From Paramagnetospirillum magnetotacticum MS-1 (lineage in GTDB: Bacteria; Pseudomonadota; Alphaproteobacteria; Rhodospirillales; Magnetospirillaceae), in the NCBI RefSeq assembly GCF_000829825.1, contig NZ_JXSL01000030.1:627501-691500 (forward strand): a stretch of 64,000 nt of DNA. The letters run 5' to 3'. Below, piece after piece: positions 1 through 64,000 of this stretch (within the stretch, counting starts at the first letter, position 1; every line of letters begins with the position of its first letter). A program made the position numbers and the translations under genes. The notes below the pieces were generated by a model, which was given only the letters and a program-made list of their open reading frames with translations, did no database searches and was not told the origin of the DNA.

Positions 1-3000
1 CCCGGCCCGAGACCACCCGGTCGCCGATGCGTCCCACCAGCGGCACCTCGGCCTTGGATCCGGGACCGAACAGCCCGGCCAGCCCCGGATGGTCGAGAAT
101 GTCCGAGACTTCATTGGCGATGGCCAGTTGCTCGGCGGTCTCCAGCCCCCAGGCCGGGCGGCCCAGGAAGCGCAGCATGGCGCGCGAGCGTTCGGGCCCC
201 GGCAGTTCGGGGACGGTCTGCAACAGCCGGTGAATGAGCTTGCCCCGCTGCCAGCGCGGCTTGCCGTCGGCCTCGGCGAGTGGCGAACGCACGGTGGGCT
301 CGTCGCCTTCGGGCCGCGACGGCGCCAGCGGCCGGGGCGGCACCGGCTCGGGCTCGGCCGAAAGTGAAGCCCAGTCGGGCAGAGCGGCGGCGGGCCTTTC
401 GCCCGGCCCGGCGGCGGAACCCGTCTCGGCGGGCGCGGTCTGGGCATTGGCCAGGACCAGAACCGGCGCTTCGGCGGTCTCCCCCGCTTGGACCAGGAAG
501 GGGTCGTCGAATTCCGCGGCGGTGGCGGCCAGGGCGCCTTGGACCAGGGCGTGCCAGCAAGTCTCGGGCGCCGCCTTCAGGCCCCGCCAGCCGCACAGGA
601 TCAGCCGGTCCTCGGCCCGCGTCATGGCCACATAGAGCAGGCGGCGATATTCCCTTTCCCGCGACAGCTTGCGCGCCTCCGCGCCCCGGCGGCAGACCGC
701 GTCCATATCCTCGGCGCGCGGCGGCCAGGCGGGCAGCTCCTCCTCGCCCTCGCCCAGCCATAACAGCCGGGGCGAGCGGGTCGGCACCTGCATGGTGTCG
801 GGCAGGAAGACGATGGGTGCCTGCAGGCCCTTGGACCCGTGCACGGTCATGATGCGCACCGCGTCACGCCCCCCTTGCTCCAGGTCGCGCTTGATCTCCA
901 GCGCACCGGCCTCCAGCCAGTGGAGGAAGCCTTGCAGCGAAGGCGGATGGGCGCGTTCGAAGGCCAGCGTCAGCGACATGAACTCGTCGATGGCATCCTC
1001 GGCCTCCAACCCCAGCCTGGCCAGCAGGTTCCGCCGCCCGCCCAGCGGCCCCAGCACCCGCGCGTAAAGCGTATGGGGCGAGACATGGTCGGCCTGGGCC
1101 AGCAACTGAGAAAGCTGGCGAAAGGCCATCTCGAAAACGCCGCCCTCATGGGCGACGCCCCGGCGCAAGGCCTCCCACAGCCCCACATCCTCGCCGCGAT
1201 GATGGGCCAGGGTGAACAGCTGCTCCTCGGTGAGCCCCACCAGCGGCCCTTTCAGCACGGTGGCCAGCGTCAGGTCGTCTTCGGGCAGCAGCAGAAAATT
1301 GCCCAGCGCCATCAGATCCATGACCGCCATCTGCTCGGTCAGCACCATGCGGTCGGCGCCCGCCACCTCCACCTTGCGGCTTTTCAGTTCGCGCACCAGA
1401 TCCTCGACGAAGCCGCCCCGGCGGCGCACCAGGACCAGCACGTCACCGGCCCGCACCGGGCGGGCCTTGGACTCCAGCATCTCGCCGTCGATCATGGCGC
1501 GGATGCGCGACGCCACCAGCCGGGCCAGCCGGGTGCGGGGCGAATCGCCTCTGATGCGCTCCACCGGCGGCTTCCAGGCGGGCGGCTCGTCGGTGGGACG
1601 GGGTTCGACGGCTGGCCACACCTCCACCCTTCCGGCCTGACCGCCGCGATGGGGCAGATGGGTGATGTCCTCATCACCCGCCACCCCGTCGCGCCCCGGC
1701 TGACCGGGGGCGAAGACGGCATTGACCGCGTCCAGCACCGATGGCGCCGAGCGGAAGGACAGATTGAGGTCCACCACATCCCACTTGCCGCCCGCGGCGG
1801 GCACATGGGCGGCGAAGGCCTGGCGCATGCGCTCGAATTCGCGCGGATCGGCGCGCTGGAATGAATAGATGGACTGCTTGGCGTCGCCCACGGCGAAGAC
1901 GGTGCGCAAGCTTTCGCGCGCGCCGCGTCCGGCGAAGAATTCCTCGGTCAGTTTCTCGACCACCGCCCATTGATCGGGATTGGTGTCCTGTGCCTCGTCG
2001 ATGAGGACATGGTCGATGCCGCCATCCAGCTTGTACAGCACCCAGGGCGCCACGCCGGGCTGGGCCAGCAGGTCACGGGCGCCGAGGATCAGGTCGTCGT
2101 AATCCATCAGGGCGCGGATGGACTTGGCGCGGCGATAGGACTGCAACAGGGCACCGCCGAGCGTCAGCAGCGCCTGGGTGGCTTCGAGGATGCGGGCGGC
2201 CTTGAGCTTTTCCGTCAGCCTCAGCAGGCGCTCGGCCTCTGCCGCCAGGACTGGTTCCGCCGTGGGCAGGGCCTTGTACACGGCCTTGGTGGCCAGGGTC
2301 TTGCGGATGGTGCCCTTGTCGGTGATGAACACCGCGCACCACTCCTCGAACAGATCGGCCCGCCGCTCGGGTTCAGCCAGGAACCGCGCCATGTCGGCCG
2401 CGCGCTTGGCATCGCTGTCGCTGCCGCCCAGCATGGCCTCGACGGCGGCGCGCAAGGCCGGGGCATCGAAATGGGCCTCGTCCACCGCCCAGGCCAGCAG
2501 GGAGACGGGCGAATCTCCCGCCTCCAGACCCAGCCGGGCGCGCAGCGCCGACAAGGCCCCCTCCACCCCGCCATGGCGGTCCAAAAGCCGCTCCAACCGC
2601 CCACGTTCGGCGGTCAGTTCGCCCATCAGATCGGGAAAGGCGGTCTCGTGCACGCGGGCCGTCACCAGGGCCAGGGCGCGCCCCAAGGCACCGTCGCCCA
2701 TGCGGGCGTGGGACAGAACCTCCAGCTTGGCGGATTCCAGCAATTCGCCCGCATCGCGGTCATCCATCACCTGGAAATGGGGCGCGATGCCCGCTTCCAG
2801 GGGAAAACGCCGCAGCAGCGACTGGCAGAAGGCGTGGATGGTCTCCATATGCATGCCGCCGGGCGCATCCAGCAGGCTGGCGAACAGACGCCGCGCTCCG
2901 ATCATCTCGCCCACGGCGGGCGGACGGCCCAGCAGGCGTTCGAGATCACCGGCCAGATCCTGATCCCGCGCCGTGGCCCATTGGCCCAGCCGCCCGGCGA

Positions 3001-3217
3001 TGCGATTGGACATCTCGGCGGCGGCGGCCTTGGTGAAGGTCAGGCAGAGAATCTTGTGGGGCGGCGTCCCGGCCAGCAGCAGGGTCAGCACCCGGTCGGT
3101 CAGCACCTTGGTCTTGCCGGTCCCGGCGCTGGCCGCCACCCAGACGCTGGCCGTGGGGTCGGCGGCGCGGCGCTGCCGCCGATCGGCGTCCTGGGAGAGC
3201 GCCGAGACTTCCGTCAT
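1..3217 (-). CDS. addA: Double-strand break repair helicase-nuclease subunit AddA (partial, 3' end outside window)
   Basis: AddA is the helicase and nuclease subunit of AddAB, which resects double-strand breaks for RecA-mediated repair in the cytoplasm. The minus-strand frame from ATG 3217 is open to the window edge. It begins MTEVSALSQDADRRQRRAA, followed by Walker A (AASAGTGKTKVL). A UvrD-type motif II, DHVLIDEAQDTNPDQW, lies near 1975-2010, then VGDAKQSIYSFQRADP, the motif V region VRIMTVHGSKGLQAPIVFLP and motif VI YVAMTRAEDRL near 600-640. The C-terminal RecB-like nuclease should lie largely beyond position 1. The start overlaps the end of moxR by four bases (ATGA), so the two are probably translationally coupled. 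The addB partner is not adjacent; it lies at 16930-19857, which is unusual because the pair is normally contiguous. The family call is secure; only completeness is unknown. Confidence 0.95.
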   Translation of the reverse strand, partial: MTEVSALSQDADRRQRRAADPTASVWVAASAGTGKTKVLTDRVLTLLLAGTPPHKILCLTFTKAAAAEMSNRIAGRLGQWATARDQDLAGDLERLLGRPPAVGEMIGARRLFASLLDAPGGMHMETIHAFCQSLLRRFPLEAGIAPHFQVMDDRDAGELLESAKLEVLSHARMGDGALGRALALVTARVHETAFPDLMGELTAERGRLERLLDRHGGVEGALSALRARLGLEAGDSPVSLLAWAVDEAHFDAPALRAAVEAMLGGSDSDAKRAADMARFLAEPERRADLFEEWCAVFITDKGTIRKTLATKAVYKALPTAEPVLAAEAERLLRLTEKLKAARILEATQALLTLGGALLQSYRRAKSIRALMDYDDLILGARDLLAQPGVAPWVLYKLDGGIDHVLIDEAQDTNPDQWAVVEKLTEEFFAGRGARESLRTVFAVGDAKQSIYSFQRADPREFERMRQAFAAHVPAAGGKWDVVDLNLSFRSAPSVLDAVNAVFAPGQPGRDGVAGDEDITHLPHRGGQAGRVEVWPAVEPRPTDEPPAWKPPVERIRGDSPRTRLARLVASRIRAMIDGEMLESKARPVRAGDVLVLVRRRGGFVEDLVRELKSRKVEVAGADRMVLTEQMAVMDLMALGNFLLLPEDDLTLATVLKGPLVGLTEEQLFTLAHHRGEDVGLWEALRRGVAHEGGVFEMAFRQLSQLLAQADHVSPHTLYARVLGPLGGRRNLLARLGLEAEDAIDEFMSLTLAFERAHPPSLQGFLHWLEAGALEIKRDLEQGGRDAVRIMTVHGSKGLQAPIVFLPDTMQVPTRSPRLLWLGEGEEELPAWPPRAEDMDAVCRRGAEARKLSREREYRRLLYVAMTRAEDRLILCGWRGLKAAPETCWHALVQGALAATAAEFDDPFLVQAGETAEAPVLVLANAQTAPAETGSAAGPGERPAAALPDWASLSAEPEPVPPRPLAPSRPEGDEPTVRSPLAEADGKPRWQRGKLIHRLLQTVPELPGPERSRAMLRFLGRPAWGLETAEQLAIANEVSDILDHPGLAGLFGPGSKAEVPLVGRIGDRVVSGR

Positions 3218-4206
3218 AGGGTGCCTTCCAGGGCCTCGATCACCTGAGCCAGGGTGATGCCGTCGGCGCGGGCGGCAAAGCCCAGCGCCATGCGGTGGCG
3301 CAGCACCGGGGCGGCCAGGGCGCGGATGTCATCCACCGAAGGCGACAGGCGGCCTTGCAACAAGGCACGGGCCCGGGTCGCCAGCATCAGCGCCTGGGCG
3401 GCGCGCGGCCCCGGCCCCCAGGCCACTGCCCGGCGGACCAGATCCAGCGACGTGCTTTCCGGGCGGCCCTGCCGCACCAGGGTGAGGATGGCATCGACCA
3501 CCGCGTCTCCCACCGGAATGCGCCGCACCAGGGCCTGGGCGGCCAGCAGGTCGTCGGCCCCCATGACCCGGACCGGCTCGGCCGCCAGGGCGCCGGTTGT
3601 GTCGATCAGCATGCGGCGTTCGGCGTCGAAATCGGGATAGCCCACGTCGATTTGCATGAGAAAGCGGTCCAGCTGGGCCTCGGGCAGAGGATAGGTGCCC
3701 TCCTGCTCCAGCGGATTCTGGGTGGCCAGGACGTGGAAGGGCCGGGGCAGGTCCTGACGGCTGCCCGCCACGCTGACGTGATGCTCCTGCATGGCCTGCA
3801 GCAAGGCCGACTGGGTGCGAGGGCCCGCGCGGTTGATCTCGTCGGCCATCAGCAACTGGCAAAAAACCGGCCCCTTGATGAAGCGGAAGGCGCGGCCGCC
3901 GCCAGCGCTTTCCTCCAGCACTTCCGAGCCCAGGATGTCGGCGGGCATCAGATCGGGGGTGAACTGCACCCGCTTGTCATCCAGGCCGAGAACGATGCCC
4001 AGCGTGTGCACCAGCCGGGTCTTGGCCAGGCCGGGCAGGCCGATCAACAGGGCGTGACCCCCCGCCAGCAGCGTGATAAGACTCTGATCGATGACTTGGT
4101 CCTGCCCGAAGATGACGCGGCCGATGGCGGCGCGGGCCTCGCCCAGACGGGATTCGAGGCTGCTGATCTCGTCCTGCGGGGCGGCGGAACTGGGGTGCGG
4201 TGTCAT
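3214..4206 (-). CDS. MoxR-family AAA+ ATPase
   Basis: A 330-residue MoxR-type AAA+ ATPase, a chaperone-like family that often works with VWA-domain proteins. Visible motifs are Walker A GLPGLAKTRLV, the Walker B and following helix LLMADEINRAGPRTQSALLQ, and sensor 1 in VLATQNPLEQEGTYPLPEAQ. The C-terminal lid domain follows. ATG 4206 is the only sensible start because the family core begins soon after (ISSLESRLGEARAAIGRVIFGQ). MoxR genes are usually followed by DUF58 and other VWA genes. Here the stop codon instead overlaps the addA start, so this ATPase is probably co-expressed with a DNA repair helicase. The divergent DUF1285 gene starts only 45 bp away. The family is certain and the substrate unknown. 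Confidence 0.93.
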   Translation of the reverse strand: MTPHPSSAAPQDEISSLESRLGEARAAIGRVIFGQDQVIDQSLITLLAGGHALLIGLPGLAKTRLVHTLGIVLGLDDKRVQFTPDLMPADILGSEVLEESAGGGRAFRFIKGPVFCQLLMADEINRAGPRTQSALLQAMQEHHVSVAGSRQDLPRPFHVLATQNPLEQEGTYPLPEAQLDRFLMQIDVGYPDFDAERRMLIDTTGALAAEPVRVMGADDLLAAQALVRRIPVGDAVVDAILTLVRQGRPESTSLDLVRRAVAWGPGPRAAQALMLATRARALLQGRLSPSVDDIRALAAPVLRHRMALGFAARADGITLAQVIEALEGTL

Positions 4207-4251
4207 GGAGCTGATGCCTCGCAGGGGAAGAAGACTCGAAGGAGCGGCCGA

Positions 4252-4797
4252 GTGACTCAGCCATTGACCGAAGCCCCTCCGGATGTGGACTACCCGGGCC
4301 GGTTGCCCGAATATTGCGGCGATCTCGGTATCCGCATCGACCGGCAGGGACGTTGGTTCTACCATGGCTCGCCGATCAATCGCAAAGAGATGGTCTGCCT
4401 CTTCGCTTCGGTCTTGTACCGGTCCAAGGATGGCGGCTACCTGCTGATCACGCCGGGCGAGATGGGCCGTATCGAGGTCGATGACGTCCCCTTCCTGGCG
4501 GTCGAGATGTTCACCTGCGGCGCGGGGCGCGACATGGTGGTCAGCTTCCGCACCAATATGGACGAGATGGTCACCGTCGACGGCGACCATCCGCTGAGAA
4601 TCGCGGAAGGCGAAGGCTCGGGGGAGCCATCGCCCTACGTAACCGTGCGGACCGGGATCGAGGCGCGCCTCACCCGCTCCGTCTATTACGAACTGGTCGC
4701 CTTGGGTTGGGAGGAGGACCGGGAGGGAGAGACGGTTTACGGACTATGGAGCAGCGGGAGCTTTTTTCCATTGGGGAGGCTGGACCTTCCCGACTGA
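4252..4797 (+). CDS. DUF1285 domain-containing protein
   Basis: A 181-residue DUF1285 protein. I infer GTG 4252 as start from the GGAG at 4241 and from the short divergent gap to moxR. The sequence RIDRQGRWFYHGSPINRKEM is the typical family opening, and VTVDGDHPLRIAE is another conserved block. There is no signal peptide or membrane segment, so it should be cytoplasmic. The biochemical role is not established. It is the first gene of a tight plus-strand operon with a CoA-type Nudix hydrolase, which it overlaps by 52 bases, and a CCA-adding enzyme. This arrangement recurs in alphaproteobacteria and suggests a housekeeping function. Confidence 0.88.
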   Translation: MTQPLTEAPPDVDYPGRLPEYCGDLGIRIDRQGRWFYHGSPINRKEMVCLFASVLYRSKDGGYLLITPGEMGRIEVDDVPFLAVEMFTCGAGRDMVVSFRTNMDEMVTVDGDHPLRIAEGEGSGEPSPYVTVRTGIEARLTRSVYYELVALGWEEDREGETVYGLWSSGSFFPLGRLDLPD

Positions 4798-5423
4798 CGC
4801 GCGATGTCATCGCGCGGCGGCTGGCCGACGGGTTTGACCCGCGCGGACGCTCGGACTCGGCCCTGGAGGCCATGGTCATGGGTGGCGCCATCCGCCCCGG
4901 CGATCCCATCGACGACGACACCCTGACCCCGGCCGCCGTCCTGGTGCCGCTGGTGGAACGTCCCGAGGGCCTCACGGTGATGCTGACCAAGCGCACCGCC
5001 CATCTGGCGCACCATCCTGGCCAGATCAGCTTTCCCGGCGGGCGGCTGGAGCCCGAGGACAAGGGTGACTTCACCACCTGCGCGCTGCGCGAGACCGAAG
5101 AGGAAACCGGTCTCGACCGTCATCTGGTGCGCCTGCTGGGCCGCCTGGACAATTACGCCACCGGCACCGGCTTCGTCATCACCCCCTTGGTCGGCGTCAT
5201 CGATCCGCCCTTTACCTTGGCTCCGGATTCCTTCGAGGTGGCCGAGGTTTTCGAAGTGCCGCTGAGTTTTGTGCTCGACCAAGCCAACCATCAACTGCAA
5301 AGCCGCGAAATCAAGGGCTTTCAGCGGCCCTTCTGGGCCCTGACCTGGCAAGACCGGCTGATCTGGGGCGCCACGGCGGGCATCCTGGTCAATCTGTCCG
5401 AGGTTTTGGCGCCCCGTGAGTAA
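4746..5423 (+). CDS. Nudix hydrolase, CoA pyrophosphatase type
   Basis: A 225-residue Nudix hydrolase predicted to cleave CoA or acyl-CoA to 4'-phosphopantetheine and 3',5'-ADP. The CoA-specific signature LTKRTAHLAHHPGQISFPGG is directly followed by the Nudix helix, which ends ALRETEEETGL. The spacing between glycine and the REXXEE core is two residues longer than the general Nudix box, as in the NudL family. ATG 4746 is chosen because earlier in-frame codons add only a Gly-rich extension inside the DUF1285 gene. It overlaps DUF1285 at its start and the CCA enzyme at its end by 8 bases, so the three genes are one transcription unit. The family is secure; the substrate is inferred from the motif. 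Confidence 0.92.
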   Translation: MEQRELFSIGEAGPSRLTRDVIARRLADGFDPRGRSDSALEAMVMGGAIRPGDPIDDDTLTPAAVLVPLVERPEGLTVMLTKRTAHLAHHPGQISFPGGRLEPEDKGDFTTCALRETEEETGLDRHLVRLLGRLDNYATGTGFVITPLVGVIDPPFTLAPDSFEVAEVFEVPLSFVLDQANHQLQSREIKGFQRPFWALTWQDRLIWGATAGILVNLSEVLAPRE

Positions 5424-6723
5424 CACCCGCCTCCACCTCAATCCCGGCGACCCCATCGGCCTTCTGGGTCCGCAGGACTGGATGGACGCCGCCGAAACCC
5501 GCGCCGTGTTGGCTGCGCTGCAGGCCGACGGCGCCCAGGTGCGCTTCGTGGGTGGCTGCGTGCGCGACGCGCTCTTGAAGCGCCCCATCAAGGATATCGA
5601 CATCGCCACGCCCGACCCGCCCGAGCGGGTGCTGGCCCTGTTGGACGATGCGGGCATCCACGCCATCCCCACCGGCATCGACCACGGCACGGTCACGGCG
5701 GTGATCGGCAAAGCCCATTACGAGATCACCACGCTGCGGGTGGACGTGGAGAGCTTCGGCCGCCACGCCCGCATCCAGTACACCGACGACTGGCGGGTGG
5801 ATGCCTCGCGCCGCGACTTCACCATGAACGCCCTGTCGGCTGACCCCGAGGGCAATGTCTACGACCCCTTCGACGGCATCGCCGATATGGCGGCAGGACG
5901 GGTGCGCTTCGTGGGCGAACCGGAAAAGCGCATCGAGGAGGATGCGCTACGCCTGCTGCGGTATTTCCGTTTCCACGCCCACTACGGCCGGGGCACCGCC
6001 ATGGAGGCTCGTGCGCTGCATGCCTGCCGCCGCATGGCTGGCCGTTTGAAGAACCTGTCGGGCGAACGGGTGGCGGGAGAATTGGTCCGTCTGCTGCTGG
6101 CCGACGACCCCACGCCGTCCCTGCTGGTGATGCACAGCCGCGGCATCCTGGCCCATGTCCTGCCCGAAGCGAAGGAGTTCGGACGGCTGCGCACCCTGGC
6201 CTGGCTGGAACGCCGGGGTCTGGCGCGCGCTGAAATCCGGCCCGATGCCATGCGGCGTCTGGCGGCCCTGATCGCCACCGACCGGAATGGCGCCATGGCC
6301 CTGGGCGAGCGGCTGAAACTTTCCGGTGTCCAGGCCAAGCGGGTGGCTGCCATGGCGGCACCCCGCGTGACGGTGGATTTCACCATGGACGCGCAGGCCG
6401 CCCGCCGGGCGCTGCGCAAGGTGGGAAGTGACGAGTTCCGGGATCTGACCCTGGTGGCCTGGGCGGGGCGACGCTCGCTGGAAGCGCGGCCCGATGCCGC
6501 CGAATCCGAACGCTGGATCGCCCTTCTGGACGCCGCCCGCGACTGGGTGCCGGTGGAACTGCCGGTCAAGGGGCGCGATCTGATGGAAAGGGGGGTTCCG
6601 CACGGCCCCCGGATCGGCGGCCTTCTGGCCGCCTTGGAGGATTGGTGGGAAGAGCGCGATTACCGTCCCGACCGTAACCAGTGCCTGGAAAAGCTGAAGG
6701 ATTTCGTGAATGACGGCCTATAG
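5416..6723 (+). CDS. cca: CCA tRNA nucleotidyltransferase / poly(A) polymerase family protein
   Basis: A class II nucleotidyltransferase of 435 residues that adds or repairs the CCA end of tRNA; the same fold also makes poly(A) polymerases. Near residues 42-65 the sequence RFVGGCVRDALLKRPIKDID contains the G-G-x-V-R-D nucleotide motif and the catalytic D-x-D (DIDIAT). YTDDWRVDASRRDFTMNAL is the second conserved block, and KRIEEDALRLLRYFRFHA is the RNA-binding ERxxxE-type region. The start is GTG 5416, overlapping the Nudix gene by 8 bases. The C-terminus is alpha-helical. Telling CCA addition from poly(A) synthesis by sequence alone is unreliable, but the position and length fit the usual alphaproteobacterial CCA enzyme. 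Confidence 0.92.
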   Translation: MSNTRLHLNPGDPIGLLGPQDWMDAAETRAVLAALQADGAQVRFVGGCVRDALLKRPIKDIDIATPDPPERVLALLDDAGIHAIPTGIDHGTVTAVIGKAHYEITTLRVDVESFGRHARIQYTDDWRVDASRRDFTMNALSADPEGNVYDPFDGIADMAAGRVRFVGEPEKRIEEDALRLLRYFRFHAHYGRGTAMEARALHACRRMAGRLKNLSGERVAGELVRLLLADDPTPSLLVMHSRGILAHVLPEAKEFGRLRTLAWLERRGLARAEIRPDAMRRLAALIATDRNGAMALGERLKLSGVQAKRVAAMAAPRVTVDFTMDAQAARRALRKVGSDEFRDLTLVAWAGRRSLEARPDAAESERWIALLDAARDWVPVELPVKGRDLMERGVPHGPRIGGLLAALEDWWEERDYRPDRNQCLEKLKDFVNDGL

Positions 6724-6963
6724 GCCGAAGGCGCCAACCAATTCCTGATCGAGTTCAAGCCGCTCAAGCCCGGTAAGGACACCGCGCCCGCTTTGCCGAG
6801 CCCGTATCAGGATTTTCTCCAAGGCAAGCTCGCTGCATTTCACACACTGGCTGCATCCCCGCGCCGAGGCGCAGTTCAGGATCTGATGCAACTCATCCAC
6901 ATCCAGGGCAACTGGACGTTTTTCCCAGCCACACGGGCCATCCTTGGGACCAACTTTAACCAT
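6718..6963 (-). CDS. Small Cys-rich hypothetical protein
   Basis: An 81-residue protein I do not recognise. ATG 6963 is preferred over an upstream in-frame start because GAGG lies about 8 bases upstream. The middle contains ILNCASARGCSQCVKCSELA: four cysteines in a C-x5-C-x2-C-x2-C pattern that could bind zinc or a cluster. The flanks are charged and helical, with no signal peptide or membrane segment. The gene converges with cca, overlapping its last bases. A strong hairpin lies just upstream (6986-7019) in what would be its leader. A plus-strand frame on the opposite strand (6793-6987) has no ribosome site and no recognisable motif, so I favour this strand, with moderate confidence. Confidence 0.5.
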   Translation of the reverse strand: MVKVGPKDGPCGWEKRPVALDVDELHQILNCASARGCSQCVKCSELALEKILIRARQSGRGVLTGLERLELDQELVGAFGL

Positions 6964-6985
6964 CAATACAACCTCACTGGACAAT

Positions 6986-7019
6986 AAAGGGGGAACGGCC
7001 TGTGGCGCGTTCCCCCTTT
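6986..7019. terminator. Strong GC-rich hairpin, bidirectional terminator-like
   Basis: A perfect 12-bp stem (AAAGGGGGAACG paired with CGTTCCCCCTTT) around a 10-base loop, with A residues on one side and T residues on the other. On the plus strand it could end the cca transcript. On the minus strand it sits 23 bases before the small Cys-rich gene and could act as a leader or attenuator. Confidence 0.6.
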
Positions 7020-7220
7020 TCACTGTTCCAGCTTATCCCATGAAAAAACTGTGGGCACTGGGGCATGCGTATATGAAGCTTCCTTAAGATAGAGCCATTT
7101 ACAAACTGTTCTTCGCCAGAAGGGTTAGTGTTGGAACCTTAGAGCCCCATTGCCGCACTTATGCCGACGGGGGTACCCTCGGCCCCGACTTTTCCTGATA
7201 ATTCCATGGATCGAGCCCCG

Positions 7221-8114
7221 ATGCTGAAGGTTGCCACCCATAACGGAACGTTTCACGCCGACGATGTTTTCGCCTTCGCGATTCTTCGCGCGGCCTCGGC
7301 CGGACACATCGAGTTGGTTCGCTCTCGGGATCAGCAGGCCCTGGATGCGGCGGAGGTCGTCTTCGACGTGGGTGGCACCTACGATCCGGTCAACCGCCGC
7401 TACGACCATCATATGCGTGATAAGCCACTGCGGCCCAACGCAGAGCCCTACAGTTCGGCGGGCCTGGTCTGGCGCGATTTCGGCGAGGCGGCCATCGCCC
7501 ACCTCCTGCCCGGCATTTCCCCGCAGGCCGTCCTGCGCGTGCTTGAGATGGTCGATTGCGGATTGGTCCGCGACGTGGACCTCATGGATAATGGGGCCAT
7601 GACGCCTACGCCCGGACACTTTTCCACGGTGATCGAGGCCTTCAATTCCACTTTTTCCGAGATTGGGCGCGATGAGACCGCCACCTTCATGCAGGCCGCG
7701 GACATGGCCTCCTCCGTGCTGCAGCGGACTTGCGCCAGGGCCTGGGCCTCGGTTCAGGCCGAGGCCACCGTGGCCGAAGCCGCCCGGAATTCCTCCGACC
7801 CCAGGATCCTCGTCCTGGACAGCCGCGTGCCTTGGGAGGATGCGGTTTATGATCTGGGACTGGACCAGACTCTCTATGTGGTCCGCCCGGCGGGGGCGGC
7901 CTGGACCTGCAGCGCCGTTCCGCCCGAGCGCGGCTCCTTCGCCCAGCGCCATCCCCTGCCCGAGGCCTGGGGAGGTCTTCGGGACGAGGCCATCGCCGCC
8001 CTGACCGGCGTTCCCGACGCCACCTTCTGCCATCCGGCCCGGTTCGTCTGCGGCGCACGGTCAAAGGACGGCGCCGTGGCCCTGGCGCGCATCGCCGCGT
8101 CAACACCTACCTAG
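7221..8114 (+). CDS. MYG1 / UPF0160 family metal-dependent hydrolase
   Basis: A 297-residue protein of the MYG1 (UPF0160) family, DHH-like putative metal-dependent hydrolases or exonucleases; the eukaryotic members act in RNA processing. Near the N-terminus KVATHNGTFHADDVFAFAIL carries the His and Asp-Asp metal motif, followed by VVFDVGGTYDPVNRRYDHHM with the second Asp and His-His motif. ATG 7221 puts the family motif at the expected place and has GGATCGAG just upstream; ATG 7206 would add five residues and lacks a ribosome site. The C-terminal ARFVCGARSKDGAVALARIA is typical of the family ending. The DUF2786 gene follows after 7 bases. The family is secure and the substrate in bacteria unknown. 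Confidence 0.9.
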   Translation: MLKVATHNGTFHADDVFAFAILRAASAGHIELVRSRDQQALDAAEVVFDVGGTYDPVNRRYDHHMRDKPLRPNAEPYSSAGLVWRDFGEAAIAHLLPGISPQAVLRVLEMVDCGLVRDVDLMDNGAMTPTPGHFSTVIEAFNSTFSEIGRDETATFMQAADMASSVLQRTCARAWASVQAEATVAEAARNSSDPRILVLDSRVPWEDAVYDLGLDQTLYVVRPAGAAWTCSAVPPERGSFAQRHPLPEAWGGLRDEAIAALTGVPDATFCHPARFVCGARSKDGAVALARIAASTPT

Positions 8115-8121
8115 CATCAGC

Positions 8122-8826
8122 ATGGCCACCGACCTCGACAAACTGAAGGGCCGCCTGCAGGCGTTGCGGGCGAAGACCATCGCCAACGGCTGCACCGAGG
8201 AGGAGGCCCTGGCGGCGGCGGCCAAGGTCGCCCAGCTCCTGGACCAGCACGATCTGTCCATCAGCGACCTGGAACTGCGCCAGGAACAATGCGAGCAATC
8301 GGCCATCGAAACCCGACGTAAGCAGCGCCAGCCCATTTCCGCCTGCATCCCGGCCATCGCCGATTATTGTGACTGCAAGGTCTGGCTGGAAAAGGATGAG
8401 GGCGGCATCCGTTATGTCTTCTTCGGGCTTCGGCCCAGCATCGAGATGGCCCGTTACGTCCATGACGTGATCGCGCAGGCCATGCAAGGCGGCTGGGACA
8501 GCTACATCCGCAGCCAGAGATTCGTTCGCCATCGGCACGACGAGAAAGGCTCGTTTTTGTTCGGAATGGCCGTCTCCATCGCCGGAAAGCTGACCGAGAT
8601 GAAACAGGACCGGGACGAGGCCAACCGGCGAAGCTCGGGCCGCGACCTCGTCCTCGTCCGTCACGCCATCGTCGATGCCGAGTATGAAAAACTGAATCTC
8701 AATCTCCGCAAGGGCCGTGCCTCGGGCAAGAAGGTGGAGGCCCAAGCGTTCGAGGCGGGTCAGGCGGCAGGCCGCTCTCTGGCCTTGCATCCCGGCGTTC
8801 AGGCCCGGCGGGACACCGGGAAATAG
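8122..8826 (+). CDS. DUF2786 domain-containing protein
   Basis: A 234-residue protein. The first 45 residues (LKGRLQALRAKTIANGCTEE, then EALAAAAKVAQLLDQHDL) match the short helical DUF2786 domain, which precedes a conserved but uncharacterised domain often found in phage and plasmid proteins. The second domain continues through VWLEKDEGGIRYVFFGLRPS. There is no signal peptide or transmembrane segment. It starts 7 bases after the MYG1-family gene and is probably co-transcribed with it. The codon use does not look foreign. The function is unknown. Confidence 0.75.
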   Translation: MATDLDKLKGRLQALRAKTIANGCTEEEALAAAAKVAQLLDQHDLSISDLELRQEQCEQSAIETRRKQRQPISACIPAIADYCDCKVWLEKDEGGIRYVFFGLRPSIEMARYVHDVIAQAMQGGWDSYIRSQRFVRHRHDEKGSFLFGMAVSIAGKLTEMKQDRDEANRRSSGRDLVLVRHAIVDAEYEKLNLNLRKGRASGKKVEAQAFEAGQAAGRSLALHPGVQARRDTGK

Positions 8827-8989
8827 GAGATAATCGCGCGGGCGCCGCCGATGACGCCACAAAACCGTTACCCTGAATACATCAAAACAGGCGCAAAAAA
8901 GACCCTTCGGCGGATTCTTCTGACTTTTCGATATATAGCTGGAGGGTTAATCTCTCCGTCGGAATGGCGACAAGAGGACAGGAGTTGAG

Positions 8990-9586
8990 ATGAGCCACCA
9001 GATGTACGGCCATGCGGGTCAGGATTCCTTCACCCGCGGCATCGCCCGCCTCGTCTTCCTGAGCCGCTGGCTTCAGGCCCCGCTCTATATGGGCCTGATC
9101 GTGGCCCAGACCTATTACGTCTACCGGTTCTTCCTCGAGATCGCCGAAATCTTCCATCACCCTGCCATGGATGAAAGCGCCGCCGTGCTGCTGGTCCTGG
9201 GGCTGATCGACGTGGTCATGATCTCCAACCTGCTGATCATGGTGATCATCGGTGGCTATGAAACCTTTGTCTCGCGGTTGCGCGTGGAAGGCCATCCGGA
9301 CTGTCCTGAATGGCTGAGCCATGTGAATGCCAATACCATGAAGACCAAATTGGCCATGGCCCTGATCGGCATCTCGTCGATCCACCTGCTGAAGACCTTC
9401 GTTAATGCCGAGCATCACATGCAGGAAAATGTGGTCATGTGGCAGTGCATCATCCACACCCTGTTCATCGTCTCGGCGGTCATGCTGGGCTTTTTGAACA
9501 AGATGATGGAATCGGCGCCCCACGCTCCCCATGCCAGCCATGGACATGCTTCGGGACACGCGCAGCACCAGCCCGCCGCCGAATAG
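8990..9586 (+). CDS. UPF0114 (YqhA-like) inner membrane protein
   Basis: A 198-residue inner membrane protein of the UPF0114 / YqhA family. Four hydrophobic helices are visible at about residues 27-47, 66-88, 123-140 and 148-166. Diagnostic text includes LSRWLQAPLYMGLIVAQTYY, VVMISNLLIMVIIGGYETFV and TMKTKLAMALIGISSIHLL. The tail after residue 170 is His-rich (APHAPHASHGHASGHAQHQ), suggesting a cytosolic metal-binding tail, though this is inference. An AGGAGTTGAG ribosome site precedes ATG 8990. Distant relationships to ion channels have been suggested for this family, but no function is established. It lies 37 bases before another membrane protein gene, and the ion-channel fusion follows on the same strand. 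Confidence 0.88.
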   Translation: MSHQMYGHAGQDSFTRGIARLVFLSRWLQAPLYMGLIVAQTYYVYRFFLEIAEIFHHPAMDESAAVLLVLGLIDVVMISNLLIMVIIGGYETFVSRLRVEGHPDCPEWLSHVNANTMKTKLAMALIGISSIHLLKTFVNAEHHMQENVVMWQCIIHTLFIVSAVMLGFLNKMMESAPHAPHASHGHASGHAQHQPAAE

Positions 9587-9623
9587 GCTGAGGGCTCATT
9601 TCAAGGGTAGGGGGGACGCAGCA

Positions 9624-10493
9624 ATGAACGGATTTTTCCGGGGCTGGAATATCGCCAAGGCAAGCCTGGGCGTTCTGCGTGCCCAACCCAAGCTGATGGT
9701 CCTGCCCATCTGCTCCGGCATCGCCATGCTTGCCATCATCGCCCTGACCGTGCCGCTGCTGGCGGTCTTTACCGACCAGTCCGAGGCGGAGAACGTCAAT
9801 GACACCATCGTCTATCTGACGTTTTTTGGCGCCTATATCGCCTGCTACTTCGCCATGCTGTTCTTCAACGCGGCCCTGATCTTTTGCGCGATCCGCTATT
9901 TCGAGACCGGGGCCACAACCCTGGGCGAGGGGCTGGCCGCAGCCGGACGCCGGGCGCTTCCCATCCTGATCTGGGCCCTTATCGCCGGGACCATCGGCCT
10001 GATCCTGCGGGTCATCGGCGAGACCCTGACCCGGCTGGCCCGCAAGGAATTCGGCGCCGTCGTCGCCTTCGTGGTCAAGCTGCTGACCGCCGGTCTTTAC
10101 GGTCTTTGGCTGGCAGCCAGTTATTTCACCCTTCCCGTTCTCGTGGTCGAGGGGGTGGGCCCCATCAACGCCGTGCGGCGCTCCACCCAGTTGATCAAAG
10201 CCCATTGGGGCGATGTCCTGGGCGGGCAATCCATGCTCGGCCTGCTGACGTTTCTGGCCATCTTGTTGCCCGGCGTGGCCGTCGGTGGCGTCGTCTATCT
10301 CCTCCAGGACGCGGCGCAAGCCTATCTGGGGGTTCTGATCGGCGTGGGAATCGCCTATATCGGCATCGTGATGCTGGTGTCCTCGGTCCTGGGAATGATT
10401 TTCCTGGCCGGGGTCTATCTGTTCACCTCCACGGGCAAGGCCCCCGAGGCGTTCGGTGACGATCTGGTGCGGGCCGCTCTCAAGACGGCCTAG
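9624..10493 (+). CDS. DUF6159-like multi-pass membrane protein
   Basis: A 289-residue integral membrane protein with about six hydrophobic segments. These include VLPICSGIAMLAIIALTVPL, YLTFFGAYIACYFAMLFFNA, ILIWALIAGTIGLILRVIG and a long final pair. Its shape and motifs (AIRYFETGATTLGEGLAAAG, LPVLVVEGVGPINAVRRST) fit DUF6159-type proteins of unknown function. ATG 9624 is chosen because AGGGGGG precedes it; upstream in-frame codons lie inside the UPF0114 gene. It ends 37 bases before the start of the ion-channel fusion, so the three membrane genes could be one operon. The function is unknown. Confidence 0.75.
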   Translation: MNGFFRGWNIAKASLGVLRAQPKLMVLPICSGIAMLAIIALTVPLLAVFTDQSEAENVNDTIVYLTFFGAYIACYFAMLFFNAALIFCAIRYFETGATTLGEGLAAAGRRALPILIWALIAGTIGLILRVIGETLTRLARKEFGAVVAFVVKLLTAGLYGLWLAASYFTLPVLVVEGVGPINAVRRSTQLIKAHWGDVLGGQSMLGLLTFLAILLPGVAVGGVVYLLQDAAQAYLGVLIGVGIAYIGIVMLVSSVLGMIFLAGVYLFTSTGKAPEAFGDDLVRAALKTA

Positions 10494-10530
10494 GCATCGC
10501 GGCACCGCGGAAAATTTTGGAGAACATAGT

Positions 10531-12768
10531 ATGCGTCGTTTCTCGAGTGTCCTTCTCGCGCTCCTGATGGTTCTGCTGTCCGGTGGGGCTTATGCGAAGA
10601 CCTACAAGATCGGCGTGCTGGTCCCCCTGACCGGTCCTTCGGCGGAAAAGGGCATCCCCCTCAAGAATGCCGCCGAACTCTTCGTCGAGCAGTTCAACGC
10701 CGCCCCCGAATCCGAGGGCAACCGTCTCGAACTGGTGGTGCGCGACGATTTCGACGATCCCGACAAGGCGCGCGCCGCCGCGGCCGAGATGGTGAAGGAC
10801 GAATCCCTGCTGGCCGTGGTCGGGCACTATTATCCCGGCGTGGCACTGGCCACCGGCAAGATCTTCGCCGATGCCAAGATCCCCTTCCTGTCTCCCAATG
10901 TCAGCAGCCCGGCCGCTTTCGCCGACAACAAATGGGCTTTCACCCTGAACATGCCCGACAGCGTCCAGGGCGCGTTCCTGGCGGTCTACATCAAGGAAGT
11001 CCTGAAGAAGGACAATATCCTGGTGATCTACAACACCGATCCCTTCGGCTCCTCGTTGCGCGACGCCTTCGTCGCCAAGGCCGAGCGTCTGGGTCTCAAG
11101 GTGCTGAAGACCCTGCCGGTGGAGGTCGGGCCGGTGGCCAAGGATTGGGCCGCCACCAATCTGCCCGATGCCACCGAGAACCAGAATTTCGGTATCATCG
11201 CCACCCTGACCCACTCAGAATCCGGTCTGTCCTTCCTGCCCCAGCTGCGCGATGCCGGGATCAAGGCACCGGTCATGGCGCCCAACACCTGGTCGAATCC
11301 GAAATTCCTCACCGAACTGGACGAGAAATATACGGCCAACGTCTATCTCGCCTCGGCCTTCCTGTGGGAAATCGCCAACCAGAAGGCCTCGGCCTTCGCC
11401 AATGCCTATACCAAGCGTTTTGGGGCGCGGCCCTCGGTGGCCGCCGCCATGTCCTTCGATGCCGTCAATCTGATCGCCAAGGCCATCGGGGCGGCGGAAA
11501 AGGGCGCCCCCACACGGGCTTCCATCCGCGACTATGTGGCGGGCATCGAATGGCATGGCTTCGTCGAAGGGGTGACCGGCAATCTGTTCTACAAGAACGG
11601 CCGGGACATGACCGCCGAATATGTGGGCAAGTATCTCCAGGCCAAAGGCGAGACCGCGCCGCCGCCCGCGACGGGAAGCGCCGTTGTCCAGGCCTCCTAC
11701 CGCGACGTCTATGTCTCGGTGATGAAGGACGGCCGCTTCAAGACCGCCCCGGTCCAGCTCCTGATCCCGCACGAGGAATACGTGCTGAAGGAAATGGGTG
11801 AACGCATCGCCAAGGGTCAGGTGACCCTGGTGGACGGCACGCCCTATCACATCGTCGACGTGATCTCGGTCGGTGTGGACGTGATCCGCATCAACGATGT
11901 CAGCATCAAGGACATGCAGTGGGACGTGGACGTCTTCATGTGGTTCAAATGGTCGGGTGGCCGTCTCGACGTCAAGGATATCGAGAAGATCTCCGCCATC
12001 AACGCGGTCAAGGAAACCTCGGCGATCTTCAAGGAGGATCTGACCCACGGCACCAAATACCGCGCCTACCGCAAGCGCCTGACCCTGACCGCGCCTTATG
12101 ATCTGTCGAACTTCCCGTTCGATTCCCAGACCCTGCCGCTGGAGATCGCCCACACCAACAAGAACTCCACCCATGTGATGCTGGTGCCCGACACCCGCCA
12201 TATGGAGACGGTGCCGGTCAAGGACATCAAGCCGCAGGAATGGACCTATACGGGGCGCAGCGTCTTCTCGGATCTCTACCGCTACGATTCCACCTTCGGC
12301 GATCCCGATTACCGCATGGGCACCGGCTATAAGAGCCCGGTCTATTTCTCCACGGTCAATCTGGAGATCGGCATCAAGAGAATCCTGAAGCCCTATCTCT
12401 TCACCTTCTTCCTGCCGCTGCTGATCATCCTGGGCATCATCCTCATCATCTTGTGGGTGCCGCTGGACCAGTTCGCGCCGCGCATCAATGCCACCATCTC
12501 CGGCCTGATCGGTGTGCTGGTCTATCACATGTCCCAGAAGAACTCGTTTCCCAAGGTCGGCTATACCATGAGCGCCGACTACTACTTCCTGGTGGCCTAC
12601 GCCTTCGTGGTGTCGATGATCTTCAACATCATCTTCATCCAGACCCTGCAATCGGCGGGTCAGAAGGACGTCGCCAAACTCTGGAACAAGCGCCTCAGCA
12701 TCGGCGCCATGATCGCCGCTATCGTCATCTACGCGGCCATGACCATCTTCGCCATGAGCGTGGCCTAA
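10531..12768 (+). CDS. Periplasmic binding domain fused to a pentameric ligand-gated ion channel (Cys-loop family, no Cys)
   Basis: A 745-residue predicted neurotransmitter-receptor-like channel. Residues 1-22 are a signal peptide. Residues 24-385 or so form a LivJ-type type I periplasmic binding domain (KTYKIGVLVPLTGPSAEKGI, then VGHYYPGVALATGKIFADA). After a Pro-rich linker near 375-382 and a transitional stretch, a beta-rich extracellular domain starts near 430. It contains the hallmark pro-loop NFPFDSQTLPLEI (Phe528-Pro-Phe-Asp531) without flanking cysteines, as in prokaryotic members. Four membrane helices follow: M1 about 623-643, pore-lining M2 about 651-672, M3 about 684-706 and M4 about 722-744. 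The M2-M3 loop SFPKVGYT resembles that of GLIC. GGAG lies before ATG 10531; an earlier in-frame codon falls inside the upstream gene. The architecture is certain; ligand and ion selectivity are unknown. A ligand bound by the LivJ-like domain, perhaps an amino acid, may gate the pore. Confidence 0.9.
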   Translation: MRRFSSVLLALLMVLLSGGAYAKTYKIGVLVPLTGPSAEKGIPLKNAAELFVEQFNAAPESEGNRLELVVRDDFDDPDKARAAAAEMVKDESLLAVVGHYYPGVALATGKIFADAKIPFLSPNVSSPAAFADNKWAFTLNMPDSVQGAFLAVYIKEVLKKDNILVIYNTDPFGSSLRDAFVAKAERLGLKVLKTLPVEVGPVAKDWAATNLPDATENQNFGIIATLTHSESGLSFLPQLRDAGIKAPVMAPNTWSNPKFLTELDEKYTANVYLASAFLWEIANQKASAFANAYTKRFGARPSVAAAMSFDAVNLIAKAIGAAEKGAPTRASIRDYVAGIEWHGFVEGVTGNLFYKNGRDMTAEYVGKYLQAKGETAPPPATGSAVVQASYRDVYVSVMKDGRFKTAPVQLLIPHEEYVLKEMGERIAKGQVTLVDGTPYHIVDVISVGVDVIRINDVSIKDMQWDVDVFMWFKWSGGRLDVKDIEKISAINAVKETSAIFKEDLTHGTKYRAYRKRLTLTAPYDLSNFPFDSQTLPLEIAHTNKNSTHVMLVPDTRHMETVPVKDIKPQEWTYTGRSVFSDLYRYDSTFGDPDYRMGTGYKSPVYFSTVNLEIGIKRILKPYLFTFFLPLLIILGIILIILWVPLDQFAPRINATISGLIGVLVYHMSQKNSFPKVGYTMSADYYFLVAYAFVVSMIFNIIFIQTLQSAGQKDVAKLWNKRLSIGAMIAAIVIYAAMTIFAMSVA

Positions 12769-12779
12769 AGAGGGTTTTC

Positions 12780-12809
12780 CCCGCCATCGCCTTTCGGGGC
12801 GGTGGCGGG
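12780..12809. terminator. Hairpin between convergent genes
   Basis: A 12-bp stem (CCCGCCATCGCC with GGCGGTGGCGGG, one wobble pair) around a 6-base loop, between the convergent channel and TRAP transporter genes. It lacks a proper T tract, so it is a candidate rather than a clear intrinsic terminator. Confidence 0.4.
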
Positions 12810-12814
12810 ACTCC

Positions 12815-14770
12815 TCAGCCCATCACCGCAGCGGGCAGCCAGGTGGCAATACCGGGCAAGACAGAGCACAGCACCACTGCCACCATCATGATCAGCACGA
12901 AGGGGATGGTTCCCCAGATGATGTCCCTCAAGGGGATATCGGGCGCGATGTTCTTGATGACAAAGATGTTGAGCCCCACAGGCGGGTGAATCAGCCCCAT
13001 CTCCATCACGATGGTCATCACCACACCGAACCAGATCAGGTCGAACCCGGCGGCTTTCAGCGGCGGCAAAATGATGGGCGCGGTCATCAGAATGATGGAG
13101 ACGGGTGGCAGGAAAAAGCCCAGCACCACGGTAAACAGCAGAACCGCCGCCAACAGGAACCATTTCGACAGGGCAAGACCGATGATCCAATCGGCGGCGG
13201 CCTGGGAAATGTGAAGGTAGCTCATCACATAGGCATACAGCAGCGACATGCCGATGATCATCAGCAGCATGGTGGATTCGCGCAAAGTTCCGGTCAGAAT
13301 GGGCATCAAGAGCCGGGGCCGCCAGATGCCGTACATCATGCCGATGACAGCCAAGGCCAGCACGGCCCCCACTCCGGCGGTTTCCGACGGCGTGGCCCAA
13401 CCGGCATAGAGCACCACCATCACACCCGCCAGAATGGTGACGAAAGGGGCGACCCAGACCACCATGCGGATCTTTTCGCCCAAACCGTAATGCTCACCGG
13501 CCAGCAGGGCCGAATGAGTGCCATGCGCGGCCGCCGCCCGTTCCGCCAGACGGTATTCATGGCGATAGCGGAGGACGGAATAGGCGGCGAACAGGGTGAT
13601 CAGCAACAGACCGGGGCCGATTCCGGCCAGGAACAGACGGCCCAGCGACACTTCGGCGGCCACCGCGTAAAGCAGCATGGTCACCGAGGGCGGCAGCAAG
13701 ATACCCAGCGTCCCCCCGGCGGCGATGATTCCGGCGGCAAAGCCCGGCGAATAGCCTCTGGCCCGCATCTCGGGAATGCCCGCCGAGCCGATGGCCGAGC
13801 AGGTGGCGGGCGAGGACCCGGCCATGGCGGCGAACAACCCGCAGGCGATGGTGTTGGCCACCCCCAGCCCGCCAGGAATGCGGTGCAGCCAGGCATGCAG
13901 GGCAAGGTACAGATCCTTGCCCGCATTGGACCGTCCGATGGTGGCGCCCTTTAAGATGAACAGCGGAATGGCCAGGATGATGACATTGGCCAGTTCCTCG
14001 TAGAAGTTCTGGGCGATGGTATTTACCGATGCCGCAGGCAGGAACAGCAGCATGAAGATCAGCGCCACCACCCCCAGGGCGAAGGCGATGGGCATGCCCG
14101 AAAACATGGCCAGCAGGGTGACAATGCCATAGGCGATGCCGGTCACCCAATGGGGCAGGCCGGAAATCAGCGGCTTGACCGGCGGCGTCGCCAGCAGAAA
14201 GGCGGCGACCCCCAGCACCACCAGGGCCAACAGCCAGACCGAGCGCCGCCCCACCTGAAGCATCATCTGCAGGGCCAGCAGGCCCATGCCCAATGTCAGG
14301 GTCGAATAGGGAATCCACAAAGGCGGCCCCCAGGCGGATTGGGAGGTTTGGCCCTCCTCCACCGCCTCGGCCAGGAGCAGTCCCGACTTCCAGGCGAAAA
14401 TCAGGCAGAAGGCCAGGACACCTGCCTCCACCACGCCATGTCGCAAATTCTTGGCGTAGGGGAATGCGTGGTCGAGAACGTCGATGGCCACATGGCCGCG
14501 CCGGGCCTGGACGCTGGCCGCCGACAGGAAGACCGCGCCCGAGATTAGAAAGATCGTGACCTCGTCCTGCCACAACAGCCCGCGCCCGGTGAGGTGGCCC
14601 ATCACCACCCCGAAGGTCAGGACCCCGGCGGCGGCCAAGAGGGCCAGCGCCGAGAGCTTGAAGGCACCCTCCATGACCATTTCGAACAGGGCGATGGCCG
14701 GGTTGCGGATGGTCCTGACGGGTAAGGCTTCGGTGGCGAGAATGGCGTCGTGCTCGGCCCCGCCCGACAT
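12815..14770 (-). CDS. TRAP transporter fused small and large membrane subunits (DctQM)
   Basis: A 651-residue fusion of the DctQ and DctM membrane subunits of a tripartite ATP-independent periplasmic (TRAP) transporter, which uses an ion gradient to import organic acids delivered by a binding protein. The first 190 residues are a four-helix DctQ domain (GLLWQDEVTIFLISGAVFLS). The remaining part is the DctM permease with about twelve helices (GIAYGIVTLLAMFSGMPIAF, CGLFAAMAGSSPATCSAIGS, GGTLGILLPPSVTMLLYAVA). ATG 14770 starts one base after the dctP stop codon, so they form a dctP-dctQM operon. Fused QM proteins are a known subtype. The substrate cannot be read from the sequence. Confidence 0.93.
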   Translation of the reverse strand: MSGGAEHDAILATEALPVRTIRNPAIALFEMVMEGAFKLSALALLAAAGVLTFGVVMGHLTGRGLLWQDEVTIFLISGAVFLSAASVQARRGHVAIDVLDHAFPYAKNLRHGVVEAGVLAFCLIFAWKSGLLLAEAVEEGQTSQSAWGPPLWIPYSTLTLGMGLLALQMMLQVGRRSVWLLALVVLGVAAFLLATPPVKPLISGLPHWVTGIAYGIVTLLAMFSGMPIAFALGVVALIFMLLFLPAASVNTIAQNFYEELANVIILAIPLFILKGATIGRSNAGKDLYLALHAWLHRIPGGLGVANTIACGLFAAMAGSSPATCSAIGSAGIPEMRARGYSPGFAAGIIAAGGTLGILLPPSVTMLLYAVAAEVSLGRLFLAGIGPGLLLITLFAAYSVLRYRHEYRLAERAAAAHGTHSALLAGEHYGLGEKIRMVVWVAPFVTILAGVMVVLYAGWATPSETAGVGAVLALAVIGMMYGIWRPRLLMPILTGTLRESTMLLMIIGMSLLYAYVMSYLHISQAAADWIIGLALSKWFLLAAVLLFTVVLGFFLPPVSIILMTAPIILPPLKAAGFDLIWFGVVMTIVMEMGLIHPPVGLNIFVIKNIAPDIPLRDIIWGTIPFVLIMMVAVVLCSVLPGIATWLPAAVMG

Positions 14771-14771
14771 C

Positions 14772-15797
14772 TCAGGTCACATCCCGGGCCAGTTTGAGAA
14801 GTTCCGCGGCCTCGGGCGATTTGGCGGCATAGTCGGCCCAGGCGCTTTCCTCGGCAATCTTGCGCCATTGGGCCAGATGGTCATTGGTGAAATCCACCAC
14901 CTGACAGCCCTTGGCGCCATAGACGGCGGCCACCTGTTCGTCATCCTTCTTGGCCTCGGCCATGCCCCAAGCTTCCATCTCGCTGCCAACCTCCAGCAGC
15001 ACCTGCTGCTGGGCCGCCGGGAGAGTGTCGAAAACCGCCTTGGACATCAAAAGCGGCTCCAGCATGAACCAGAACGAGCCCTTGCGCGGCGCGGTCAATG
15101 ATTTGGCCAGCTCTTCCAGCCGGAACGAGATCAGGCTGGTGGACGAGGTGACGGCGGCGTCGAGCGCACTGGTCTGCATGCCGATATAGATCTCGTTGGA
15201 GGGCATGGTGGAGACCTTGGCCCCGGCGGCGGCGAACATCATGTCGGTCTCGCGCGAGCCGCCCCGGATGGTCAGCCCCTTGACATCGGCGGGTCCCAGG
15301 ACCGGCGTTCGGCGCGACGCGATGCCGCCCGCCTGCCAGACCCAGGCGATAAACTTGACGCCCTTGTCCTCCAGCAGCTTGGAAAAGGCCTTGCCGATGG
15401 GAGCGGTTTTCCAGCGCGCACCCTGCTCATAGCTGGTGACCAGACAGGGCATCAGCCCCAGATTGCAGGCATGCACCTCGCCCCCGGCATAGGGAATGGG
15501 GTACAGCGACATATCCAGCGCGCCCTTGCGCAGGGCCGAGAACTGGGCATTGGTCTTCATCAGCGAGGAATTGGCGTAGATCTCGAATTTGAGGGCGCCG
15601 TTGGTGCGCTTTTCCACCTCGCGGGCGAATAGGCGGCACAGGCGGTCGCGGAAATCGCCCTGCTCGATGGTGCCTCCGGGGAACTGATGCGAGATTTTCA
15701 AGGTGGTGGTCGATTGCGCCCAGCCCTTGCGGCCGAACGACAAAAGGGCAGGCGCACCCGCAAGCCCAGCGAGCGCCTGACGGCGGCTGATCTTCAT
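14772..15797 (-). CDS. TRAP transporter substrate-binding protein (DctP family)
   Basis: A 341-residue periplasmic solute-binding protein for the downstream DctQM permease. The N-terminus MKISRRQALAGLAGAPALL is a twin-arginine-type signal, so it may be exported folded. Family motifs include LKISHQFPGGTIEQGDFRD, GGEVHACNLGLMPCLVTSY and the ligand-contact block GPADVKGLTIRGGSRETDMM, with the conserved Arg that usually binds a substrate carboxylate. MQTSALDAAVTSSTSLISF is the equivalent of the conserved G-x-V/L-D-G block. It is divergent from the orphan response regulator at 16123, which could regulate it, but nothing in the sequence proves this. Confidence 0.92.
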   Translation of the reverse strand: MKISRRQALAGLAGAPALLSFGRKGWAQSTTTLKISHQFPGGTIEQGDFRDRLCRLFAREVEKRTNGALKFEIYANSSLMKTNAQFSALRKGALDMSLYPIPYAGGEVHACNLGLMPCLVTSYEQGARWKTAPIGKAFSKLLEDKGVKFIAWVWQAGGIASRRTPVLGPADVKGLTIRGGSRETDMMFAAAGAKVSTMPSNEIYIGMQTSALDAAVTSSTSLISFRLEELAKSLTAPRKGSFWFMLEPLLMSKAVFDTLPAAQQQVLLEVGSEMEAWGMAEAKKDDEQVAAVYGAKGCQVVDFTNDHLAQWRKIAEESAWADYAAKSPEAAELLKLARDVT

Positions 15798-16122
15798 GTT
15801 TCAAGTCCTCCCAACGGCGTTTCGGCCACGGGCGCTCTTGGATGGCGCTTGGGCGGCCTTCCTGTAACGTCTCGTTCTTGTTCGGACGGCTTGGCCGCCT
15901 CGCTTGCTCATGAAGATAGTCTCATTCACGGCCTCGCAAAAGGGGGCCCTGATATGGGAATAAACGCGCCATAAAGACCGGCCCGTTCTTTCCCATGGAA
16001 CCTTGATGCGAGGGGCGTCATGGTCGGCATCTGGAAGGGGCCTTGATGCCGAGGCCGGGCCGCGCCATGCTGACGATCATGATCAACGATGCCACCTTGG
16101 ATCACCGGCAAGGAGATGGGGC
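15798..16122. promoter_or_regulatory. Divergent intergenic region between dctP and an OmpR-type regulator
   Basis: 325 bases without a convincing gene. It should contain the promoters for both divergent genes, but I could not assign a confident -35/-10 pair. Two imperfect copies of CCTTGATGCxGAGG (near 16002 and 16042) are the only repeated text I noticed. Confidence 0.35.
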
Positions 16123-16797
16123 ATGAGCCGCATCCTGGTGGTCGACGACGAACCGCAGATCCGCAAGTTCCTGCGCATCTCGCTGGCGGCCAACGGCCAC
16201 GAGGTGACCGAGGCCGAAAGCGGAGAGGCGGGACTGGCGGCGCTGGCCCTGGGCGCGCCGCCCGACCTGCTGATCCTTGACCTCGGCCTGCCCGACATGG
16301 ACGGCCAGGACGTCATCTCCCAGGTGCGCGCCACATGGGATGTGCCGATCATCATCCTCTCGGTGCGCGCCGACGAATTGGACAAGGTCGAGGCGCTGGA
16401 TCGCGGGGCCAATGATTATGTGGTCAAGCCCTTCGGCGTGGGTGAACTGATGGCCCGCGTGCGGGCCGCGTTGCGCCCCCGCTCCCCCAAGGAAGAGGTG
16501 CTGGCCGTCGGTGATCTCGGCATCGATTGCGCCCGGCGCACCGTCACCCGCAAAGGCGTCGAGATCCATCTGTCCAAGAAGGAATGGGACCTGCTGCTCT
16601 TTCTGGCCAAGCGTCCCGATCATGTGGCTACCCACAAGAACATCCTGCGGGAAGTGTGGGGACCGGCCCATGTGGAGGACACCGCCTATCTGCGGGTCTA
16701 CATCAACCAGCTTCGCCAGAAACTGGAAGACGACCCTGCCCGCCCCACGCTGATCGTCACCGATCCTGGCGTCGGCTATCGGCTGAAGATGGGCTGA
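16123..16797 (+). CDS. OmpR/KdpE-family response regulator (orphan)
   Basis: A 224-residue DNA-binding response regulator. The receiver starts SRILVVDDEPQIRKFLRISL with the phosphoacceptor Asp53 in LLILDLGLPDMDG, a Ser in the switch-Thr region (IIILSVRADELDK) and Lys in ANDYVVKPFG. The C-terminal winged helix has LSKKEWDLLLFLAKRPDHVA and the recognition region AYLRVYINQLRQKLE. The sequence resembles KdpE, but no kdp genes or sensor kinase are nearby. AGGAGATGGGGC precedes ATG 16123, and earlier in-frame codons lack a ribosome site. The divergent neighbour is a TRAP transporter, a possible target by inference only. Confidence 0.9.
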   Translation: MSRILVVDDEPQIRKFLRISLAANGHEVTEAESGEAGLAALALGAPPDLLILDLGLPDMDGQDVISQVRATWDVPIIILSVRADELDKVEALDRGANDYVVKPFGVGELMARVRAALRPRSPKEEVLAVGDLGIDCARRTVTRKGVEIHLSKKEWDLLLFLAKRPDHVATHKNILREVWGPAHVEDTAYLRVYINQLRQKLEDDPARPTLIVTDPGVGYRLKMG

Positions 16798-16813
16798 ACC
16801 GCCCATTATCAAT

Positions 16814-16890
16814 GGGGCCCTCAATCCGCCTAAGCGCGCCCTCCGGGTCGCTTGGCTTCCGCGCCATAAGGCGCGCGGCCCCTTGGGCCT
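16814..16890. repeat. Structured intergenic repeat, copy A
   Basis: About 77 bases closely matching 22886-22960. Shared landmarks are CCTCAATC, GCTTGGCT, CATAAG and TTGGGCCTA. Three consecutive hairpins can be drawn. The second has a CGCGCC/GGCGCG stem around ATAA; in copy B the stem is CGCCGC/GCGGCG with the same loop. The third is GGCCC/GGGCC. The paired changes preserve pairing, so the structure is probably selected or the element is mobile. It lies between convergent genes. Confidence 0.7.
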
Positions 16891-16892
16891 AA

Positions 16893-16927
16893 CCAAGGCT
16901 CAATGAGTCCCGCTCATCGAGCCTTGG
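16893..16927. terminator. Long hairpin abutting repeat copy A
   Basis: A 15-bp stem with one mismatch (left arm begins CCAAGGCTCAATGAG, right arm ends GAGCCTTGG) around TCCCG. It sits directly after the repeat and two bases before the addB stop, between convergent genes, so it may terminate transcription in both directions. There is no clear T tract. Confidence 0.5.
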
Positions 16928-16929
16928 TA

Positions 16930-19857
16930 TTACTCCTCCCCATCGCCGCCGCTGGCCCATTCGCGCACGCGGGCCAGATGCAGGTAGTCGGAATATTTGG
17001 GAGCATGTTCGGGATGGGGCCGGGCCGCATAGGGCGTGGCCGGATCGTCGAAGACCGAGACCAGGGCGTGCAGTCCTTCCAGCGCCTCGGCGGCCAGGGT
17101 GGTGGCGTCGCCGCCCGCCTCGCGCTCGAAACCGCCATCGGCCCCGCCCTTGAGATGCCAGTAGAGCAGTTCCGAGACCGGCGCCGCCTTCACGCCCCCA
17201 AAGCCGCCATGGCGGGCGATCACGGCTTCCAAGGGCAATTGCGGCGCGAACCCGGCCGCCACTTCGCGGGCCTTGGGCGGCGTGCCGGTCTTGTAGTCGA
17301 TCAGGGCCAGCGTGCCGTCCTGCCCCTCGTCGATGCGGTCGGCCTTGGCGGTCAGGGTGAAGGGCCCGGCGGGGGCCTCGATCTCCAGGGCGCCGCCCGC
17401 CTCGGCATGGACGCGGCGCACCGCGTGGCGGCGGCCCATCTCCTTGGCCGCCACCCAGCGGGCCACGGATTCGAAGCGCGGCCACCAGAAGGCCCACAGG
17501 GCGGGTGACGTCACCTTGGCCTCGAAGACCTCGCGTCCGATGCGCAGCAATTCGCCTTGCGGATCGGAAGGGAGGTGAGCGGGCCAAGCCTTGAGGAACA
17601 GTTCCAGCGCCTCGTGCACCATGCTGCCGTATTCGGCCGCCCCGGGATCGGCGTCGATGGGCTTTAGCGCCTTGAGCCGCAGCACATGCTTGGCATAGAT
17701 GGCGTAGGGGTCACGCATCCAGGTCTCGATCTCGGTCACCGACAAACGCCGGGGCCGGGCCGAGACCGGGGGCGCGGGCGCCGGGATTTCCGGGCGCTTC
17801 CATCGGTCGGGCCGGTCGAGAAGCGCGTGCCATTCCAGCCATTGCGCCGCGTCCTGGTCGAAGGCCAGACCACTCCCTTTCATCACCGCATCCAGACGCA
17901 TTAGCCAGCGCGACGGCACGGTGGGCGTGCCGTCCACCCTAGACGAGCGGGTGAGAACCACCCGGGGCGCGGCGAAACCCTGGGCGAAGTCGTGGGCGGC
18001 AAGGCCGATGCGCCGTTCGGGCGGAGCGAGGCCGAAAGCGGCCTGCATGGGACGGCTCATCCAGGGATCGGCTTCGGGCGGCGCGGGCCAAGTTCCCTCG
18101 TTGAGCCCCCCCAGGATCAGAAGATCGGCGTGCTGCAAGCGGGCTTCCAGCGGCCCCCAGATAAACAGGCGGGGATGGTGGTCCCAGGCCGAACGTACCG
18201 CCACGCCAGCCATCAACTCATCAAACAAGGCCGGATAGCAGCGCCCGGCCATGACGCCAAGGGCTGGCGCGGCGGCGGCCAGATCGGCGGCGAAGCGCGC
18301 CGCCGTCTCCCCCGCCTCACCCCGCCACAGCCGGGCCGGGCCGGGCAACTGATCATCGGTGGCCAGCCATTCGGCGAATTCCATATGGGCGCGCAGCAGG
18401 TCGGCCAGGGTGCCCTCTTCCGCCTTCAGCCGATCGGCCAGGGGGGCGGCCATGGTTTCCAGATCGGCCAGCCAACCAGCCAGACGGGAGTCCTTTACCC
18501 CCTGGCGCAAACCCGCCACGCCGGGGGCCGGACGGGGACCGCGAAGGGCCAGGCGCTCCAGCCTACGGACCAGGGCACGGAAGGCCCCCGTCTCCAGCCC
18601 CCCCGCCGCCAGGGGATGCTTCAGGCAGGCCAGCACGGCATGGGGCGCGAAGTCCTCGGCCACCATCTCGGCCACGAGGCGCAAGAAGGCACCCGGCTCG
18701 GAAAGACCCAAACTCCGACCGGCGGAATCATCGATGCGGATGCCCCAGCGCTCCAACTCGCCCGCCACGCGGCGGGCCAGGCCGCGATCGGGGGTGACCA
18801 GGGCGGCGGTGTGGCCCGTACGGTCCAACTCGCGGCGCATCATCAGGGCGATGGCCCCGGCTTCTTCCCGGGGCGTGGGGGCGTCCAGGCGCCAAACCCC
18901 ATCCAGAACCCGAGGGTCGAGGGTGGGCAGATCGCGCCATGCCTCGCAGGTGGCGGCGGGACGCAGGGCCTCGGCCAGCAGGCGGACGCGGTCCTGGCGC
19001 AGATCCACATCATTGGTCAGCGGCCGCACCCGATGGCGCTCCACCCCCAGGCGGTCCAGCAGGGCCTTTAGTCCGTATTGCGGATGGGCGGGGTCCAGCA
19101 CCGCCCAGGACTCCTCGTCCATCGCCTTGTCGAGACCGGCCAGCACCACGCGGCCCGACGGCAGACCCGCCACCGCCGCCAGCAGATCGGCGGTGGCCGG
19201 GCGCGAACCGGTGGACCCGGCGGCAATGATCTTGTGGCGGGGCGGTCTGGCCCGCCAGGCCTCGATCTGGGCCGCCATCACCCGGTTCAGCCGGTCCTCG
19301 GGGTCCAGAACGCCGCGCTCGGCCAGGATGCCGGGCCAGGCCTCGGTCAGGATGGCGAGGAATTTCAGGGTCACCTGCCAATGCTCGGCGTATTCCTCGG
19401 GCACCAGCTTGGCCAGATCGGCGAAATCCAGGCGCTCCACCTGCACCGCGTCCAGCAGCTTGGCCAGTTCCGAGGCCAGACGCACCGCCTGATCGGGACT
19501 GGGAACATGGCCGCCTTGGGCCTGGGCCGCCGTCAGGATGAGACGGGCCAGAATCAGCACCCGCTCGGTGGGAGTGACCGCAGGCGCGATATCCAGCGGA
19601 TCGGCGCCCGCCAGATCCAGCTCCTCCTCGTCCATGTCGCCCAGCGGCCGCAGCCGGGGCAGCAGCAAGGGCCGCCCCCCCGACAGGCGCAGAAAGGCGT
19701 CGCTCATGGCCCGGCAGGCGCGCCGGGTCGGCAGCAGGATCTCCATATCGGCCAGGGCCAGCGGATCTCCCTCCGCCTCGGCCAGCAGATGGGCCGCCAG
19801 GGTGTCGACAAAGGCCGCGCCGGGCACAATGGTGAAGACAGGGCTCATGGAGGCCAT
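16930..19857 (-). CDS. addB: Double-strand break repair protein AddB
   Basis: AddB is the second subunit of the AddAB helicase-nuclease. This 975-residue protein has the alphaproteobacterial form: a helicase-like N-terminus (ILLPTRRACRAMSDAFLRLS), GSTGSRPATADLLAAVAGLP, and LLILGGLNEGTWPAPPEADP in the middle. The C-terminal RecB-like nuclease has TLALIDYKTGTPPKAREVAA, in which Asp and Lys of DYK are the catalytic motif. The tail PKYSDYLHLARVREW is typical. ATG 19857 has GAGGG four bases upstream; ATG 19848 is an alternative. It stands alone, about 13.7 kb from addA, although the two are usually adjacent. Identity is secure. Confidence 0.94.
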   Translation of the reverse strand: MASMSPVFTIVPGAAFVDTLAAHLLAEAEGDPLALADMEILLPTRRACRAMSDAFLRLSGGRPLLLPRLRPLGDMDEEELDLAGADPLDIAPAVTPTERVLILARLILTAAQAQGGHVPSPDQAVRLASELAKLLDAVQVERLDFADLAKLVPEEYAEHWQVTLKFLAILTEAWPGILAERGVLDPEDRLNRVMAAQIEAWRARPPRHKIIAAGSTGSRPATADLLAAVAGLPSGRVVLAGLDKAMDEESWAVLDPAHPQYGLKALLDRLGVERHRVRPLTNDVDLRQDRVRLLAEALRPAATCEAWRDLPTLDPRVLDGVWRLDAPTPREEAGAIALMMRRELDRTGHTAALVTPDRGLARRVAGELERWGIRIDDSAGRSLGLSEPGAFLRLVAEMVAEDFAPHAVLACLKHPLAAGGLETGAFRALVRRLERLALRGPRPAPGVAGLRQGVKDSRLAGWLADLETMAAPLADRLKAEEGTLADLLRAHMEFAEWLATDDQLPGPARLWRGEAGETAARFAADLAAAAPALGVMAGRCYPALFDELMAGVAVRSAWDHHPRLFIWGPLEARLQHADLLILGGLNEGTWPAPPEADPWMSRPMQAAFGLAPPERRIGLAAHDFAQGFAAPRVVLTRSSRVDGTPTVPSRWLMRLDAVMKGSGLAFDQDAAQWLEWHALLDRPDRWKRPEIPAPAPPVSARPRRLSVTEIETWMRDPYAIYAKHVLRLKALKPIDADPGAAEYGSMVHEALELFLKAWPAHLPSDPQGELLRIGREVFEAKVTSPALWAFWWPRFESVARWVAAKEMGRRHAVRRVHAEAGGALEIEAPAGPFTLTAKADRIDEGQDGTLALIDYKTGTPPKAREVAAGFAPQLPLEAVIARHGGFGGVKAAPVSELLYWHLKGGADGGFEREAGGDATTLAAEALEGLHALVSVFDDPATPYAARPHPEHAPKYSDYLHLARVREWASGGDGEE

Positions 19858-19882
19858 TGTCCCTCAATTGGACCCGACATGC

Positions 19883-19920
19883 AAAAGCCCCCGCCGGTTT
19901 CCCGACGGGGGCTTTCTTTT
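19883..19920 (-). terminator. Intrinsic terminator of acnB
   Basis: A GC-rich stem (AAAGCCCCCGCCGG against CCCGACGGGGGCTTT with one wobble) between the acnB stop (19939) and addB. Flanking A and T runs make it usable in both directions; on the minus strand it is the expected acnB terminator. Confidence 0.8.
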
Positions 19921-19938
19921 AGCGCAAGACGCCTTGGA

Positions 19939-22524
19939 TCAGACGGCGACCTTGTCGGCCACGTCGCTGAAGGCGGCGATCTTGTCGAAGTTCATGTAGC
20001 GGTAGACGTCGGCGGCCTTGGCGTTGACCACGTTCACCTGTTCCAGATACTCCGCCACGGTCGGGATCTTGCCCATCAGGGCGCAGACGGCGGCCAGCTC
20101 GGCGGAGCCGAGATAGACGTTGGTGTCGATGCCCAGACGGTTGGGGAAGTTGCGCGTCGAGGTGGACATGGCGGTGGAACCCTTGCGGATCTGCGCCTGA
20201 TTGCCCATGCACAGCGAGCAGCCCGGCATTTCCATGCGCGCGCCCGACTTGCCCAGGATGGAGTAGTAGCCTTCCTCGTTGAGGATCAGGGCGTCCATCT
20301 TGGTGGGCGGAGCGATCCACAGGCGCGTCGGGATGTCGGACTTGCCTTCCAGCACCTTACCGGCGGCGCGGAAGTGACCGATATTGGTCATGCAGGACCC
20401 GATGAACACCTCGTCGATCTTGGCGCCCGCCACTTCCGACAGCAGCTTGACGTCGTCGGGATCGTTGGGGCAAGCGACGATGGGTTCCTTGACATCGGCC
20501 AGATCGATCTCGATCACGGCGGCGTATTCGGCGTCCGCATCGGGGGCCAGCAGATCGGGCTTCTTGATCCAGGCTTCCATGGCCTTGATGCGGCGGCCCA
20601 GCGTGCGCGGATCCTCGTAGCCGTTGGCGATCATCCACTTCATCAGAGTGATGTTGGACGTCATGTACTCGATGATCGGAGCCTTATCCAGACGCACCGA
20701 GCAGGCGGCGGCCGAACGCTCGGCGGCGGCGTCGGAGAGTTCGAACGCCTGCTCGACCTTGAGGTCGGGCAGTCCCTCGATCTCCAGGATGCGGCCGGAG
20801 AAGACGTTCTTCTTGCCCTTCTTCTCCACGGTCAGCAGACCGGCGCGGATGGCGTAAAGGGGGATGGCGTTGACCAGGTCACGCAGCGTGACGCCGGGCT
20901 GCATTTTACCCTTGAAGCGCACCAGCACCGATTCCGGCATGTCGAGCGGCATGACGCCGGTCGCGGCGGCGAAGGCCACCAGACCGGAACCGGCCGGGAA
21001 GGAGATGCCGATGGGGAAGCGGGTGTGGGAATCGCCGCCGGTGCCCACGGTGTCGGGCAGCAGCAGACGGTTCAGCCAGGAATGGATGACGCCGTCGCCG
21101 GGGCGCAGAGCCACGCCGCCGCGGGTCGAGATGAAGCCCGGCAGCTCGCGGTGGGTCTTGACGTCCACCAGCTTCGGATAGGCGGCGGTGTGGCAGAAGG
21201 ACTGCATCACCATATCGGCGGAGAAGCCGAGACAGGCCAGATCCTTCAACTCGTCACGGGTCATGGGACCGGTGGTGTCCTGGGAACCCACGGTGGTCAT
21301 CTTGGGCTCGCAATAGGTGCCCGGACGCATGCCCTTGCCCTCGGGCAGGCCACAGGCGCGGCCGACCATCTTCTGGGCGAGCGAGAAGCCCTTGCCGGTG
21401 TCCTTGGGCACGGCCGGCAGGCGGAACAGGGTGGAGACCGGCAGACCCAGGGCCTCGCGGGCCTTGGCGGTCAGGCCCCGGCCAATGATCAGCGGAATGC
21501 GGCCACCGGCGCGCACTTCGTCGAAGATCACGTCCGACTTCACCTTGAACTCGGCGATGACCTTGCCGTCCTTGAGCGCCTTGCCCTCATAGGGACGCAG
21601 TTCGACCACGTCGCCCATGTTCATCTGGTTGACGTCCAGCTCGATGGGCAGAGCACCGGCATCTTCCATGGTGTTGTAGAAGATGGGAGCGATCTTGGTG
21701 CCCAGACAGACGCCGCCGAAGCGCTTGTTCGGCACGAAGGGGATGTCCTCGCCGGTGAACCACAGCACCGAATTGGTGGCGGATTTGCGCGACGAGCCGG
21801 TGCCCACCACGTCGCCCACATAGGCCACCAGATTGCCCTTCTTGGCCAGGCCTTCCAGCTGCTTCAAGGGGCCGCGATTGCCGGGCTCGTCGGCTTCGAT
21901 GCCGGGGCGGGGATTCTTCAGCATGGCAAGCGCATGCAAGGGGATGTCGGGGCGGCTCCAGGCGTCGGGAGCGGGCGACAGATCGTCGGTGTTGGTCTCG
22001 CCGGTCACCTTGAAGATGGTGACGGTCAGCGACTTCGGCACTTCCGGGCGGGACGTGAACCACTCGGCATCGGCCCAGGACTGGATCACCGCCTTGGCAT
22101 TGGCGTTGCCCTTGTCGGCCAGTTCCTTGACATCATGGAAGAAGTCGAACACCAGCAGGGTCTTCTTCAGACCCTCGGCGGCGACACCGCCCACCTTGGC
22201 ATCGGCCAGCAGCTCGATCAGCGGCTTGACGTTGAAGCCGCCCAGCATGGTGCCCAGCAGTTCGGCGGCCTTCTCGCGGCTGATCAGCGCGCAAGCGACG
22301 GTGCCCTTGGCCACCTTGTCCAGGAACTCGGCCTTGATCTTGGCGGCGTCGTCCACACCGGCGGGAACGCGATAGGTGATCAGATCGACGAGGGTTTGTT
22401 CCTCGCCCTTGGGCGGGTTCAGCAGCAGGCCCACCAGGGCCTCGGTCTGCTCCGCCGACAACGGCAGGGGGGGAATCCCGAGCGCGGCGCGTTCGGCGAC
22501 ATGCTGGCGATAGGCTTCAAGCAC
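19939..22524 (-). CDS. acnB: Aconitate hydratase B (bifunctional with 2-methylisocitrate dehydratase)
   Basis: A 861-residue AcnB, the citrate-cycle aconitase that interconverts citrate and isocitrate, and in many bacteria also 2-methylisocitrate. The N-terminal HEAT-like domain begins [20 protein letters not shown]. The swivelling domain ([40 protein letters not shown]) follows, and the catalytic domains form the C-terminal half. The 4Fe-4S ligand cysteines are visible in [19 protein letters not shown] and [20 protein letters not shown]. The start is GTG 22524 with GAGAGGA 8 bases upstream. The long upstream region holds a structured repeat. Identity is certain. Confidence 0.97.
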
Positions 22525-22885
22525 GGCGTAATCCTCTCGATCAAGGTTGCGGCCCCACTTCCGGGTGGTTCGGCCGATCCGTTGGACGCGCGCAAACGCC
22601 GCGACCTTGGCTGTTGCCGAGGTCCCCGGTGTCCGGCGCGCAGGATACCACCCTTAAGTGGGGGTTCAAGCGGAAGAAAACTACCCCCATCCCCGGCCTG
22701 GGGAAAAGACAAATTCTTTCCGCGCCCCGCATGGCGTCCATGAAATCGCCACAATTGGCCTTGATGATCCCCGACATGGCCCCCACTCAAGGCTGCCGCC
22801 CCCGTCCCCTCTTCGGCGGCACGCCGGCCAGACGCGGCGGTCGGTGCTTCCCCCCCCCTGGCACCGGCCGCCGCATTTATTTTCC
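22525..22885. promoter_or_regulatory. acnB upstream region
   Basis: 360 bases without a credible gene; short open frames here have no ribosome sites or recognisable motifs. It should contain the acnB promoter and leader. I could not assign a promoter. A partial palindrome near 22650 (CCACCCTTAAGTGGGG) is the only symmetry I saw. Confidence 0.35.
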
Positions 22886-22960
22886 AGGCCCCTCAATCGC
22901 CGGGCGCCGCCCGTGGCGGCTTGGCTCCCGCCGCATAAGCGGCGCGGCCCTTTGGGCCTA
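22886..22960. repeat. Structured intergenic repeat, copy B
   Basis: The second copy of the element at 16814-16890. It has a GCCGCC/GGCGGC hairpin, a CGCCGC/GCGGCG hairpin with loop ATAA, and GGCCC/GGGCC. Stem sequences differ from copy A but remain paired. It lies between the DUF1848 gene and acnB. Confidence 0.7.
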
Positions 22961-22961
22961 T

Positions 22962-22986
22962 CCGTGATTTGCCTGGCAAATCACGG
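22962..22986 (-). terminator. Hairpin abutting repeat copy B
   Basis: A near-perfect 11-12 bp stem, CCGTGATTTGCC with GGCAAATCACGG, located 8 bases after the DUF1848 stop on the minus strand. It is unrelated in sequence to the hairpin next to copy A but occupies the same position relative to the repeat. It probably terminates the DUF1848 gene. Confidence 0.5.
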
Positions 22987-22994
22987 CGTTTTCG

Positions 22995-23924
22995 TCACAA
23001 CAATGTCGGCGGAGCCTCTGCCTGCTCCAACCAAGGCGGCGGCAGCAGGAATTCGCTATCCGGGTCATGCTCGGCGTAGCGGCGCTTGGCCAGGGAGCGG
23101 GTGCCCACCGCGTAGCAATAGACACAGCCGTGGGGGCAGGTGTCGTATTCGCCGATGTCGCGGCTTTCAAAGCACTGGCAGCCGGGGCGGTTGCCCTTGA
23201 CCTTGGCGCTGATGCGGCGGTCCAGCCCCCATCCGGCCGCCACGTCTTCCAGCCTGCGGGCATCGATGCAGGACGATGGCAGGGTCCCCGGCCCCACCAG
23301 ATCGGGCTGGGAACAAAGCGTCAGGCGGATGCCGTGGCCTGCCGCCCGTTCTCCCAGGCGTCGCAGCAGCGCACGCTTATCATCGGGGGATGGATCACCC
23401 CAGCCGAAATGATGAGCGCGGGCCGCCACCTCCAGATTGCGTCCGGTCTTGCGGTAAAGGGTCGCGAAGGATACCGATACCTCGTCGGTGACGCCTTCGA
23501 GACGCTCCGCCAGCCTGGCGAAATTCGCCTCGTGCCAGTCCAGCGGAGTGAGCGAAGTGGCGACAATGGGATCATAGCGCCACACCACCACCCTTGGGCC
23601 GTGGCGCCCGGCCAGTTCCGCCATCAGGGCCAGGGATCGCTCCACCTCGATCACCGAACTTTCCAGGGCGCGGGGATAGCCGGTCAGGGTGCATTGGACG
23701 ACAAACGGCAATTGGGCCCGGCGAATCTCGTCCAGAGCGTCGCGAAAGGGACCGGGATTGCGCGTCCAGAACACGAAACCGTCCACACCGGAGCGCAACG
23801 CGATGGTGGAGATCTGGCGGCCATAGGGATTGACCGCCTTGGCCCATCCCGCCCGGAACCTGTTGAGGAACCAGCGGCCGTAAAAGGCGGGAATATCGGT
23901 GCGATAGCTGGCCGAGATGATCAT
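22995..23924 (-). CDS. DUF1848 family iron-sulfur protein
   Basis: A 309-residue DUF1848 protein, a family grouped with radical-SAM-like enzymes and of unknown reaction. ATG 23924 is chosen because the family begins MIISASYRTDIPAFYGRWF; the 12 upstream codons are not conserved in character. The C-terminus carries a Cys cluster, PGCQCFESRDIGEYDTCPHG then CVYCYAVG, in which C-x3-C-x2-C resembles a radical SAM 4Fe-4S motif but sits at the C-terminus rather than the N-terminus. VVVWRYDPIVATSLTPLDWH is another family block. It stands alone, divergent from the lytic transglycosylase gene. Confidence 0.87.
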   Translation of the reverse strand: MIISASYRTDIPAFYGRWFLNRFRAGWAKAVNPYGRQISTIALRSGVDGFVFWTRNPGPFRDALDEIRRAQLPFVVQCTLTGYPRALESSVIEVERSLALMAELAGRHGPRVVVWRYDPIVATSLTPLDWHEANFARLAERLEGVTDEVSVSFATLYRKTGRNLEVAARAHHFGWGDPSPDDKRALLRRLGERAAGHGIRLTLCSQPDLVGPGTLPSSCIDARRLEDVAAGWGLDRRISAKVKGNRPGCQCFESRDIGEYDTCPHGCVYCYAVGTRSLAKRRYAEHDPDSEFLLPPPWLEQAEAPPTLL

Positions 23925-23993
23925 TTCGCCATTATGGAACTTAGCGGCGGGTCCTGCCACCAGGACTCGACGTGTTTAAGCAAGCCATTGTTC

Positions 23994-24012
23994 TATAATG
24001 TATTTTTACATT
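23994..24012 (+). promoter_or_regulatory. AT-rich candidate -10 element and short inverted repeat
   Basis: TATAAT at 23994-23999 overlaps a perfect inverted repeat AATGTA-TTTT-TACATT (23997-24012) in an AT-rich patch of the divergent region between the DUF1848 and transglycosylase genes. I see no good -35 for it. It may be a promoter with an operator for the plus-strand gene at 24178. Confidence 0.35.
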
Positions 24013-24177
24013 CTGTTCATGAATCGCGAGTCGTTTTTCGTTGCTCTGGCGGGGGGTGTCATTTATAAAACCGGGGACCGCGATTGGTTTTGTCGATAAC
24101 CCCCGTGGTCCGATCCCGGCGCGCGATCCGCGAGCGGCGGGCGAATCGGACCGACAGCGATATAGAGGAGAACAGCC

Positions 24178-26007
24178 TTGCGCGACAGGCTCCTCCCGGC
24201 AGTGATGCTGGCGATCATGGCAGCGACCTCCCCGGCCCTGGCGGGCGAATCCGTCACGTCGGACAAAGTGCGAGTCGCAGCCGCGGACGGCCCCCAGACG
24301 GCCGCCATTCTCCCCGGTTCCAACCGCGAAGCCCGCGTGGCCCCCTTGCCCAAGCCCCTGTCGGCCGGTGATGTGGAACTCTACAAGCGGGTGATGGCGC
24401 TGCAGGCCTCGGGGCAGTTTGCCGCCGCCGACCGCGAGATGGGCAAGATCCGCGACGAATTGCTGAAGGGCTATGTGCTGGCCCAACGCCTGACGGCGCC
24501 GGGCGCCAAGCCCAAATTCCAAGAAATCCGGGCCTGGCTGGCTGATTACGCCGACCTGCCCCAGGCGGAATCCATCCACAAACTGGCCAAGGGTCTCAAG
24601 GGCGGCAAGGGCGGCGGCGCATTGCGCTCCCCGGCCAAGGGCGGCCTCAAGGGCACCGGCATCGATACCGAGGCCGACGGCGCCACTTGGGAAGAGGTGG
24701 CCTATGACGTGGATGGCTCCTCGGCCAAGGCCAGGGCGCTCAAGACCAGGCTGCGCCAGTCCCTGCGGGACGAGGAACCCGCCAAGGTCGAGGCCCTGCT
24801 GGCCTCGTCCGAGGCCCAGTCCCTGTCTTCCCTGGATTTCGACCGCCTGCGCCTGATGGTCGCCGCCGATCATTTCGCCGGTGGCCGCGATGAACCCGCC
24901 TTTGCCCTGGCCGGTCCCGCGGCCGAGCGCTCGGGCGAGCAGCTTCCCGCCGCCCACTGGATCGCCGGCCTGGCCCAGTGGCGCATGGGCAAGCCCGACG
25001 TGGCGCGCCGCCATTTCGAGGAAGTGGCCAAATATTCCGATGGCCAGGAATGGCTGTCCGCCGCCGGTGCCTTCTGGGCGGCGCGGGCCAATCTGGTGAC
25101 AAAGCGTCCCGAGGCGGTCAATCACTGGCTGGAACTGGCCGCCACCTCGTCGCGCACCTATTACGGCCTGCTGGCCCGTGCCGAACTGGGCCATGAGTCC
25201 GAGTTCTCGTGGGAGGTTCCGCCCTTCACCGAGGGCGATGCCGATCTGTTGATGCGCGTTCCCGCCGCGCGCCGCGCCCTGGGCCTGCTGCAACTGGGCG
25301 ACCATAACGGCGCCGAGGAAGAGCTGCGCAAGCTTTATCCCAGCGCCAGCAAGGGATTGCGCCAGTCCATGCTGGTCATGGCCTATGCCGGTCAGATGCC
25401 TGCTTTGGCGGTCAGCCTGGGCGGCTCCCTGCCGCGCGAGAACGGCCGCCTGCACGATGCCGCCGCCTTCCCGGTGCCCGACTGGACGCCCAAGGGTGGC
25501 TGGCAGGTGGACAAGGCCCTGGTCTTCGCCCTGGTCCGTCAGGAATCCGCCTTCAACCCCCATGCCCGCTCGGGCGCCGGAGCGGCGGGGCTGATGCAGT
25601 TGATGCCCGCCACCGCCGCCGCCATCGGCGGCCGGGGCGCCAATGCCCGCCTCTCCGATCCCGAGCACAATCTGGGTCTCGGCCAGCGCTATGTGATCAA
25701 GCTGCTGGAGGAGGAGCCGGTCAACGGCAACCTCCTGTTGATGACGGCGGCCTATAATGCCGGACCCGGCAATCTGAGCCGTTGGCTCTCCAATATCCGC
25801 CACAACGACGACCCGTTGCTGCTGGTGGAAAGTATTCCCGCCCGCCAGACCCGCGCCTTCGTGCAAAGGGTGATGACCGGCTACTGGATCTATCAAAGCC
25901 GCCTGGGCCAGAAATCCGACACTCTGGATGCCGTGGCGGCGGGCGAATGGCCGCTCTATACCGGCCAGGACCCGGTCCATGCGAAGGCTCTGAAGGTATC
26001 GCGCTGA
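24178..26007 (+). CDS. Soluble lytic murein transglycosylase (Slt70-like)
   Basis: A 609-residue periplasmic lytic transglycosylase that cleaves peptidoglycan glycan strands with formation of 1,6-anhydromuramic ends. It starts at TTG 24178 after AGGAG; the signal peptide is about residues 1-22 (LLPAVMLAIMAATSPALAGE). A long alpha-helical superhelical U/L-type region spans about 60-430, with a Gly/Lys-rich insertion near 140-165. The C-terminal SLT domain has the catalytic Glu456 in ALVRQESAFNPHARSGAGAA, then GLMQLMPATAAAIG and AAYNAGPGNLSRWL. It may be co-transcribed with hprK, 52 bases downstream, but the functions are unrelated. Confidence 0.94.
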   Translation: MRDRLLPAVMLAIMAATSPALAGESVTSDKVRVAAADGPQTAAILPGSNREARVAPLPKPLSAGDVELYKRVMALQASGQFAAADREMGKIRDELLKGYVLAQRLTAPGAKPKFQEIRAWLADYADLPQAESIHKLAKGLKGGKGGGALRSPAKGGLKGTGIDTEADGATWEEVAYDVDGSSAKARALKTRLRQSLRDEEPAKVEALLASSEAQSLSSLDFDRLRLMVAADHFAGGRDEPAFALAGPAAERSGEQLPAAHWIAGLAQWRMGKPDVARRHFEEVAKYSDGQEWLSAAGAFWAARANLVTKRPEAVNHWLELAATSSRTYYGLLARAELGHESEFSWEVPPFTEGDADLLMRVPAARRALGLLQLGDHNGAEEELRKLYPSASKGLRQSMLVMAYAGQMPALAVSLGGSLPRENGRLHDAAAFPVPDWTPKGGWQVDKALVFALVRQESAFNPHARSGAGAAGLMQLMPATAAAIGGRGANARLSDPEHNLGLGQRYVIKLLEEEPVNGNLLLMTAAYNAGPGNLSRWLSNIRHNDDPLLLVESIPARQTRAFVQRVMTGYWIYQSRLGQKSDTLDAVAAGEWPLYTGQDPVHAKALKVSR

Positions 26008-26059
26008 TCCCTGATCCGGTTGTCTTGACTCCGGCGGGTGGCGTCGTCACCCTTCGTCC

Positions 26060-26491
26060 ATGACCCTGGTTCACGGCACATGTGTGGCCATTGACGGGCG
26101 CGGCGTTCTGCTGCGCGGTCCTTCGGGCGGCGGAAAGTCGGATCTGGCGCTTCGCCTGATTGATGGCGGAGCCGTGCTGGTGGCCGACGACCAGACCCAT
26201 CTGGAGCGCGAGGGCAATGCCCTGATCGCCCGCCCGCCCGCGACCATCGCCGGGTGGCTGGAAGTGCGCGGCCTGGGCCTGGTCCGCACACCTCATCTGG
26301 ACCAGGCGCCGCTGGATCTGGTGATCGATCTGGTGACGCCATCCGAGGTGGAGCGGCTGCCGGAACCGAACGCCTTGGAATTGCTGGGATTGGCCATCCG
26401 GCATCTGCGCCTTTCCCCCTTCGAGGACTCGGCGGCCGCGAAGGTTCGCCTTGCGATGCGCGCTTCAACGCGAGATATAATGCCGCTGTGA
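26060..26491 (+). CDS. hprK: HPr kinase/phosphorylase, short alphaproteobacterial type
   Basis: A 143-residue HPr kinase/phosphorylase containing only the catalytic domain, as usual in alphaproteobacteria. It phosphorylates and dephosphorylates the regulatory Ser of HPr. Walker A is RGPSGGGKSDLALRLIDGG, followed by the metal-binding ADDQTHLER; EVRGLGLVRTPHLDQAPLDL is the family signature. Its stop overlaps the rapZ start by one base (TGATG). The operon continues with EIIA, HPr and EI, so it probably controls HPr at 27889-28194. The chvI-chvG genes often found upstream in this class are absent here. Confidence 0.93.
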   Translation: MTLVHGTCVAIDGRGVLLRGPSGGGKSDLALRLIDGGAVLVADDQTHLEREGNALIARPPATIAGWLEVRGLGLVRTPHLDQAPLDLVIDLVTPSEVERLPEPNALELLGLAIRHLRLSPFEDSAAAKVRLAMRASTRDIMPL

Positions 26492-27411
26492 TGAGCGACA
26501 TGCACTCCAGCCCGACAGACCAGCCCCCCGCATCGGCCCATGCCGAGGGCGGTAACGGCGTGGTCATCGTCACCGGCATGTCGGGCGCGGGCAAGACCAT
26601 GGCCTTGAAGGCGCTGGAGGACATGGGCTGGGAGGCGGTGGACAATCTGCCCTTGTCGCTGGTGGCCAGCCTGGTCCGATCGGGCAGCGGCACGTCGCGG
26701 CCCCTGGCCTTAGGCGTGGACATCCGCACCCGCGATTTCGGGGTGGAGCCCGTTCTGGCCGCGCTGGACCGGCTGATGAGCGAAAGCGGCCTGGATGTGC
26801 GGCTGCTGTTCCTCGATTGCGAGGATGATGTTCTGTGTCGCCGCTTCACCGAAACGCGGCGGCGCCATCCCATGGCGGTGGACCGCCCTCTGTTGGACGG
26901 CATCCGTCACGAACGCGCCCTGGTCTCGCCGCTCAAGCGCCGGGCCGATGTGATGATCGACACCACCAACCAGCCGCCCGCCGAATTCAAGCGGCTGCTG
27001 GCCGGGCATTTTGGGCTGGAACGCGATGGCGGGCTGGGCGTGTTCGTCACATCCTTCGCCTATCGCAACGGATTGCCGCGCGAGGCCGATCTGGTCTTCG
27101 ACGCCCGCTTCCTCGCCAATCCCCATTACGTGCCGGAATTGAAGCCCCTGACCGGGCGTGACCCGGCGGTGGCCGAATACGTGGCCGCCGATCCGGCCTT
27201 CGGCCCCTTCGTCGAATCACTGACCCGCTTGCTGGAGCCGCTGCTGCCGCGCTTCGCTGCCGAGGGAAAGAGCTATCTGACCGTTGCCATAGGCTGTACC
27301 GGTGGCCGCCACCGGTCCGTCGCCATCGCCGAATACCTTGCCGGGTGGATGAAACGCCGCGCGGGAAGGGTCGAGCTTCGCCATCGCGAACTCGACGAAG
27401 GGGGTTCTTGA
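26491..27411 (+). CDS. rapZ: RapZ-type nucleotide-binding protein (RNase adapter family)
   Basis: A 306-residue RapZ/YvcJ-family P-loop protein. In E. coli RapZ guides degradation of the small RNA GlmZ; other members bind nucleotides and influence cell-envelope precursor supply. Walker A is VIVTGMSGAGKTMALKALED, and the C-terminal domain has TVAIGCTGGRHRSVAIAEYL with the conserved C-x-G-G-x-H-R-S. A non-conserved N-terminal extension of about 22 residues precedes the P-loop. ATG 26491 overlaps the hprK stop. Its placement between hprK and the PTS genes is the usual alphaproteobacterial arrangement. The exact role here is unknown. Confidence 0.93.
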   Translation: MSDMHSSPTDQPPASAHAEGGNGVVIVTGMSGAGKTMALKALEDMGWEAVDNLPLSLVASLVRSGSGTSRPLALGVDIRTRDFGVEPVLAALDRLMSESGLDVRLLFLDCEDDVLCRRFTETRRRHPMAVDRPLLDGIRHERALVSPLKRRADVMIDTTNQPPAEFKRLLAGHFGLERDGGLGVFVTSFAYRNGLPREADLVFDARFLANPHYVPELKPLTGRDPAVAEYVAADPAFGPFVESLTRLLEPLLPRFAAEGKSYLTVAIGCTGGRHRSVAIAEYLAGWMKRRAGRVELRHRELDEGGS

Positions 27412-27481
27412 TGTCACTGTGCAAGACGCGCGGGATCGGAGCCGGTGGGGCCGGCCTCTTGCCCGTCCAAGGGGAATTGAG

Positions 27482-27889
27482 ATGATCGGACTGGTACTCG
27501 TCACCCACGGCCGGCTCGCCGACGAACTCGTCGCCGCGCTCGAGCATGTGGTCGGGCCGCAACCCAATGTGGGCGCGGTATGCATCGGGCCCGACGACGA
27601 CATGGAACGGCGCCGCAACGACATCTTGTCCAGCGTGGCGCGCTGTGATGACGGCGCGGGCGTGGTGGTGCTGACCGACATGTTCGGCGGGACGCCGTCC
27701 AATCTGGCCATCTCCATCATGGACAAGGCCAAGGTCGAAGTGATCGCTGGCGTCAATCTGCCCATGCTGATCAAGCTGGCCAGCGTGCGCCACTCCGAAG
27801 TCCTGGCCGATGCCGTGGCCAGCGCCCAGGAAGCCGGGCGCAAATATATCAACGTTGCCTCCAAGCTGCTGACCCAGGATCGCAAGTAA
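27482..27889 (+). CDS. PTS EIIA component, mannose/ManX type
   Basis: A 135-residue EIIA of the mannose family. It carries the phosphoryl group from HPr on His9 of LVLVTHGRLADELV. VVVLTDMFGGTPSNLAISIM and EVIAGVNLPMLIKLASVRH are family motifs. There are no EIIB, EIIC or EIID genes nearby, so the phosphoryl chain is probably regulatory rather than transport-linked, as known for other alphaproteobacteria. ATG 27482 is preferred over the earlier in-frame start because GGGGAATTG precedes it. It shares one base with the HPr start. Confidence 0.92.
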   Translation: MIGLVLVTHGRLADELVAALEHVVGPQPNVGAVCIGPDDDMERRRNDILSSVARCDDGAGVVVLTDMFGGTPSNLAISIMDKAKVEVIAGVNLPMLIKLASVRHSEVLADAVASAQEAGRKYINVASKLLTQDRK

Positions 27890-28194
27890 TGCCGGACGTG
27901 ATCGGAACCTCGGGCGAAACCGGCGCGGAACTGGTCCGCACCGCCCTCATTTCCAACCGGCGCGGCCTGCATGCCCGTGCCGCCGCCAAATTCGTCAAAC
28001 TGGCCGCCACCTTCGACGCCCAGATCACCGTCAGCCATCGCGGCACCGAAGTCTCGGGCCTGTCCATCATGGGGCTGATGATGCTGGCTGCGGCGCCGGG
28101 CTGTTCCATCGAACTGAAGGTGACGGGAGCCCAGGCCACCGAGGCCATGGACGCCCTCTTCGACCTCGTCGACCGCAAGTTCGACGAAGACTGA
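27889..28194 (+). CDS. HPr family phosphocarrier protein
   Basis: A 101-residue HPr. The EI-dependent phosphorylation His lies in NRRGLHARAAAKFVKLAATF, and the HprK-target Ser region is EVSGLSIMGLMMLAAAPGCS. A non-conserved extension of about 15 residues precedes the HPr fold. It overlaps the EIIA stop by one base and is followed 10 bases later by EI. Both the His and Ser sites are present, so it can receive both EI and HprK signals. Confidence 0.93.
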   Translation: MPDVIGTSGETGAELVRTALISNRRGLHARAAAKFVKLAATFDAQITVSHRGTEVSGLSIMGLMMLAAAPGCSIELKVTGAQATEAMDALFDLVDRKFDED

Positions 28195-28204
28195 AGCGGC
28201 GGTC

Positions 28205-30001
28205 ATGACGACGCGCGGCGGCAGTAAGATTGTCGGACGGAGCAAGGCGGTACCTCACACCGGTCCAGAACTGGTGCGTGACGGCCTTGGCGTATCGCGC
28301 GGCATCGCCATCGGGACCGTCTATCTGCACGATGCCGGGACCATCACCGTTCCCGAACTGCGCATCCCCGCCGCCCGCCTCGACGCTGAATGCGCCCGCT
28401 TCAACGAAGCCGCCGCCAATGCCGGTCATCAGGTGGAGCAGTTGCAAGACAAAGCCGGGCGCCTGGGCGGCTCGGCGGGCGAGGAACTGGGTTATCTTCT
28501 CGACGCCTACCGCCAGATGCTGCACGGCTCGCGCCTGGTGCGCGGCGTGGAAGCCCGCATCCGCAATGACCGCATCAATGCCGAGGCCGCCGTCCAGCAG
28601 GAGATCAACGAAATCGTCCGAGGCTTCGAGGCCATGGACGATTCCTATCTTGCCGCCCGCGTGGCCGATATCAAGGATATCGGGCGGCGACTGCTGCGCG
28701 CCCTGACCAACACCGCCTATCGCCCCTTCACCGCCCTGCCCAAGAATGCGGTCATCGTCGCCGAGGAGATGACCCCGGCCGATACCGCCCTGCTCGACCC
28801 CGCCCTGGTGGCGGGACTGGCCACCGTGGTGGGCGGCAGTGAAGGTCACACCGCCATCATGGCGCGCTCGCTCGGTCTGCCTTCGGTGCTGGGCATGGCC
28901 GAACTGCTGGTGGGCGTAAAGGGCGGCGAGCAGATCATCGTCGACGGCACCAGCGGACTGGTGGTGATCAATCCCCGGCCCGAGACTCTGGCCTTCTATC
29001 GCAAGGAACGCGCCGCCTTCCTCAAGGCCCGGCGGATTCTGGGCCGCCTCAAGGACGTGCCCGCCGTGACGCGGGACGCCGCGCGCATCACACTTCAGGC
29101 CAATATGGAACTGCCGGGCGAAGTGGGCGCGGTGCTGGAATCGGGGGCCGAGGGCATCGGCCTGCTGCGCAGCGAATTCCTCTATATGAACCGCGACGAC
29201 GTGCCGAGCGAGGACGAGCAGTATCTCATCCTCAAGGACGTGGTCGAGCGCATGGGAGGCCGTCCCGTCACGGTGCGCACCTTTGATGCCGGGGGCGACA
29301 AGCTGGCTCCGGCATTGGGATGCACCATCGGCCCCAATCCGTCCCTGGGCCTGCGCGCCATCCGCTTGGGCCTGGCCCGCCAGGATCTTCTAGAGGCGCA
29401 GCTGGCCGCCATACTGCGCGCCTCCGCCCATGGCCCGGTACGCATCCTGATCCCCATGATCGCCACGGTGGGCGAGTTGCGCGCCACCCGCGAGGTGATG
29501 AACCGGGTGATCCGCCGCCTGCGCAAATCCGGTGTGGCCCTGCCCGATCCCCTGCCCAAACTAGGCGCCATGATCGAGATCCCCGGCGCGGCGCTGTCGG
29601 CGGATTCCATCGCCTGGCACGCGGATTTCTTCGCCATCGGCACCAATGATCTGGTGCAGTACACCCTGGCCATCGACCGCTCCGACGAGGCGGTGGCCCA
29701 TCTGTACAATCCGCTACACCCGGCGGTGCTGCGCCTGATCCAGTTCACCGCCCAGGCCGCCCACCGGGCCAATATTCCGGTCAGCGTCTGCGGCGAGATG
29801 GCGGGAGACCCCCGCTATGCTCCCTTGCTGCTGGGCCTCGGCCTGCGCGATCTGTCCATGACCACCTCCAATCTGCCGGTGGTGAAAAGCCGTATCCGCG
29901 CCCTCGAATTGGCCGCCGCCGAGGGGCTGGCCCGCACCATCATGGAACAGACGGATTCCGGCAGGATCGGGCAGTTGCTGGACGCTTTCCTGGCCCGTTA
30001 A
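28205..30001 (+). CDS. Phosphoenolpyruvate-protein phosphotransferase (EI)
   Basis: A 598-residue EI that transfers phosphate from PEP to HPr. The phosphohistidine lies in VVGGSEGHTAIMARSLGLPS. The PEP-binding barrel has EGIGLLRSEFLYMNRDDVPS, TVRTFDAGGDKLAPALG, and the catalytic Cys region VSVCGEMAGDPRYAPLLLGL. The first 30 or so residues are a non-conserved extension, and there is no GAF domain, unlike the usual EI-Ntr (PtsP). It is the last gene of the hprK-rapZ-EIIA-HPr-EI unit; a short hairpin with five T residues follows. Confidence 0.94.
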   Translation: MTTRGGSKIVGRSKAVPHTGPELVRDGLGVSRGIAIGTVYLHDAGTITVPELRIPAARLDAECARFNEAAANAGHQVEQLQDKAGRLGGSAGEELGYLLDAYRQMLHGSRLVRGVEARIRNDRINAEAAVQQEINEIVRGFEAMDDSYLAARVADIKDIGRRLLRALTNTAYRPFTALPKNAVIVAEEMTPADTALLDPALVAGLATVVGGSEGHTAIMARSLGLPSVLGMAELLVGVKGGEQIIVDGTSGLVVINPRPETLAFYRKERAAFLKARRILGRLKDVPAVTRDAARITLQANMELPGEVGAVLESGAEGIGLLRSEFLYMNRDDVPSEDEQYLILKDVVERMGGRPVTVRTFDAGGDKLAPALGCTIGPNPSLGLRAIRLGLARQDLLEAQLAAILRASAHGPVRILIPMIATVGELRATREVMNRVIRRLRKSGVALPDPLPKLGAMIEIPGAALSADSIAWHADFFAIGTNDLVQYTLAIDRSDEAVAHLYNPLHPAVLRLIQFTAQAAHRANIPVSVCGEMAGDPRYAPLLLGLGLRDLSMTTSNLPVVKSRIRALELAAAEGLARTIMEQTDSGRIGQLLDAFLAR

Positions 30002-30016
30002 GTCGATAAACGGGGC

Positions 30017-30034
30017 GAGCGCCGCGCTCTTTTT
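30017..30034 (+). terminator. Short intrinsic terminator after EI
   Basis: GAGCG-CCG-CGCTC followed by five T residues, 15 bases after the EI stop. The stem is only 5 bp, so this is a moderate candidate. Confidence 0.5.
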
Positions 30035-30084
30035 CGACAGAGGGCCCGCCAAAGCGAGTCCGGCCAAACGAATCCCATGCCCAC

Positions 30085-30100
30085 ATAAAGATATCTTTAT
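30085..30100. promoter_or_regulatory. Perfect 16-bp palindrome upstream of ahcY, candidate operator
   Basis: ATAAAGATATCTTTAT is a perfect AT-rich palindrome in otherwise GC-rich DNA, 72 bases before the ahcY start. A possible promoter lies downstream: TTGCGT at 30107-30112, a 17-base spacer and TACACA at 30130-30135. I infer a binding site for a dimeric regulator of methyl-cycle genes, perhaps an ArsR-type SahR. No regulator gene is nearby. Confidence 0.55.
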
Positions 30101-30171
30101 ATCCTGTTGCGTTTTGCGGCGAGGGCTGGTACACAGGCGGCAACTGGAACACTCCTGTCCGAGGAACCATC

Positions 30172-31572
<1,401 letters not shown>

Positions 31573-31593
31573 ACTGCTCGTCCGAGCTGATGG

Positions 31594-31625
31594 AACCCCC
31601 TTCCGGCGACGGGAGGGGGTTTTTT
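31594..31625 (+). terminator. Intrinsic terminator of ahcY
   Basis: An 11-bp stem (AACCCCCTTCC with GGGAGGGGGTT, one wobble) around GGCGAC followed by six T residues, 21 bases after the ahcY stop. Confidence 0.9.
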
Positions 31626-31643
31626 CTTGGGAGAGAGCCGACC

Positions 31644-32288
31644 ATGTGCATCTGTGGCAAGACCGGACCCAACCGCCGCCGTCTGTTGACCGGCATGGCC
31701 GCCCTGGCCGCCTTCGGGGCCATGCGTCCGGCCGCGGCCATGACACCACCCAGCTCCTTGCACCGGGTGAGCGGCGCCGTGACGGTCAACGGCAAACCGG
31801 CCGGTGTGGGAACGCCCATCGCCAATGGCGACATGGTGACCGCAGGCGCCGAGGCCGAGGCGGTGTTCACCCTGGGCGACGACGGGTTCCTGCTGCGCGC
31901 CCAAGGCGCCGTCAGCATCACCGACCGCCAGGGGGAGCGTCAGGTGGATCTGGAAAGCGGCCGCCTGCTCTCGGTCTTCGGGCCTAAGGTCATCACCCTT
32001 CGCACGCCCCACGCCAATGTGGGCATCCGCGGCACCGCCGCCTATCTGGAGGCCCATTCGGCTTCGACCAATATCTGTGTGTGCTACGGCCATGCGGTAA
32101 TGGTGCCCAAAGCCGCGCCCGACAGGGCCGAGGAGGTCCGGACCCGCCACCATGACGCGCCCCGCCAGTTCTTCCCCGCCGGTCACGATCCGGTGATGGA
32201 GCCCTATAAGGTGATCAACCACACCGACGAGGAACTGGTCATGCTGGAGGCTCTGCTGGGCCGGGTTCCGCCGTTCATGGCCAAGTAA
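31644..32288 (+). CDS. Tat-exported FecR-domain-like protein
   Basis: A 214-residue exported protein. The N-terminus has NRRRLLTGMAALAAFGAMRP, a twin-arginine-type signal preceded by the unusual MCICGK. The mature part is beta-rich and FecR-like (HRVSGAVTVNGKPAGVGTPI, then GDMVTAGAEAEAVFTLGDDG). TPHANVGIRGTAAYLEAHS is the characteristic block. A C-x-C in TNICVCYGHAV and a second conserved-looking region FFPAGHDPVMEPYKVINHTD follow. No FecI sigma factor or TonB receptor is present, so it is unlikely to be a classical FecR. ATG 31644 follows GGGAGAGAG. The function is unknown. Confidence 0.72.
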   Translation: MCICGKTGPNRRRLLTGMAALAAFGAMRPAAAMTPPSSLHRVSGAVTVNGKPAGVGTPIANGDMVTAGAEAEAVFTLGDDGFLLRAQGAVSITDRQGERQVDLESGRLLSVFGPKVITLRTPHANVGIRGTAAYLEAHSASTNICVCYGHAVMVPKAAPDRAEEVRTRHHDAPRQFFPAGHDPVMEPYKVINHTDEELVMLEALLGRVPPFMAK

Positions 32289-32289
32289 T

Positions 32290-33185
32290 TCACTTCCGGT
32301 TGACCAGCCAGATTCCCGCCGCCACCAGGGCCATGGCGCCGCTTAAGCCCCAGGTGATGCGCTCACCCAGCAGCACGGCCCCGAACATCATGCCGAACAG
32401 CGGGGTAAGGAAGGAGAAGGCCGACAGCCTTGTGGCGGGATAGCGCGAGATCAGCCAGAACCACGTCAGATAGGAGGCGAAGGCGACGATGACGATCTGC
32501 CCGGCCAGCGAAGCCCAAACCAGGGCGGAGGGCTGGCCGATGATGCCTTGCTCCCCCAGCAGCAGCGACGCCACCGGCAAGGCCACGGCCGAGACGCCCA
32601 GCTGATAGAACAGGGTCTTGGCGGGACGGATGGCGGCAAGGCGCGAGCTGCGCACCAGCACGGTGGTGCCGCCCCACAGCCCCGCCGCCGCCAGCAGCAT
32701 GGCGTCGCCGATCATCTGGCGGTGATCGGGCAGGGACAGATTGTCGCCGAAGGCCAGCAGAATACCGCCAAAGGCACAGGCCAGCCCCAAACTCTGGACA
32801 CGGCTCAGGCGTTCGGACGGCACCAGCCAGTGCACGCCTAAGGCCACCACGAAAGGGGCGGTGTAAAGAAAGACCACGGCCCGCGAGGCGGGCGTGTATT
32901 CCAGCCCCCAATAGATCAGGGCGAACTCGGCGCTGAACATGGCGCCCGCCGCCAGTCCCGCCTTCAGGGATCGATCGGCATCGAACAGCCGCACCCCCCG
33001 GAACCGGCACCAGATCATCAGCAAGAGTGTCGAGCCGCCCGACCGCAAGCCCGCCTGCAAGACCGGCGAGATTCCGGCATTGGCCAGCTTGGCCGCCACC
33101 TGATTGAGCCCCCACAGGGCGCACAAACCGACCATCAGAGTCATGGCCAGGGCATCGAGATGAGAGTGGCGTTGAGGAGGGGAGA

Positions 33186-33189
<4 letters not shown>
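32290..33189 (-). CDS. EamA/DMT-family transporter
   Basis: A 299-residue drug/metabolite-type transporter with ten predicted membrane helices in two EamA repeats. Recognisable text includes VGLCALWGLNQVAAKLANAG, GLEYTPASRAVVFLYTAPF and, in the second repeat, PLFGMMFGAVLLGERITWGL. It starts at GTG 33189, overlapping the yejF stop by four bases, and is the last gene of the yejABEF operon on this strand. The substrate is unknown; the context suggests metabolites related to the peptide importer, as inference. Confidence 0.9.
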
Positions 33190-34786
<1,597 letters not shown>

Positions 34787-34790
<4 letters not shown>

Positions 34791-35809
34791 GTTGTTTTCC
34801 TGGGATCAAAGGCATCGCGCACCGCTTCACCGACAAAGACCAGCAGCGACAGCAAAGTCGCCACCACCACGAAGCCGGTCAGGCCCAGCCAGGGGGCCTG
34901 CAGGTTCTCCTTGCCCTGGCGCAGCAGATCGCCCAGCGAGGCCGAGCCGGGCGGCAGGCCAAGGCCGAGGAAGTCGAGAGCGGTCAGCGACACGATGGAG
35001 GAATTCAGGATGAACGGCATGAAGGTCACGGTGGCCACCATGGCGTTGGGCAGGATATGGCGGGCCATGATGCGCCTGTCGCTCATGCCGAGCGTGCGCG
35101 CCGCGCGTACATAGTCGAAATTACGGGCGCGCAGAAACTCGGCCCGGACCACGCCCACCAGATTGGTCCAGGAAAACAAGACAAGGACCAGCAACAGGGT
35201 CCAGAAGCCCGGCTTGATGATCGACGCGATGATGATCAGGATCAGCAATTCCGGCAACCCGCCCCAGATTTCCAGGAAGCGCTGGAAGACCAGATCCACC
35301 TTGCCGCCGAAATAACCCTGCACCGCGCCGGCGGCCACGCCGACCACTGTGGACACCAGGGTCAGGGCCAGCCCGAAGCAGATGGACAGCCGCAGGCCGT
35401 AGATCAGGCGGGCCAGCACATCGCGGCCCTGATCATCGGTGCCCAGCCAGTTCCGGGGCGAGGGCGGCGAGGGATGCTTCATCAACGGGTCGTAATTGAT
35501 GGCGCGGTAGTCATAGGGAATGGGCGGCCAAAGCGCCCAGCCCTTCTCATTGATCTTTTCCACCAGATAGGCATCGCGGTAATCGGCATAGGTCTTGAAA
35601 TCTCCCCCGAAGGTCACTTCCGGGTAGTCCTTGACCATGGGGAAGTATGTCGCGCCGTCATAGCGCACCATGATGGGCCGGTCGTTGGCCACCAGTTCGG
35701 CCACCAGGGTGATTGCGAACAGGATCAGGAACAGCCACAGGCTCCAGAACCCCCGCCGGTTGCGGCAAAAGGCATCGATACGGCGGCGGTCCAGGGGCGT
35801 CAGGCGCAT
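34787..35809 (-). CDS. yejE: Peptide ABC transporter permease (YejE)
   Basis: A 340-residue inner membrane permease. ATG 35809 gives the family start MRLTPLDRRRIDAFCRNRRG; an upstream in-frame extension would be encoded by a palindromic repeat and is not credible. The usual helices and periplasmic segment are present, with NWLGTDDQGRDVLARLIYGL at the permease core entrance and the EAA loop near VRAARTLGMSDRRIMARHIL. It pairs with YejB to form the channel. The repeat at 35831-35910 separates it from yejB. Confidence 0.95.
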
Positions 35810-35830
35810 GAACGGTGTCCTGGCAGTTGA

Positions 35831-35910
35831 ACCACGAAGGCACGAAGGCGCGAAGGGGACTCGAAGATTATTCTTCTTCCCTTGTCTTCGTGCCTTCGCG
35901 CCTTCGTGGT
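35831..35910. repeat. Palindromic interspersed repeat between yejB and yejE
   Basis: Two 25-base arms (left 35831-35855, starting ACCACGAAGGCACGAAGG; right 35886-35910, ending CGCGCCTTCGTGGT) are inverted with two mismatches around a 30-base centre. Tandem CACGAAGG-type units of this kind occur as interspersed palindromes in many bacteria. It sits in the 160-base gap inside an otherwise tightly overlapping operon. Confidence 0.8.
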
Positions 35911-35969
35911 GAATTCCACCGTCCGAACAGGCCGCCACGCGGGAGAGGGGCTGTGTCGCTGCATTCTCC

Positions 35970-37073
35970 TCATCCCCCCCTCCCCTCGAAATCGATGCGG
36001 GGATCGACCCAGTGATAGGTGAGGTCGCTGACCAGATTGAGCACCAGGCCCAGCAGCGAGAAGGCGTAAAGCGTGCCGAACATCACCGGATAGTCGCGGT
36101 TGCTCACCGCCTCGAAGCCCAACAGGCCGATACCGTCCAGCGAGAAGATGATCTCCACCAGCACCGAGCCGGTGAAGAGAATCCCCACCAGGGCGCGGGG
36201 AAAGCCCGCCACGATCAGCAGCATGGCATTCCTGAAGATGTGGCCGTAAAGGATGCGGCTCTCGCTCAAACCCTTGGCGCGCGCGGTGACCACATACTGC
36301 TTGTTGATCTCCTCCAGGAAGGAGTTCTTGGTCAGCATGGTGAGGCCCGCGAATCCTCCAACCACCAATGCTGTTACGGGCAGCGTCAGATGCCAGAAGT
36401 AATCCAGGGCGCGCGCCGCGAAGGAGGCGCCTTCCATACCGGGCGAGGTCAGGCCGCGCAGAGGGAACCACGCGAAATACTGGCCGCCAGCGAAGAGGAC
36501 GATCAGGGCGATGGCGAACAAAAAGCCGGGCACGGCATAGCCGATGATCACCGCCCAGGACGACACCACGTCCAGGCGCGACCCGTCGCGCGTCGCCTTC
36601 ATGATGCCAAGCGGAATGGAGACCAGATAGATGATCAGCGTGCTCCATAGCCCCAGTGAGATGGAGGTGGGCATCTTCTCGATGACGAGACCCACCACCG
36701 ATGTGTCGCGGTAAAAGCTTTTGCCGAAATCGAAGCGGGCATACTGGGTCATCATCAACCAGAAGCGTTCATGGGCCGGGCGATCAAAGCCGAACTGCTT
36801 CTCGATTTCCTTGATGAAGTCGGGCGGCAGGCCTTGGGCCCCGCGATAGGCCCCCTGATTGCCCTGGCCGGGCGGCGGCTTGATCTGGGCGGTTTCTCCC
36901 GAGCCCGAGCCCGAGACGCGGGCGGCGGCATCCACCGCCGTTCCCTGCAGCCGGGAGATCATCAGTTCCACTGGCCCGCCAGGAGCGAACTGCACCACGG
37001 AGAAATTGATCACCATGATGCCGAACAGAGTCAGCGGGATCAGCAGCAGACGGCGCAGCGTGTAGGCGATCAT
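35970..37073 (-). CDS. yejB: Peptide ABC transporter permease (YejB)
   Basis: A 367-residue inner membrane permease. ATG 37073 gives the family start MIAYTLRRLLLIPLTLFGIM and overlaps the yejA stop by four bases. Visible landmarks are VINFSVVQFAPGGPVELMIS, a long periplasmic segment with a Gly/Ser-rich stretch near residue 55, and YVVTARAKGLSESRILYGHI, the EAA-type loop that contacts the ATPase. IIFSLDGIGLLGFEAVSNRD is typical of the family. It works with YejE, YejF and YejA. Confidence 0.95.
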   Translation of the reverse strand: MIAYTLRRLLLIPLTLFGIMVINFSVVQFAPGGPVELMISRLQGTAVDAAARVSGSGSGETAQIKPPPGQGNQGAYRGAQGLPPDFIKEIEKQFGFDRPAHERFWLMMTQYARFDFGKSFYRDTSVVGLVIEKMPTSISLGLWSTLIIYLVSIPLGIMKATRDGSRLDVVSSWAVIIGYAVPGFLFAIALIVLFAGGQYFAWFPLRGLTSPGMEGASFAARALDYFWHLTLPVTALVVGGFAGLTMLTKNSFLEEINKQYVVTARAKGLSESRILYGHIFRNAMLLIVAGFPRALVGILFTGSVLVEIIFSLDGIGLLGFEAVSNRDYPVMFGTLYAFSLLGLVLNLVSDLTYHWVDPRIDFEGRGG

Positions 37074-38848
37074 GGTTTCATCCACCATGTCATGGGCTGC
37101 ACCCCATTGGCGGGGGTGATTTCGGGCATGGCGAATTTGTCCCACCACACCAGCCGGTCAAGACCCAGATGCCATTGGGGGATGACATAGTGGTTCCACA
37201 GCAGCACCCGGTCCAAGGCCCTGGTCCGCGCCACCAGGGTTTCGCGGTCGGGGGCCGAGATCACCTGCTCCACCAGGGCGTCCACCGCCGGATTCTTGAT
37301 CCCGGCCAGATTCTGTCCGCCCGGCTCATCGGCGGATTCAGAGCCCCAGAATCCCAGTTGTTCATTGCCCGGCGATTGGGACTGGCCCCAGACATGGACC
37401 ACCATGTCGAAGTCGTAGTGATCGATGCGGTTCTTGTACTGGGCGGTATCGACGGTACGCACGCTGGCCTCGATGCCCAGCCGAGACAGATTGCGGGCGA
37501 AAGGCAGGGTGATGCGCTCCCAGGCGGGCTGAACCAGCAGGATCTCGAAGGAGAAAGGCTTGCCCGATCCATCCACCAGCTTGCCGTCCACCACCTGCCA
37601 ACCCGCCTCTTCCAGCAATTTCATGGCGGCGCGCAGATTGGGACGGATATTGCCGTCGCCTTGCGTGGCGGGGGGCCTGAACTCGGTGGTGAAGACCTCG
37701 GGCGGAACCTTGTCGCGCAAGGGTTCCAGCACTTTGAGTTCCAGGGGCGACGGCAGACCGGTCGAGGCCAATTCCGAATTGGCGAAGTAGGACGCGGTAC
37801 GCTTGTACTGGCTGTAGAACAGGGTCTTGTTGGTCCATTCGAAATCGAAGGCCAGCCCAAGGGCGCGCCGCACCCGCACATCGGCGAACAGCGATCGGCG
37901 CAGATTGAAGGCATAGCCCTGCATTCCCGCCGGGCGCTGATTGGCGAAGGCCTGCTTCCTGCCGCGCTTGTCCTTGAGCCCCGACCAGTCCTCATAGGCG
38001 GTGGCCCATTTCTTGGCCTCGTTCTCGAGCCGCCAGTCATATTCACCGGCCTTGAACGCCTCCAGGGCCACGGTGGTATCGCGGTAGGAATCATAACGGA
38101 GGCGGTCGAAATTGTGCTCGCCCCGGCGTACCGCCAGATCGGCGCCCCAGTAATCCTTGACCCGCTCATAGGTGATGCTGCGCTGGGTCTCGAAACCGGC
38201 CACCTTATAAGGACCGCTGCCCAGCGGCGGCTCCAAGGTGGTGGTGGCGAAATCGCGGCCCTGCCAGTAGTGCTTGGGAAGGATGGGCAGTTGCCCGATG
38301 ATCAGCGGCAGTTCCCGGTTGTCACCCGGCTTGAAGGAAAAGCGCACCCGGCGCTCGGCCAGCCTCTCCACCTTGTCCACGGCGGCGTAATAGAAGCGGT
38401 AACGGGGATGGCCCTTCGCCTTCAGGATCTCGAAGGAGAACACAACATCATCGGCGGTGATGGGCTTGCCATCGTGCCAGCGGGCCTTGGGCCGCAGATT
38501 GAACACCACCCAGGAACGGTCGGCGGGAACCTCGACGCTTTCGGCGATCAGGCCATATTCCGAGAAGGCCTCGTCGGCCGAAGACACCATCAGCGTCTCG
38601 AAGGGCAGATCGGCGGCATTGGGCGCCTCGCCCTTGACGATGAAAGGGTTGAGCGAATCCCAGCCGCCGATCTCGGCCATCTTCATCTCGCCGCCCTTGG
38701 GGGCGTTGGGATTGACATAGTCGAAATGTTTGAAGCCCGGCCCGTATTTGGGCGTGCCATGCATGGCCAACCCATGGACCGGCGCCACAGTCTCGGCACG
38801 GACGGCGGGGCAAAGCAGCAGAGCAAGGGCGAAGAGGAGTGCGCGCAT
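37070..38848 (-). CDS. yejA: Peptide ABC transporter substrate-binding protein (YejA)
   Basis: A 592-residue periplasmic oligopeptide-binding protein of the SBP_bac_5 family. ATG 38848 begins a clear signal peptide (MRALLFALALLLCPAVRAET). The mature part has KHFDYVNPNAPKGGEMKMAE, the family motif DGKPITADDVVFSFEILKAK and GSGPYKVAGFETQRSITYER. It is the first gene of the minus-strand yejA-yejB-yejE-yejF-eamA operon and lies divergent from rpmI. The substrates are peptides by homology; in E. coli the system takes up microcin C. Confidence 0.94.
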   Translation of the reverse strand: MRALLFALALLLCPAVRAETVAPVHGLAMHGTPKYGPGFKHFDYVNPNAPKGGEMKMAEIGGWDSLNPFIVKGEAPNAADLPFETLMVSSADEAFSEYGLIAESVEVPADRSWVVFNLRPKARWHDGKPITADDVVFSFEILKAKGHPRYRFYYAAVDKVERLAERRVRFSFKPGDNRELPLIIGQLPILPKHYWQGRDFATTTLEPPLGSGPYKVAGFETQRSITYERVKDYWGADLAVRRGEHNFDRLRYDSYRDTTVALEAFKAGEYDWRLENEAKKWATAYEDWSGLKDKRGRKQAFANQRPAGMQGYAFNLRRSLFADVRVRRALGLAFDFEWTNKTLFYSQYKRTASYFANSELASTGLPSPLELKVLEPLRDKVPPEVFTTEFRPPATQGDGNIRPNLRAAMKLLEEAGWQVVDGKLVDGSGKPFSFEILLVQPAWERITLPFARNLSRLGIEASVRTVDTAQYKNRIDHYDFDMVVHVWGQSQSPGNEQLGFWGSESADEPGGQNLAGIKNPAVDALVEQVISAPDRETLVARTRALDRVLLWNHYVIPQWHLGLDRLVWWDKFAMPEITPANGVQPMTWWMKP

Positions 38849-38940
38849 GACGGCGAGTTTGGGGCCAAGCGGCTTTCGGGGCAAGGGGGGCTCGACCTGA
38901 ATCATTGGATCAGGACTGTGGGATAAGCGATTCCATCCGC

Positions 38941-38969
38941 TTGCAATCATGGATCGCCCAAGCTATAAG
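38941..38969 (+). promoter_or_regulatory. Sigma-70 promoter for rpmI-rplT
   Basis: TTGCAA at 38941-38946, a 17-base spacer and TATAAG at 38964-38969, about 85 bases before rpmI. The leader holds a short hairpin, CAAGGC with GCCTTG near 38989-39010, which could be a site for ribosomal-protein autoregulation; that is inference only. Confidence 0.65.
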
Positions 38970-39053
38970 CTTCCCCTTCCTGAGCGGACAAGGCTGTTAG
39001 GGCTGCCTTGCCGTTCCTCGTCGCTGAACCATTCAGACTAAGGATAAGCGCAA

Positions 39054-39257
39054 ATGCCCAAGATGAAGACCAAGAGCTCCGCCAAAAAGCGGTTCAAGCT
39101 CACCGGCACCGGCAAGGTGAAGGGCAACGTGGCGTTCAAGCGTCACTGCCTCTCGGCGAAGTCCCAGAAGATGAAGCGCCAGGCGCGCGGCACCTTCATG
39201 CTGTTCAAGACGGACAGCGACAACGTCAAGAAGTACTTCCTGCCGAACGGAGGCTGA
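39054..39257 (+). CDS. rpmI: 50S ribosomal protein L35
   Basis: A 67-residue L35 of the large ribosomal subunit. The sequence [20 protein letters not shown] matches the universal start and [20 protein letters not shown] the C-terminal part. AAGGATAAG precedes the start. It is followed three bases later by rplT. The gene for initiation factor 3, which often precedes rpmI, is not here. Confidence 0.98.
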
Positions 39258-39260
39258 TAA

Positions 39261-39617
39261 ATGGCTCGCGTCAAGCGGGGCGTCACCACGCACGCCCGTC
39301 ATAAGAAGATTCTCAAGCTCGCCAAGGGTTATCGCGGCCGGTCCAGCACCTGCTTCCGCGTTGCGATCCAGAAGGTCGAGAAGGCCCTGCGGTATGCCTA
39401 TCGCGACCGCCGCGCCAAGAAGCGCAATTTCCGCGCTCTGTGGATTCAGCGTATCAACGCCGGTTCGCGCGCCTACGGCCTGCCGTATTCGCGTTTCATG
39501 GACGGCTTGAAGAAGGCTGGCATCGCGCTCGACCGCAAGGTGCTGTCCGATATCGCCATCCGCGAGCCCGATGCGTTTAAGTCGCTGGTGGAAAAGGCTC
39601 AGGCCGCCCTCCAGTAG
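39261..39617 (+). CDS. rplT: 50S ribosomal protein L20
   Basis: A 118-residue L20, an early assembly protein of the large subunit; in other bacteria it represses its own operon through leader RNA. The start [20 protein letters not shown] and the block [20 protein letters not shown] are diagnostic. The ribosome site GGAGG overlaps the end of rpmI. pheS follows after a hairpin. Confidence 0.98.
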
Positions 39618-39647
39618 GCTTCCCGCCGGGAAGAAATGTGTTGGAGA

Positions 39648-39677
39648 GGGGCCGGCCCGATCGGGGCGGCCCCTTTT
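39648..39677 (+). terminator. Hairpin with T run between rplT and pheS
   Basis: A 7-bp stem, GGGGCCG with CGGCCCC, around a 12-base loop followed by TTTT, 31 bases after the rplT stop and 23 bases before pheS. It could be a partial terminator or attenuator for pheST. I saw no Phe-rich leader peptide. Confidence 0.6.
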
Positions 39678-39699
39678 CGCGTCTTGGGGAACAAGAGAC

Positions 39700-40776
39700 A
39701 TGCACGACCTCGATCAACTCCGCTCGCAGGCCTTGTCCGACGTGGCCGCCGCCACGACTCTGGACCAGTTGGAAGCCGCCCGCGTCGCCGCGCTGGGCAA
39801 GAAGGGCACCATTACCGGCCTGATGAAGTCCCTGGGCGGCATGGGCCCCGATGAACGCAAGGCTGCCGGTGCGGCGCTGAACGCGGCGCGGGGCGAGATC
39901 GAAGGCGCGCTTGCCGCCGCCAAGGCCGGTCTGGAGGCCAAGGCCCTGGACGAGCGTCTGGCGCGTGAACGCATCGACGTGACCCTGCCGTCGCGGCCCG
40001 AGGCCGTGGGGCGCATCCATCCCATTTCCCAGGTCATGGACGAGATGAGCACCATCTTCGCCCAGATGGGCTTCGATGTGGCGGAAGGTCCCGATATCGA
40101 GGACGACTTCCACAATTTCAACGCGCTGAACATTCCCCCTGAGCATCCGGCCCGCCAGATGCACGACACTTTCTATTTCGGCGAGAAGGCCGATGGCGGG
40201 CGTCACCTCCTGCGCACCCATACCAGCCCGGTGCAGATCCGCACCATGCTGGCCAACAAGCCCCCCATCCGCATCATCGCGCCGGGCCGCACCTATCGCT
40301 GCGACTCGGACATGACCCACACGCCCATGTTCCATCAGATCGAAGGCCTGGTCATCGACGAGGTCACCCATATGGGTCATCTCAAGGGCTGTCTGCTGGA
40401 ATTCGTCCGCGCCTTCTTCGAAGTCGACGATGTGCCGGTGCGGTTCCGCCCCAGCTTCTTCCCCTTCACGGAGCCCTCGGCCGAGGTGGATATCGGCTGT
40501 TCGCGCGAAGGCGGCGAGTTGAAGATCGGACCCGGCGCGGGCTGGCTGGAAATCGGCGGCTCGGGCATGGTGCACCCCAACGTGCTGCGCAACTGCGGCA
40601 TCGATCCCGACCGCTACCAGGGCTTCGCCTTCGGCATGGGCGTCGAACGCATGGCCATGCTGAAATACGGTATTCCCGATCTGCGCACCTTCTTTGATTC
40701 CGATCTCAGGTGGCTGAAGCATTACGGCTTCGTGCCCTTGGACGTTCCCACGCTCTCGGGAGGGCTGACCCGATGA
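39700..40776 (+). CDS. pheS: Phenylalanine--tRNA ligase alpha subunit
   Basis: A 358-residue catalytic subunit of phenylalanyl-tRNA synthetase. The N-terminal coiled coil (residues 1-85) binds tRNA. Class II motifs follow: motif 2 in [20 protein letters not shown] with FHQIEG, and motif 3 in [35 protein letters not shown] is the substrate-pocket region. ATG 39700 is chosen because the coiled coil starts there and upstream codons cross the hairpin. The stop overlaps the pheT start by four bases. Confidence 0.98.
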
Positions 40777-43169
40777 AGTTCACGCTGGACTGGCTGAAGA
40801 GCCATCTCGACACCGAAGCGACCTTGGCCGAGATCGAGGTGGGCCTCACCGCCATCGGCCTCGAGGTGGAAGGCATCGACGATCCTTCCAAGCATCTGGG
40901 CGGCTTCGTGGTCGGTCATATTCTCGAAGCCGAGAAGCACCCCGACGCCGACAAGCTGAAGCTGTGCAAGGTGGACAGCGGATCGGGCATCCTTCAGGTG
41001 GTGTGCGGCGCTCCCAATGCGCGCGCTGGACTGAAAGTCATCCTGGCCCAGCCGGGAACCTATATCCCCATCACCGGCGACGTTCTGAAGAAGGGCAAGG
41101 TCCGGGGCGTGGAAAGCCAGGGCATGATGTGTTCGTGGCGCGAGTTGAAGCTGGGCGAGGACCACGAGGGCATCGCCGAACTGGACGTCACGCTCACGGT
41201 GGGCGCCAGCCTGCTCGACATCATGAGCTTCGATCCCATGATCGAGATCTCGGTCACCCCCAACCGGGTCGACTGCCTGGGCGTGCGCGGCATCGCCCGC
41301 GATCTGGCGGCCTTTGGTCTCGGCAATCTCAAGCCCTTGAAGGTCGAGCCGGTGCCCGGTTCCTTCAAGAGCCCCATCGGCGTGCGCCTGGACTTCGCGC
41401 CCGAGGATTCCGCCGCCTGCCCGCTCTTCGCTGGCCGCCTGATCAAAGGCGTCAAGAACGGCGAGTCGCCGCAATGGCTGAAGGACAGGCTCACCGCCAT
41501 TGGGCTGCGCCCCATCTCGGCCCTGGTGGACATCACCAATTTCTTCGCCTACGACCTGTGCCGCCCGCTGCACGTCTTCGACGCCGCCAAGGTCAAGGGC
41601 GACATCCGCGCCCGTCTGGCCCGTGACGGCGAGACTTTGGCGGGTCTCAACGGCAAGACCTACGCCCTGGAAGCGGGCATGACGGTCATCGCCGACGAGA
41701 ACGGCCCCGAGGCCCTGGCCGGTATCCTGGGCGGCGAGCATTCGGGCTGCACCGAAGCCACCACCGAGGTCTTCCTGGAAGCCGCCTATTTCGACCCCAT
41801 CCGCACCGCCGCCACCGGGCGCAAGCTGGACATTCTGTCGGACGCCCGCTTCCGCTTCGAGCGCGGCGTCGACCCGGCCTTCGTGGTGCCCTCCATGGAA
41901 CTGGCCACCCGCATGATCCTCGATCTGTGCGGCGGCGAAGCCTCGGAAGCGGTGATCGCCGGGACCGAGCCCGACTGGCAGAAGTCCATCGTGCTGCGCC
42001 CCAACCGCGTGGCCGAACTGGGCGGCGTCGAGGTCTCGACCCAGCGCATGGAGACCATTCTCAACGATCTGGGCTGCGCCGTGGCCGAGCATGCGGACGG
42101 TCTTCTCGTCAATCCGCCGTCCTGGCGCGGCGACATCACCGCCGAGCATGATCTGGTGGAAGAGGTCATCCGCATCAACGGCTATGACAACATTCCCGCC
42201 ACCCCCATGCCGCGTCCCGCCAGCCCGAAGCCCGTGCTGACGCCGGGCCAGCGCCGCGCAGGCTGGGTGCGGCGCCAGTTGGCCAGTCGTGGTCTGGTGG
42301 AGACGGTGACCTGGTCGTTCCTGCCGGAAGCCCAGGCCGTCATGTTCGGCGGCGGCGCGCCCGAGATGCATCTGGCCAATCCCATCTCCGCCGATCTCGA
42401 CGTCATGCGTCCCTCGGTCCTGCCCAATCTGATCACCGCCGCCGGGCGCAATGCCGATCGCGGCATGAAGGACGTGGCGCTGTTCGAGCTTGGTCCGCAA
42501 TTCGACGGGCCCGAGCCCAGCCAACAACGTCAGGTGGCGGCGGGTATCCGCGCCGGTCGCGCGCGCGGCCGTCATTGGGCCGATCCGGCCCGCAATGTGG
42601 ACGCCTTCGACGCCAAGGCCGATATCCTGGCCGCGGTCTCGGCCGCCGGAGCCAATCCCGATTCCCTTCAGGTCGCGGCCGAGGCCCCCGTCTGGTACCA
42701 CCCCGGCCGTTCCGGCACGCTCAAGCTTGGCAACAAGCCGGTGGGCTTCTTCGGCGAGATCCATCCCGGCATCCTCGCCAAGCTGGACGTCAAGGGCCCG
42801 GTGGTGGCGTTCGAGCTGTTCCTCGAAGCCCTGCCCGCGCAAAAGGCCAAGGCCACCAAGGCTAAGCCCCTGCTCAAGGCCTCGGCGCTGCAGCCCCTGG
42901 ACCGCGACTTCGCCTTCACCCTGGATACGGGCGTGGCCGCCGATACGGTGGTGCGCGCGGCGAAGAACGTCGACAAGGCCCTGATCACCGATGTGGCGGT
43001 GTTCGACCTTTACGAGGGCGACAAGATGGCGGCGGGCAAGAAGTCCCTGGCCATCACCGTCACCTTGCAGCCCACCGACAAGACGCTGACCGATGAAGAG
43101 ATCGAGGCGGTGGGCGCGAAGATCGTCGCGGCCGTGGCCAAGGCCACCGGCGGCGAACTTCGGGGCTGA
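40773..43169 (+). CDS. pheT: Phenylalanine--tRNA ligase beta subunit
   Basis: A 798-residue beta subunit. It begins [20 protein letters not shown], with a tRNA-binding OB domain near residues 40-150 ([20 protein letters not shown]), then the B3/B4 editing domain and B5 domain ([20 protein letters not shown]). The C-terminal ferredoxin-like anticodon-binding domain ends the protein ([20 protein letters not shown]). It overlaps pheS by ATGA. Identity is certain. Confidence 0.98.
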
Positions 43170-43178
43170 TCCCAAGCG

Positions 43179-43772
43179 GTGCCGACCATCATTCTGGTCC
43201 GCCACGGCGAGACCCGCTGGAACCGCGAGGGCCGCGTCCAGGGCCACGGCGATTCGCCACTGACGCCCAAGGGCGCGGCTCAGGCGCGGGCCTATGGCCT
43301 GCGGCTGCGGGGCATGCTGAATGGTGACGGGGATTGGCGGGTGGTCTCCAGTCCCCTGGGCCGCTGCGCCCAGACCACCGGCATCCTGTGCGAGACGGCC
43401 GGACTGGATTTCCGTTCCATCCGTTTCGACGACCGCCTGCGCGAGGTTCATACCGGCCAGTGGTCGGGCCTGCCCAAGGCTGAACTGGCGGCGCGCCATC
43501 CCGGCATACTTGACTGTGAAGGGCTGAATCACTGGGTGTTCCGCTGCCCTGGCGGCGAAAGCCATCAGGACGTAACCAACCGCCTCGCCCATTGGCTGGC
43601 GGATCTGGCGCCCGGCGACAAGGTCATCGCCGTCAGCCACGGCATCGCCGGACGGGTGCTGCGCGGGCTCTATGCCGGACTCGACCCCGACGAGGCCATG
43701 CGGGGAGACTCACCCCAGAACGTATTATTCTTTATGTCAAAAGGCTGTGTTGAACGAATTAGCAGCGAATAA
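43179..43772 (+). CDS. Histidine phosphatase family protein (phosphoglycerate mutase-like)
   Basis: A 197-residue histidine phosphatase superfamily protein. The phosphohistidine is in TIILVRHGETRWNREGRVQG; further conserved residues lie in VVSSPLGRCAQTT, LREVHTGQWSGLPKAELAAR and VIAVSHGIAGRVLRGLYAGL. It starts at GTG 43179, ten bases after the pheT stop, so it may be transcribed with pheST. Members range from mutases to broad phosphatases; which one this is cannot be read from the sequence. Confidence 0.9.
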   Translation: MPTIILVRHGETRWNREGRVQGHGDSPLTPKGAAQARAYGLRLRGMLNGDGDWRVVSSPLGRCAQTTGILCETAGLDFRSIRFDDRLREVHTGQWSGLPKAELAARHPGILDCEGLNHWVFRCPGGESHQDVTNRLAHWLADLAPGDKVIAVSHGIAGRVLRGLYAGLDPDEAMRGDSPQNVLFFMSKGCVERISSE

Positions 43773-43819
43773 CCTCTTGCCCTGTTTGCACCGCACAAGA
43801 TGACGTGCGATGATGAAAT

Positions 43820-44260
43820 ATGATGGATGGTAATACCGGCTTTCGTTATTCCGCTCGGGTCGCCGCCGAGGCCATGTCGCAGATTCTGCGGCTGGCCAAC
43901 GGAGCGGCTTTCTCCGGTGGCTTGAACCCCGCCCAATGGAGCGCCTTGCGCTATCTGGCCGATACCGTGCCCGAGGCCCGCACCGTCACCGATTTCGCCC
44001 AGTACCACGCCACCACCAGCGGCACAGCCAGCCAAACCGTGGCCGCCCTGGTGCGCAAGGGGCTGGTGGAACGCCTGCCCGAACCGGGCGATCGCCGCCG
44101 CAACCGCCTGGAACTGACCTCGTCTGGGCATGAATTGCTGCAAGGCGACCCCCTGGGCGGCATCGCCGCCGCCATCGCCGCCCAACCCCCGGAACTCCAG
44201 CGGGCGCTGGCCGATGGGCTGGAGGCGACGCTGCGCACCCTGATCAAGCAGAAAGCCTGA
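43820..44260 (+). CDS. MarR-family transcriptional regulator
   Basis: A 146-residue winged-helix regulator. ALRYLADTVPEARTVTDFAQ and TASQTVAALVRKGLVERLPE form the recognition helix region, and GDRRRNRLELTSSGHELLQG the wing with the typical D-R-R pair. MarR proteins commonly respond to small aromatic ligands or oxidants. ATG 43820 or 43823 could be the start. It converges with a dienelactone hydrolase gene, a plausible partner by function but not shown by the sequence. Confidence 0.86.
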   Translation: MMDGNTGFRYSARVAAEAMSQILRLANGAAFSGGLNPAQWSALRYLADTVPEARTVTDFAQYHATTSGTASQTVAALVRKGLVERLPEPGDRRRNRLELTSSGHELLQGDPLGGIAAAIAAQPPELQRALADGLEATLRTLIKQKA

Positions 44261-44265
44261 TCCCC

Positions 44266-45129
44266 TTAAACTCCGTTCGCCTTAAACCAGGCCAAAGCCT
44301 TGGACCAGCCGTCCTTGGCCTGCGCCTCACGGTAGGAAGGGCGGTAATCGGCATGGAAGGCGTGGGGCGTGTCGGGATAGACCACGAACTCCACCTTGAC
44401 CCGCGCCGTCTTCACCGCCGCCTTCATTTTCTCGACGGTATCAAGGGGAATACCCTGATCGGCGCCGCCATAAAGTCCCAGCACCGGCGCGTAGAGATCG
44501 GCGGCCAAATCCAGGGGCTGCTTCGGCGTTTCCGGAGTCGGAGCGCCAGCCAGCTTGCCATACCAGGCCACCGCCGCCTTCAGCTTGGGATTATGGGCGG
44601 CATACAGCCAGGTGGCACGGCCACCCCAGCAAAAGCCGGTGACGGCCAGCCGCTCGGCATCGCCGCCATTGGCTTGCGCCCAGGCGGCGCAGGCATCCAG
44701 ATCGGCCAAAACCTGGGCATCGGGCACCTTGGCCACGATGGTCGACAAAATGGTGGGAATATCGGTCAGGACTGAAGGATCGCCCTGGCGGAAATACAGC
44801 TCGGGTGCCACGGCCAGATAGCCCAGCTTGGCGAAGCGGCGGCAGACGTCCCTGATATGCTCGTGGACCCCGAAGATCTCCTGGATCACCAGAATAGTGG
44901 GAAATGGCCCTTTGCCCGCAGGCATGGCGGAATAGGCTGGCATGGAATGACCGCCCGAGGTGGGGATCATCACCGCCCCGGCGCTAAGACCCTGGGTATC
45001 GGTACTGATGGCGCCGGCGGCAGCGGGACTGACCGCCAGGGCATAGCCGGTGGCCAGCACGGCCGCCGACACGAAGCCGCGCCGGGTCATGTCGATCTTG
45101 GGGCTGAGACTCTTGAGGTCGTCTTTCAT
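44266..45129 (-). CDS. Dienelactone hydrolase family protein, Tat-exported
   Basis: A 287-residue alpha/beta hydrolase. ATG 45129 has AGGG six bases upstream; the first 35 residues carry a twin-arginine-type signal ([20 protein letters not shown]). The core contains [20 protein letters not shown], the nucleophile [15 protein letters not shown] (Cys), the acid [19 protein letters not shown] (Asp) and the histidine in [20 protein letters not shown]. Cys as nucleophile is typical of dienelactone hydrolases. The substrate is unknown. It lies convergent with marR. Confidence 0.9.
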
Positions 45130-45170
45130 TACCATCCCTCCCGGAAGAAAACTGCCTTCAAACATGGCAT

Positions 45171-45197
45171 CGCCGGCCTTGCGCCACAAGGCCGGCG
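45171..45197. promoter_or_regulatory. Perfect 11-bp inverted repeat in divergent region
   Basis: CGCCGGCCTTG and CAAGGCCGGCG around CGCCA, between the divergent dienelactone hydrolase and yggT genes. There is no T tract. It could be an operator or a leader hairpin for either gene. Confidence 0.4.
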
Positions 45198-45243
45198 AGG
45201 ATAGGTTTGGGCGCGATTCGAACCAGCCTCTCAGGTGCCGCCG

Positions 45244-45540
45244 ATGCATGTGATCCTCAATACGCTGATCGAAGTGATCCTGATCGCCCTGAACCTTTAC
45301 TGGTACGTCATCCTGGCGTCGGTAATCGTCGGCTGGCTGGTCACTTTCGGCGTGATCAACACCTACAATCCCACGGTACGGACCATCCTGGACGTGATCT
45401 ATCGCCTGACCGAACCGGCGCTGCGGCCCATCCGCCGCGTCCTGCCCGATTTCGGCAATGTGGACCTGTCGCCGGTCGCCCTCTGGCTGATTCTCTATTT
45501 CTTCATCCGGGTGCTGGAGCAGGTGCGGTTCAGCATTTGA
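45244..45540 (+). CDS. YggT family membrane protein
   Basis: A 98-residue YggT-family protein with two membrane helices ([20 protein letters not shown] and [19 protein letters not shown]). [20 protein letters not shown] is the conserved middle block between the helices. Some family members help osmotic tolerance or cell division, but the mechanism is unknown. ATG 45244 is chosen for the AGG eight bases upstream; GTG 45235 is an alternative. It overlaps the YggU gene by four bases. Confidence 0.9.
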
Positions 45541-45863
45541 GCCCCTCGCCCTTCACGGCCTGCGCGGCTGGCCTGAAAGTGGCTGTCCGCCTCACCCCAA
45601 AGGCGTCGCGCGACCGCATCATGGGCGCCGCGCCCGAGGCGGACGGCTCGGTGGTCCTCAAGGCGCAGGTCACCACCGTGCCCGAGGACGGCAAGGCCAA
45701 TGCGGCGCTGCTCAAACTTTTGTCCAAGGCTTGGAAGATCCCCAAGTCCGATATGGACATCGTCCTGGGCGCCACCGACCGGCGCAAGGTGATCCTGATT
45801 TCCGGCGATTCCGAGGTTTTGCGGAAACGCCTCGACGAGTGGATGGCAAGCAACCATGACTGA
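45537..45863 (+). CDS. DUF167 / YggU family protein
   Basis: A 108-residue YggU-type (DUF167) protein. [20 protein letters not shown] opens the domain and [20 protein letters not shown] is the conserved core. The start TTG 45537 overlaps the yggT stop (TTGA); a later start would lose domain residues. It overlaps folD by eight bases. The function is unknown; yggT-yggU is a widely conserved pair. Confidence 0.88.
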
Positions 45864-46743
45864 CGCAAAGCTGATCGACGGCAATCTGTTTTCCGGCAAA
45901 CTGCGCGAGACCATCGCCGCCCGCGTGGCCGAGATGAAGGAAAAGCACCGGGTCACCCCCGGACTGGCGGTGGTGCTGGTGGGCGAAGACCCGGCCAGCC
46001 AGGTCTATGTGCGCACCAAGGGCAAGCGCACCATCGAGGCTGGCATGCGCTCCTTCGAGCACAAGCTGCCCGCCGATACGCCCGAAGACGCGCTGCTGCT
46101 GCTGATCGAAAGCCTGAACAAGGACCCCGATGTGCACGGCATCCTGGTGCAATTGCCTGTCCCTAAGCATATCGACACCCAGAAGGTGATCGAGGCCATC
46201 GACCCGGCCAAGGATGTGGACGGCTTTCATCCCGTCAATGTGGGACGTCTGGCGGCGGGCATGGACGCCATGGTGCCCTGCACGCCCCTGGGCTCGCTGC
46301 TGCTACTCAAGGATACCCTGGGCAAGCTGGGCGGTCTCGACGCGGTGGTGATCGGGCGCTCCAACATCGTGGGCAAGCCCATGGCCCAATTGTTGATCAA
46401 GGAAAGCTGCACCGTCACCGTGGCCCATTCCCAGACCAAGGACCTTCCGTCCGTGGTGCGCCGCGCCGATATCGTCATCGCCGCCGTGGGCAGGCCCGAG
46501 ATGATCAAGGGCGACTGGATCAAGCCGGGCGCCACGGTCATCGACGTGGGCATCAACCGCATTGAATTGCCCGAGGGCAAGACCAAGCTGGTCGGCGACG
46601 TGGATTTCGCCTCGGCGGTCAAGGTGGCGGGCGCCATCACGCCCGTGCCGGGCGGCGTCGGCCCCATGACCATCGCCTGCCTGCTGCGCAACACCGTGGT
46701 GGCCTGCGCGCGGCTGCACCATCTCCCCGAGGTGGAGTTCTAG
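45856..46743 (+). CDS. folD: Bifunctional methylenetetrahydrofolate dehydrogenase/cyclohydrolase
   Basis: A 295-residue FolD. It oxidises 5,10-methylene-THF to 5,10-methenyl-THF with NADP and hydrolyses it to 10-formyl-THF. The catalytic Lys lies in [36 protein letters not shown], the signature [20 protein letters not shown] and the C-terminal [19 protein letters not shown] are all present. It lies in a yggT-yggU-folD-nnrU operon with overlaps. Confidence 0.97.
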
Positions 46744-46752
46744 GTGAGGTTG

Positions 46753-47415
46753 ATGGGAGACGTCGGCCATCTGATCGTTTCGGTGGCGGCCTTCCTGGGC
46801 GCCCATTCGCTTTCCAACTGGAAGCCGTTGCGCGCCCCCATCGAGGCCCGGTATGGCAAGCAGGGCTTTTATCTGGGCTATTCGGTAGTCTCCACCGCCC
46901 TGCTGGTCTGGGTGATCGCCGCCGCGCTCAATTCTCCCACCGTGGTGGTGTGGGAGCAGCAGCCCTGGATGCGCTGGGTGCCGCCGCTGGTCATGCCCGT
47001 GGCCTGCCTGTTCTGGGTCCTGGGCCTGGCCCAGCCCAATCCCTTCTCCATCGGATTGGGCGGCGCGGGCTATGATCCGGCGCGGCCCGGCATTGTCCGC
47101 CTGACGCGTCATCCCATCATCTGGGGATTGGGCCTGTGGAGCGGCGCCCATATCCTGCCCAACGGCCATCTGGCCGGACTGCTGCTGTTCACGCCCCTGT
47201 TCCTGCTCTGCCTGATGGGGGCACGCATCTTGGACGCCAAACGCCGCAGATCCCTGGGCGAGGCCCATTGGCGCGCGATGGCGGATTTGGCCATATTCGA
47301 ACCTCATGCCCTGCTGACCGAGCTTGGCTGGAAACGCATCCTGGGCGGGCTGGCGCTCTATCCCGTTCTCTTGTGGCTGCACCCCATGGTGATCGGACTG
47401 AGCCCCCTGCCGTGA
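46753..47415 (+). CDS. NnrU family membrane protein
   Basis: A 220-residue NnrU-type integral membrane protein with about six hydrophobic segments. Recognised by VAAFLGAHSLSNWKPLRAPI, ARPGIVRLTRHPIIWGLGLW and ALWSGAHILPNGHLAGLL-like text. NnrU is linked to nitric oxide metabolism in denitrifiers and resembles isoprenylcysteine methyltransferase-type membrane proteins. No denitrification genes are in the window. ATG 46753 follows AGGTGAGG; GTG 46744 is an alternative. Confidence 0.88.
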   Translation: MGDVGHLIVSVAAFLGAHSLSNWKPLRAPIEARYGKQGFYLGYSVVSTALLVWVIAAALNSPTVVVWEQQPWMRWVPPLVMPVACLFWVLGLAQPNPFSIGLGGAGYDPARPGIVRLTRHPIIWGLGLWSGAHILPNGHLAGLLLFTPLFLLCLMGARILDAKRRRSLGEAHWRAMADLAIFEPHALLTELGWKRILGGLALYPVLLWLHPMVIGLSPLP

Positions 47416-47477
47416 TGGCCCTTTACGGCGGACGAGAATCGGGGCAGCCTGATTGCCCCCTCCTTGGAGCCGCCGCC

Positions 47478-48821
47478 ATGTCCGGGTTGTCCCCCCTCGA
47501 TCTGCTGAGTGATTTGGTCGCCGACGCCCGCAAGGCCGGAGCTGAAGCCGCCGATGCGGTGCTGATCGATTCCGCTTCCTTGTCGGTGGGCATGCGGCTT
47601 GGCGCGTTGGAGCGGCTGGAGCGGGCCGAATCCGGCGATGTGGGTCTGCGCGTTCTGATCGGCAAGCGACAGGCCTTCGTCTCCTCCTCCGACCGCTCCA
47701 AGGCGGCCCTGGCCCAGTTGGTGGAGCGCGCCGTGGCCATGGCGCGGGCCATCCCCGAAGACCCCTTCTGCGGCCTGGCCGATCCGGCCGAACTGGCCAC
47801 CGCGTTTCCCGATCTGGACGTCTGCGACCCGCAAGAGCCTGATGCGGAAACCCTGATCGGCATGGTGCGCAGCGCCGAGGACGCGGCCCGCTCTGTCAGC
47901 GGCGTCACCAATTCCGAAGGAGCCGAGGCGGGCTGGGGACGTTCGGGCGTGGCCATCGTCGCCTCCAACGGCTTTTCCCATGCCTATTCCGTCACCTCCT
48001 CCTCTCTGTCGGTCTCGGTTCTGGCGGGCACCAACGACCAGGGCATGGAGCGCGACTACGATTATTCCTCGGCGGTGTTCCTGGCCGATCTGCGCGCCGC
48101 CGAGGAGATCGGCCACGAAGCCGGACGCCGCGCCGTCCGCCGCTTAGGAGCGCGCAAGGTTCCCACCAAACAGGTGCCGGTAATCTTTGATCCCCGCGTG
48201 GCGCGCGGTCTGGTCTCCAGTCTGGCGGGCGCCATCAACGGCGCCGGTGTGGCGCGGGGCACCAGTTTCCTCAAAGACAAACTGGGCCAGGTCATCTTTC
48301 CCCGCGGCATCCGCATCATGGACGATCCCCACCGCAGGCGCGGCCTGCGCTCGCGGCCTTGCGACGGCGAGGGCATCGCCACCCAGCCCCGTGCCATCGT
48401 CGAAGACGGGGTGCTGACCACCTGGCTGCTGGACCTGCGCTCGGCCCGGCAATTGGGCATGCGCTCCACCGGACATGCCAGCCGCGGCACATCCTCGCCA
48501 CCTTCGCCCTCGGCCAGCAATTTTTACATGGAGGCCGGGCATGTCACGCCTGCCGAGATGATCCACGACATCTCGGAAGGCTTCTACATCACCGATCTGT
48601 CGGGCCAGGGCGTCAACGGCGTCACCGGCGACTACTCGCGCGGGGCCTCGGGCTTCTGGATCAAGGGCGGCGAGCTGGCCTTCGCCGTCAACGAAGTGAC
48701 CGTGGCAGGCAATCTCAAGGACATGTTCCTCAACATCACCCCGGCCAATGATCTGACGTTACGCCACGGCATCGACTCGCCGACCCTGCGCATCGACGGG
48801 CTGATGGTGGCGGGACGCTAG
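47478..48821 (+). CDS. pmbA: TldE/PmbA-family metallopeptidase subunit
   Basis: A 447-residue PmbA (TldE), partner of TldD in a heterodimeric protease that matures ribosomally made peptides such as microcin B17 and degrades CcdA. The start MSGLSPLDLLSDLVADARKA and blocks VPVIFDPRVARGLVSSLAGA, SGQGVNGVTGDYSRGASGFW and KGGELAFAVNEVTVAGNLKD match the family. TldE itself usually lacks the HExxxH zinc motif, and I see none here. No tldD is nearby; the partner would be elsewhere in the genome. Confidence 0.93.
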   Translation: MSGLSPLDLLSDLVADARKAGAEAADAVLIDSASLSVGMRLGALERLERAESGDVGLRVLIGKRQAFVSSSDRSKAALAQLVERAVAMARAIPEDPFCGLADPAELATAFPDLDVCDPQEPDAETLIGMVRSAEDAARSVSGVTNSEGAEAGWGRSGVAIVASNGFSHAYSVTSSSLSVSVLAGTNDQGMERDYDYSSAVFLADLRAAEEIGHEAGRRAVRRLGARKVPTKQVPVIFDPRVARGLVSSLAGAINGAGVARGTSFLKDKLGQVIFPRGIRIMDDPHRRRGLRSRPCDGEGIATQPRAIVEDGVLTTWLLDLRSARQLGMRSTGHASRGTSSPPSPSASNFYMEAGHVTPAEMIHDISEGFYITDLSGQGVNGVTGDYSRGASGFWIKGGELAFAVNEVTVAGNLKDMFLNITPANDLTLRHGIDSPTLRIDGLMVAGR

Positions 48822-48849
48822 ACCGTTCGCGTGTGAACGCGAAACGGTC
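48821..48849. terminator. Hairpin between pmbA and the hydroxyacid dehydrogenase
   Basis: Paired GACCGTT...AACGGTC and CGCGT...ACGCG around GTGA, with one bulged A, directly at the pmbA stop and between convergent genes. There is no T tract; it may still stop transcription from both sides. Confidence 0.5.
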
Positions 48850-48868
48850 GAGCGCCGCCGCTCATCCT

Positions 48869-49855
48869 CTAGAACATCGAGGCCAGGACGCGATCCGGCG
48901 GCTGGTGGCCGTCGGCGAAGGTCTTGATGTTGACCAGCACCTTCTCGCCCATATCGACACGGCCCTCGATGGTGGCCGAGCCCAGATGGGGCAGCAGCAC
49001 CACATTGTCCAAGGCCAGCAGCTTGGGATTCACCGCCGGTTCGTGCTCGAACACGTCGAGACCGGCGCCAGCCAGATCGCCACGGATCAACATGCGGGTA
49101 AGGGCGTTCTCGTCGACGATCTCGCCGCGCGCCGTGTTGACCACATAGGCGTGCTTGGGCAGCAGTTCCAGACGCCGGGCCGAGAGCAGATGGAAGGTGG
49201 CCGGAGTATGCGGGCAATGGACGGTGATCACGTCCATGCGGGCCAGCATCTGGTCCAGGCTTTCCCAATAGGTGGCTTCCAGCTCGGTCTCGATATCGGG
49301 ATGGACGCGCTTGCGGTTGTGATAGTGGATGGACATGCCGAAGGCCTTGGCGCGGCGCGCCACGGCCTGGCCGATGCGGCCCATGCCGATGATGCCCAGA
49401 CGCTTGCCCCAAATGCGGTGTCCCAGCATGAAGGTCGGGCTCCAGCCCTTCCAGTCGCCGGAACGGATCAGGCGCTCGCCCTCGGCGATGCGGCGCGGCA
49501 CCGACATGATCAGGGCCATGGCCATGTCGGCGGTATCCTCGGTCAGCACGCCGGGCGTGTTGGTGACGATGATGCCCCGGCTGCGCGCGGTCGCCAGATC
49601 GATGTGATCGACGCCGGTGCCGAAATTGGCGATCAGCTTCAGATTGGGACCGGCCTGGGACAAGACGCCCGCGTCGATGCGGTCGGTGACGGTGGGGACC
49701 AGCACGTCGGCGATCTTGACGGCCTCGATCAGCTCCATCTTGCTCATGGGGTGATCATCGACATTCAGCCGGGTGTCGAACAATTCCATCATCCGGGTTT
49801 CGATGACGTCGGGCAGCTTGCGGCTGACCACGACGACGGGTTTCTTATTGGGCAT
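48869..49855 (-). CDS. D-isomer specific 2-hydroxyacid dehydrogenase (glyoxylate/hydroxypyruvate reductase-like)
   Basis: A 328-residue NAD(P)-dependent dehydrogenase that reduces 2-oxoacids such as glyoxylate or hydroxypyruvate. NFGTGVDHIDLATARSRGI opens the core. The nucleotide motif is LGIIGMGRIGQAVARRAKAF, and the catalytic residues are Arg in NTARGEIVDENALTRML, Glu in LDVFEHEPAVNPKLL and His in LLPHLGSATIEGRVDMGEK. ATG 49855 has GGAGGAGACAAC upstream. Which 2-oxoacid is used cannot be fixed by sequence. Confidence 0.92.
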   Translation of the reverse strand: MPNKKPVVVVSRKLPDVIETRMMELFDTRLNVDDHPMSKMELIEAVKIADVLVPTVTDRIDAGVLSQAGPNLKLIANFGTGVDHIDLATARSRGIIVTNTPGVLTEDTADMAMALIMSVPRRIAEGERLIRSGDWKGWSPTFMLGHRIWGKRLGIIGMGRIGQAVARRAKAFGMSIHYHNRKRVHPDIETELEATYWESLDQMLARMDVITVHCPHTPATFHLLSARRLELLPKHAYVVNTARGEIVDENALTRMLIRGDLAGAGLDVFEHEPAVNPKLLALDNVVLLPHLGSATIEGRVDMGEKVLVNIKTFADGHQPPDRVLASMF

Positions 49856-49958
49856 TTGTTGTCTCCTCCCGGAACGTTTCCCTATCGACCTAGCAACTCG
49901 GGGACCCCTTGTCCAGAGCCCAATTGGACCTTCTTTAAAACGCAAACATCCACCCGCC

Positions 49959-49989
49959 TTGACCGGGTCGGGCGAGCCGACCTTATAAT
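49959..49989 (+). promoter_or_regulatory. Candidate sigma-70 promoter for the SH3-domain gene
   Basis: TTGACC at 49959-49964, a 19-base spacer and TATAAT at 49984-49989. The spacer is two bases longer than ideal. A start site near 49996 would make the ATG at 50007 almost leaderless, which favours ATG 50037. Confidence 0.55.
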
Positions 49990-50036
49990 ACGCCGCCGGA
50001 GGGAAAATGGACTGCCGTCGTTGGGGGATAGCCGAG

Positions 50037-50546
50037 ATGCGTAAATGGGGGACGAGCGCCCTGGCGGCCCTGCTGCTGGGCCTCGTGTCGGCCGTTTGGG
50101 CGCCGACCGCGCTGGCGGGCGAGGCCAGCGGCCTGCCGCTGCCCCGTTTCGTCTCTCTTCGCTCGGACGAGGTCAATCTGCGGGCCGGGCCGGGACAGCG
50201 CTATCCCATCGACTGGATCTATTCGCGCAAGGACCTGCCCGTCGAGGTCATCGCCGAGTTCGAGGCCTGGCGCAAGATCCGCGACTGGCAGGGCACCGAG
50301 GGCTGGCTGCACCAATCCATGCTGTCGGGGCGGCGCATGATGGTGGTGATGGGCAGCCAGCGCACCTTGCGCGCCTCTGATTCCGATAATGCAGACGCCC
50401 TGGCCCAGGTGGAGCCCGGCGTGCTGGGCCGCCTGCTGCAATGCCCGCGCAACCGCGATTTCTGCCGCGTCGAGATCAACCAGATTCAGGGCTGGTTCAA
50501 ACGCGACGAGATCTGGGGCGTCTATAAGGGCGAATGGATCGAGTAG
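50037..50546 (+). CDS. Exported SH3-domain protein
   Basis: A 169-residue exported protein with a bacterial SH3 fold. A signal peptide (about residues 1-28, MRKWGTSALAALLLGLVSAV) precedes RFVSLRSDEVNLRAGPGQRY, the first SH3 motif. A second SH3-like part contains two cysteines in LLQCPRNRDFCRVEINQIQG, followed by WFKRDEIWGVYKGEWIE. It probably acts in the periplasm, perhaps at peptidoglycan. ATG 50037 is preferred because GGGGGA is well spaced; ATG 50007 is possible. It stands alone. Confidence 0.85.
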   Translation: MRKWGTSALAALLLGLVSAVWAPTALAGEASGLPLPRFVSLRSDEVNLRAGPGQRYPIDWIYSRKDLPVEVIAEFEAWRKIRDWQGTEGWLHQSMLSGRRMMVVMGSQRTLRASDSDNADALAQVEPGVLGRLLQCPRNRDFCRVEINQIQGWFKRDEIWGVYKGEWIE

Positions 50547-50655
50547 CGGGGGACGATGTCCGAAGGGCTCATCCCTCCCCGAACATCGCCCCCGCCGGTC
50601 GCCCGCCCCAGGGGGTAAGGCGGGGCAGGCGCCCGATCACGCGTCCTCGCCCCGA

Positions 50656-51117
50656 TCACTCGTCCTCGTAAGACCCCATATCCGCGCTCTTGTGGCAGGC
50701 CGGACAGTTGGATTTGGTCATCACCTCTGGCCGCTTCCATTCCCGCTCGGAAATCCTGTCGTGCTTGTGCCGGAAACGCGGCAGTTCGGTGATGCGCAAG
50801 GGCACGTCGTTGAATCCCACGCCCCGCATCGCCTTGGACCCGGCCTTGCCGCCCCCGGTATCGGCGGCGCCCACCACCAGCACCTGACGGATGCGCTCGG
50901 CCTTGTCGGGTGCCATGGAGGCGTTGTCGCCGAAGTGATCCGAGAGTTGGCCCATCATGCGGGTCCACGACCGGGCGGGCAGGAAGGCGGGCTGGAAGGC
51001 CATATGGCACTCTGAGCAGGCCTTGACCGTCTCGGGATCGGTAAGCGGGCGGACATGATCGGCCCGGACGGGAAGGGATGCCAGGCAAAGCGCCGCCGCC
51101 AGGATCAGGCGCTTCAT
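50656..51117 (-). CDS. Diheme cytochrome c (DHC type)
   Basis: A 153-residue periplasmic diheme cytochrome c. A signal peptide (MKRLILAAALCLASLPVRAD) is followed by the first heme site CSECH at residues 34-38 and the second, CPACH, at 138-142 near the C-terminus. The length and far-apart heme sites match DHC, the known electron donor of the SHP oxygen-binding cytochrome. It overlaps the upstream cytochrome b-SHP fusion gene by one base (TGATG), so the two are co-expressed. The electron flow from membrane cytochrome b through DHC to the SHP domain is inferred from the family. Confidence 0.9.
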   Translation of the reverse strand: MKRLILAAALCLASLPVRADHVRPLTDPETVKACSECHMAFQPAFLPARSWTRMMGQLSDHFGDNASMAPDKAERIRQVLVVGAADTGGGKAGSKAMRGVGFNDVPLRITELPRFRHKHDRISEREWKRPEVMTKSNCPACHKSADMGSYEDE

Positions 51118-51953
51118 CACTTGCTCTCCATATAGGCGATGTAATCGCCCTTCTCGGTAGCCGAGCAGGCCCGGCCCAGCACGGTCTGGCAGTCGCGGTC
51201 GAAGCGTTCCTCGACCTTGGCCGCGTCGGTGAAGCGCTTGGGATTGGCCGAGACCGCCACGGGCTGAATGGAGCGGCCGGTCTTGGCGTGCTGACCATAG
51301 CGGGTGGGATCGCTGGTGTGGCAGGTGGTGCACGAGGCGTAATCGGGACTGGCGGTATTCTTGGACTCGAACAGCGCCCGGCCCCGCTCCGCCGAGAACC
51401 CGGAAAAGCCCGGCCCCGCCTGGCGGGCATAACCGGCCTTGATCACGTCGCGGGCGGCATCGGCGGCGAAGGCCGCCGGAACCGCCAGCAGAATGATCAC
51501 CAGAAGAGCGGCGGCGGAGCCCTTGAGCAGTTCGCGCACCCGGCGCCCCTGAAAGATCCAGGCGATGATGGCGGCATGGGCCAGGACCAGCCACAGCGAG
51601 GCCTCGGCCAGACCTTCATGCAGATCCTCCAACGCCGGAAGAGCGTCGGCTGCAATGCCGGTCACTCCGGCCACCACCATGCCCACCAGCAGAACGGCGG
51701 CCATCCAGGCGAATAGGGGGTTGCGGCCAGGCTTGGCCCAAGCGAGGCGGGGCTTATGAATCGCCAGCGGCCCGGTGGCCGAGCCGATCATGGCCAGAGC
51801 CAGACGCAAAAGGATGGCGCCCACAACCCAATAGCCCGCGAACACATGCATGGCATAGGTGTCCTCGTCCGCGGTGACATAGGCCACCAGAAAGCCTCCG
51901 GCCAGGGCGGCATGCCACAGGCGAAGCAGGCGGAATTCCCAGCGCGCGTTCAT
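51117..51953 (-). CDS. Cytochrome b561-like membrane domain fused to an SHP-type cytochrome c (DUF1924)
   Basis: A 278-residue fusion. Residues 1-150 have four membrane helices with candidate heme-b histidines (RLWHAALAGG His14, TYAMHVFAGYW His36, then EDLHEGLAEASLW and LVLAHAAIIAW), resembling the b561/hydrogenase cytochrome b fold. A fifth hydrophobic segment ending in AFAADAARD would place the rest in the periplasm. Residues 170-278 form an SHP domain: heme site CTTCH (208-212), then QPVAVSANPKRFTDAAK with Asn237, which may match the axial Asn of SHP, and two further cysteines (255, 263). SHP proteins bind oxygen and NO. In described systems cytochrome b and SHP are separate genes; here they are fused. 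ATG 51953 follows the 39-residue ORF. Confidence 0.85.
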   Translation of the reverse strand: MNARWEFRLLRLWHAALAGGFLVAYVTADEDTYAMHVFAGYWVVGAILLRLALAMIGSATGPLAIHKPRLAWAKPGRNPLFAWMAAVLLVGMVVAGVTGIAADALPALEDLHEGLAEASLWLVLAHAAIIAWIFQGRRVRELLKGSAAALLVIILLAVPAAFAADAARDVIKAGYARQAGPGFSGFSAERGRALFESKNTASPDYASCTTCHTSDPTRYGQHAKTGRSIQPVAVSANPKRFTDAAKVEERFDRDCQTVLGRACSATEKGDYIAYMESK

Positions 51954-52072
51954 CAGTGGCGCTCCTGGTGAAAGGAAATGGACACCGGCTGCACGGTGGA
52001 GGCATAGGCATAGGCGCCCCCGGCAACGATCATGGCGGCCAACAGACCGTGGATAATCATACGGGTCAGCAT
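51953..52072 (-). CDS. 39-residue ORF upstream of the cytochrome b-SHP gene
   Basis: A very short gene: MLTRMIIHGLLAAMIVAGGA opens it and the rest reads YAYASTVQPVSISFHQERH. AGGAG lies 8 bases before ATG 52072, and the stop overlaps the next start (TGATG), so translation is probably coupled. One hydrophobic segment makes it a signal peptide with a short mature tail or a small membrane protein. The His near the end could be a metal or heme ligand. No homologue is recognised. It begins the minus-strand redox operon. Confidence 0.6.
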   Translation of the reverse strand: MLTRMIIHGLLAAMIVAGGAYAYASTVQPVSISFHQERH

Positions 52073-52176
52073 GGAGGGAACTCCTTGTGGGTGCATTCAT
52101 CTGGGGACAGGATGGAGCAAGGCCCCTGAACCGGACGTGACCCGCTGGTTCATCCGCCGTTCATGCGGCGAAGACG

Positions 52177-52476
52177 ATGATTTCGGATATGAAAGCGCTG
52201 ATCGCCCTCCTGCTTCTCCTGGCCTTCCCCGCCTTTGGCGGCGAAGACCACGACCGCATCCGCCGCTCGGTGCTGGCGGGAGAAATTCTGCCGCTGGACC
52301 GTATCCTCGAGCAGGTGGACCGCGACTATCCCGGCGATCTGATCGAGGCCGAATTGGAAGAGAAGCACGGACGCCCGGTCTACGAGATCAAACGCTTGAC
52401 CCGCGACGGACGGCTCTTGAAGCTTTACTACGACGCCGCCGACGGCACCCGGCTGAAGGTGAAGGAAAGGCGATGA
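52177..52476 (+). CDS. PepSY-domain protein, exported
   Basis: A 99-residue exported PepSY protein. A signal peptide (MKALIALLLLLAFPAFGGED) precedes a single PepSY domain (LDRILEQVDRDYPGDLIEAE, then VYEIKRLTRDGRLLKLYYDA). Such proteins often modulate a neighbouring sensor kinase. It overlaps the response regulator gene by four bases and is divergent from the cytochrome operon. ATG 52177 or 52189 could start it. A role as input to the kinase is inference. Confidence 0.85.
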   Translation: MISDMKALIALLLLLAFPAFGGEDHDRIRRSVLAGEILPLDRILEQVDRDYPGDLIEAELEEKHGRPVYEIKRLTRDGRLLKLYYDAADGTRLKVKERR

Positions 52477-53144
52477 GAGTCCTGGTTGTCGAAGACGAAC
52501 CGCAATTGACCCTGGCCCTGGAACGCGCCTTCGAGGCGGCGGGTTTCGCGGTGGACAAGGCCTATGACGGCGAGGACGGCTGGCATCTGGGTGATACGGA
52601 AAACTATGACGCGGTGATTCTCGACCTCGGCCTGCCCAAGATCGACGGCATCACCGTGCTGAGCCGCTGGCGGGAAAGCGGGCGGGCCATGCCGGTGATG
52701 GTGCTGACGGCCCGCGCCCGCTGGGCCGAGAAGTCCCTGGCCTTCAATGCCGGGGCCGACGACTACGTCACCAAGCCCTTCGAGATGGAGGAGGTCGTCA
52801 CCCGCATCCGCGCCCTGATCCGCCGCGCCGCAGGCCATGCCGCGCCCGAGATCACCTGCGGACCCTTGGCGATCGACACCATGGGCGGTCGCGTCAGCCG
52901 CGCGGGCCTGCCCATCGCGCTGACTGCCCAGGAGTTCCGCATCCTCTCCTACCTCGCCCATCACCAGAGCCGCGTGATCAGCCGCTCGGAACTGGTGGAA
53001 CACGTTTATGACCGCGACGCCGACCCGGATTCCAACGTTCTGGACGTCCTGGTGGCGCGCATCCGCCGCAAGCTGGGCGTCGACGTGATCCACACCCTGC
53101 GCGGCCAGGGCTGGCGCATGGAGGCCCCTGGTGACGGGCAATGA
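52473..53144 (+). CDS. OmpR-family response regulator (QseB/PmrA-like)
   Basis: A 223-residue two-component response regulator. The receiver has MRVLVVEDEPQLTLALERAF, phosphoacceptor Asp51 in VILDLGLPKIDG, Thr in VMVLTARARWAEKS and Lys in ADDYVTKPFEMEEVV. The C-terminal winged helix includes LTAQEFRILSYLAHHQSRVI and the DNA-recognition region SNVLDVLVARIRRKLGVDVI. It overlaps the PepSY gene by ATGA and the kinase gene by 14 bases, so PepSY, regulator and kinase are one operon. It probably regulates the divergent cytochrome genes. Confidence 0.93.
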   Translation: MRVLVVEDEPQLTLALERAFEAAGFAVDKAYDGEDGWHLGDTENYDAVILDLGLPKIDGITVLSRWRESGRAMPVMVLTARARWAEKSLAFNAGADDYVTKPFEMEEVVTRIRALIRRAAGHAAPEITCGPLAIDTMGGRVSRAGLPIALTAQEFRILSYLAHHQSRVISRSELVEHVYDRDADPDSNVLDVLVARIRRKLGVDVIHTLRGQGWRMEAPGDGQ

Positions 53145-54456
53145 CTCGCTGCGCCGCCGCCTGATCCTGGGGGCGGGGGCCTGGGTTCTCCTGGCGTTGA
53201 GCGTCGGCGGCTGGGTGCTGGGCCACGCCTTCGCCGACAGCGCCGAACAGGCCCTCCGCCACCGCCTGGAGACCCATCTGCGCACCCTGCTGGCGGCGGT
53301 GGAGGCCAGCGACAGCGGCGCCGTCACCGTGGGGCGCCCGGTGGGCGAACCCCGCTTCGAACAACCTTATTCCGGCTGGTACTGGCAGGTCTCCGACGGT
53401 GCCGCCATCTTGGTGCGTTCGCGTTCGCTGTGGGATGCGGTCCTCGGAATCGCCCCCGACAGCGAACCGGGCGCCGTCCAGATGCGCCGCGATGACGGGC
53501 CGCGCGGCCAAAGGCTGGAACTGCTGGAACGCGACCTGTTGCTGGGCGAGAACGGGCGGCGGCTGCATGTGGCCGTGGCCGCCGACCGCGCCGAGGTGGA
53601 AGCGGAAATCGCCCGCTTCCGCCTGCTGCTGACCCTGTCCCTGGGCGGACTGGGGCTGGGGCTGCTGGCGGCGGTGGCGGTGCAGGTGGGCTATGGCCTG
53701 AAGCCGCTGGGGCGGCTGGAGGAGGAACTGGGGCAGTTGACCCGTGGCGCGCCCCGTCTGGGCGGCCGCTATCCCCGCGAGATCGCCCCGCTGGTCGAAG
53801 CCATGAACCGGGTGCTGGACCATGACGAGACGCTGATCCGCCATGCCCGCAACCATCTGGGCAATCTGGCCCATGCCCTGAAAACCCCCCTGGCGGTGCT
53901 GCGCGCCGAATGCGGTACCATCCCCCAAGCCGCCCCCCAGATCGAGCGCGTCACCCGCCTGATCGACCTGCATCTGGCCCGCGCCGGGTCGGAAACCTCC
54001 TCGGCCCGCGCCGTGGGGCGGCGCACGGCCCTGGCCCCGCTGCTGGCCGAACTGGCCGCGGCCATGCGCAAGGTCCATGCCGAACGCCGCCTGAACATCG
54101 CCATCTTGTGCCCACCCGACGCCGATTTCGCCGCCGAGACCGACGATCTGGCCGAAATGATGGGCAATCTGATGGACAATGCCTGCAAATGGGCCAGGAC
54201 GCGCGTCCAGGTCGTGGCCGAACCCGGCCTGATCCGGGTGGAAGACGACGGACCGGGCCTGTCGCCCGATCAGGCCGCAGCGGCGGCGCGGCGCGGCACC
54301 CGTCTGGATGAAAGCGTGCCGGGCTCCGGGCTCGGTCTGGCCATCGTCGCCGATCTGGCGGCGCTGGGGGGCCTCGGCCTGTCCTTTGGCCGCACTCCCG
54401 AGGGCGGGCTGGCAGTCAGCCTGTCCGAGAAAGCAACACCGCGCGAATGCGCGTGA
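53131..54456 (+). CDS. Sensor histidine kinase
   Basis: A 441-residue membrane sensor kinase. The N-terminus has a first helix (LILGAGAWVLLALSVGGWVL), a periplasmic sensor of about 140 residues and a second helix ([20 protein letters not shown]). A HAMP-like linker follows, with phosphoacceptor His248 in NLAHALKTPLAVL. The ATP-binding domain has N-box NLMDNACKWARTRVQVVAE, G1 in RVEDDGPGLSPDQAAAAAR and G2 GSGLGLAIVADLAALGG. It starts at GTG 53131, overlapping the regulator. The sensor region shows no recognised ligand motif; the signal may come through the PepSY protein. Confidence 0.92.
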   Translation: MTGNDSLRRRLILGAGAWVLLALSVGGWVLGHAFADSAEQALRHRLETHLRTLLAAVEASDSGAVTVGRPVGEPRFEQPYSGWYWQVSDGAAILVRSRSLWDAVLGIAPDSEPGAVQMRRDDGPRGQRLELLERDLLLGENGRRLHVAVAADRAEVEAEIARFRLLLTLSLGGLGLGLLAAVAVQVGYGLKPLGRLEEELGQLTRGAPRLGGRYPREIAPLVEAMNRVLDHDETLIRHARNHLGNLAHALKTPLAVLRAECGTIPQAAPQIERVTRLIDLHLARAGSETSSARAVGRRTALAPLLAELAAAMRKVHAERRLNIAILCPPDADFAAETDDLAEMMGNLMDNACKWARTRVQVVAEPGLIRVEDDGPGLSPDQAAAAARRGTRLDESVPGSGLGLAIVADLAALGGLGLSFGRTPEGGLAVSLSEKATPRECA

Positions 54457-54478
54457 CAGAGGCCTCGCCTCGGTTATC

Positions 54479-56167
54479 ATGGAGCCAACTTCGCCTTCCC
54501 CAAGAGCCCGTCCGGTGAACGTCCCTACGCCTCCCTCCCCTCCGCAGATCCGCGATATCGGAACCTTCCGCGGCCTGTCCTTCAAGCAGGCGGTGGCAAC
54601 TCTGGTCATCGCGCTCGGCCTGGGCGCCGCCTCGGGGGTCTGGGAGCTTTCCGCCGATTACCAGCGCATGCGCCTTCAGGTTGTGGAAAGCATCAAGTCC
54701 GATATGGCCCTGGTGCGCGGTACGGCGGTGGAAGCGGCCTATATGCTGAGCCACGATCTGGCCGGCGAGGTGGTCAGCGGTCTGGCGCTGGACCCCATCG
54801 TCGCCGAGGTGCGGCTGGCCGATAATTTCGGCGACGTTCTGGGCGAGACCCACCGGCCACCGGGAGTCACGGCCTTTCCCGCCCTGGCCGAGCGGTTGTT
54901 CGGCGATATCGCCCAGCATTCGCTTTTTCTCCAGACCCGCTCGAAGGACAATGCCAGCGATGTGGGCAAGCTGGAACTGCACCTCGACCCGGCCCTGATG
55001 CTCAACCGCTATCTCGACCACGTGGCGGCCAGCGCCGCCTCGGGAGTGGCGCGCACGGTGATCCTGTGCCTGTTGGTGGTGGCGGTGTTCTACGGACTGA
55101 TCACCAAGCCATTGCTGAAGATCGGCCTTGCCGTCGCCAAGGTGAACCCCGCCCGCCCCGGCGATTCCCTGATCGAATTGCCGCGGCGTCATGAGGGCGA
55201 CGAGCTGGGCATGCTGGTGCGCAACGTCAATGCCCTTCTGGCCGAATCCCAGCGCGGTCTGGACGGCCGCGACACCGCCGAGGGCGCCCTGGCCGCCCTG
55301 GCCCGCAACCTGGAATTACGCGTCCAGGAACGGACCCACGAACTGGAACAGCAAAAGGCCGGTGTTGAACGGGCCAATGCCGAACTGGAAAAGGCCAACC
55401 GCTTCATCTCCGACGGCATTCGCTATGCCAGCCGCATCCAGACGGCCCTGTTGCCCGATACAACGGCGCTGGACGGCGCGGTGGCCGAATTCACCATCGG
55501 CTGGCGGCCCTTCGACATCGTCGGCGGCGATTATTACTGGACCGGCACCTTCGGCGACAAGACGGTGGTGGCGGTGATGGACTGCACCGGCCACGGCGTC
55601 CCCGGGGCCTTCATGACCGCCGTGGTGTCGTCCATCTTGGCCCGCATCCTTCATCATCACGGTCATGACGACCCGGCGGTGATCCTGGCCCTGCTCAACT
55701 TCCTGGTGAAGTCGGCGCTGCGCCAGGACCGGGCCGACGCCCCCGCCGATGACGGATTGGACGCCGCCATCTGCGTCTTCGACCAGAAGCAGGGCATCGC
55801 CACTTTCGCCGGGGCCAATCTGCCCCTGATGGTGTGGAGCGACGGACACATGAAGGTGATCCGGGGCGACCGCCGCAGCCTTGGCTACCGCGACAGCCCC
55901 CCCGACGCCACCTTCGCCAGCCACGAAGTTCCCATTACGCCGGGCGCCATCTTCTATCTTTACACCGACGGACTGATCGACCATATGGGCGGCCCCAATT
56001 GCCGCCTGTTCGGCCGCAAGCGGCTGCAGGAGACCCTGGGCCATCTGGCCGGGCTGCCGCTGGATGAGCAGAAGGAAAAGCTGTTCGCCACCCTGGATGC
56101 CTGGCGCGGCGATCAGCCCTGCCGCGACGATATGACCTTCATCGCCATCCGCCCCAAGGCTATTTGA
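54479..56167 (+). CDS. HAMP-domain PP2C/SpoIIE-type phosphatase (RsbU/SiaA-like)
   Basis: A 562-residue membrane protein. An N-terminal helix (FKQAVATLVIALGLGAASGV) and a second one (GVARTVILCLLVVAVFYGLI) flank a periplasmic sensor of about 140 residues. A HAMP domain and a coiled coil (near 270-315, LELRVQERTHELEQQKAGVE) lead to a SpoIIE/PP2C phosphatase. Metal-binding Asp residues are visible in RPFDIVGGDYYWTGTFGDKT, VVAVMDCTGHGVPGAFMTAV and in the final DDMTFIAIRP. Such proteins control partner-switching anti-sigma antagonists. No partner gene is nearby. It starts 22 bases after the kinase and could share its transcript. Confidence 0.92.
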   Translation: MEPTSPSPRARPVNVPTPPSPPQIRDIGTFRGLSFKQAVATLVIALGLGAASGVWELSADYQRMRLQVVESIKSDMALVRGTAVEAAYMLSHDLAGEVVSGLALDPIVAEVRLADNFGDVLGETHRPPGVTAFPALAERLFGDIAQHSLFLQTRSKDNASDVGKLELHLDPALMLNRYLDHVAASAASGVARTVILCLLVVAVFYGLITKPLLKIGLAVAKVNPARPGDSLIELPRRHEGDELGMLVRNVNALLAESQRGLDGRDTAEGALAALARNLELRVQERTHELEQQKAGVERANAELEKANRFISDGIRYASRIQTALLPDTTALDGAVAEFTIGWRPFDIVGGDYYWTGTFGDKTVVAVMDCTGHGVPGAFMTAVVSSILARILHHHGHDDPAVILALLNFLVKSALRQDRADAPADDGLDAAICVFDQKQGIATFAGANLPLMVWSDGHMKVIRGDRRSLGYRDSPPDATFASHEVPITPGAIFYLYTDGLIDHMGGPNCRLFGRKRLQETLGHLAGLPLDEQKEKLFATLDAWRGDQPCRDDMTFIAIRPKAI

Positions 56168-56182
56168 CTCCCAAGGCTATTT
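56153..56182. repeat. 13-bp tandem direct repeat at two convergent stop codons
   Basis: CCCAAGGCTATTT at 56153-56165 and again at 56170-56182, separated by four bases. The first copy contains the end of the PP2C phosphatase gene and the second the end of the solute-binding gene. It looks like a small duplication that trimmed or extended a C-terminus. Confidence 0.7.
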
Positions 56183-56911
56183 TACCGCGGCCTTGGAATA
56201 GCGGGCGACGATACGGTCGTATTCGCCCTCGGCCTTAAGCCGCGCCAGTCCGTGATTGAAAGCGTCGCGCAGGGTTGGGTCGCGAAAGGCCATCCGGTAA
56301 TCGGTCGGCGGAAACAGCGGGTGATAGACCACCTTCTGGCCGGTATCGACCTTGTCCCTGACCTCGGGCTGATTGGCGAACCAGTCGAAGATATTGCGGT
56401 CGGCCACCACCACATCCACCCGTCCCTTATAGAGCAGCAGAGGCTGGATCACCTGATTGGATTCTTCGCGGTAGCTGGGATTGGCATCCGCCACCGCCTT
56501 GAATTCCGGCCCGAGATACGCCGTCGCCCGCTGGAAGGCCAGGACCGACTTTCCCGCCAGATCCTCAAGGCGCTCGATGCTCAAGGCGCGGGATGCAAGG
56601 GTGATGGCGTAATTGCGGTAGGTGATATAGACCTCGGAATAGACCAAGCCCGCCAGGGTTCCGGGGCGCTGGGTCATGGCGGCGTCCATCTGGCCGCCGT
56701 CCAGGGCCTTGGCCACCCGCCCAAGCGGCAGAAAGACCGGCTTCATCTCATGGCCTTCCAGGGCCAGAGCCCCTTTGGCGATGTCGTATTCCATGCCGCG
56801 CAATTGTTCGGGAATCACATAGGGTGAGAGGGACAGGCCGACCCCCACCGTCACCTCCCGCGCATTCACGGGCAGGGCGAGCAGCAGCGACAACATCCAG
56901 ATGCGGCGCAT
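56177..56911 (-). CDS. Periplasmic solute-binding protein, family 3-like
   Basis: A 244-residue exported binding protein. A signal peptide (MRRIWMLSLLLALPVNAREV) precedes an SBP_bac_3-like fold (TVGVGLSLSPYVIPEQLRGM, EYDIAKGALALEGHEMKPVF). LAGKSVLAFQRATAYLGPEF and the region NIFDWFANQPEVRDKVDTGQ follow. No ABC permease or ATPase is adjacent, so it may instead feed a sensor. ATG 56911 has GAGGTG upstream. The substrate is unknown. It converges with the PP2C phosphatase gene. Confidence 0.88.
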   Translation of the reverse strand: MRRIWMLSLLLALPVNAREVTVGVGLSLSPYVIPEQLRGMEYDIAKGALALEGHEMKPVFLPLGRVAKALDGGQMDAAMTQRPGTLAGLVYSEVYITYRNYAITLASRALSIERLEDLAGKSVLAFQRATAYLGPEFKAVADANPSYREESNQVIQPLLLYKGRVDVVVADRNIFDWFANQPEVRDKVDTGQKVVYHPLFPPTDYRMAFRDPTLRDAFNHGLARLKAEGEYDRIVARYSKAAVK

Positions 56912-56999
56912 TTCCACCTCAATACCGGCATTCACCAAACGTTGAATGGGACCCCATGCCCGACAATCCGTCAATGGCTAGATGATGGCATTGCGTTCC

Positions 57000-57031
57000 C
57001 CCGTTGCGTTCGCGGCGGATCGTGACACCAT
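57000..57031 (+). repeat. 32-bp direct repeat upstream of the DUF1566 gene (copy 1)
   Basis: 32 bases matching 58371-58402 with two mismatches; shared parts include CCCGTTGCGTTCG and GGCGGATCGTGACA. It ends 36 bases before the ATG of the DUF1566 gene. In the matching frame it encodes RCVRGGS and a stop, the same C-terminus as copy 2, so it is probably the remnant of a duplicated gene end or a reused regulatory region. Confidence 0.75.
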
Positions 57032-57067
57032 GGCCGGGGGAGTCCGGCGGACCAGGGAGGGTTCTTC

Positions 57068-58396
57068 ATGCGCCACCTCATCTCGACCGCCATTCTGAGC
57101 GGAATTTTCCTGGGGTCGGCCTGGGCCGGAGAGCGCCCCTATTCCATTGCCGGCACCGGCCAGACGGGCTGTTACGACAATCACGGCGCGGCCTCCTGCC
57201 CCCTTGCCAAGGAAGCGCCCTTTTGGGGACAAGATGGCCAGCGCCCATCATCGGCCCCGTCCTACCGCGACAATGGCGACGGAACCGTCTTTGACCCGGT
57301 CACCGGCCTGATGTGGGAAAAGGGATTCCGCAAGCTGGGCTTTGCCGAGGCCGAGGCCGAGGCCGCCAAGGCACGAACCGGCGGCCATGCCGATTGGCGG
57401 GTTCCCACCATCAAGGAACTGTACTCGCTGATCCGCTTCGATGGCTCCACCGGCAGGGGCTGGCCCGGGCAGACCGGGGCTCCCGCCGATGCCAGGCCCT
57501 ATCTGGACACCCGCGCCTTTGCTTTCGAATATCCAGCCCAGGGACGCTTCATCGACGCTCAATACCTGACCCGTACAGCCTATGTGGGGACGGTGATGGG
57601 CGGCGAGAAAGCCTTTTTCGGAGTCAATTTCGCCGACGGCCGCATCAAGGGCTATCCCCAGAACGGCGGACCGGGGCGGCGTGTCTGGTACGCCCGCTTC
57701 GTGCGCGGAAATCCTGATTACGGCCGCAATGATTTCGCCGACAACGGCGATGGCACCGTCAGCGACCGCGCCACCGGCCTGACCTGGACACAGGCGGACA
57801 GCGGTGACGGGGTGTTCCGCGATGCGATGGCCGGAACGGCCCGGCGGGACGGCCGCCTCGACTGGCGCGAAGCACTGGCGTTCTGTTCCGGGCTGAATTT
57901 CGCAGGGCGCACCGATTGGCGGCTGCCCACCGCCAAGGAACTCCACTCCATCGTCGATTATTCCCGTGCCCCCGACGTCACCAACTCGGCCGCCATCGCT
58001 CAGGTTTTCGCCATAACCGCCATGACCGATGACCTCGGTCGGCGAGACTGGCCCTATGCCTGGACGTCGACGACCCATCTGGACGGACGGGTGATGGGTG
58101 ATTTCGCCGTCTACATCGCCTTTGGACGCGCCGGCGGATGGATGGGGCGGCGAGGCGGACCTGGGGGCGGAGGATTTGGTCCCCCACCCGGAGGTGCCCC
58201 CATGGGCGGCCCCGGCTTCGGCAGACCCGGCCCGGAGGAACAAGGGGAGATGCGCCTTCTGGACGTACATGGGGCCGGAGCCCAACGCAGCAGCCCCAAG
58301 AGTGGAGACGAATCCCGCCTGCCCCGCGGCGCAGGTCCCCAGGGCGATGTACTCCGAATCTACAACACGGCCCGTTGCGTTCGTGGCGGATCGTGA
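57068..58396 (+). CDS. Secreted protein with two Lcl/DUF1566 domains
   Basis: A 442-residue exported protein. A signal peptide (MRHLISTAILSGIFLGSAWA) is followed by two related DUF1566 (Lcl C-terminal) domains. Each opens with the same motif (YRDNGDGTVFDPVTGLMWEK near 66 and FADNGDGTVSDRATGLTWTQ near 223) and has a DWRVPTIKELYSL or DWRLPTAKELHSI block. The second domain carries a Gly/Pro-rich insertion of about 45 residues near 355-395 (WMGRRGGPGGGGFGPPPGGA). The family is related to the formylglycine-generating/C-type-lectin-like fold. It is followed 49 bases later by the TPR-CHAT gene. The function is unknown; it could be a surface ligand or substrate of that protease. Confidence 0.85.
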   Translation: MRHLISTAILSGIFLGSAWAGERPYSIAGTGQTGCYDNHGAASCPLAKEAPFWGQDGQRPSSAPSYRDNGDGTVFDPVTGLMWEKGFRKLGFAEAEAEAAKARTGGHADWRVPTIKELYSLIRFDGSTGRGWPGQTGAPADARPYLDTRAFAFEYPAQGRFIDAQYLTRTAYVGTVMGGEKAFFGVNFADGRIKGYPQNGGPGRRVWYARFVRGNPDYGRNDFADNGDGTVSDRATGLTWTQADSGDGVFRDAMAGTARRDGRLDWREALAFCSGLNFAGRTDWRLPTAKELHSIVDYSRAPDVTNSAAIAQVFAITAMTDDLGRRDWPYAWTSTTHLDGRVMGDFAVYIAFGRAGGWMGRRGGPGGGGFGPPPGGAPMGGPGFGRPGPEEQGEMRLLDVHGAGAQRSSPKSGDESRLPRGAGPQGDVLRIYNTARCVRGGS

Positions 58397-58402
58397 CAAC
58401 AT
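58371..58402 (+). repeat. 32-bp direct repeat upstream of the TPR-CHAT gene (copy 2)
   Basis: The second copy of the repeat at 57000-57031. It covers the last codons and stop of the DUF1566 gene and ends 43 bases before the TPR-CHAT start, so both genes have the same element at nearly the same distance. Confidence 0.75.
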
Positions 58403-58445
58403 AGCACCAGACGAGGGCCGCCGATCTGGCAGAAGGAAAGCTGAG

Positions 58446-61400
58446 ATGACGTCACGGCTCTTTCTCATGGCCGCTTTCGTACTGGCCGTCTTGCCGGGCC
58501 TGTCCGCCCAGGCGCAGTCGGATGAGGGCGGCCACATGCAGCGCAAGGCCACAGAGGCCTCGGCCGACAGGCTTCTCGACGATTCCCTGCTCAGCAATCC
58601 CGAAAGACGGGCCCGCGCCGCCGCCAAACTGGCCGAGCCCGAGCCGGATGGCCAGGACCCTGCCACCCAGGCCGAGATCTATTACCAGCGCGGCAATGCC
58701 GCCACCGAGCTGGGCCGCCAGTTGGAGGCGCTGAAAAACTACCGCAAAGCCTCTCATCTGGTCGCCCCCAACGGCAATCTCAGGGCGGATATCTTCTACA
58801 ATCTGGCCCAGGCCGAGGGTAATCTGGGCCGCATCGCCCCCTCCATCGCCTCGTATCGCGAAGCCATCAAGAGCACAGACTCCACCAATCTGGTGGTGCG
58901 CAACCTGGCCCTGATCGCCGAGGGCTACGCCAAGCTGGGCAATGCCGACGGTGCGCGCCAGACTCGAGACGAATGCCGTATCGCCTCGGGCCGGGCGGCG
59001 ACGGAACGATCCGAGCGCAATCTGAATGCCGCCACCTGGCGCCAAGTCAACGAACTGCGCTGCGACATCGCCGTATCCGTGGCCGAAGGCAAGCTGGCCG
59101 AGGCCGAACCCAAGATCCGCCGGGTCATCGCCAATTACGAAGACGCTCCCAACACCAGGGGGACCTATATCGTCGGCAACCGCCACGCCCAACTGGCAGA
59201 GAATCTGCGCCAGCAAGGCCGTCTGGCCGAGGCGGAAAACGAAGCCCGCATCGCACTCAACATCTTTCAAAGCACCGTGGGTGTCACCTCGCAGCGCACC
59301 GGATTCGGCCTTGTTTCCCTAGGCCGCATCATCGCCGAGCAAGGGCGGCTGAAGGAGGGCGAGGCCCTGGCCCGTAAGGGACTCGACGTCACCCAGGCCG
59401 CTGGCGTGGCGGGCAAGGGGGGATCGCGCGGCGTGCTGGCCGACATCCTGGCCTCCCAATACCGCTGGGCCGAGGCCCGCACGGAATTCGACACTATGCG
59501 CGAAGCCTATGCCGAAGATCCGGAAGGGTTGGAGGCCTTCATCACCCAGAATTCCAACTATGCCCTGGCCATGCTCAAGACCGGCGGCGCCGAGGAGGCG
59601 CTGCGGCTGTTCTCGCGCACATGGGAATCCTTTGCCAAGCGCCTGGGCGACGAGCATTACGACACCGCCCAGGCGCGGGGCTTCATGGCGGCGTCCCTGG
59701 CGGCGCTGGGCCGCGACGGCGAGGCGAAAGAGCATTTCGCCAAGGCGATTCCGCGGCTGGTGGAAGGCCGCGACGACGAAGACGAGGAAACCGGCAATCA
59801 GGCCCGCGATCAGAAGCTGCGCCTGATCCTCGAAGCCGATATGGCCCTGCTGCTCAAGAGTGGAGGCGCCGAGGCCATCGCGGAAAGCTTCCGTCTGGCC
59901 GATGCGGCGCGCGGCCGTTCGGTCCAGCGGGCCCTGGCCGCCTCGGCGGTGCGGGCCGCCGCGGCCGACCCGGCCCTGGCCCAACTGGCGCGGCACGCCC
60001 AGGATGCGGAAAAGCAGATCTCGGCCCTGAACGGAATGCTGGCCAATGCCATCAGCGCGCGGGCCGAGGATTTGGATTCCGACGCCATCTCATCCCTGAA
60101 AAAGCGGATCAAGGACCTCCGCAGCGATCGCGCCGACGGTCTTCGCCGGATGGCCGCAAAATTTCCTGAATACGCACGGATGCTGAACGCCCCTCCCACC
60201 ACCGTGGCCGATGTTCAGGCCCGCCTGCGCTCCGACGAGGCCATGCTGGCCTTCTATAGCGCCGACGACCGGCTCTATGTCTGGGCGGTCCCGGCCTCGG
60301 GCGAGACCCGCATGGCCGCAACGCCCCTGGGCCGCGTCGCCCTCGAGGCCCAGGTCAAGGCCTTGCGCCGAGCCCTGGACCTGTCCATCAGCGGCATCGA
60401 CGAGATTCCCGATTTCGACCTGGACAGCGCCTGGAAGCTTTATGCGGCGTCCATCGCCCCCACCGAGCCCGCCTGGGCCAAGGCCACCACCCTGTTCACC
60501 GTCCCCCATGGGCCGCTGGGGCAATTGCCCCTGGCCCTGCTGCCCACCGCCTCCCCGCCCAAGGTGGGCGGTAAAGCGGGTGGGCCGCTTTTCGCCAAAT
60601 ACCGCGACGTGCCCTGGCTGGCGCGCAAAGTGGCCATCGCCCAGTTGCCCTCGGCGGGCGCGCTGACCACCTTGCGCGCCCTGCCCGAGCGCAAGACGCC
60701 GCGCCGCGCCTTCATCGCCTTCGGCGACCCCCTGTTCGCCAAGGATCAGATGGATGAGGCCCCGCCCGCCGCCGCCACCCAACGGGGCGTCAAGCGCCGC
60801 TCGGCGCCCAAGCCGGGACCGGACTTCACCGCCGAACTGGCGCAGCTGCCCCGCCTGCCCGATACCGCCGAGGAAGTGTCGAGCATCGCCCGCGTCCTGG
60901 GCGCCGATCCCGAGCGCGACATCTTCCTGCAGACCCGCGCCAGCGAAGCCAGGGTCCGCAGCCTCGACCTCTCCCAATGGCGGATCGTCATGTTCGCCAC
61001 CCATGGGCTGATCCCCGGCGACCTTGTGGGCCTGGACCAGCCCGCCCTGGCGCTGACCTCGCCCGAGGTGAGCGGGGACGGCTCGGCTGGCGTGTTGACC
61101 ATGGAGCGGATCATGGGGCTGAAGCTGGACGCCGACTGGGTGGTTCTGTCGGCCTGCAACACCGCCGCCGGAGAGGGCGCCGGGGCCGAGGCGGTCTCGG
61201 GGCTGGGCCGCGCCTTCTTCTATGCCGGGACCCGCGCCCTGCTGGTCAGCAACTGGCCGGTGGAAACCACCTCGGCCCGCATGCTCACCACCGATCTGTT
61301 CCGCCGCCAGGCCGGTGATCCGGCCCTGACGCGGGCCCAGGCCCTGCGTCAGGCCATGCTGGCCCTGATGGACGGGCCCGGCCCCCTGGATGGAGCGGGC

Positions 61401-61478
61401 AAGGAGCAGTTCTCCTATGCCCATCCCACGTTCTGGGCGCCGTTTTCTCTGGTTGGCGACGGCGGAGGCGGAGGCTGA
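58446..61478 (+). CDS. Exported TPR-CHAT (caspase-like) protease
   Basis: A 1010-residue protein with signal peptide, TPR repeats and a C-terminal CHAT domain. Residues 1-23 (MTSRLFLMAAFVLAVLPGLS and following AQA) look cleavable. TPR-like helices span about 70-520 (AEIYYQRGNAATELGRQLEA, ADIFYNLAQAEGNLGRIAPS). A coiled linker with DLDSDAISSLKKRIKDLRSD follows near 540-580. The CHAT domain covers about 690-1010: catalytic His853 in MFATHGLIPGDLVG and Cys904 in WVVLSACNTAAGEGAGAEAV, both present. GAAGGAAAG precedes ATG 58446. Most studied CHAT proteases act in the cytoplasm; a periplasmic or outer-surface site is inferred from the signal. The substrate is unknown, with the DUF1566 neighbour a candidate. 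Confidence 0.92.
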   Translation: MTSRLFLMAAFVLAVLPGLSAQAQSDEGGHMQRKATEASADRLLDDSLLSNPERRARAAAKLAEPEPDGQDPATQAEIYYQRGNAATELGRQLEALKNYRKASHLVAPNGNLRADIFYNLAQAEGNLGRIAPSIASYREAIKSTDSTNLVVRNLALIAEGYAKLGNADGARQTRDECRIASGRAATERSERNLNAATWRQVNELRCDIAVSVAEGKLAEAEPKIRRVIANYEDAPNTRGTYIVGNRHAQLAENLRQQGRLAEAENEARIALNIFQSTVGVTSQRTGFGLVSLGRIIAEQGRLKEGEALARKGLDVTQAAGVAGKGGSRGVLADILASQYRWAEARTEFDTMREAYAEDPEGLEAFITQNSNYALAMLKTGGAEEALRLFSRTWESFAKRLGDEHYDTAQARGFMAASLAALGRDGEAKEHFAKAIPRLVEGRDDEDEETGNQARDQKLRLILEADMALLLKSGGAEAIAESFRLADAARGRSVQRALAASAVRAAAADPALAQLARHAQDAEKQISALNGMLANAISARAEDLDSDAISSLKKRIKDLRSDRADGLRRMAAKFPEYARMLNAPPTTVADVQARLRSDEAMLAFYSADDRLYVWAVPASGETRMAATPLGRVALEAQVKALRRALDLSISGIDEIPDFDLDSAWKLYAASIAPTEPAWAKATTLFTVPHGPLGQLPLALLPTASPPKVGGKAGGPLFAKYRDVPWLARKVAIAQLPSAGALTTLRALPERKTPRRAFIAFGDPLFAKDQMDEAPPAAATQRGVKRRSAPKPGPDFTAELAQLPRLPDTAEEVSSIARVLGADPERDIFLQTRASEARVRSLDLSQWRIVMFATHGLIPGDLVGLDQPALALTSPEVSGDGSAGVLTMERIMGLKLDADWVVLSACNTAAGEGAGAEAVSGLGRAFFYAGTRALLVSNWPVETTSARMLTTDLFRRQAGDPALTRAQALRQAMLALMDGPGPLDGAGKEQFSYAHPTFWAPFSLVGDGGGGG

Positions 61479-61558
61479 GCTTGCCGCACGCACCGGTTGG
61501 CCTTATCTTCGCTGAAAGAATACGATCATAATAATTTTCAGGGACGGAAGGCGCCACC

Positions 61559-62089
61559 ATGGCCATCGACCGATCGCTCTCCAACGTGGAGCGAACCTTT
61601 CAGTGGGATGACGTCATCGTCTCCAAGACTGATCTGACGGGAAAGATCACCTACGCCAACGACGTGTTCCTGGGGATCAGCGGCTATACCGAGGAAGAAC
61701 TGCTGGGCGCGCCGCATTCCATCTTACGCCATCCGGCCATGCCGCGCTGCGTCTTCAAGTTTCTGTGGGACCGCATCGCCCTGGGCCACGAGGTCTTCGC
61801 CTATGTGATCAACCGGGCCAAGAACGGCGATCATTATTGGGTCTTCGCCCATGTGACGCCCTGCTACGATCAGACCGGCAAGATGGTGGGCTATCATTCC
61901 AACCGCCGCGTCCCCAAGCCCGAGGCCATCGCCACCGTCAAGCCGCTCTACGAGACCCTGCTGGGAATCGAAAACAGCGCTGCTGACCGCAAGCAGGGCG
62001 TGGAACAGAGCTTCGCCGCCCTGGTCAAGACCATCGGTGATCTCGGATTCGACAGCTATGACCGTCTGGTCATGACCATCAGCCGGTAG
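61559..62089 (+). CDS. Aer-like PAS-domain protein
   Basis: A 176-residue cytoplasmic PAS protein with Aer character. ITYANDVFLGISGYTEEELL and APHSILRHPAMPRCVFKFLW match the Aer sensory PAS, followed by NRAKNGDHYWVFAHVTPCYD. In Aer this domain binds FAD and senses redox state. Here a Trp seen in E. coli Aer near this position is replaced by EVFAY, so FAD binding is uncertain. There is no membrane or signalling domain; the next gene, 11 bases downstream, is a chemoreceptor. Together they may form a split aerotaxis receptor. Confidence 0.88.
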   Translation: MAIDRSLSNVERTFQWDDVIVSKTDLTGKITYANDVFLGISGYTEEELLGAPHSILRHPAMPRCVFKFLWDRIALGHEVFAYVINRAKNGDHYWVFAHVTPCYDQTGKMVGYHSNRRVPKPEAIATVKPLYETLLGIENSAADRKQGVEQSFAALVKTIGDLGFDSYDRLVMTISR

Positions 62090-62100
62090 GAGATTAAGGC

Positions 62101-63432
62101 ATGTCCAATCCGAGCTTGCGTGGCCGGACCAATACCGCCGCATTCATGGTGGGCGCCGCCGTGGCCGTCATCGGGCTGGTGGCGATCGCCGCCCTTTGGC
62201 GCCTGCTCGCCTCGGAGGGCGCGACCGGTTTCGCTGTGGGCGCCCTGGTGGCGCTGATCCTGGCCGGGGCCTTACTGGCCGTGGTGTCGGTACTGGTTCT
62301 GCGCGAAGTCTTCACAGTGCTTGGCCTGATCGAACGCGGCGCCGCCACGGCGCAACAGGCCGCCAAGGGCGATCTCAATATCCGGGTGCTGCGCATCGGC
62401 CGCAAGGACGAGCTGGGCCGCATGCTGAACGGCCTCAACCATGTGCTCGACCTCACCGAGGAATTCGCCAAGGATACCGGCGCCGCCATGAAGCGGGCGG
62501 GCGCCAAGGAGTATTTCCGCTATATCCCCCTTCAGGGACTGCGCGGCGATTACAGCACCTATGCCGAGATGATCAACAAGGTGCTGGGCGATATGGACGC
62601 CCGCGACCAGGAAACCCACGCCTTCGAAAAGAACGTCCACGACATGGTCTCCCAGGTGGCCAGCGCCACCACCGGAATCGGCCGCACCGCCCAGACCATG
62701 GCGGGCCGCTCGGAAAGCGCCGGCGGGCGTTCCATCACCGTGGGCGAGGCGGCGGAGACCACCACCCAACTGGCCTCGGCCGTCTCGGATTCCACCCGCC
62801 AGTTGGCCCAGGCCATCAACGAGATCGCCCAGCAGGTGACCCAATCGGCCTCGGTCGCCCAGAACGCCGTCGCCGATATCGGCGAGACGGTGGAACGCAT
62901 GAACGGCCTTGCCGATTCGGTCAGCCAGATCGGCGTGGTGGTGCAACTGATCAACGACATCGCCGCCCAGACCAATCTCCTGGCCTTGAACGCCACCATC
63001 GAGGCGGCCCGCGCGGGCGAGGCGGGCAAGGGCTTCGCCGTGGTGGCCAACGAGGTCAAGCATCTGGCAAACCAGACCGCCAAGGCCACCGAGGACATCT
63101 CGCGCCAGGTGGGCGCCGTCCAGGGTGCCGCCCAGGCCGCCGCCGCTGGCGTGGAAGGCGTGGTCGCCACCATCCGCACCATCGACGGCATCGCCTCGGC
63201 CATCGCGGGCGCGGTGCAGGAGCAGGAAGCGGTGACCCGCGACATCTCCGCCCATATCGACGAAGTTGCGGCCAAGGCCTCGGAAGTCTCCGAGAACGTG
63301 GCCCATCTGTCGCAATCCACCGCCCAGGCCTGCGGCGGCACGGTGCGCGTCATCTGGAGCGCCCGCGCGCTCTCCAAGGTGGTGGAAGAGCTGAACGCCG
63401 AGGTCAACGCCTATGTCAGCAAGGTGCGGTAG
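62101..63432 (+). CDS. Methyl-accepting chemotaxis protein without periplasmic sensor
   Basis: A 443-residue chemoreceptor. Two adjacent membrane helices (residues 13-35, [20 protein letters not shown], and 43-68, [20 protein letters not shown]) are separated by only a few residues, so there is no periplasmic ligand domain. A HAMP-like linker precedes the signalling domain, whose hairpin tip reads [20 protein letters not shown] and [20 protein letters not shown]. Input must come from the cytoplasm, probably from the PAS protein encoded just upstream. The C-terminus lacks the CheR-binding pentapeptide. Confidence 0.93.
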
Positions 63433-63438
63433 GGCTGG

Positions 63439-64000
63439 TTAGTCCAAGGTCTGCCGGTACTGCTTCATGGCCAGGGCGGCGCTCAAGCCCACGAAGGCGA
63501 TGATCGGCCACATCTCGGGCCAGATTTCCGCGACGCCGTTGCCTTTGAGCAAAATGCCGCGCACCACCCGCAGGAAATGGGTCAGCGGAAAGATCTCGCC
63601 CACCCATTGGGCCCAGACCGGCATGCCCCGGAACGGGAACATGAAGCCCGACAGCAAAATGGACGGCAGGAAGAAAAAGAAGCTCATCTGCATGGCCTGA
63701 AGCTGGTTCTTGGCCACGGTGGAAAAGGTGAACCCCACCGTCAGATTAGACGCGATGAACAGCAAAAGCGCCACCGACAGCAAGGTCAGACTGCCCACCA
63801 GCGGCACTCCGAACAGCCAGCGGGCCGAGGCGACGATCACCACCACCTGCACATAGCCCACCCCGATATAGGGCAGGATCTTGCCCACCATCACTTCGGC
63901 GGGCCGCACCGGCATGGCCAGGAGGTTTTCCATGGTACCGCGCTCGCGTTCGCGCGTCACCGCCAGGGCGGTCATCATGACCATGGTCATGGTGAGGATC
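63439..64000 (-). CDS. ABC-2 type transporter permease (partial, 5' end outside window)
   Basis: The C-terminal part of an ABC-2 family export permease; the N-terminus lies beyond position 64000. The visible residues include LAVTRERERGTMENLLAMPV, a family motif, then about five membrane helices (PYIGVGYVQVVVIVASARWL, SFFFFLPSILLSGFMFPFRG) and the conserved IFPLTHFLRVVRGILLKGNG. It resembles YhhJ/DrrB-type permeases, which export drugs or lipids with an HlyD-like partner. It converges with the chemoreceptor gene. Confidence 0.88.
   Translation of the reverse strand, partial: ILTMTMVMMTALAVTRERERGTMENLLAMPVRPAEVMVGKILPYIGVGYVQVVVIVASARWLFGVPLVGSLTLLSVALLLFIASNLTVGFTFSTVAKNQLQAMQMSFFFFLPSILLSGFMFPFRGMPVWAQWVGEIFPLTHFLRVVRGILLKGNGVAEIWPEMWPIIAFVGLSAALAMKQYRQTLD

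Follow-up and report, generated by a model that had tools for sequence, protein, structure and literature searches.

The window, by which we mean the whole stretch of 64,000 nucleotides analysed here, carries one intact gene whose product joins a type I periplasmic binding protein (PBP) to a pentameric ligand-gated ion channel (pLGIC), and the fusion is genuine. Relatives of this protein place the same PBP and the same Cys-loop-type extracellular domain (ECD) on a pore of the YnaI/MscS kind. We hypothesize, and consider it quite probable, that PBP and ECD form one movable sensor module, which would have arisen once on a pentameric Cys-loop channel and moved once onto a YnaI/MscS pore, where its coupling residues would have decayed and its fold stayed. 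The parts of the gene and its convergent neighbours are listed here, with domain boundaries that we set from Pfam, alignments and models.

10531..12768, forward strand: whole gene, 745 codons and a stop, encoding PBP, Cys-loop ECD and four membrane helices
10519..10522, forward strand: GGAG, a likely ribosome-binding site, with 8 bases between it and the ATG at 10531
10531..10596, forward strand: signal peptide, residues 1-22, assigned by eye (basic start, hydrophobic core, AYA then K)
10597..11766, forward strand: type I PBP, residues 23-412, from Peripla_BP_6 and fold search
11767..11820, forward strand: linking helix between PBP and ECD, residues 413-430, a helix in both models at low confidence
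11821..12381, forward strand: Cys-loop-receptor-type ECD, residues 431-617, from profile A7 and invariant residues
12112..12129, forward strand: pro-loop FPFDSQ, residues 528-533, without cysteines, read in the sequence; the loop spans 527-539
12382..12459, forward strand: M1, about residues 618-643 (model helix 615-641; hydropathy in L048)
12466..12549, forward strand: M2, pore-lining, about residues 646-673 (model helix 645-672; R651 taken as 0')
12568..12654, forward strand: M3, about residues 680-708 (model helix 680-708; hydropathy in L048)
12664..12759, forward strand: M4, about residues 712-743 (model helix 712-743; hydropathy in L048)
12815..14770, reverse strand: fused DctQ-DctM subunit of a TRAP transporter, convergent neighbour (Pfam DctM 4e-84, DctQ 3.3e-20)
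14772..15797, reverse strand: DctP, binding protein of the same TRAP transporter (Pfam DctP 6.7e-44)

The frame runs from the ATG at 10531 to the TAA at 12766-12768, 745 residues without an internal stop; the alternative upstream start, a GTG at 10456, would only lengthen the N-terminus. The signal peptide, MRRFSSVLLALLMVLLSGGAYA followed by KT, leads into PBP, linking helix, ECD and the four helices (618-745). The first-pass annotation had proposed such a single chain, with signal peptide, type I PBP, Cys-loop ECD, pro-loop and four helices, and the intact frame, Pfam, the profile and the helix model bear it out. Its suggestion to look for the same domain order across genomes was also rewarding: the fusion is kept in nine homologues from eight other records at 56-90% identity, the one in L006 ending at the contig end before M4. 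Near-full-length relatives in seven records come from Rhodospirillaceae (two), Paramagnetospirillum kuznetsovii, Magnetococcales, Burkholderiales, Azonexus and Gallionellaceae; the P. kuznetsovii homologue, apparently in the window's own genus, is 83% identical to the window protein. Of the 55 genomes of the window's family, 54 have a match to the query, for the most part limited to the PBP among those listed, and five (window's included) hold a full-length stop-free protein at 74-100% identity.

That a frameshift or an assembly error joined two genes, which the first-pass annotation had named as the case against itself, is hardly credible. Nothing was found in favour of this artefact, and it is ruled out by stop-free, near-full-length homologues in five genomes of the same family (window's included) and in seven other records, three of the five apparently being three of the seven to judge by equal BLAST values; the nine homologues themselves lie in eight separate records. 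Values of dN/dS between the window gene and these nine, obtained with a purpose-written Nei-Gojobori procedure, are 0.12-0.26 for the PBP and 0.08-0.20 for ECD plus membrane part, those from the 10 of 18 comparisons with dS > 1 being rough. Judged by these ratios, the fusion is under purifying selection, which, together with its retention in the homologues, argues against an assembly error. Identity is higher in the ECD (66-95%) than in the PBP (49-87%) in all nine homologues, and lower in the signal peptide (27-60%); the linking helix is 56-100% and M2 78-100% identical.

The arrangement is not new. Tasneem et al. (PMC549065), in the passages concerned, reported in 2004/5 N-terminal PBP-I fusions in Magnetospirillum magnetotacticum and Bradyrhizobium (B. 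japonicum) and compared them with NMDA receptors. By their description, the PBP-I fusion ART-LGICs reported there have the same order as the window protein (signal peptide, PBP-I, LBD, four helices). In its relevant part, PMC4795631 left terminal domains aside, such associations then being known at genome level only. The kind of fusion is thus already known and the window protein is a further member: a well-conserved addition to a class of sensor-fused receptor channels noticed two decades ago. No functional study of a PBP-pLGIC was found in the open-licence literature.

The channel part falls below the Pfam cut-offs (Neur_chan_LBD 22.5 vs 26 bits; Neur_chan_memb 19.2 vs 28.1), and NCBIfam LGIC_1 gives E 3.3e-15, yet only 56.3 bits vs a cut-off of 500. 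Profile A7, made from 24 related ECD+membrane regions (327 positions), matches 249 distinct PDB sequences at E ≤ 0.001. The best is a GLIC/GABA-A chimera, matched across both domains (E 3.7e-26, positions 26-319 of 327), and a further match among the GLIC/GABA-A/GlyR chains follows at 3.8e-26 over positions 26-323 of 327. Since the match runs over both domains, channel homology is settled despite the low Pfam and NCBIfam scores: on profile evidence, the ECD and four-helix part is a homologue of pLGICs (Cys-loop or pro-loop receptors). P529, D531, Q533 and R617 are identical in 29 of 29 related proteins, P529 being the pro-loop proline that PMC4795631, in the part concerned, gives as the one absolutely conserved pLGIC residue. 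The disulphide of animal members is missing, the protein having no cysteine at all; it does not define the wider family, because the bacterial members treated in passages of PMC549065 lack it too. In both structure predictions (monomers, nine rows each, the second without the PBP), the ECD has pLDDT below 50, and the membrane-helix model has block values of 41-78. In the 770-residue form from L048, a plain hydropathy scan found M1, M3 and M4 and missed the more polar M2.

For M2, the family profile stands in gap-free register with the M2 of GABA-A and GlyR in the chimeras. We take R651 as 0'. In the ten sequences of the window clade, position 649 is A or T and P650, R651 and K670 are constant, which leaves no acidic residue at -2' or -1' (A/T-P-R) and puts a lysine at 19'. 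In GLIC and ELIC an acidic residue stands close to the inner mouth of M2; the window protein has none there. By the acidic-residue rule quoted in part of PMC549065, the window pattern falls on the anion-channel side, and our guess is that this M2 is closer to those of anion channels than to that of GLIC. Not all PBP-pLGICs share the pattern: L028 has E at -1', some others D or E at -2'.

Peripla_BP_6 covers residues 24-351 with 172.7 bits (cut-off 31.7; 2.3e-50), and the PBP model, up to about residue 341, has ten-residue blocks of pLDDT 57-92 with one exception at 42. Branched-chain amino-acid binding proteins take the top Foldseek ranks for this model (3hut 3.4e-21; 4gnr, LivJ, 1.5e-18; 4q6b, with Leu, 4.2e-18), and the two-lobed PBP-I fold is present, with a TM-score of 0.76 by target length for 4q6b. 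In LivJ, the residues that hold the alpha-amino and carboxyl groups are presumably S79, T102 and E226; position 79 was counted in the alignment, and 102 and 226 were placed by eye. At the pocket positions of the LivJ/Atu2422 alignment the window protein has P102, V124, S125 and N252. Against Atu2422 (3ip5), counted in the printed alignment, Y100 lies at F77 and P102 at S79; N252, placed by eye, lies at LivJ E226. Within alignment A1 (ten sequences), Y100, W254, W279 and E280 are invariant, and position 102 is P in eight and T in two. The trio S102, T125 and E252 occurs together in 15 of the 29 PBP-pLGICs of alignment A6. From these alignments, LivJ-like anchors appear to be present in another PBP-pLGIC clade and absent from the window's.

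The amino-acid-like ligand expected by the first-pass annotation is accordingly unsupported for the window clade, where those anchors appear to be missing; such a ligand may still bind, because the leucine-bound 4q6b (Desulfitobacterium; sequence equal to 4mlc) has an Asn-Ser-Trp stretch at the corresponding place. What the pocket residues suggest is that the ligand is probably not a plain alpha-amino acid held in the LivJ way. The LivJ-like and the re-tooled PBP pockets offer a matched pair for ligand screens.

Twenty-two of 23 fetched ECD-bearing proteins longer than 900 aa have the same PBP and ECD on an MscS/YnaI-type pore. These hybrids (L032, L033, L034, L035, L036, L077-L091, L095, L096) are about 930-1160 aa long. 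Pfam finds Peripla_BP_6 and MS_channel_2nd in all 22, ANF_receptor in 18 and a cyclic-nucleotide domain in two, and no family that would be the ECD. In L078, LivJ-type proteins match at 36-272 and YnaI at 684-916 (5.9e-17), and none of 52 PDB matches has its best stretch on residues 440-635, the ECD. YnaI/MscS is thus the pore part of the hybrids only: the matched YnaI chains are without PBP or Cys-loop ECD, and the window gene, unlike the hybrids, has no MscS part. The places fetched numbered 25, of which 22 gave frames longer than 900 aa and three (L092, L093, L094) gave PBP-pLGICs. The 22 hybrids comprise 17 of 19 frames longer than 900 aa from the search with profile A3 (G601:C233 and G567:C110 being the two left out) and five from the family search. 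Found through their PBP or their ECD, they owe the joint presence of both partly to selection and are not a random sample.

The hybrid ECD is of the Cys-loop type without the PFD pro-loop. Profile A3, built without any MscS protein, detects hybrid ECDs in six-frame searches at up to E 2.2e-22; profile A5, made of MscS proteins only, finds the window ECD at 1.6e-15 (positions 3-197 of 226), as well as frames as short as a PBP-less channel (371-406 aa), with E between 3e-8 and 2e-6. At the level of profiles, the match between the pLGIC and MscS sets is therefore reciprocal, and their ECD profiles align over 194 columns in hhalign, with an E-value for one pair only. The MscS LBD profile alone found no pLGIC in the PDB, giving five matches at E 10 (best 0.55, agrin); what ties this domain to Cys-loop ECDs is the A3, A5 and hhalign comparisons. 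The hybrids look new: no report of a PBP-ECD-MscS protein, or of such a pore exchange, was found in the open-licence literature. As a separate observation, three genomes of the window's family have a large frame immediately upstream of the PBP-ECD-MscS gene (L032:4529-7474, L033:4551-7448, L036:3112-6966); these frames carry LamG plus cadherin/Ig-like domains, seen with Pfam for L032 and L033 and by eye for L036. The 23rd fetched ECD-bearing frame, L029 (2850-7238, reverse strand), has a pLGIC and not an MscS pore; its 1462 aa begin with an MFS transporter (weak HAMP match), followed by PBP and pLGIC, and a signal-peptide-like stretch in mid-frame may indicate that two genes are read here as one.

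When 24 pLGIC and 22 MscS ECDs are aligned together, residues common to both sets stand apart from residues particular to one. D554 and W571 are present in 24/24 pLGICs and 22/22 MscS proteins, P592 in 22/24 and 21/22, and G590 in 10/24 and 22/22. The residues expected to couple the ECD to the pore behave otherwise: P529 is found in 24/24 pLGICs vs 7/22 MscS proteins, D531 in 24/24 vs 0/22, Q533 in 24/24 vs 4/22, and the pre-M1 arginine R617 in 24/24 vs 2/22, this last loss being unsure because seven MscS rows have lysine and eight a gap, and the alignment is less certain at the end of the MscS ECD. As aligned, the coupling residues are invariant on Cys-loop pores and appear mostly lost on MscS pores. 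Such a pattern fits an ECD that would still transmit, only to another partner. YnaI/MscS pores are heptameric in solved structures; if the module is real, the hybrids would be ligand-gated MscS channels in which a Cys-loop ECD works outside a pentamer. Nature would have made the swap itself, with the same PBP and ECD on both pores and the coupling residues kept on one and mostly lost on the other.

The history of the swap was read from trees. Among 70 ECDs placed in one tree, the 56 that follow a PBP (32 pLGIC, 22 MscS and two divergent pLGIC) are divided from the 14 without one by a branch supported at 100/99, and the 22 MscS ECDs form one clade (100/98); where this clade joins one pLGIC (L051), support is only 88/34. 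The ECD tree was rooted at the midpoint, so its root is not an inferred one. For the 63-row tree, 0% of 200 bootstrap trees unite the PBP-pLGICs in a single group, and an AU test of that grouping gives p 0.0524, not quite a rejection. The PBP tree sets ten stand-alone binding proteins apart (99/97) and needs three changes for pLGIC and two for MscS, with long branches meeting (L051-L082, L028-L044); the PBP history is less clean than that of the ECD. From the branching order, the MscS hybrids probably derive from PBP-pLGICs, and the swap likely went from a Cys-loop pore to an MscS pore. Read most simply, PBP and ECD were fused once on a Cys-loop pore, and the pair later passed once to an MscS pore. 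The first trees left out L038, L092 and L093, and L029 was in none of their inputs; the 70-ECD tree added these four and also L030, L046 and L076. L045 (long), L069 (a fragment) and L052 were dropped after the earliest of the first trees, L048, L070, L073 and L074 as duplicates, and L043 and L060 are in no ECD tree. L038:430-2385 (forward strand), a 651-aa pLGIC with a long N-terminal part without a Pfam domain, groups with the PBP-less channels.

As for distribution, the channel part as a single query at E 0.001 matched 9 of 385 genomes of the class, and profile A3 at 1e-5 matched 47 of 398 genomes of the phylum, the window's included in both; A3 also picks up PBP-less channels and hybrids. 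Pfam PF02931 gave no match in the window's genome, which does not show absence since 14 control genomes gave none either. No viral contig was found with the family. A second, divergent PBP-pLGIC is encoded in a genome of the window's genus (L028:6339-8534, forward strand).

How would such a protein work? With moderate confidence, we propose that the product is a subunit of a PBP-gated pLGIC in the inner membrane. The periplasmic PBP would bind a small solute and close, its movement would pass through the linking helix to the ECD, and the ECD would act through pro-loop and pre-M1 arginine on the M2 helices, opening the pore. Pentameric assembly, gating by the PBP, the direction of the response and the ion selectivity are what we infer, and it is only the coupling residues that suggest a pore driven by the ECD. 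The ECD would be chiefly an adaptor that transmits between sensor and pore, because all 22 MscS relatives have PBP and ECD and keep D554, W571 and G590, while the membrane-facing residues are mostly lost.

A ligand could, however, still bind the ECD at the classical agonist site. In that case, the PBP would only concentrate the ligand or modulate the channel, and the agonist would bind where two ECDs meet, as it does in ELIC and in animal receptors, a reading that we find rather unlikely. It agrees with a proposal in passages of PMC549065, according to which fused PBP, Cache and MCP-N domains sense first and the ligand then binds the LBD, and with the influence of the extra N-terminal domain of DeCLIC on gating kinetics reported in part of PMC9897478; the better conservation of the ECD in all nine homologues is also in its favour. 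Against it, PBP and ECD stay paired on both kinds of pore, with the split of 56 PBP-following from 14 PBP-less ECDs. Loop A of the window protein lacks the W-x-P motif. We considered this as proof of a dead ECD site and dropped it: 13 of 16 PBP-less frames scanned, some of them fragments, also lack the motif, so its absence does not separate gating by the PBP from an agonist site on the ECD. The relatives make the question testable, i.e., how far a Cys-loop ECD is a ligand site and how far a lever between sensor and pore.

We give a slight chance to a third possibility, in which the protein is a subunit of a heteromer or a non-conducting regulatory subunit. Gene pairs of the expected kind exist elsewhere: a PBP-pLGIC and a PBP-less pLGIC whose longest frames overlap by 23 bases (L049:306-1511 and 1489-3816, reverse strand), and tandem PBP-pLGIC genes in a Gallionellaceae record (L007:8001-10292 and 10252-12561, forward strand). 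The window genome, on the other hand, yields one match to profile A3 at 1e-5, the window gene, and we take the pore-facing residues of its M2 to look like those of conducting channels, which we count against a non-conducting role. The L007 proteins, also candidates for a heteromer, are 58% and 56% identical to the window protein; their longest frames overlap, though the start of the second may lie further on. The L049 pair, in which the PBP-less gene follows the PBP-pLGIC gene, is a candidate heteromeric bacterial receptor.

Known channels share parts of this design with the proposed PBP-gated subunit. GLIC, named proton-gated, matches the family profile across the four helices and almost all of the ECD and has no PBP; ELIC, which matches window residues 522-725, has none either and is opened by primary amines according to part of PMC3119659. 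DeCLIC is likewise a prokaryotic pLGIC with an extra N-terminal domain and no PBP: in passages of PMC9897478, its N-terminal lobes are jelly rolls and it is activated by calcium depletion, and PMC12664993, in the part concerned, also treats DeCLIC, whose extra domain is of another kind. The first-pass annotation had likened the protein to ionotropic glutamate receptors. The likeness holds for the N-terminal type I PBP on a ligand-gated channel and stops there: the second domain and pore of the window protein match Cys-loop receptors. Ionotropic glutamate receptors have a pore of the potassium-channel kind. Their second domain, as stated in part of PMC549065, is a type II PBP that the pore interrupts.

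The gene neighbourhood is the same as the window's only in L031 among the nine loci, and only there does a TRAP transporter lie beside the homologue. The flanking sequence fetched for L001-L007 shows none; it varies in length, and in L004, L005 and L006 it extends little past the gene. Near the divergent paralogue of L028, a TRAP transporter lies 1.7 kb upstream, its DctM part 71% identical to that of the window neighbour. The TRAP transporter is probably not part of the system, and these two loci give a weak hint of it as a partner. Upstream of the channel gene, the window holds UPF0114 and DUF6159 genes (8990-9586 and 9531-10493, forward strand), the second ending 37 bases before it; among the nine loci, these two genes lie beside the homologue only in L031.
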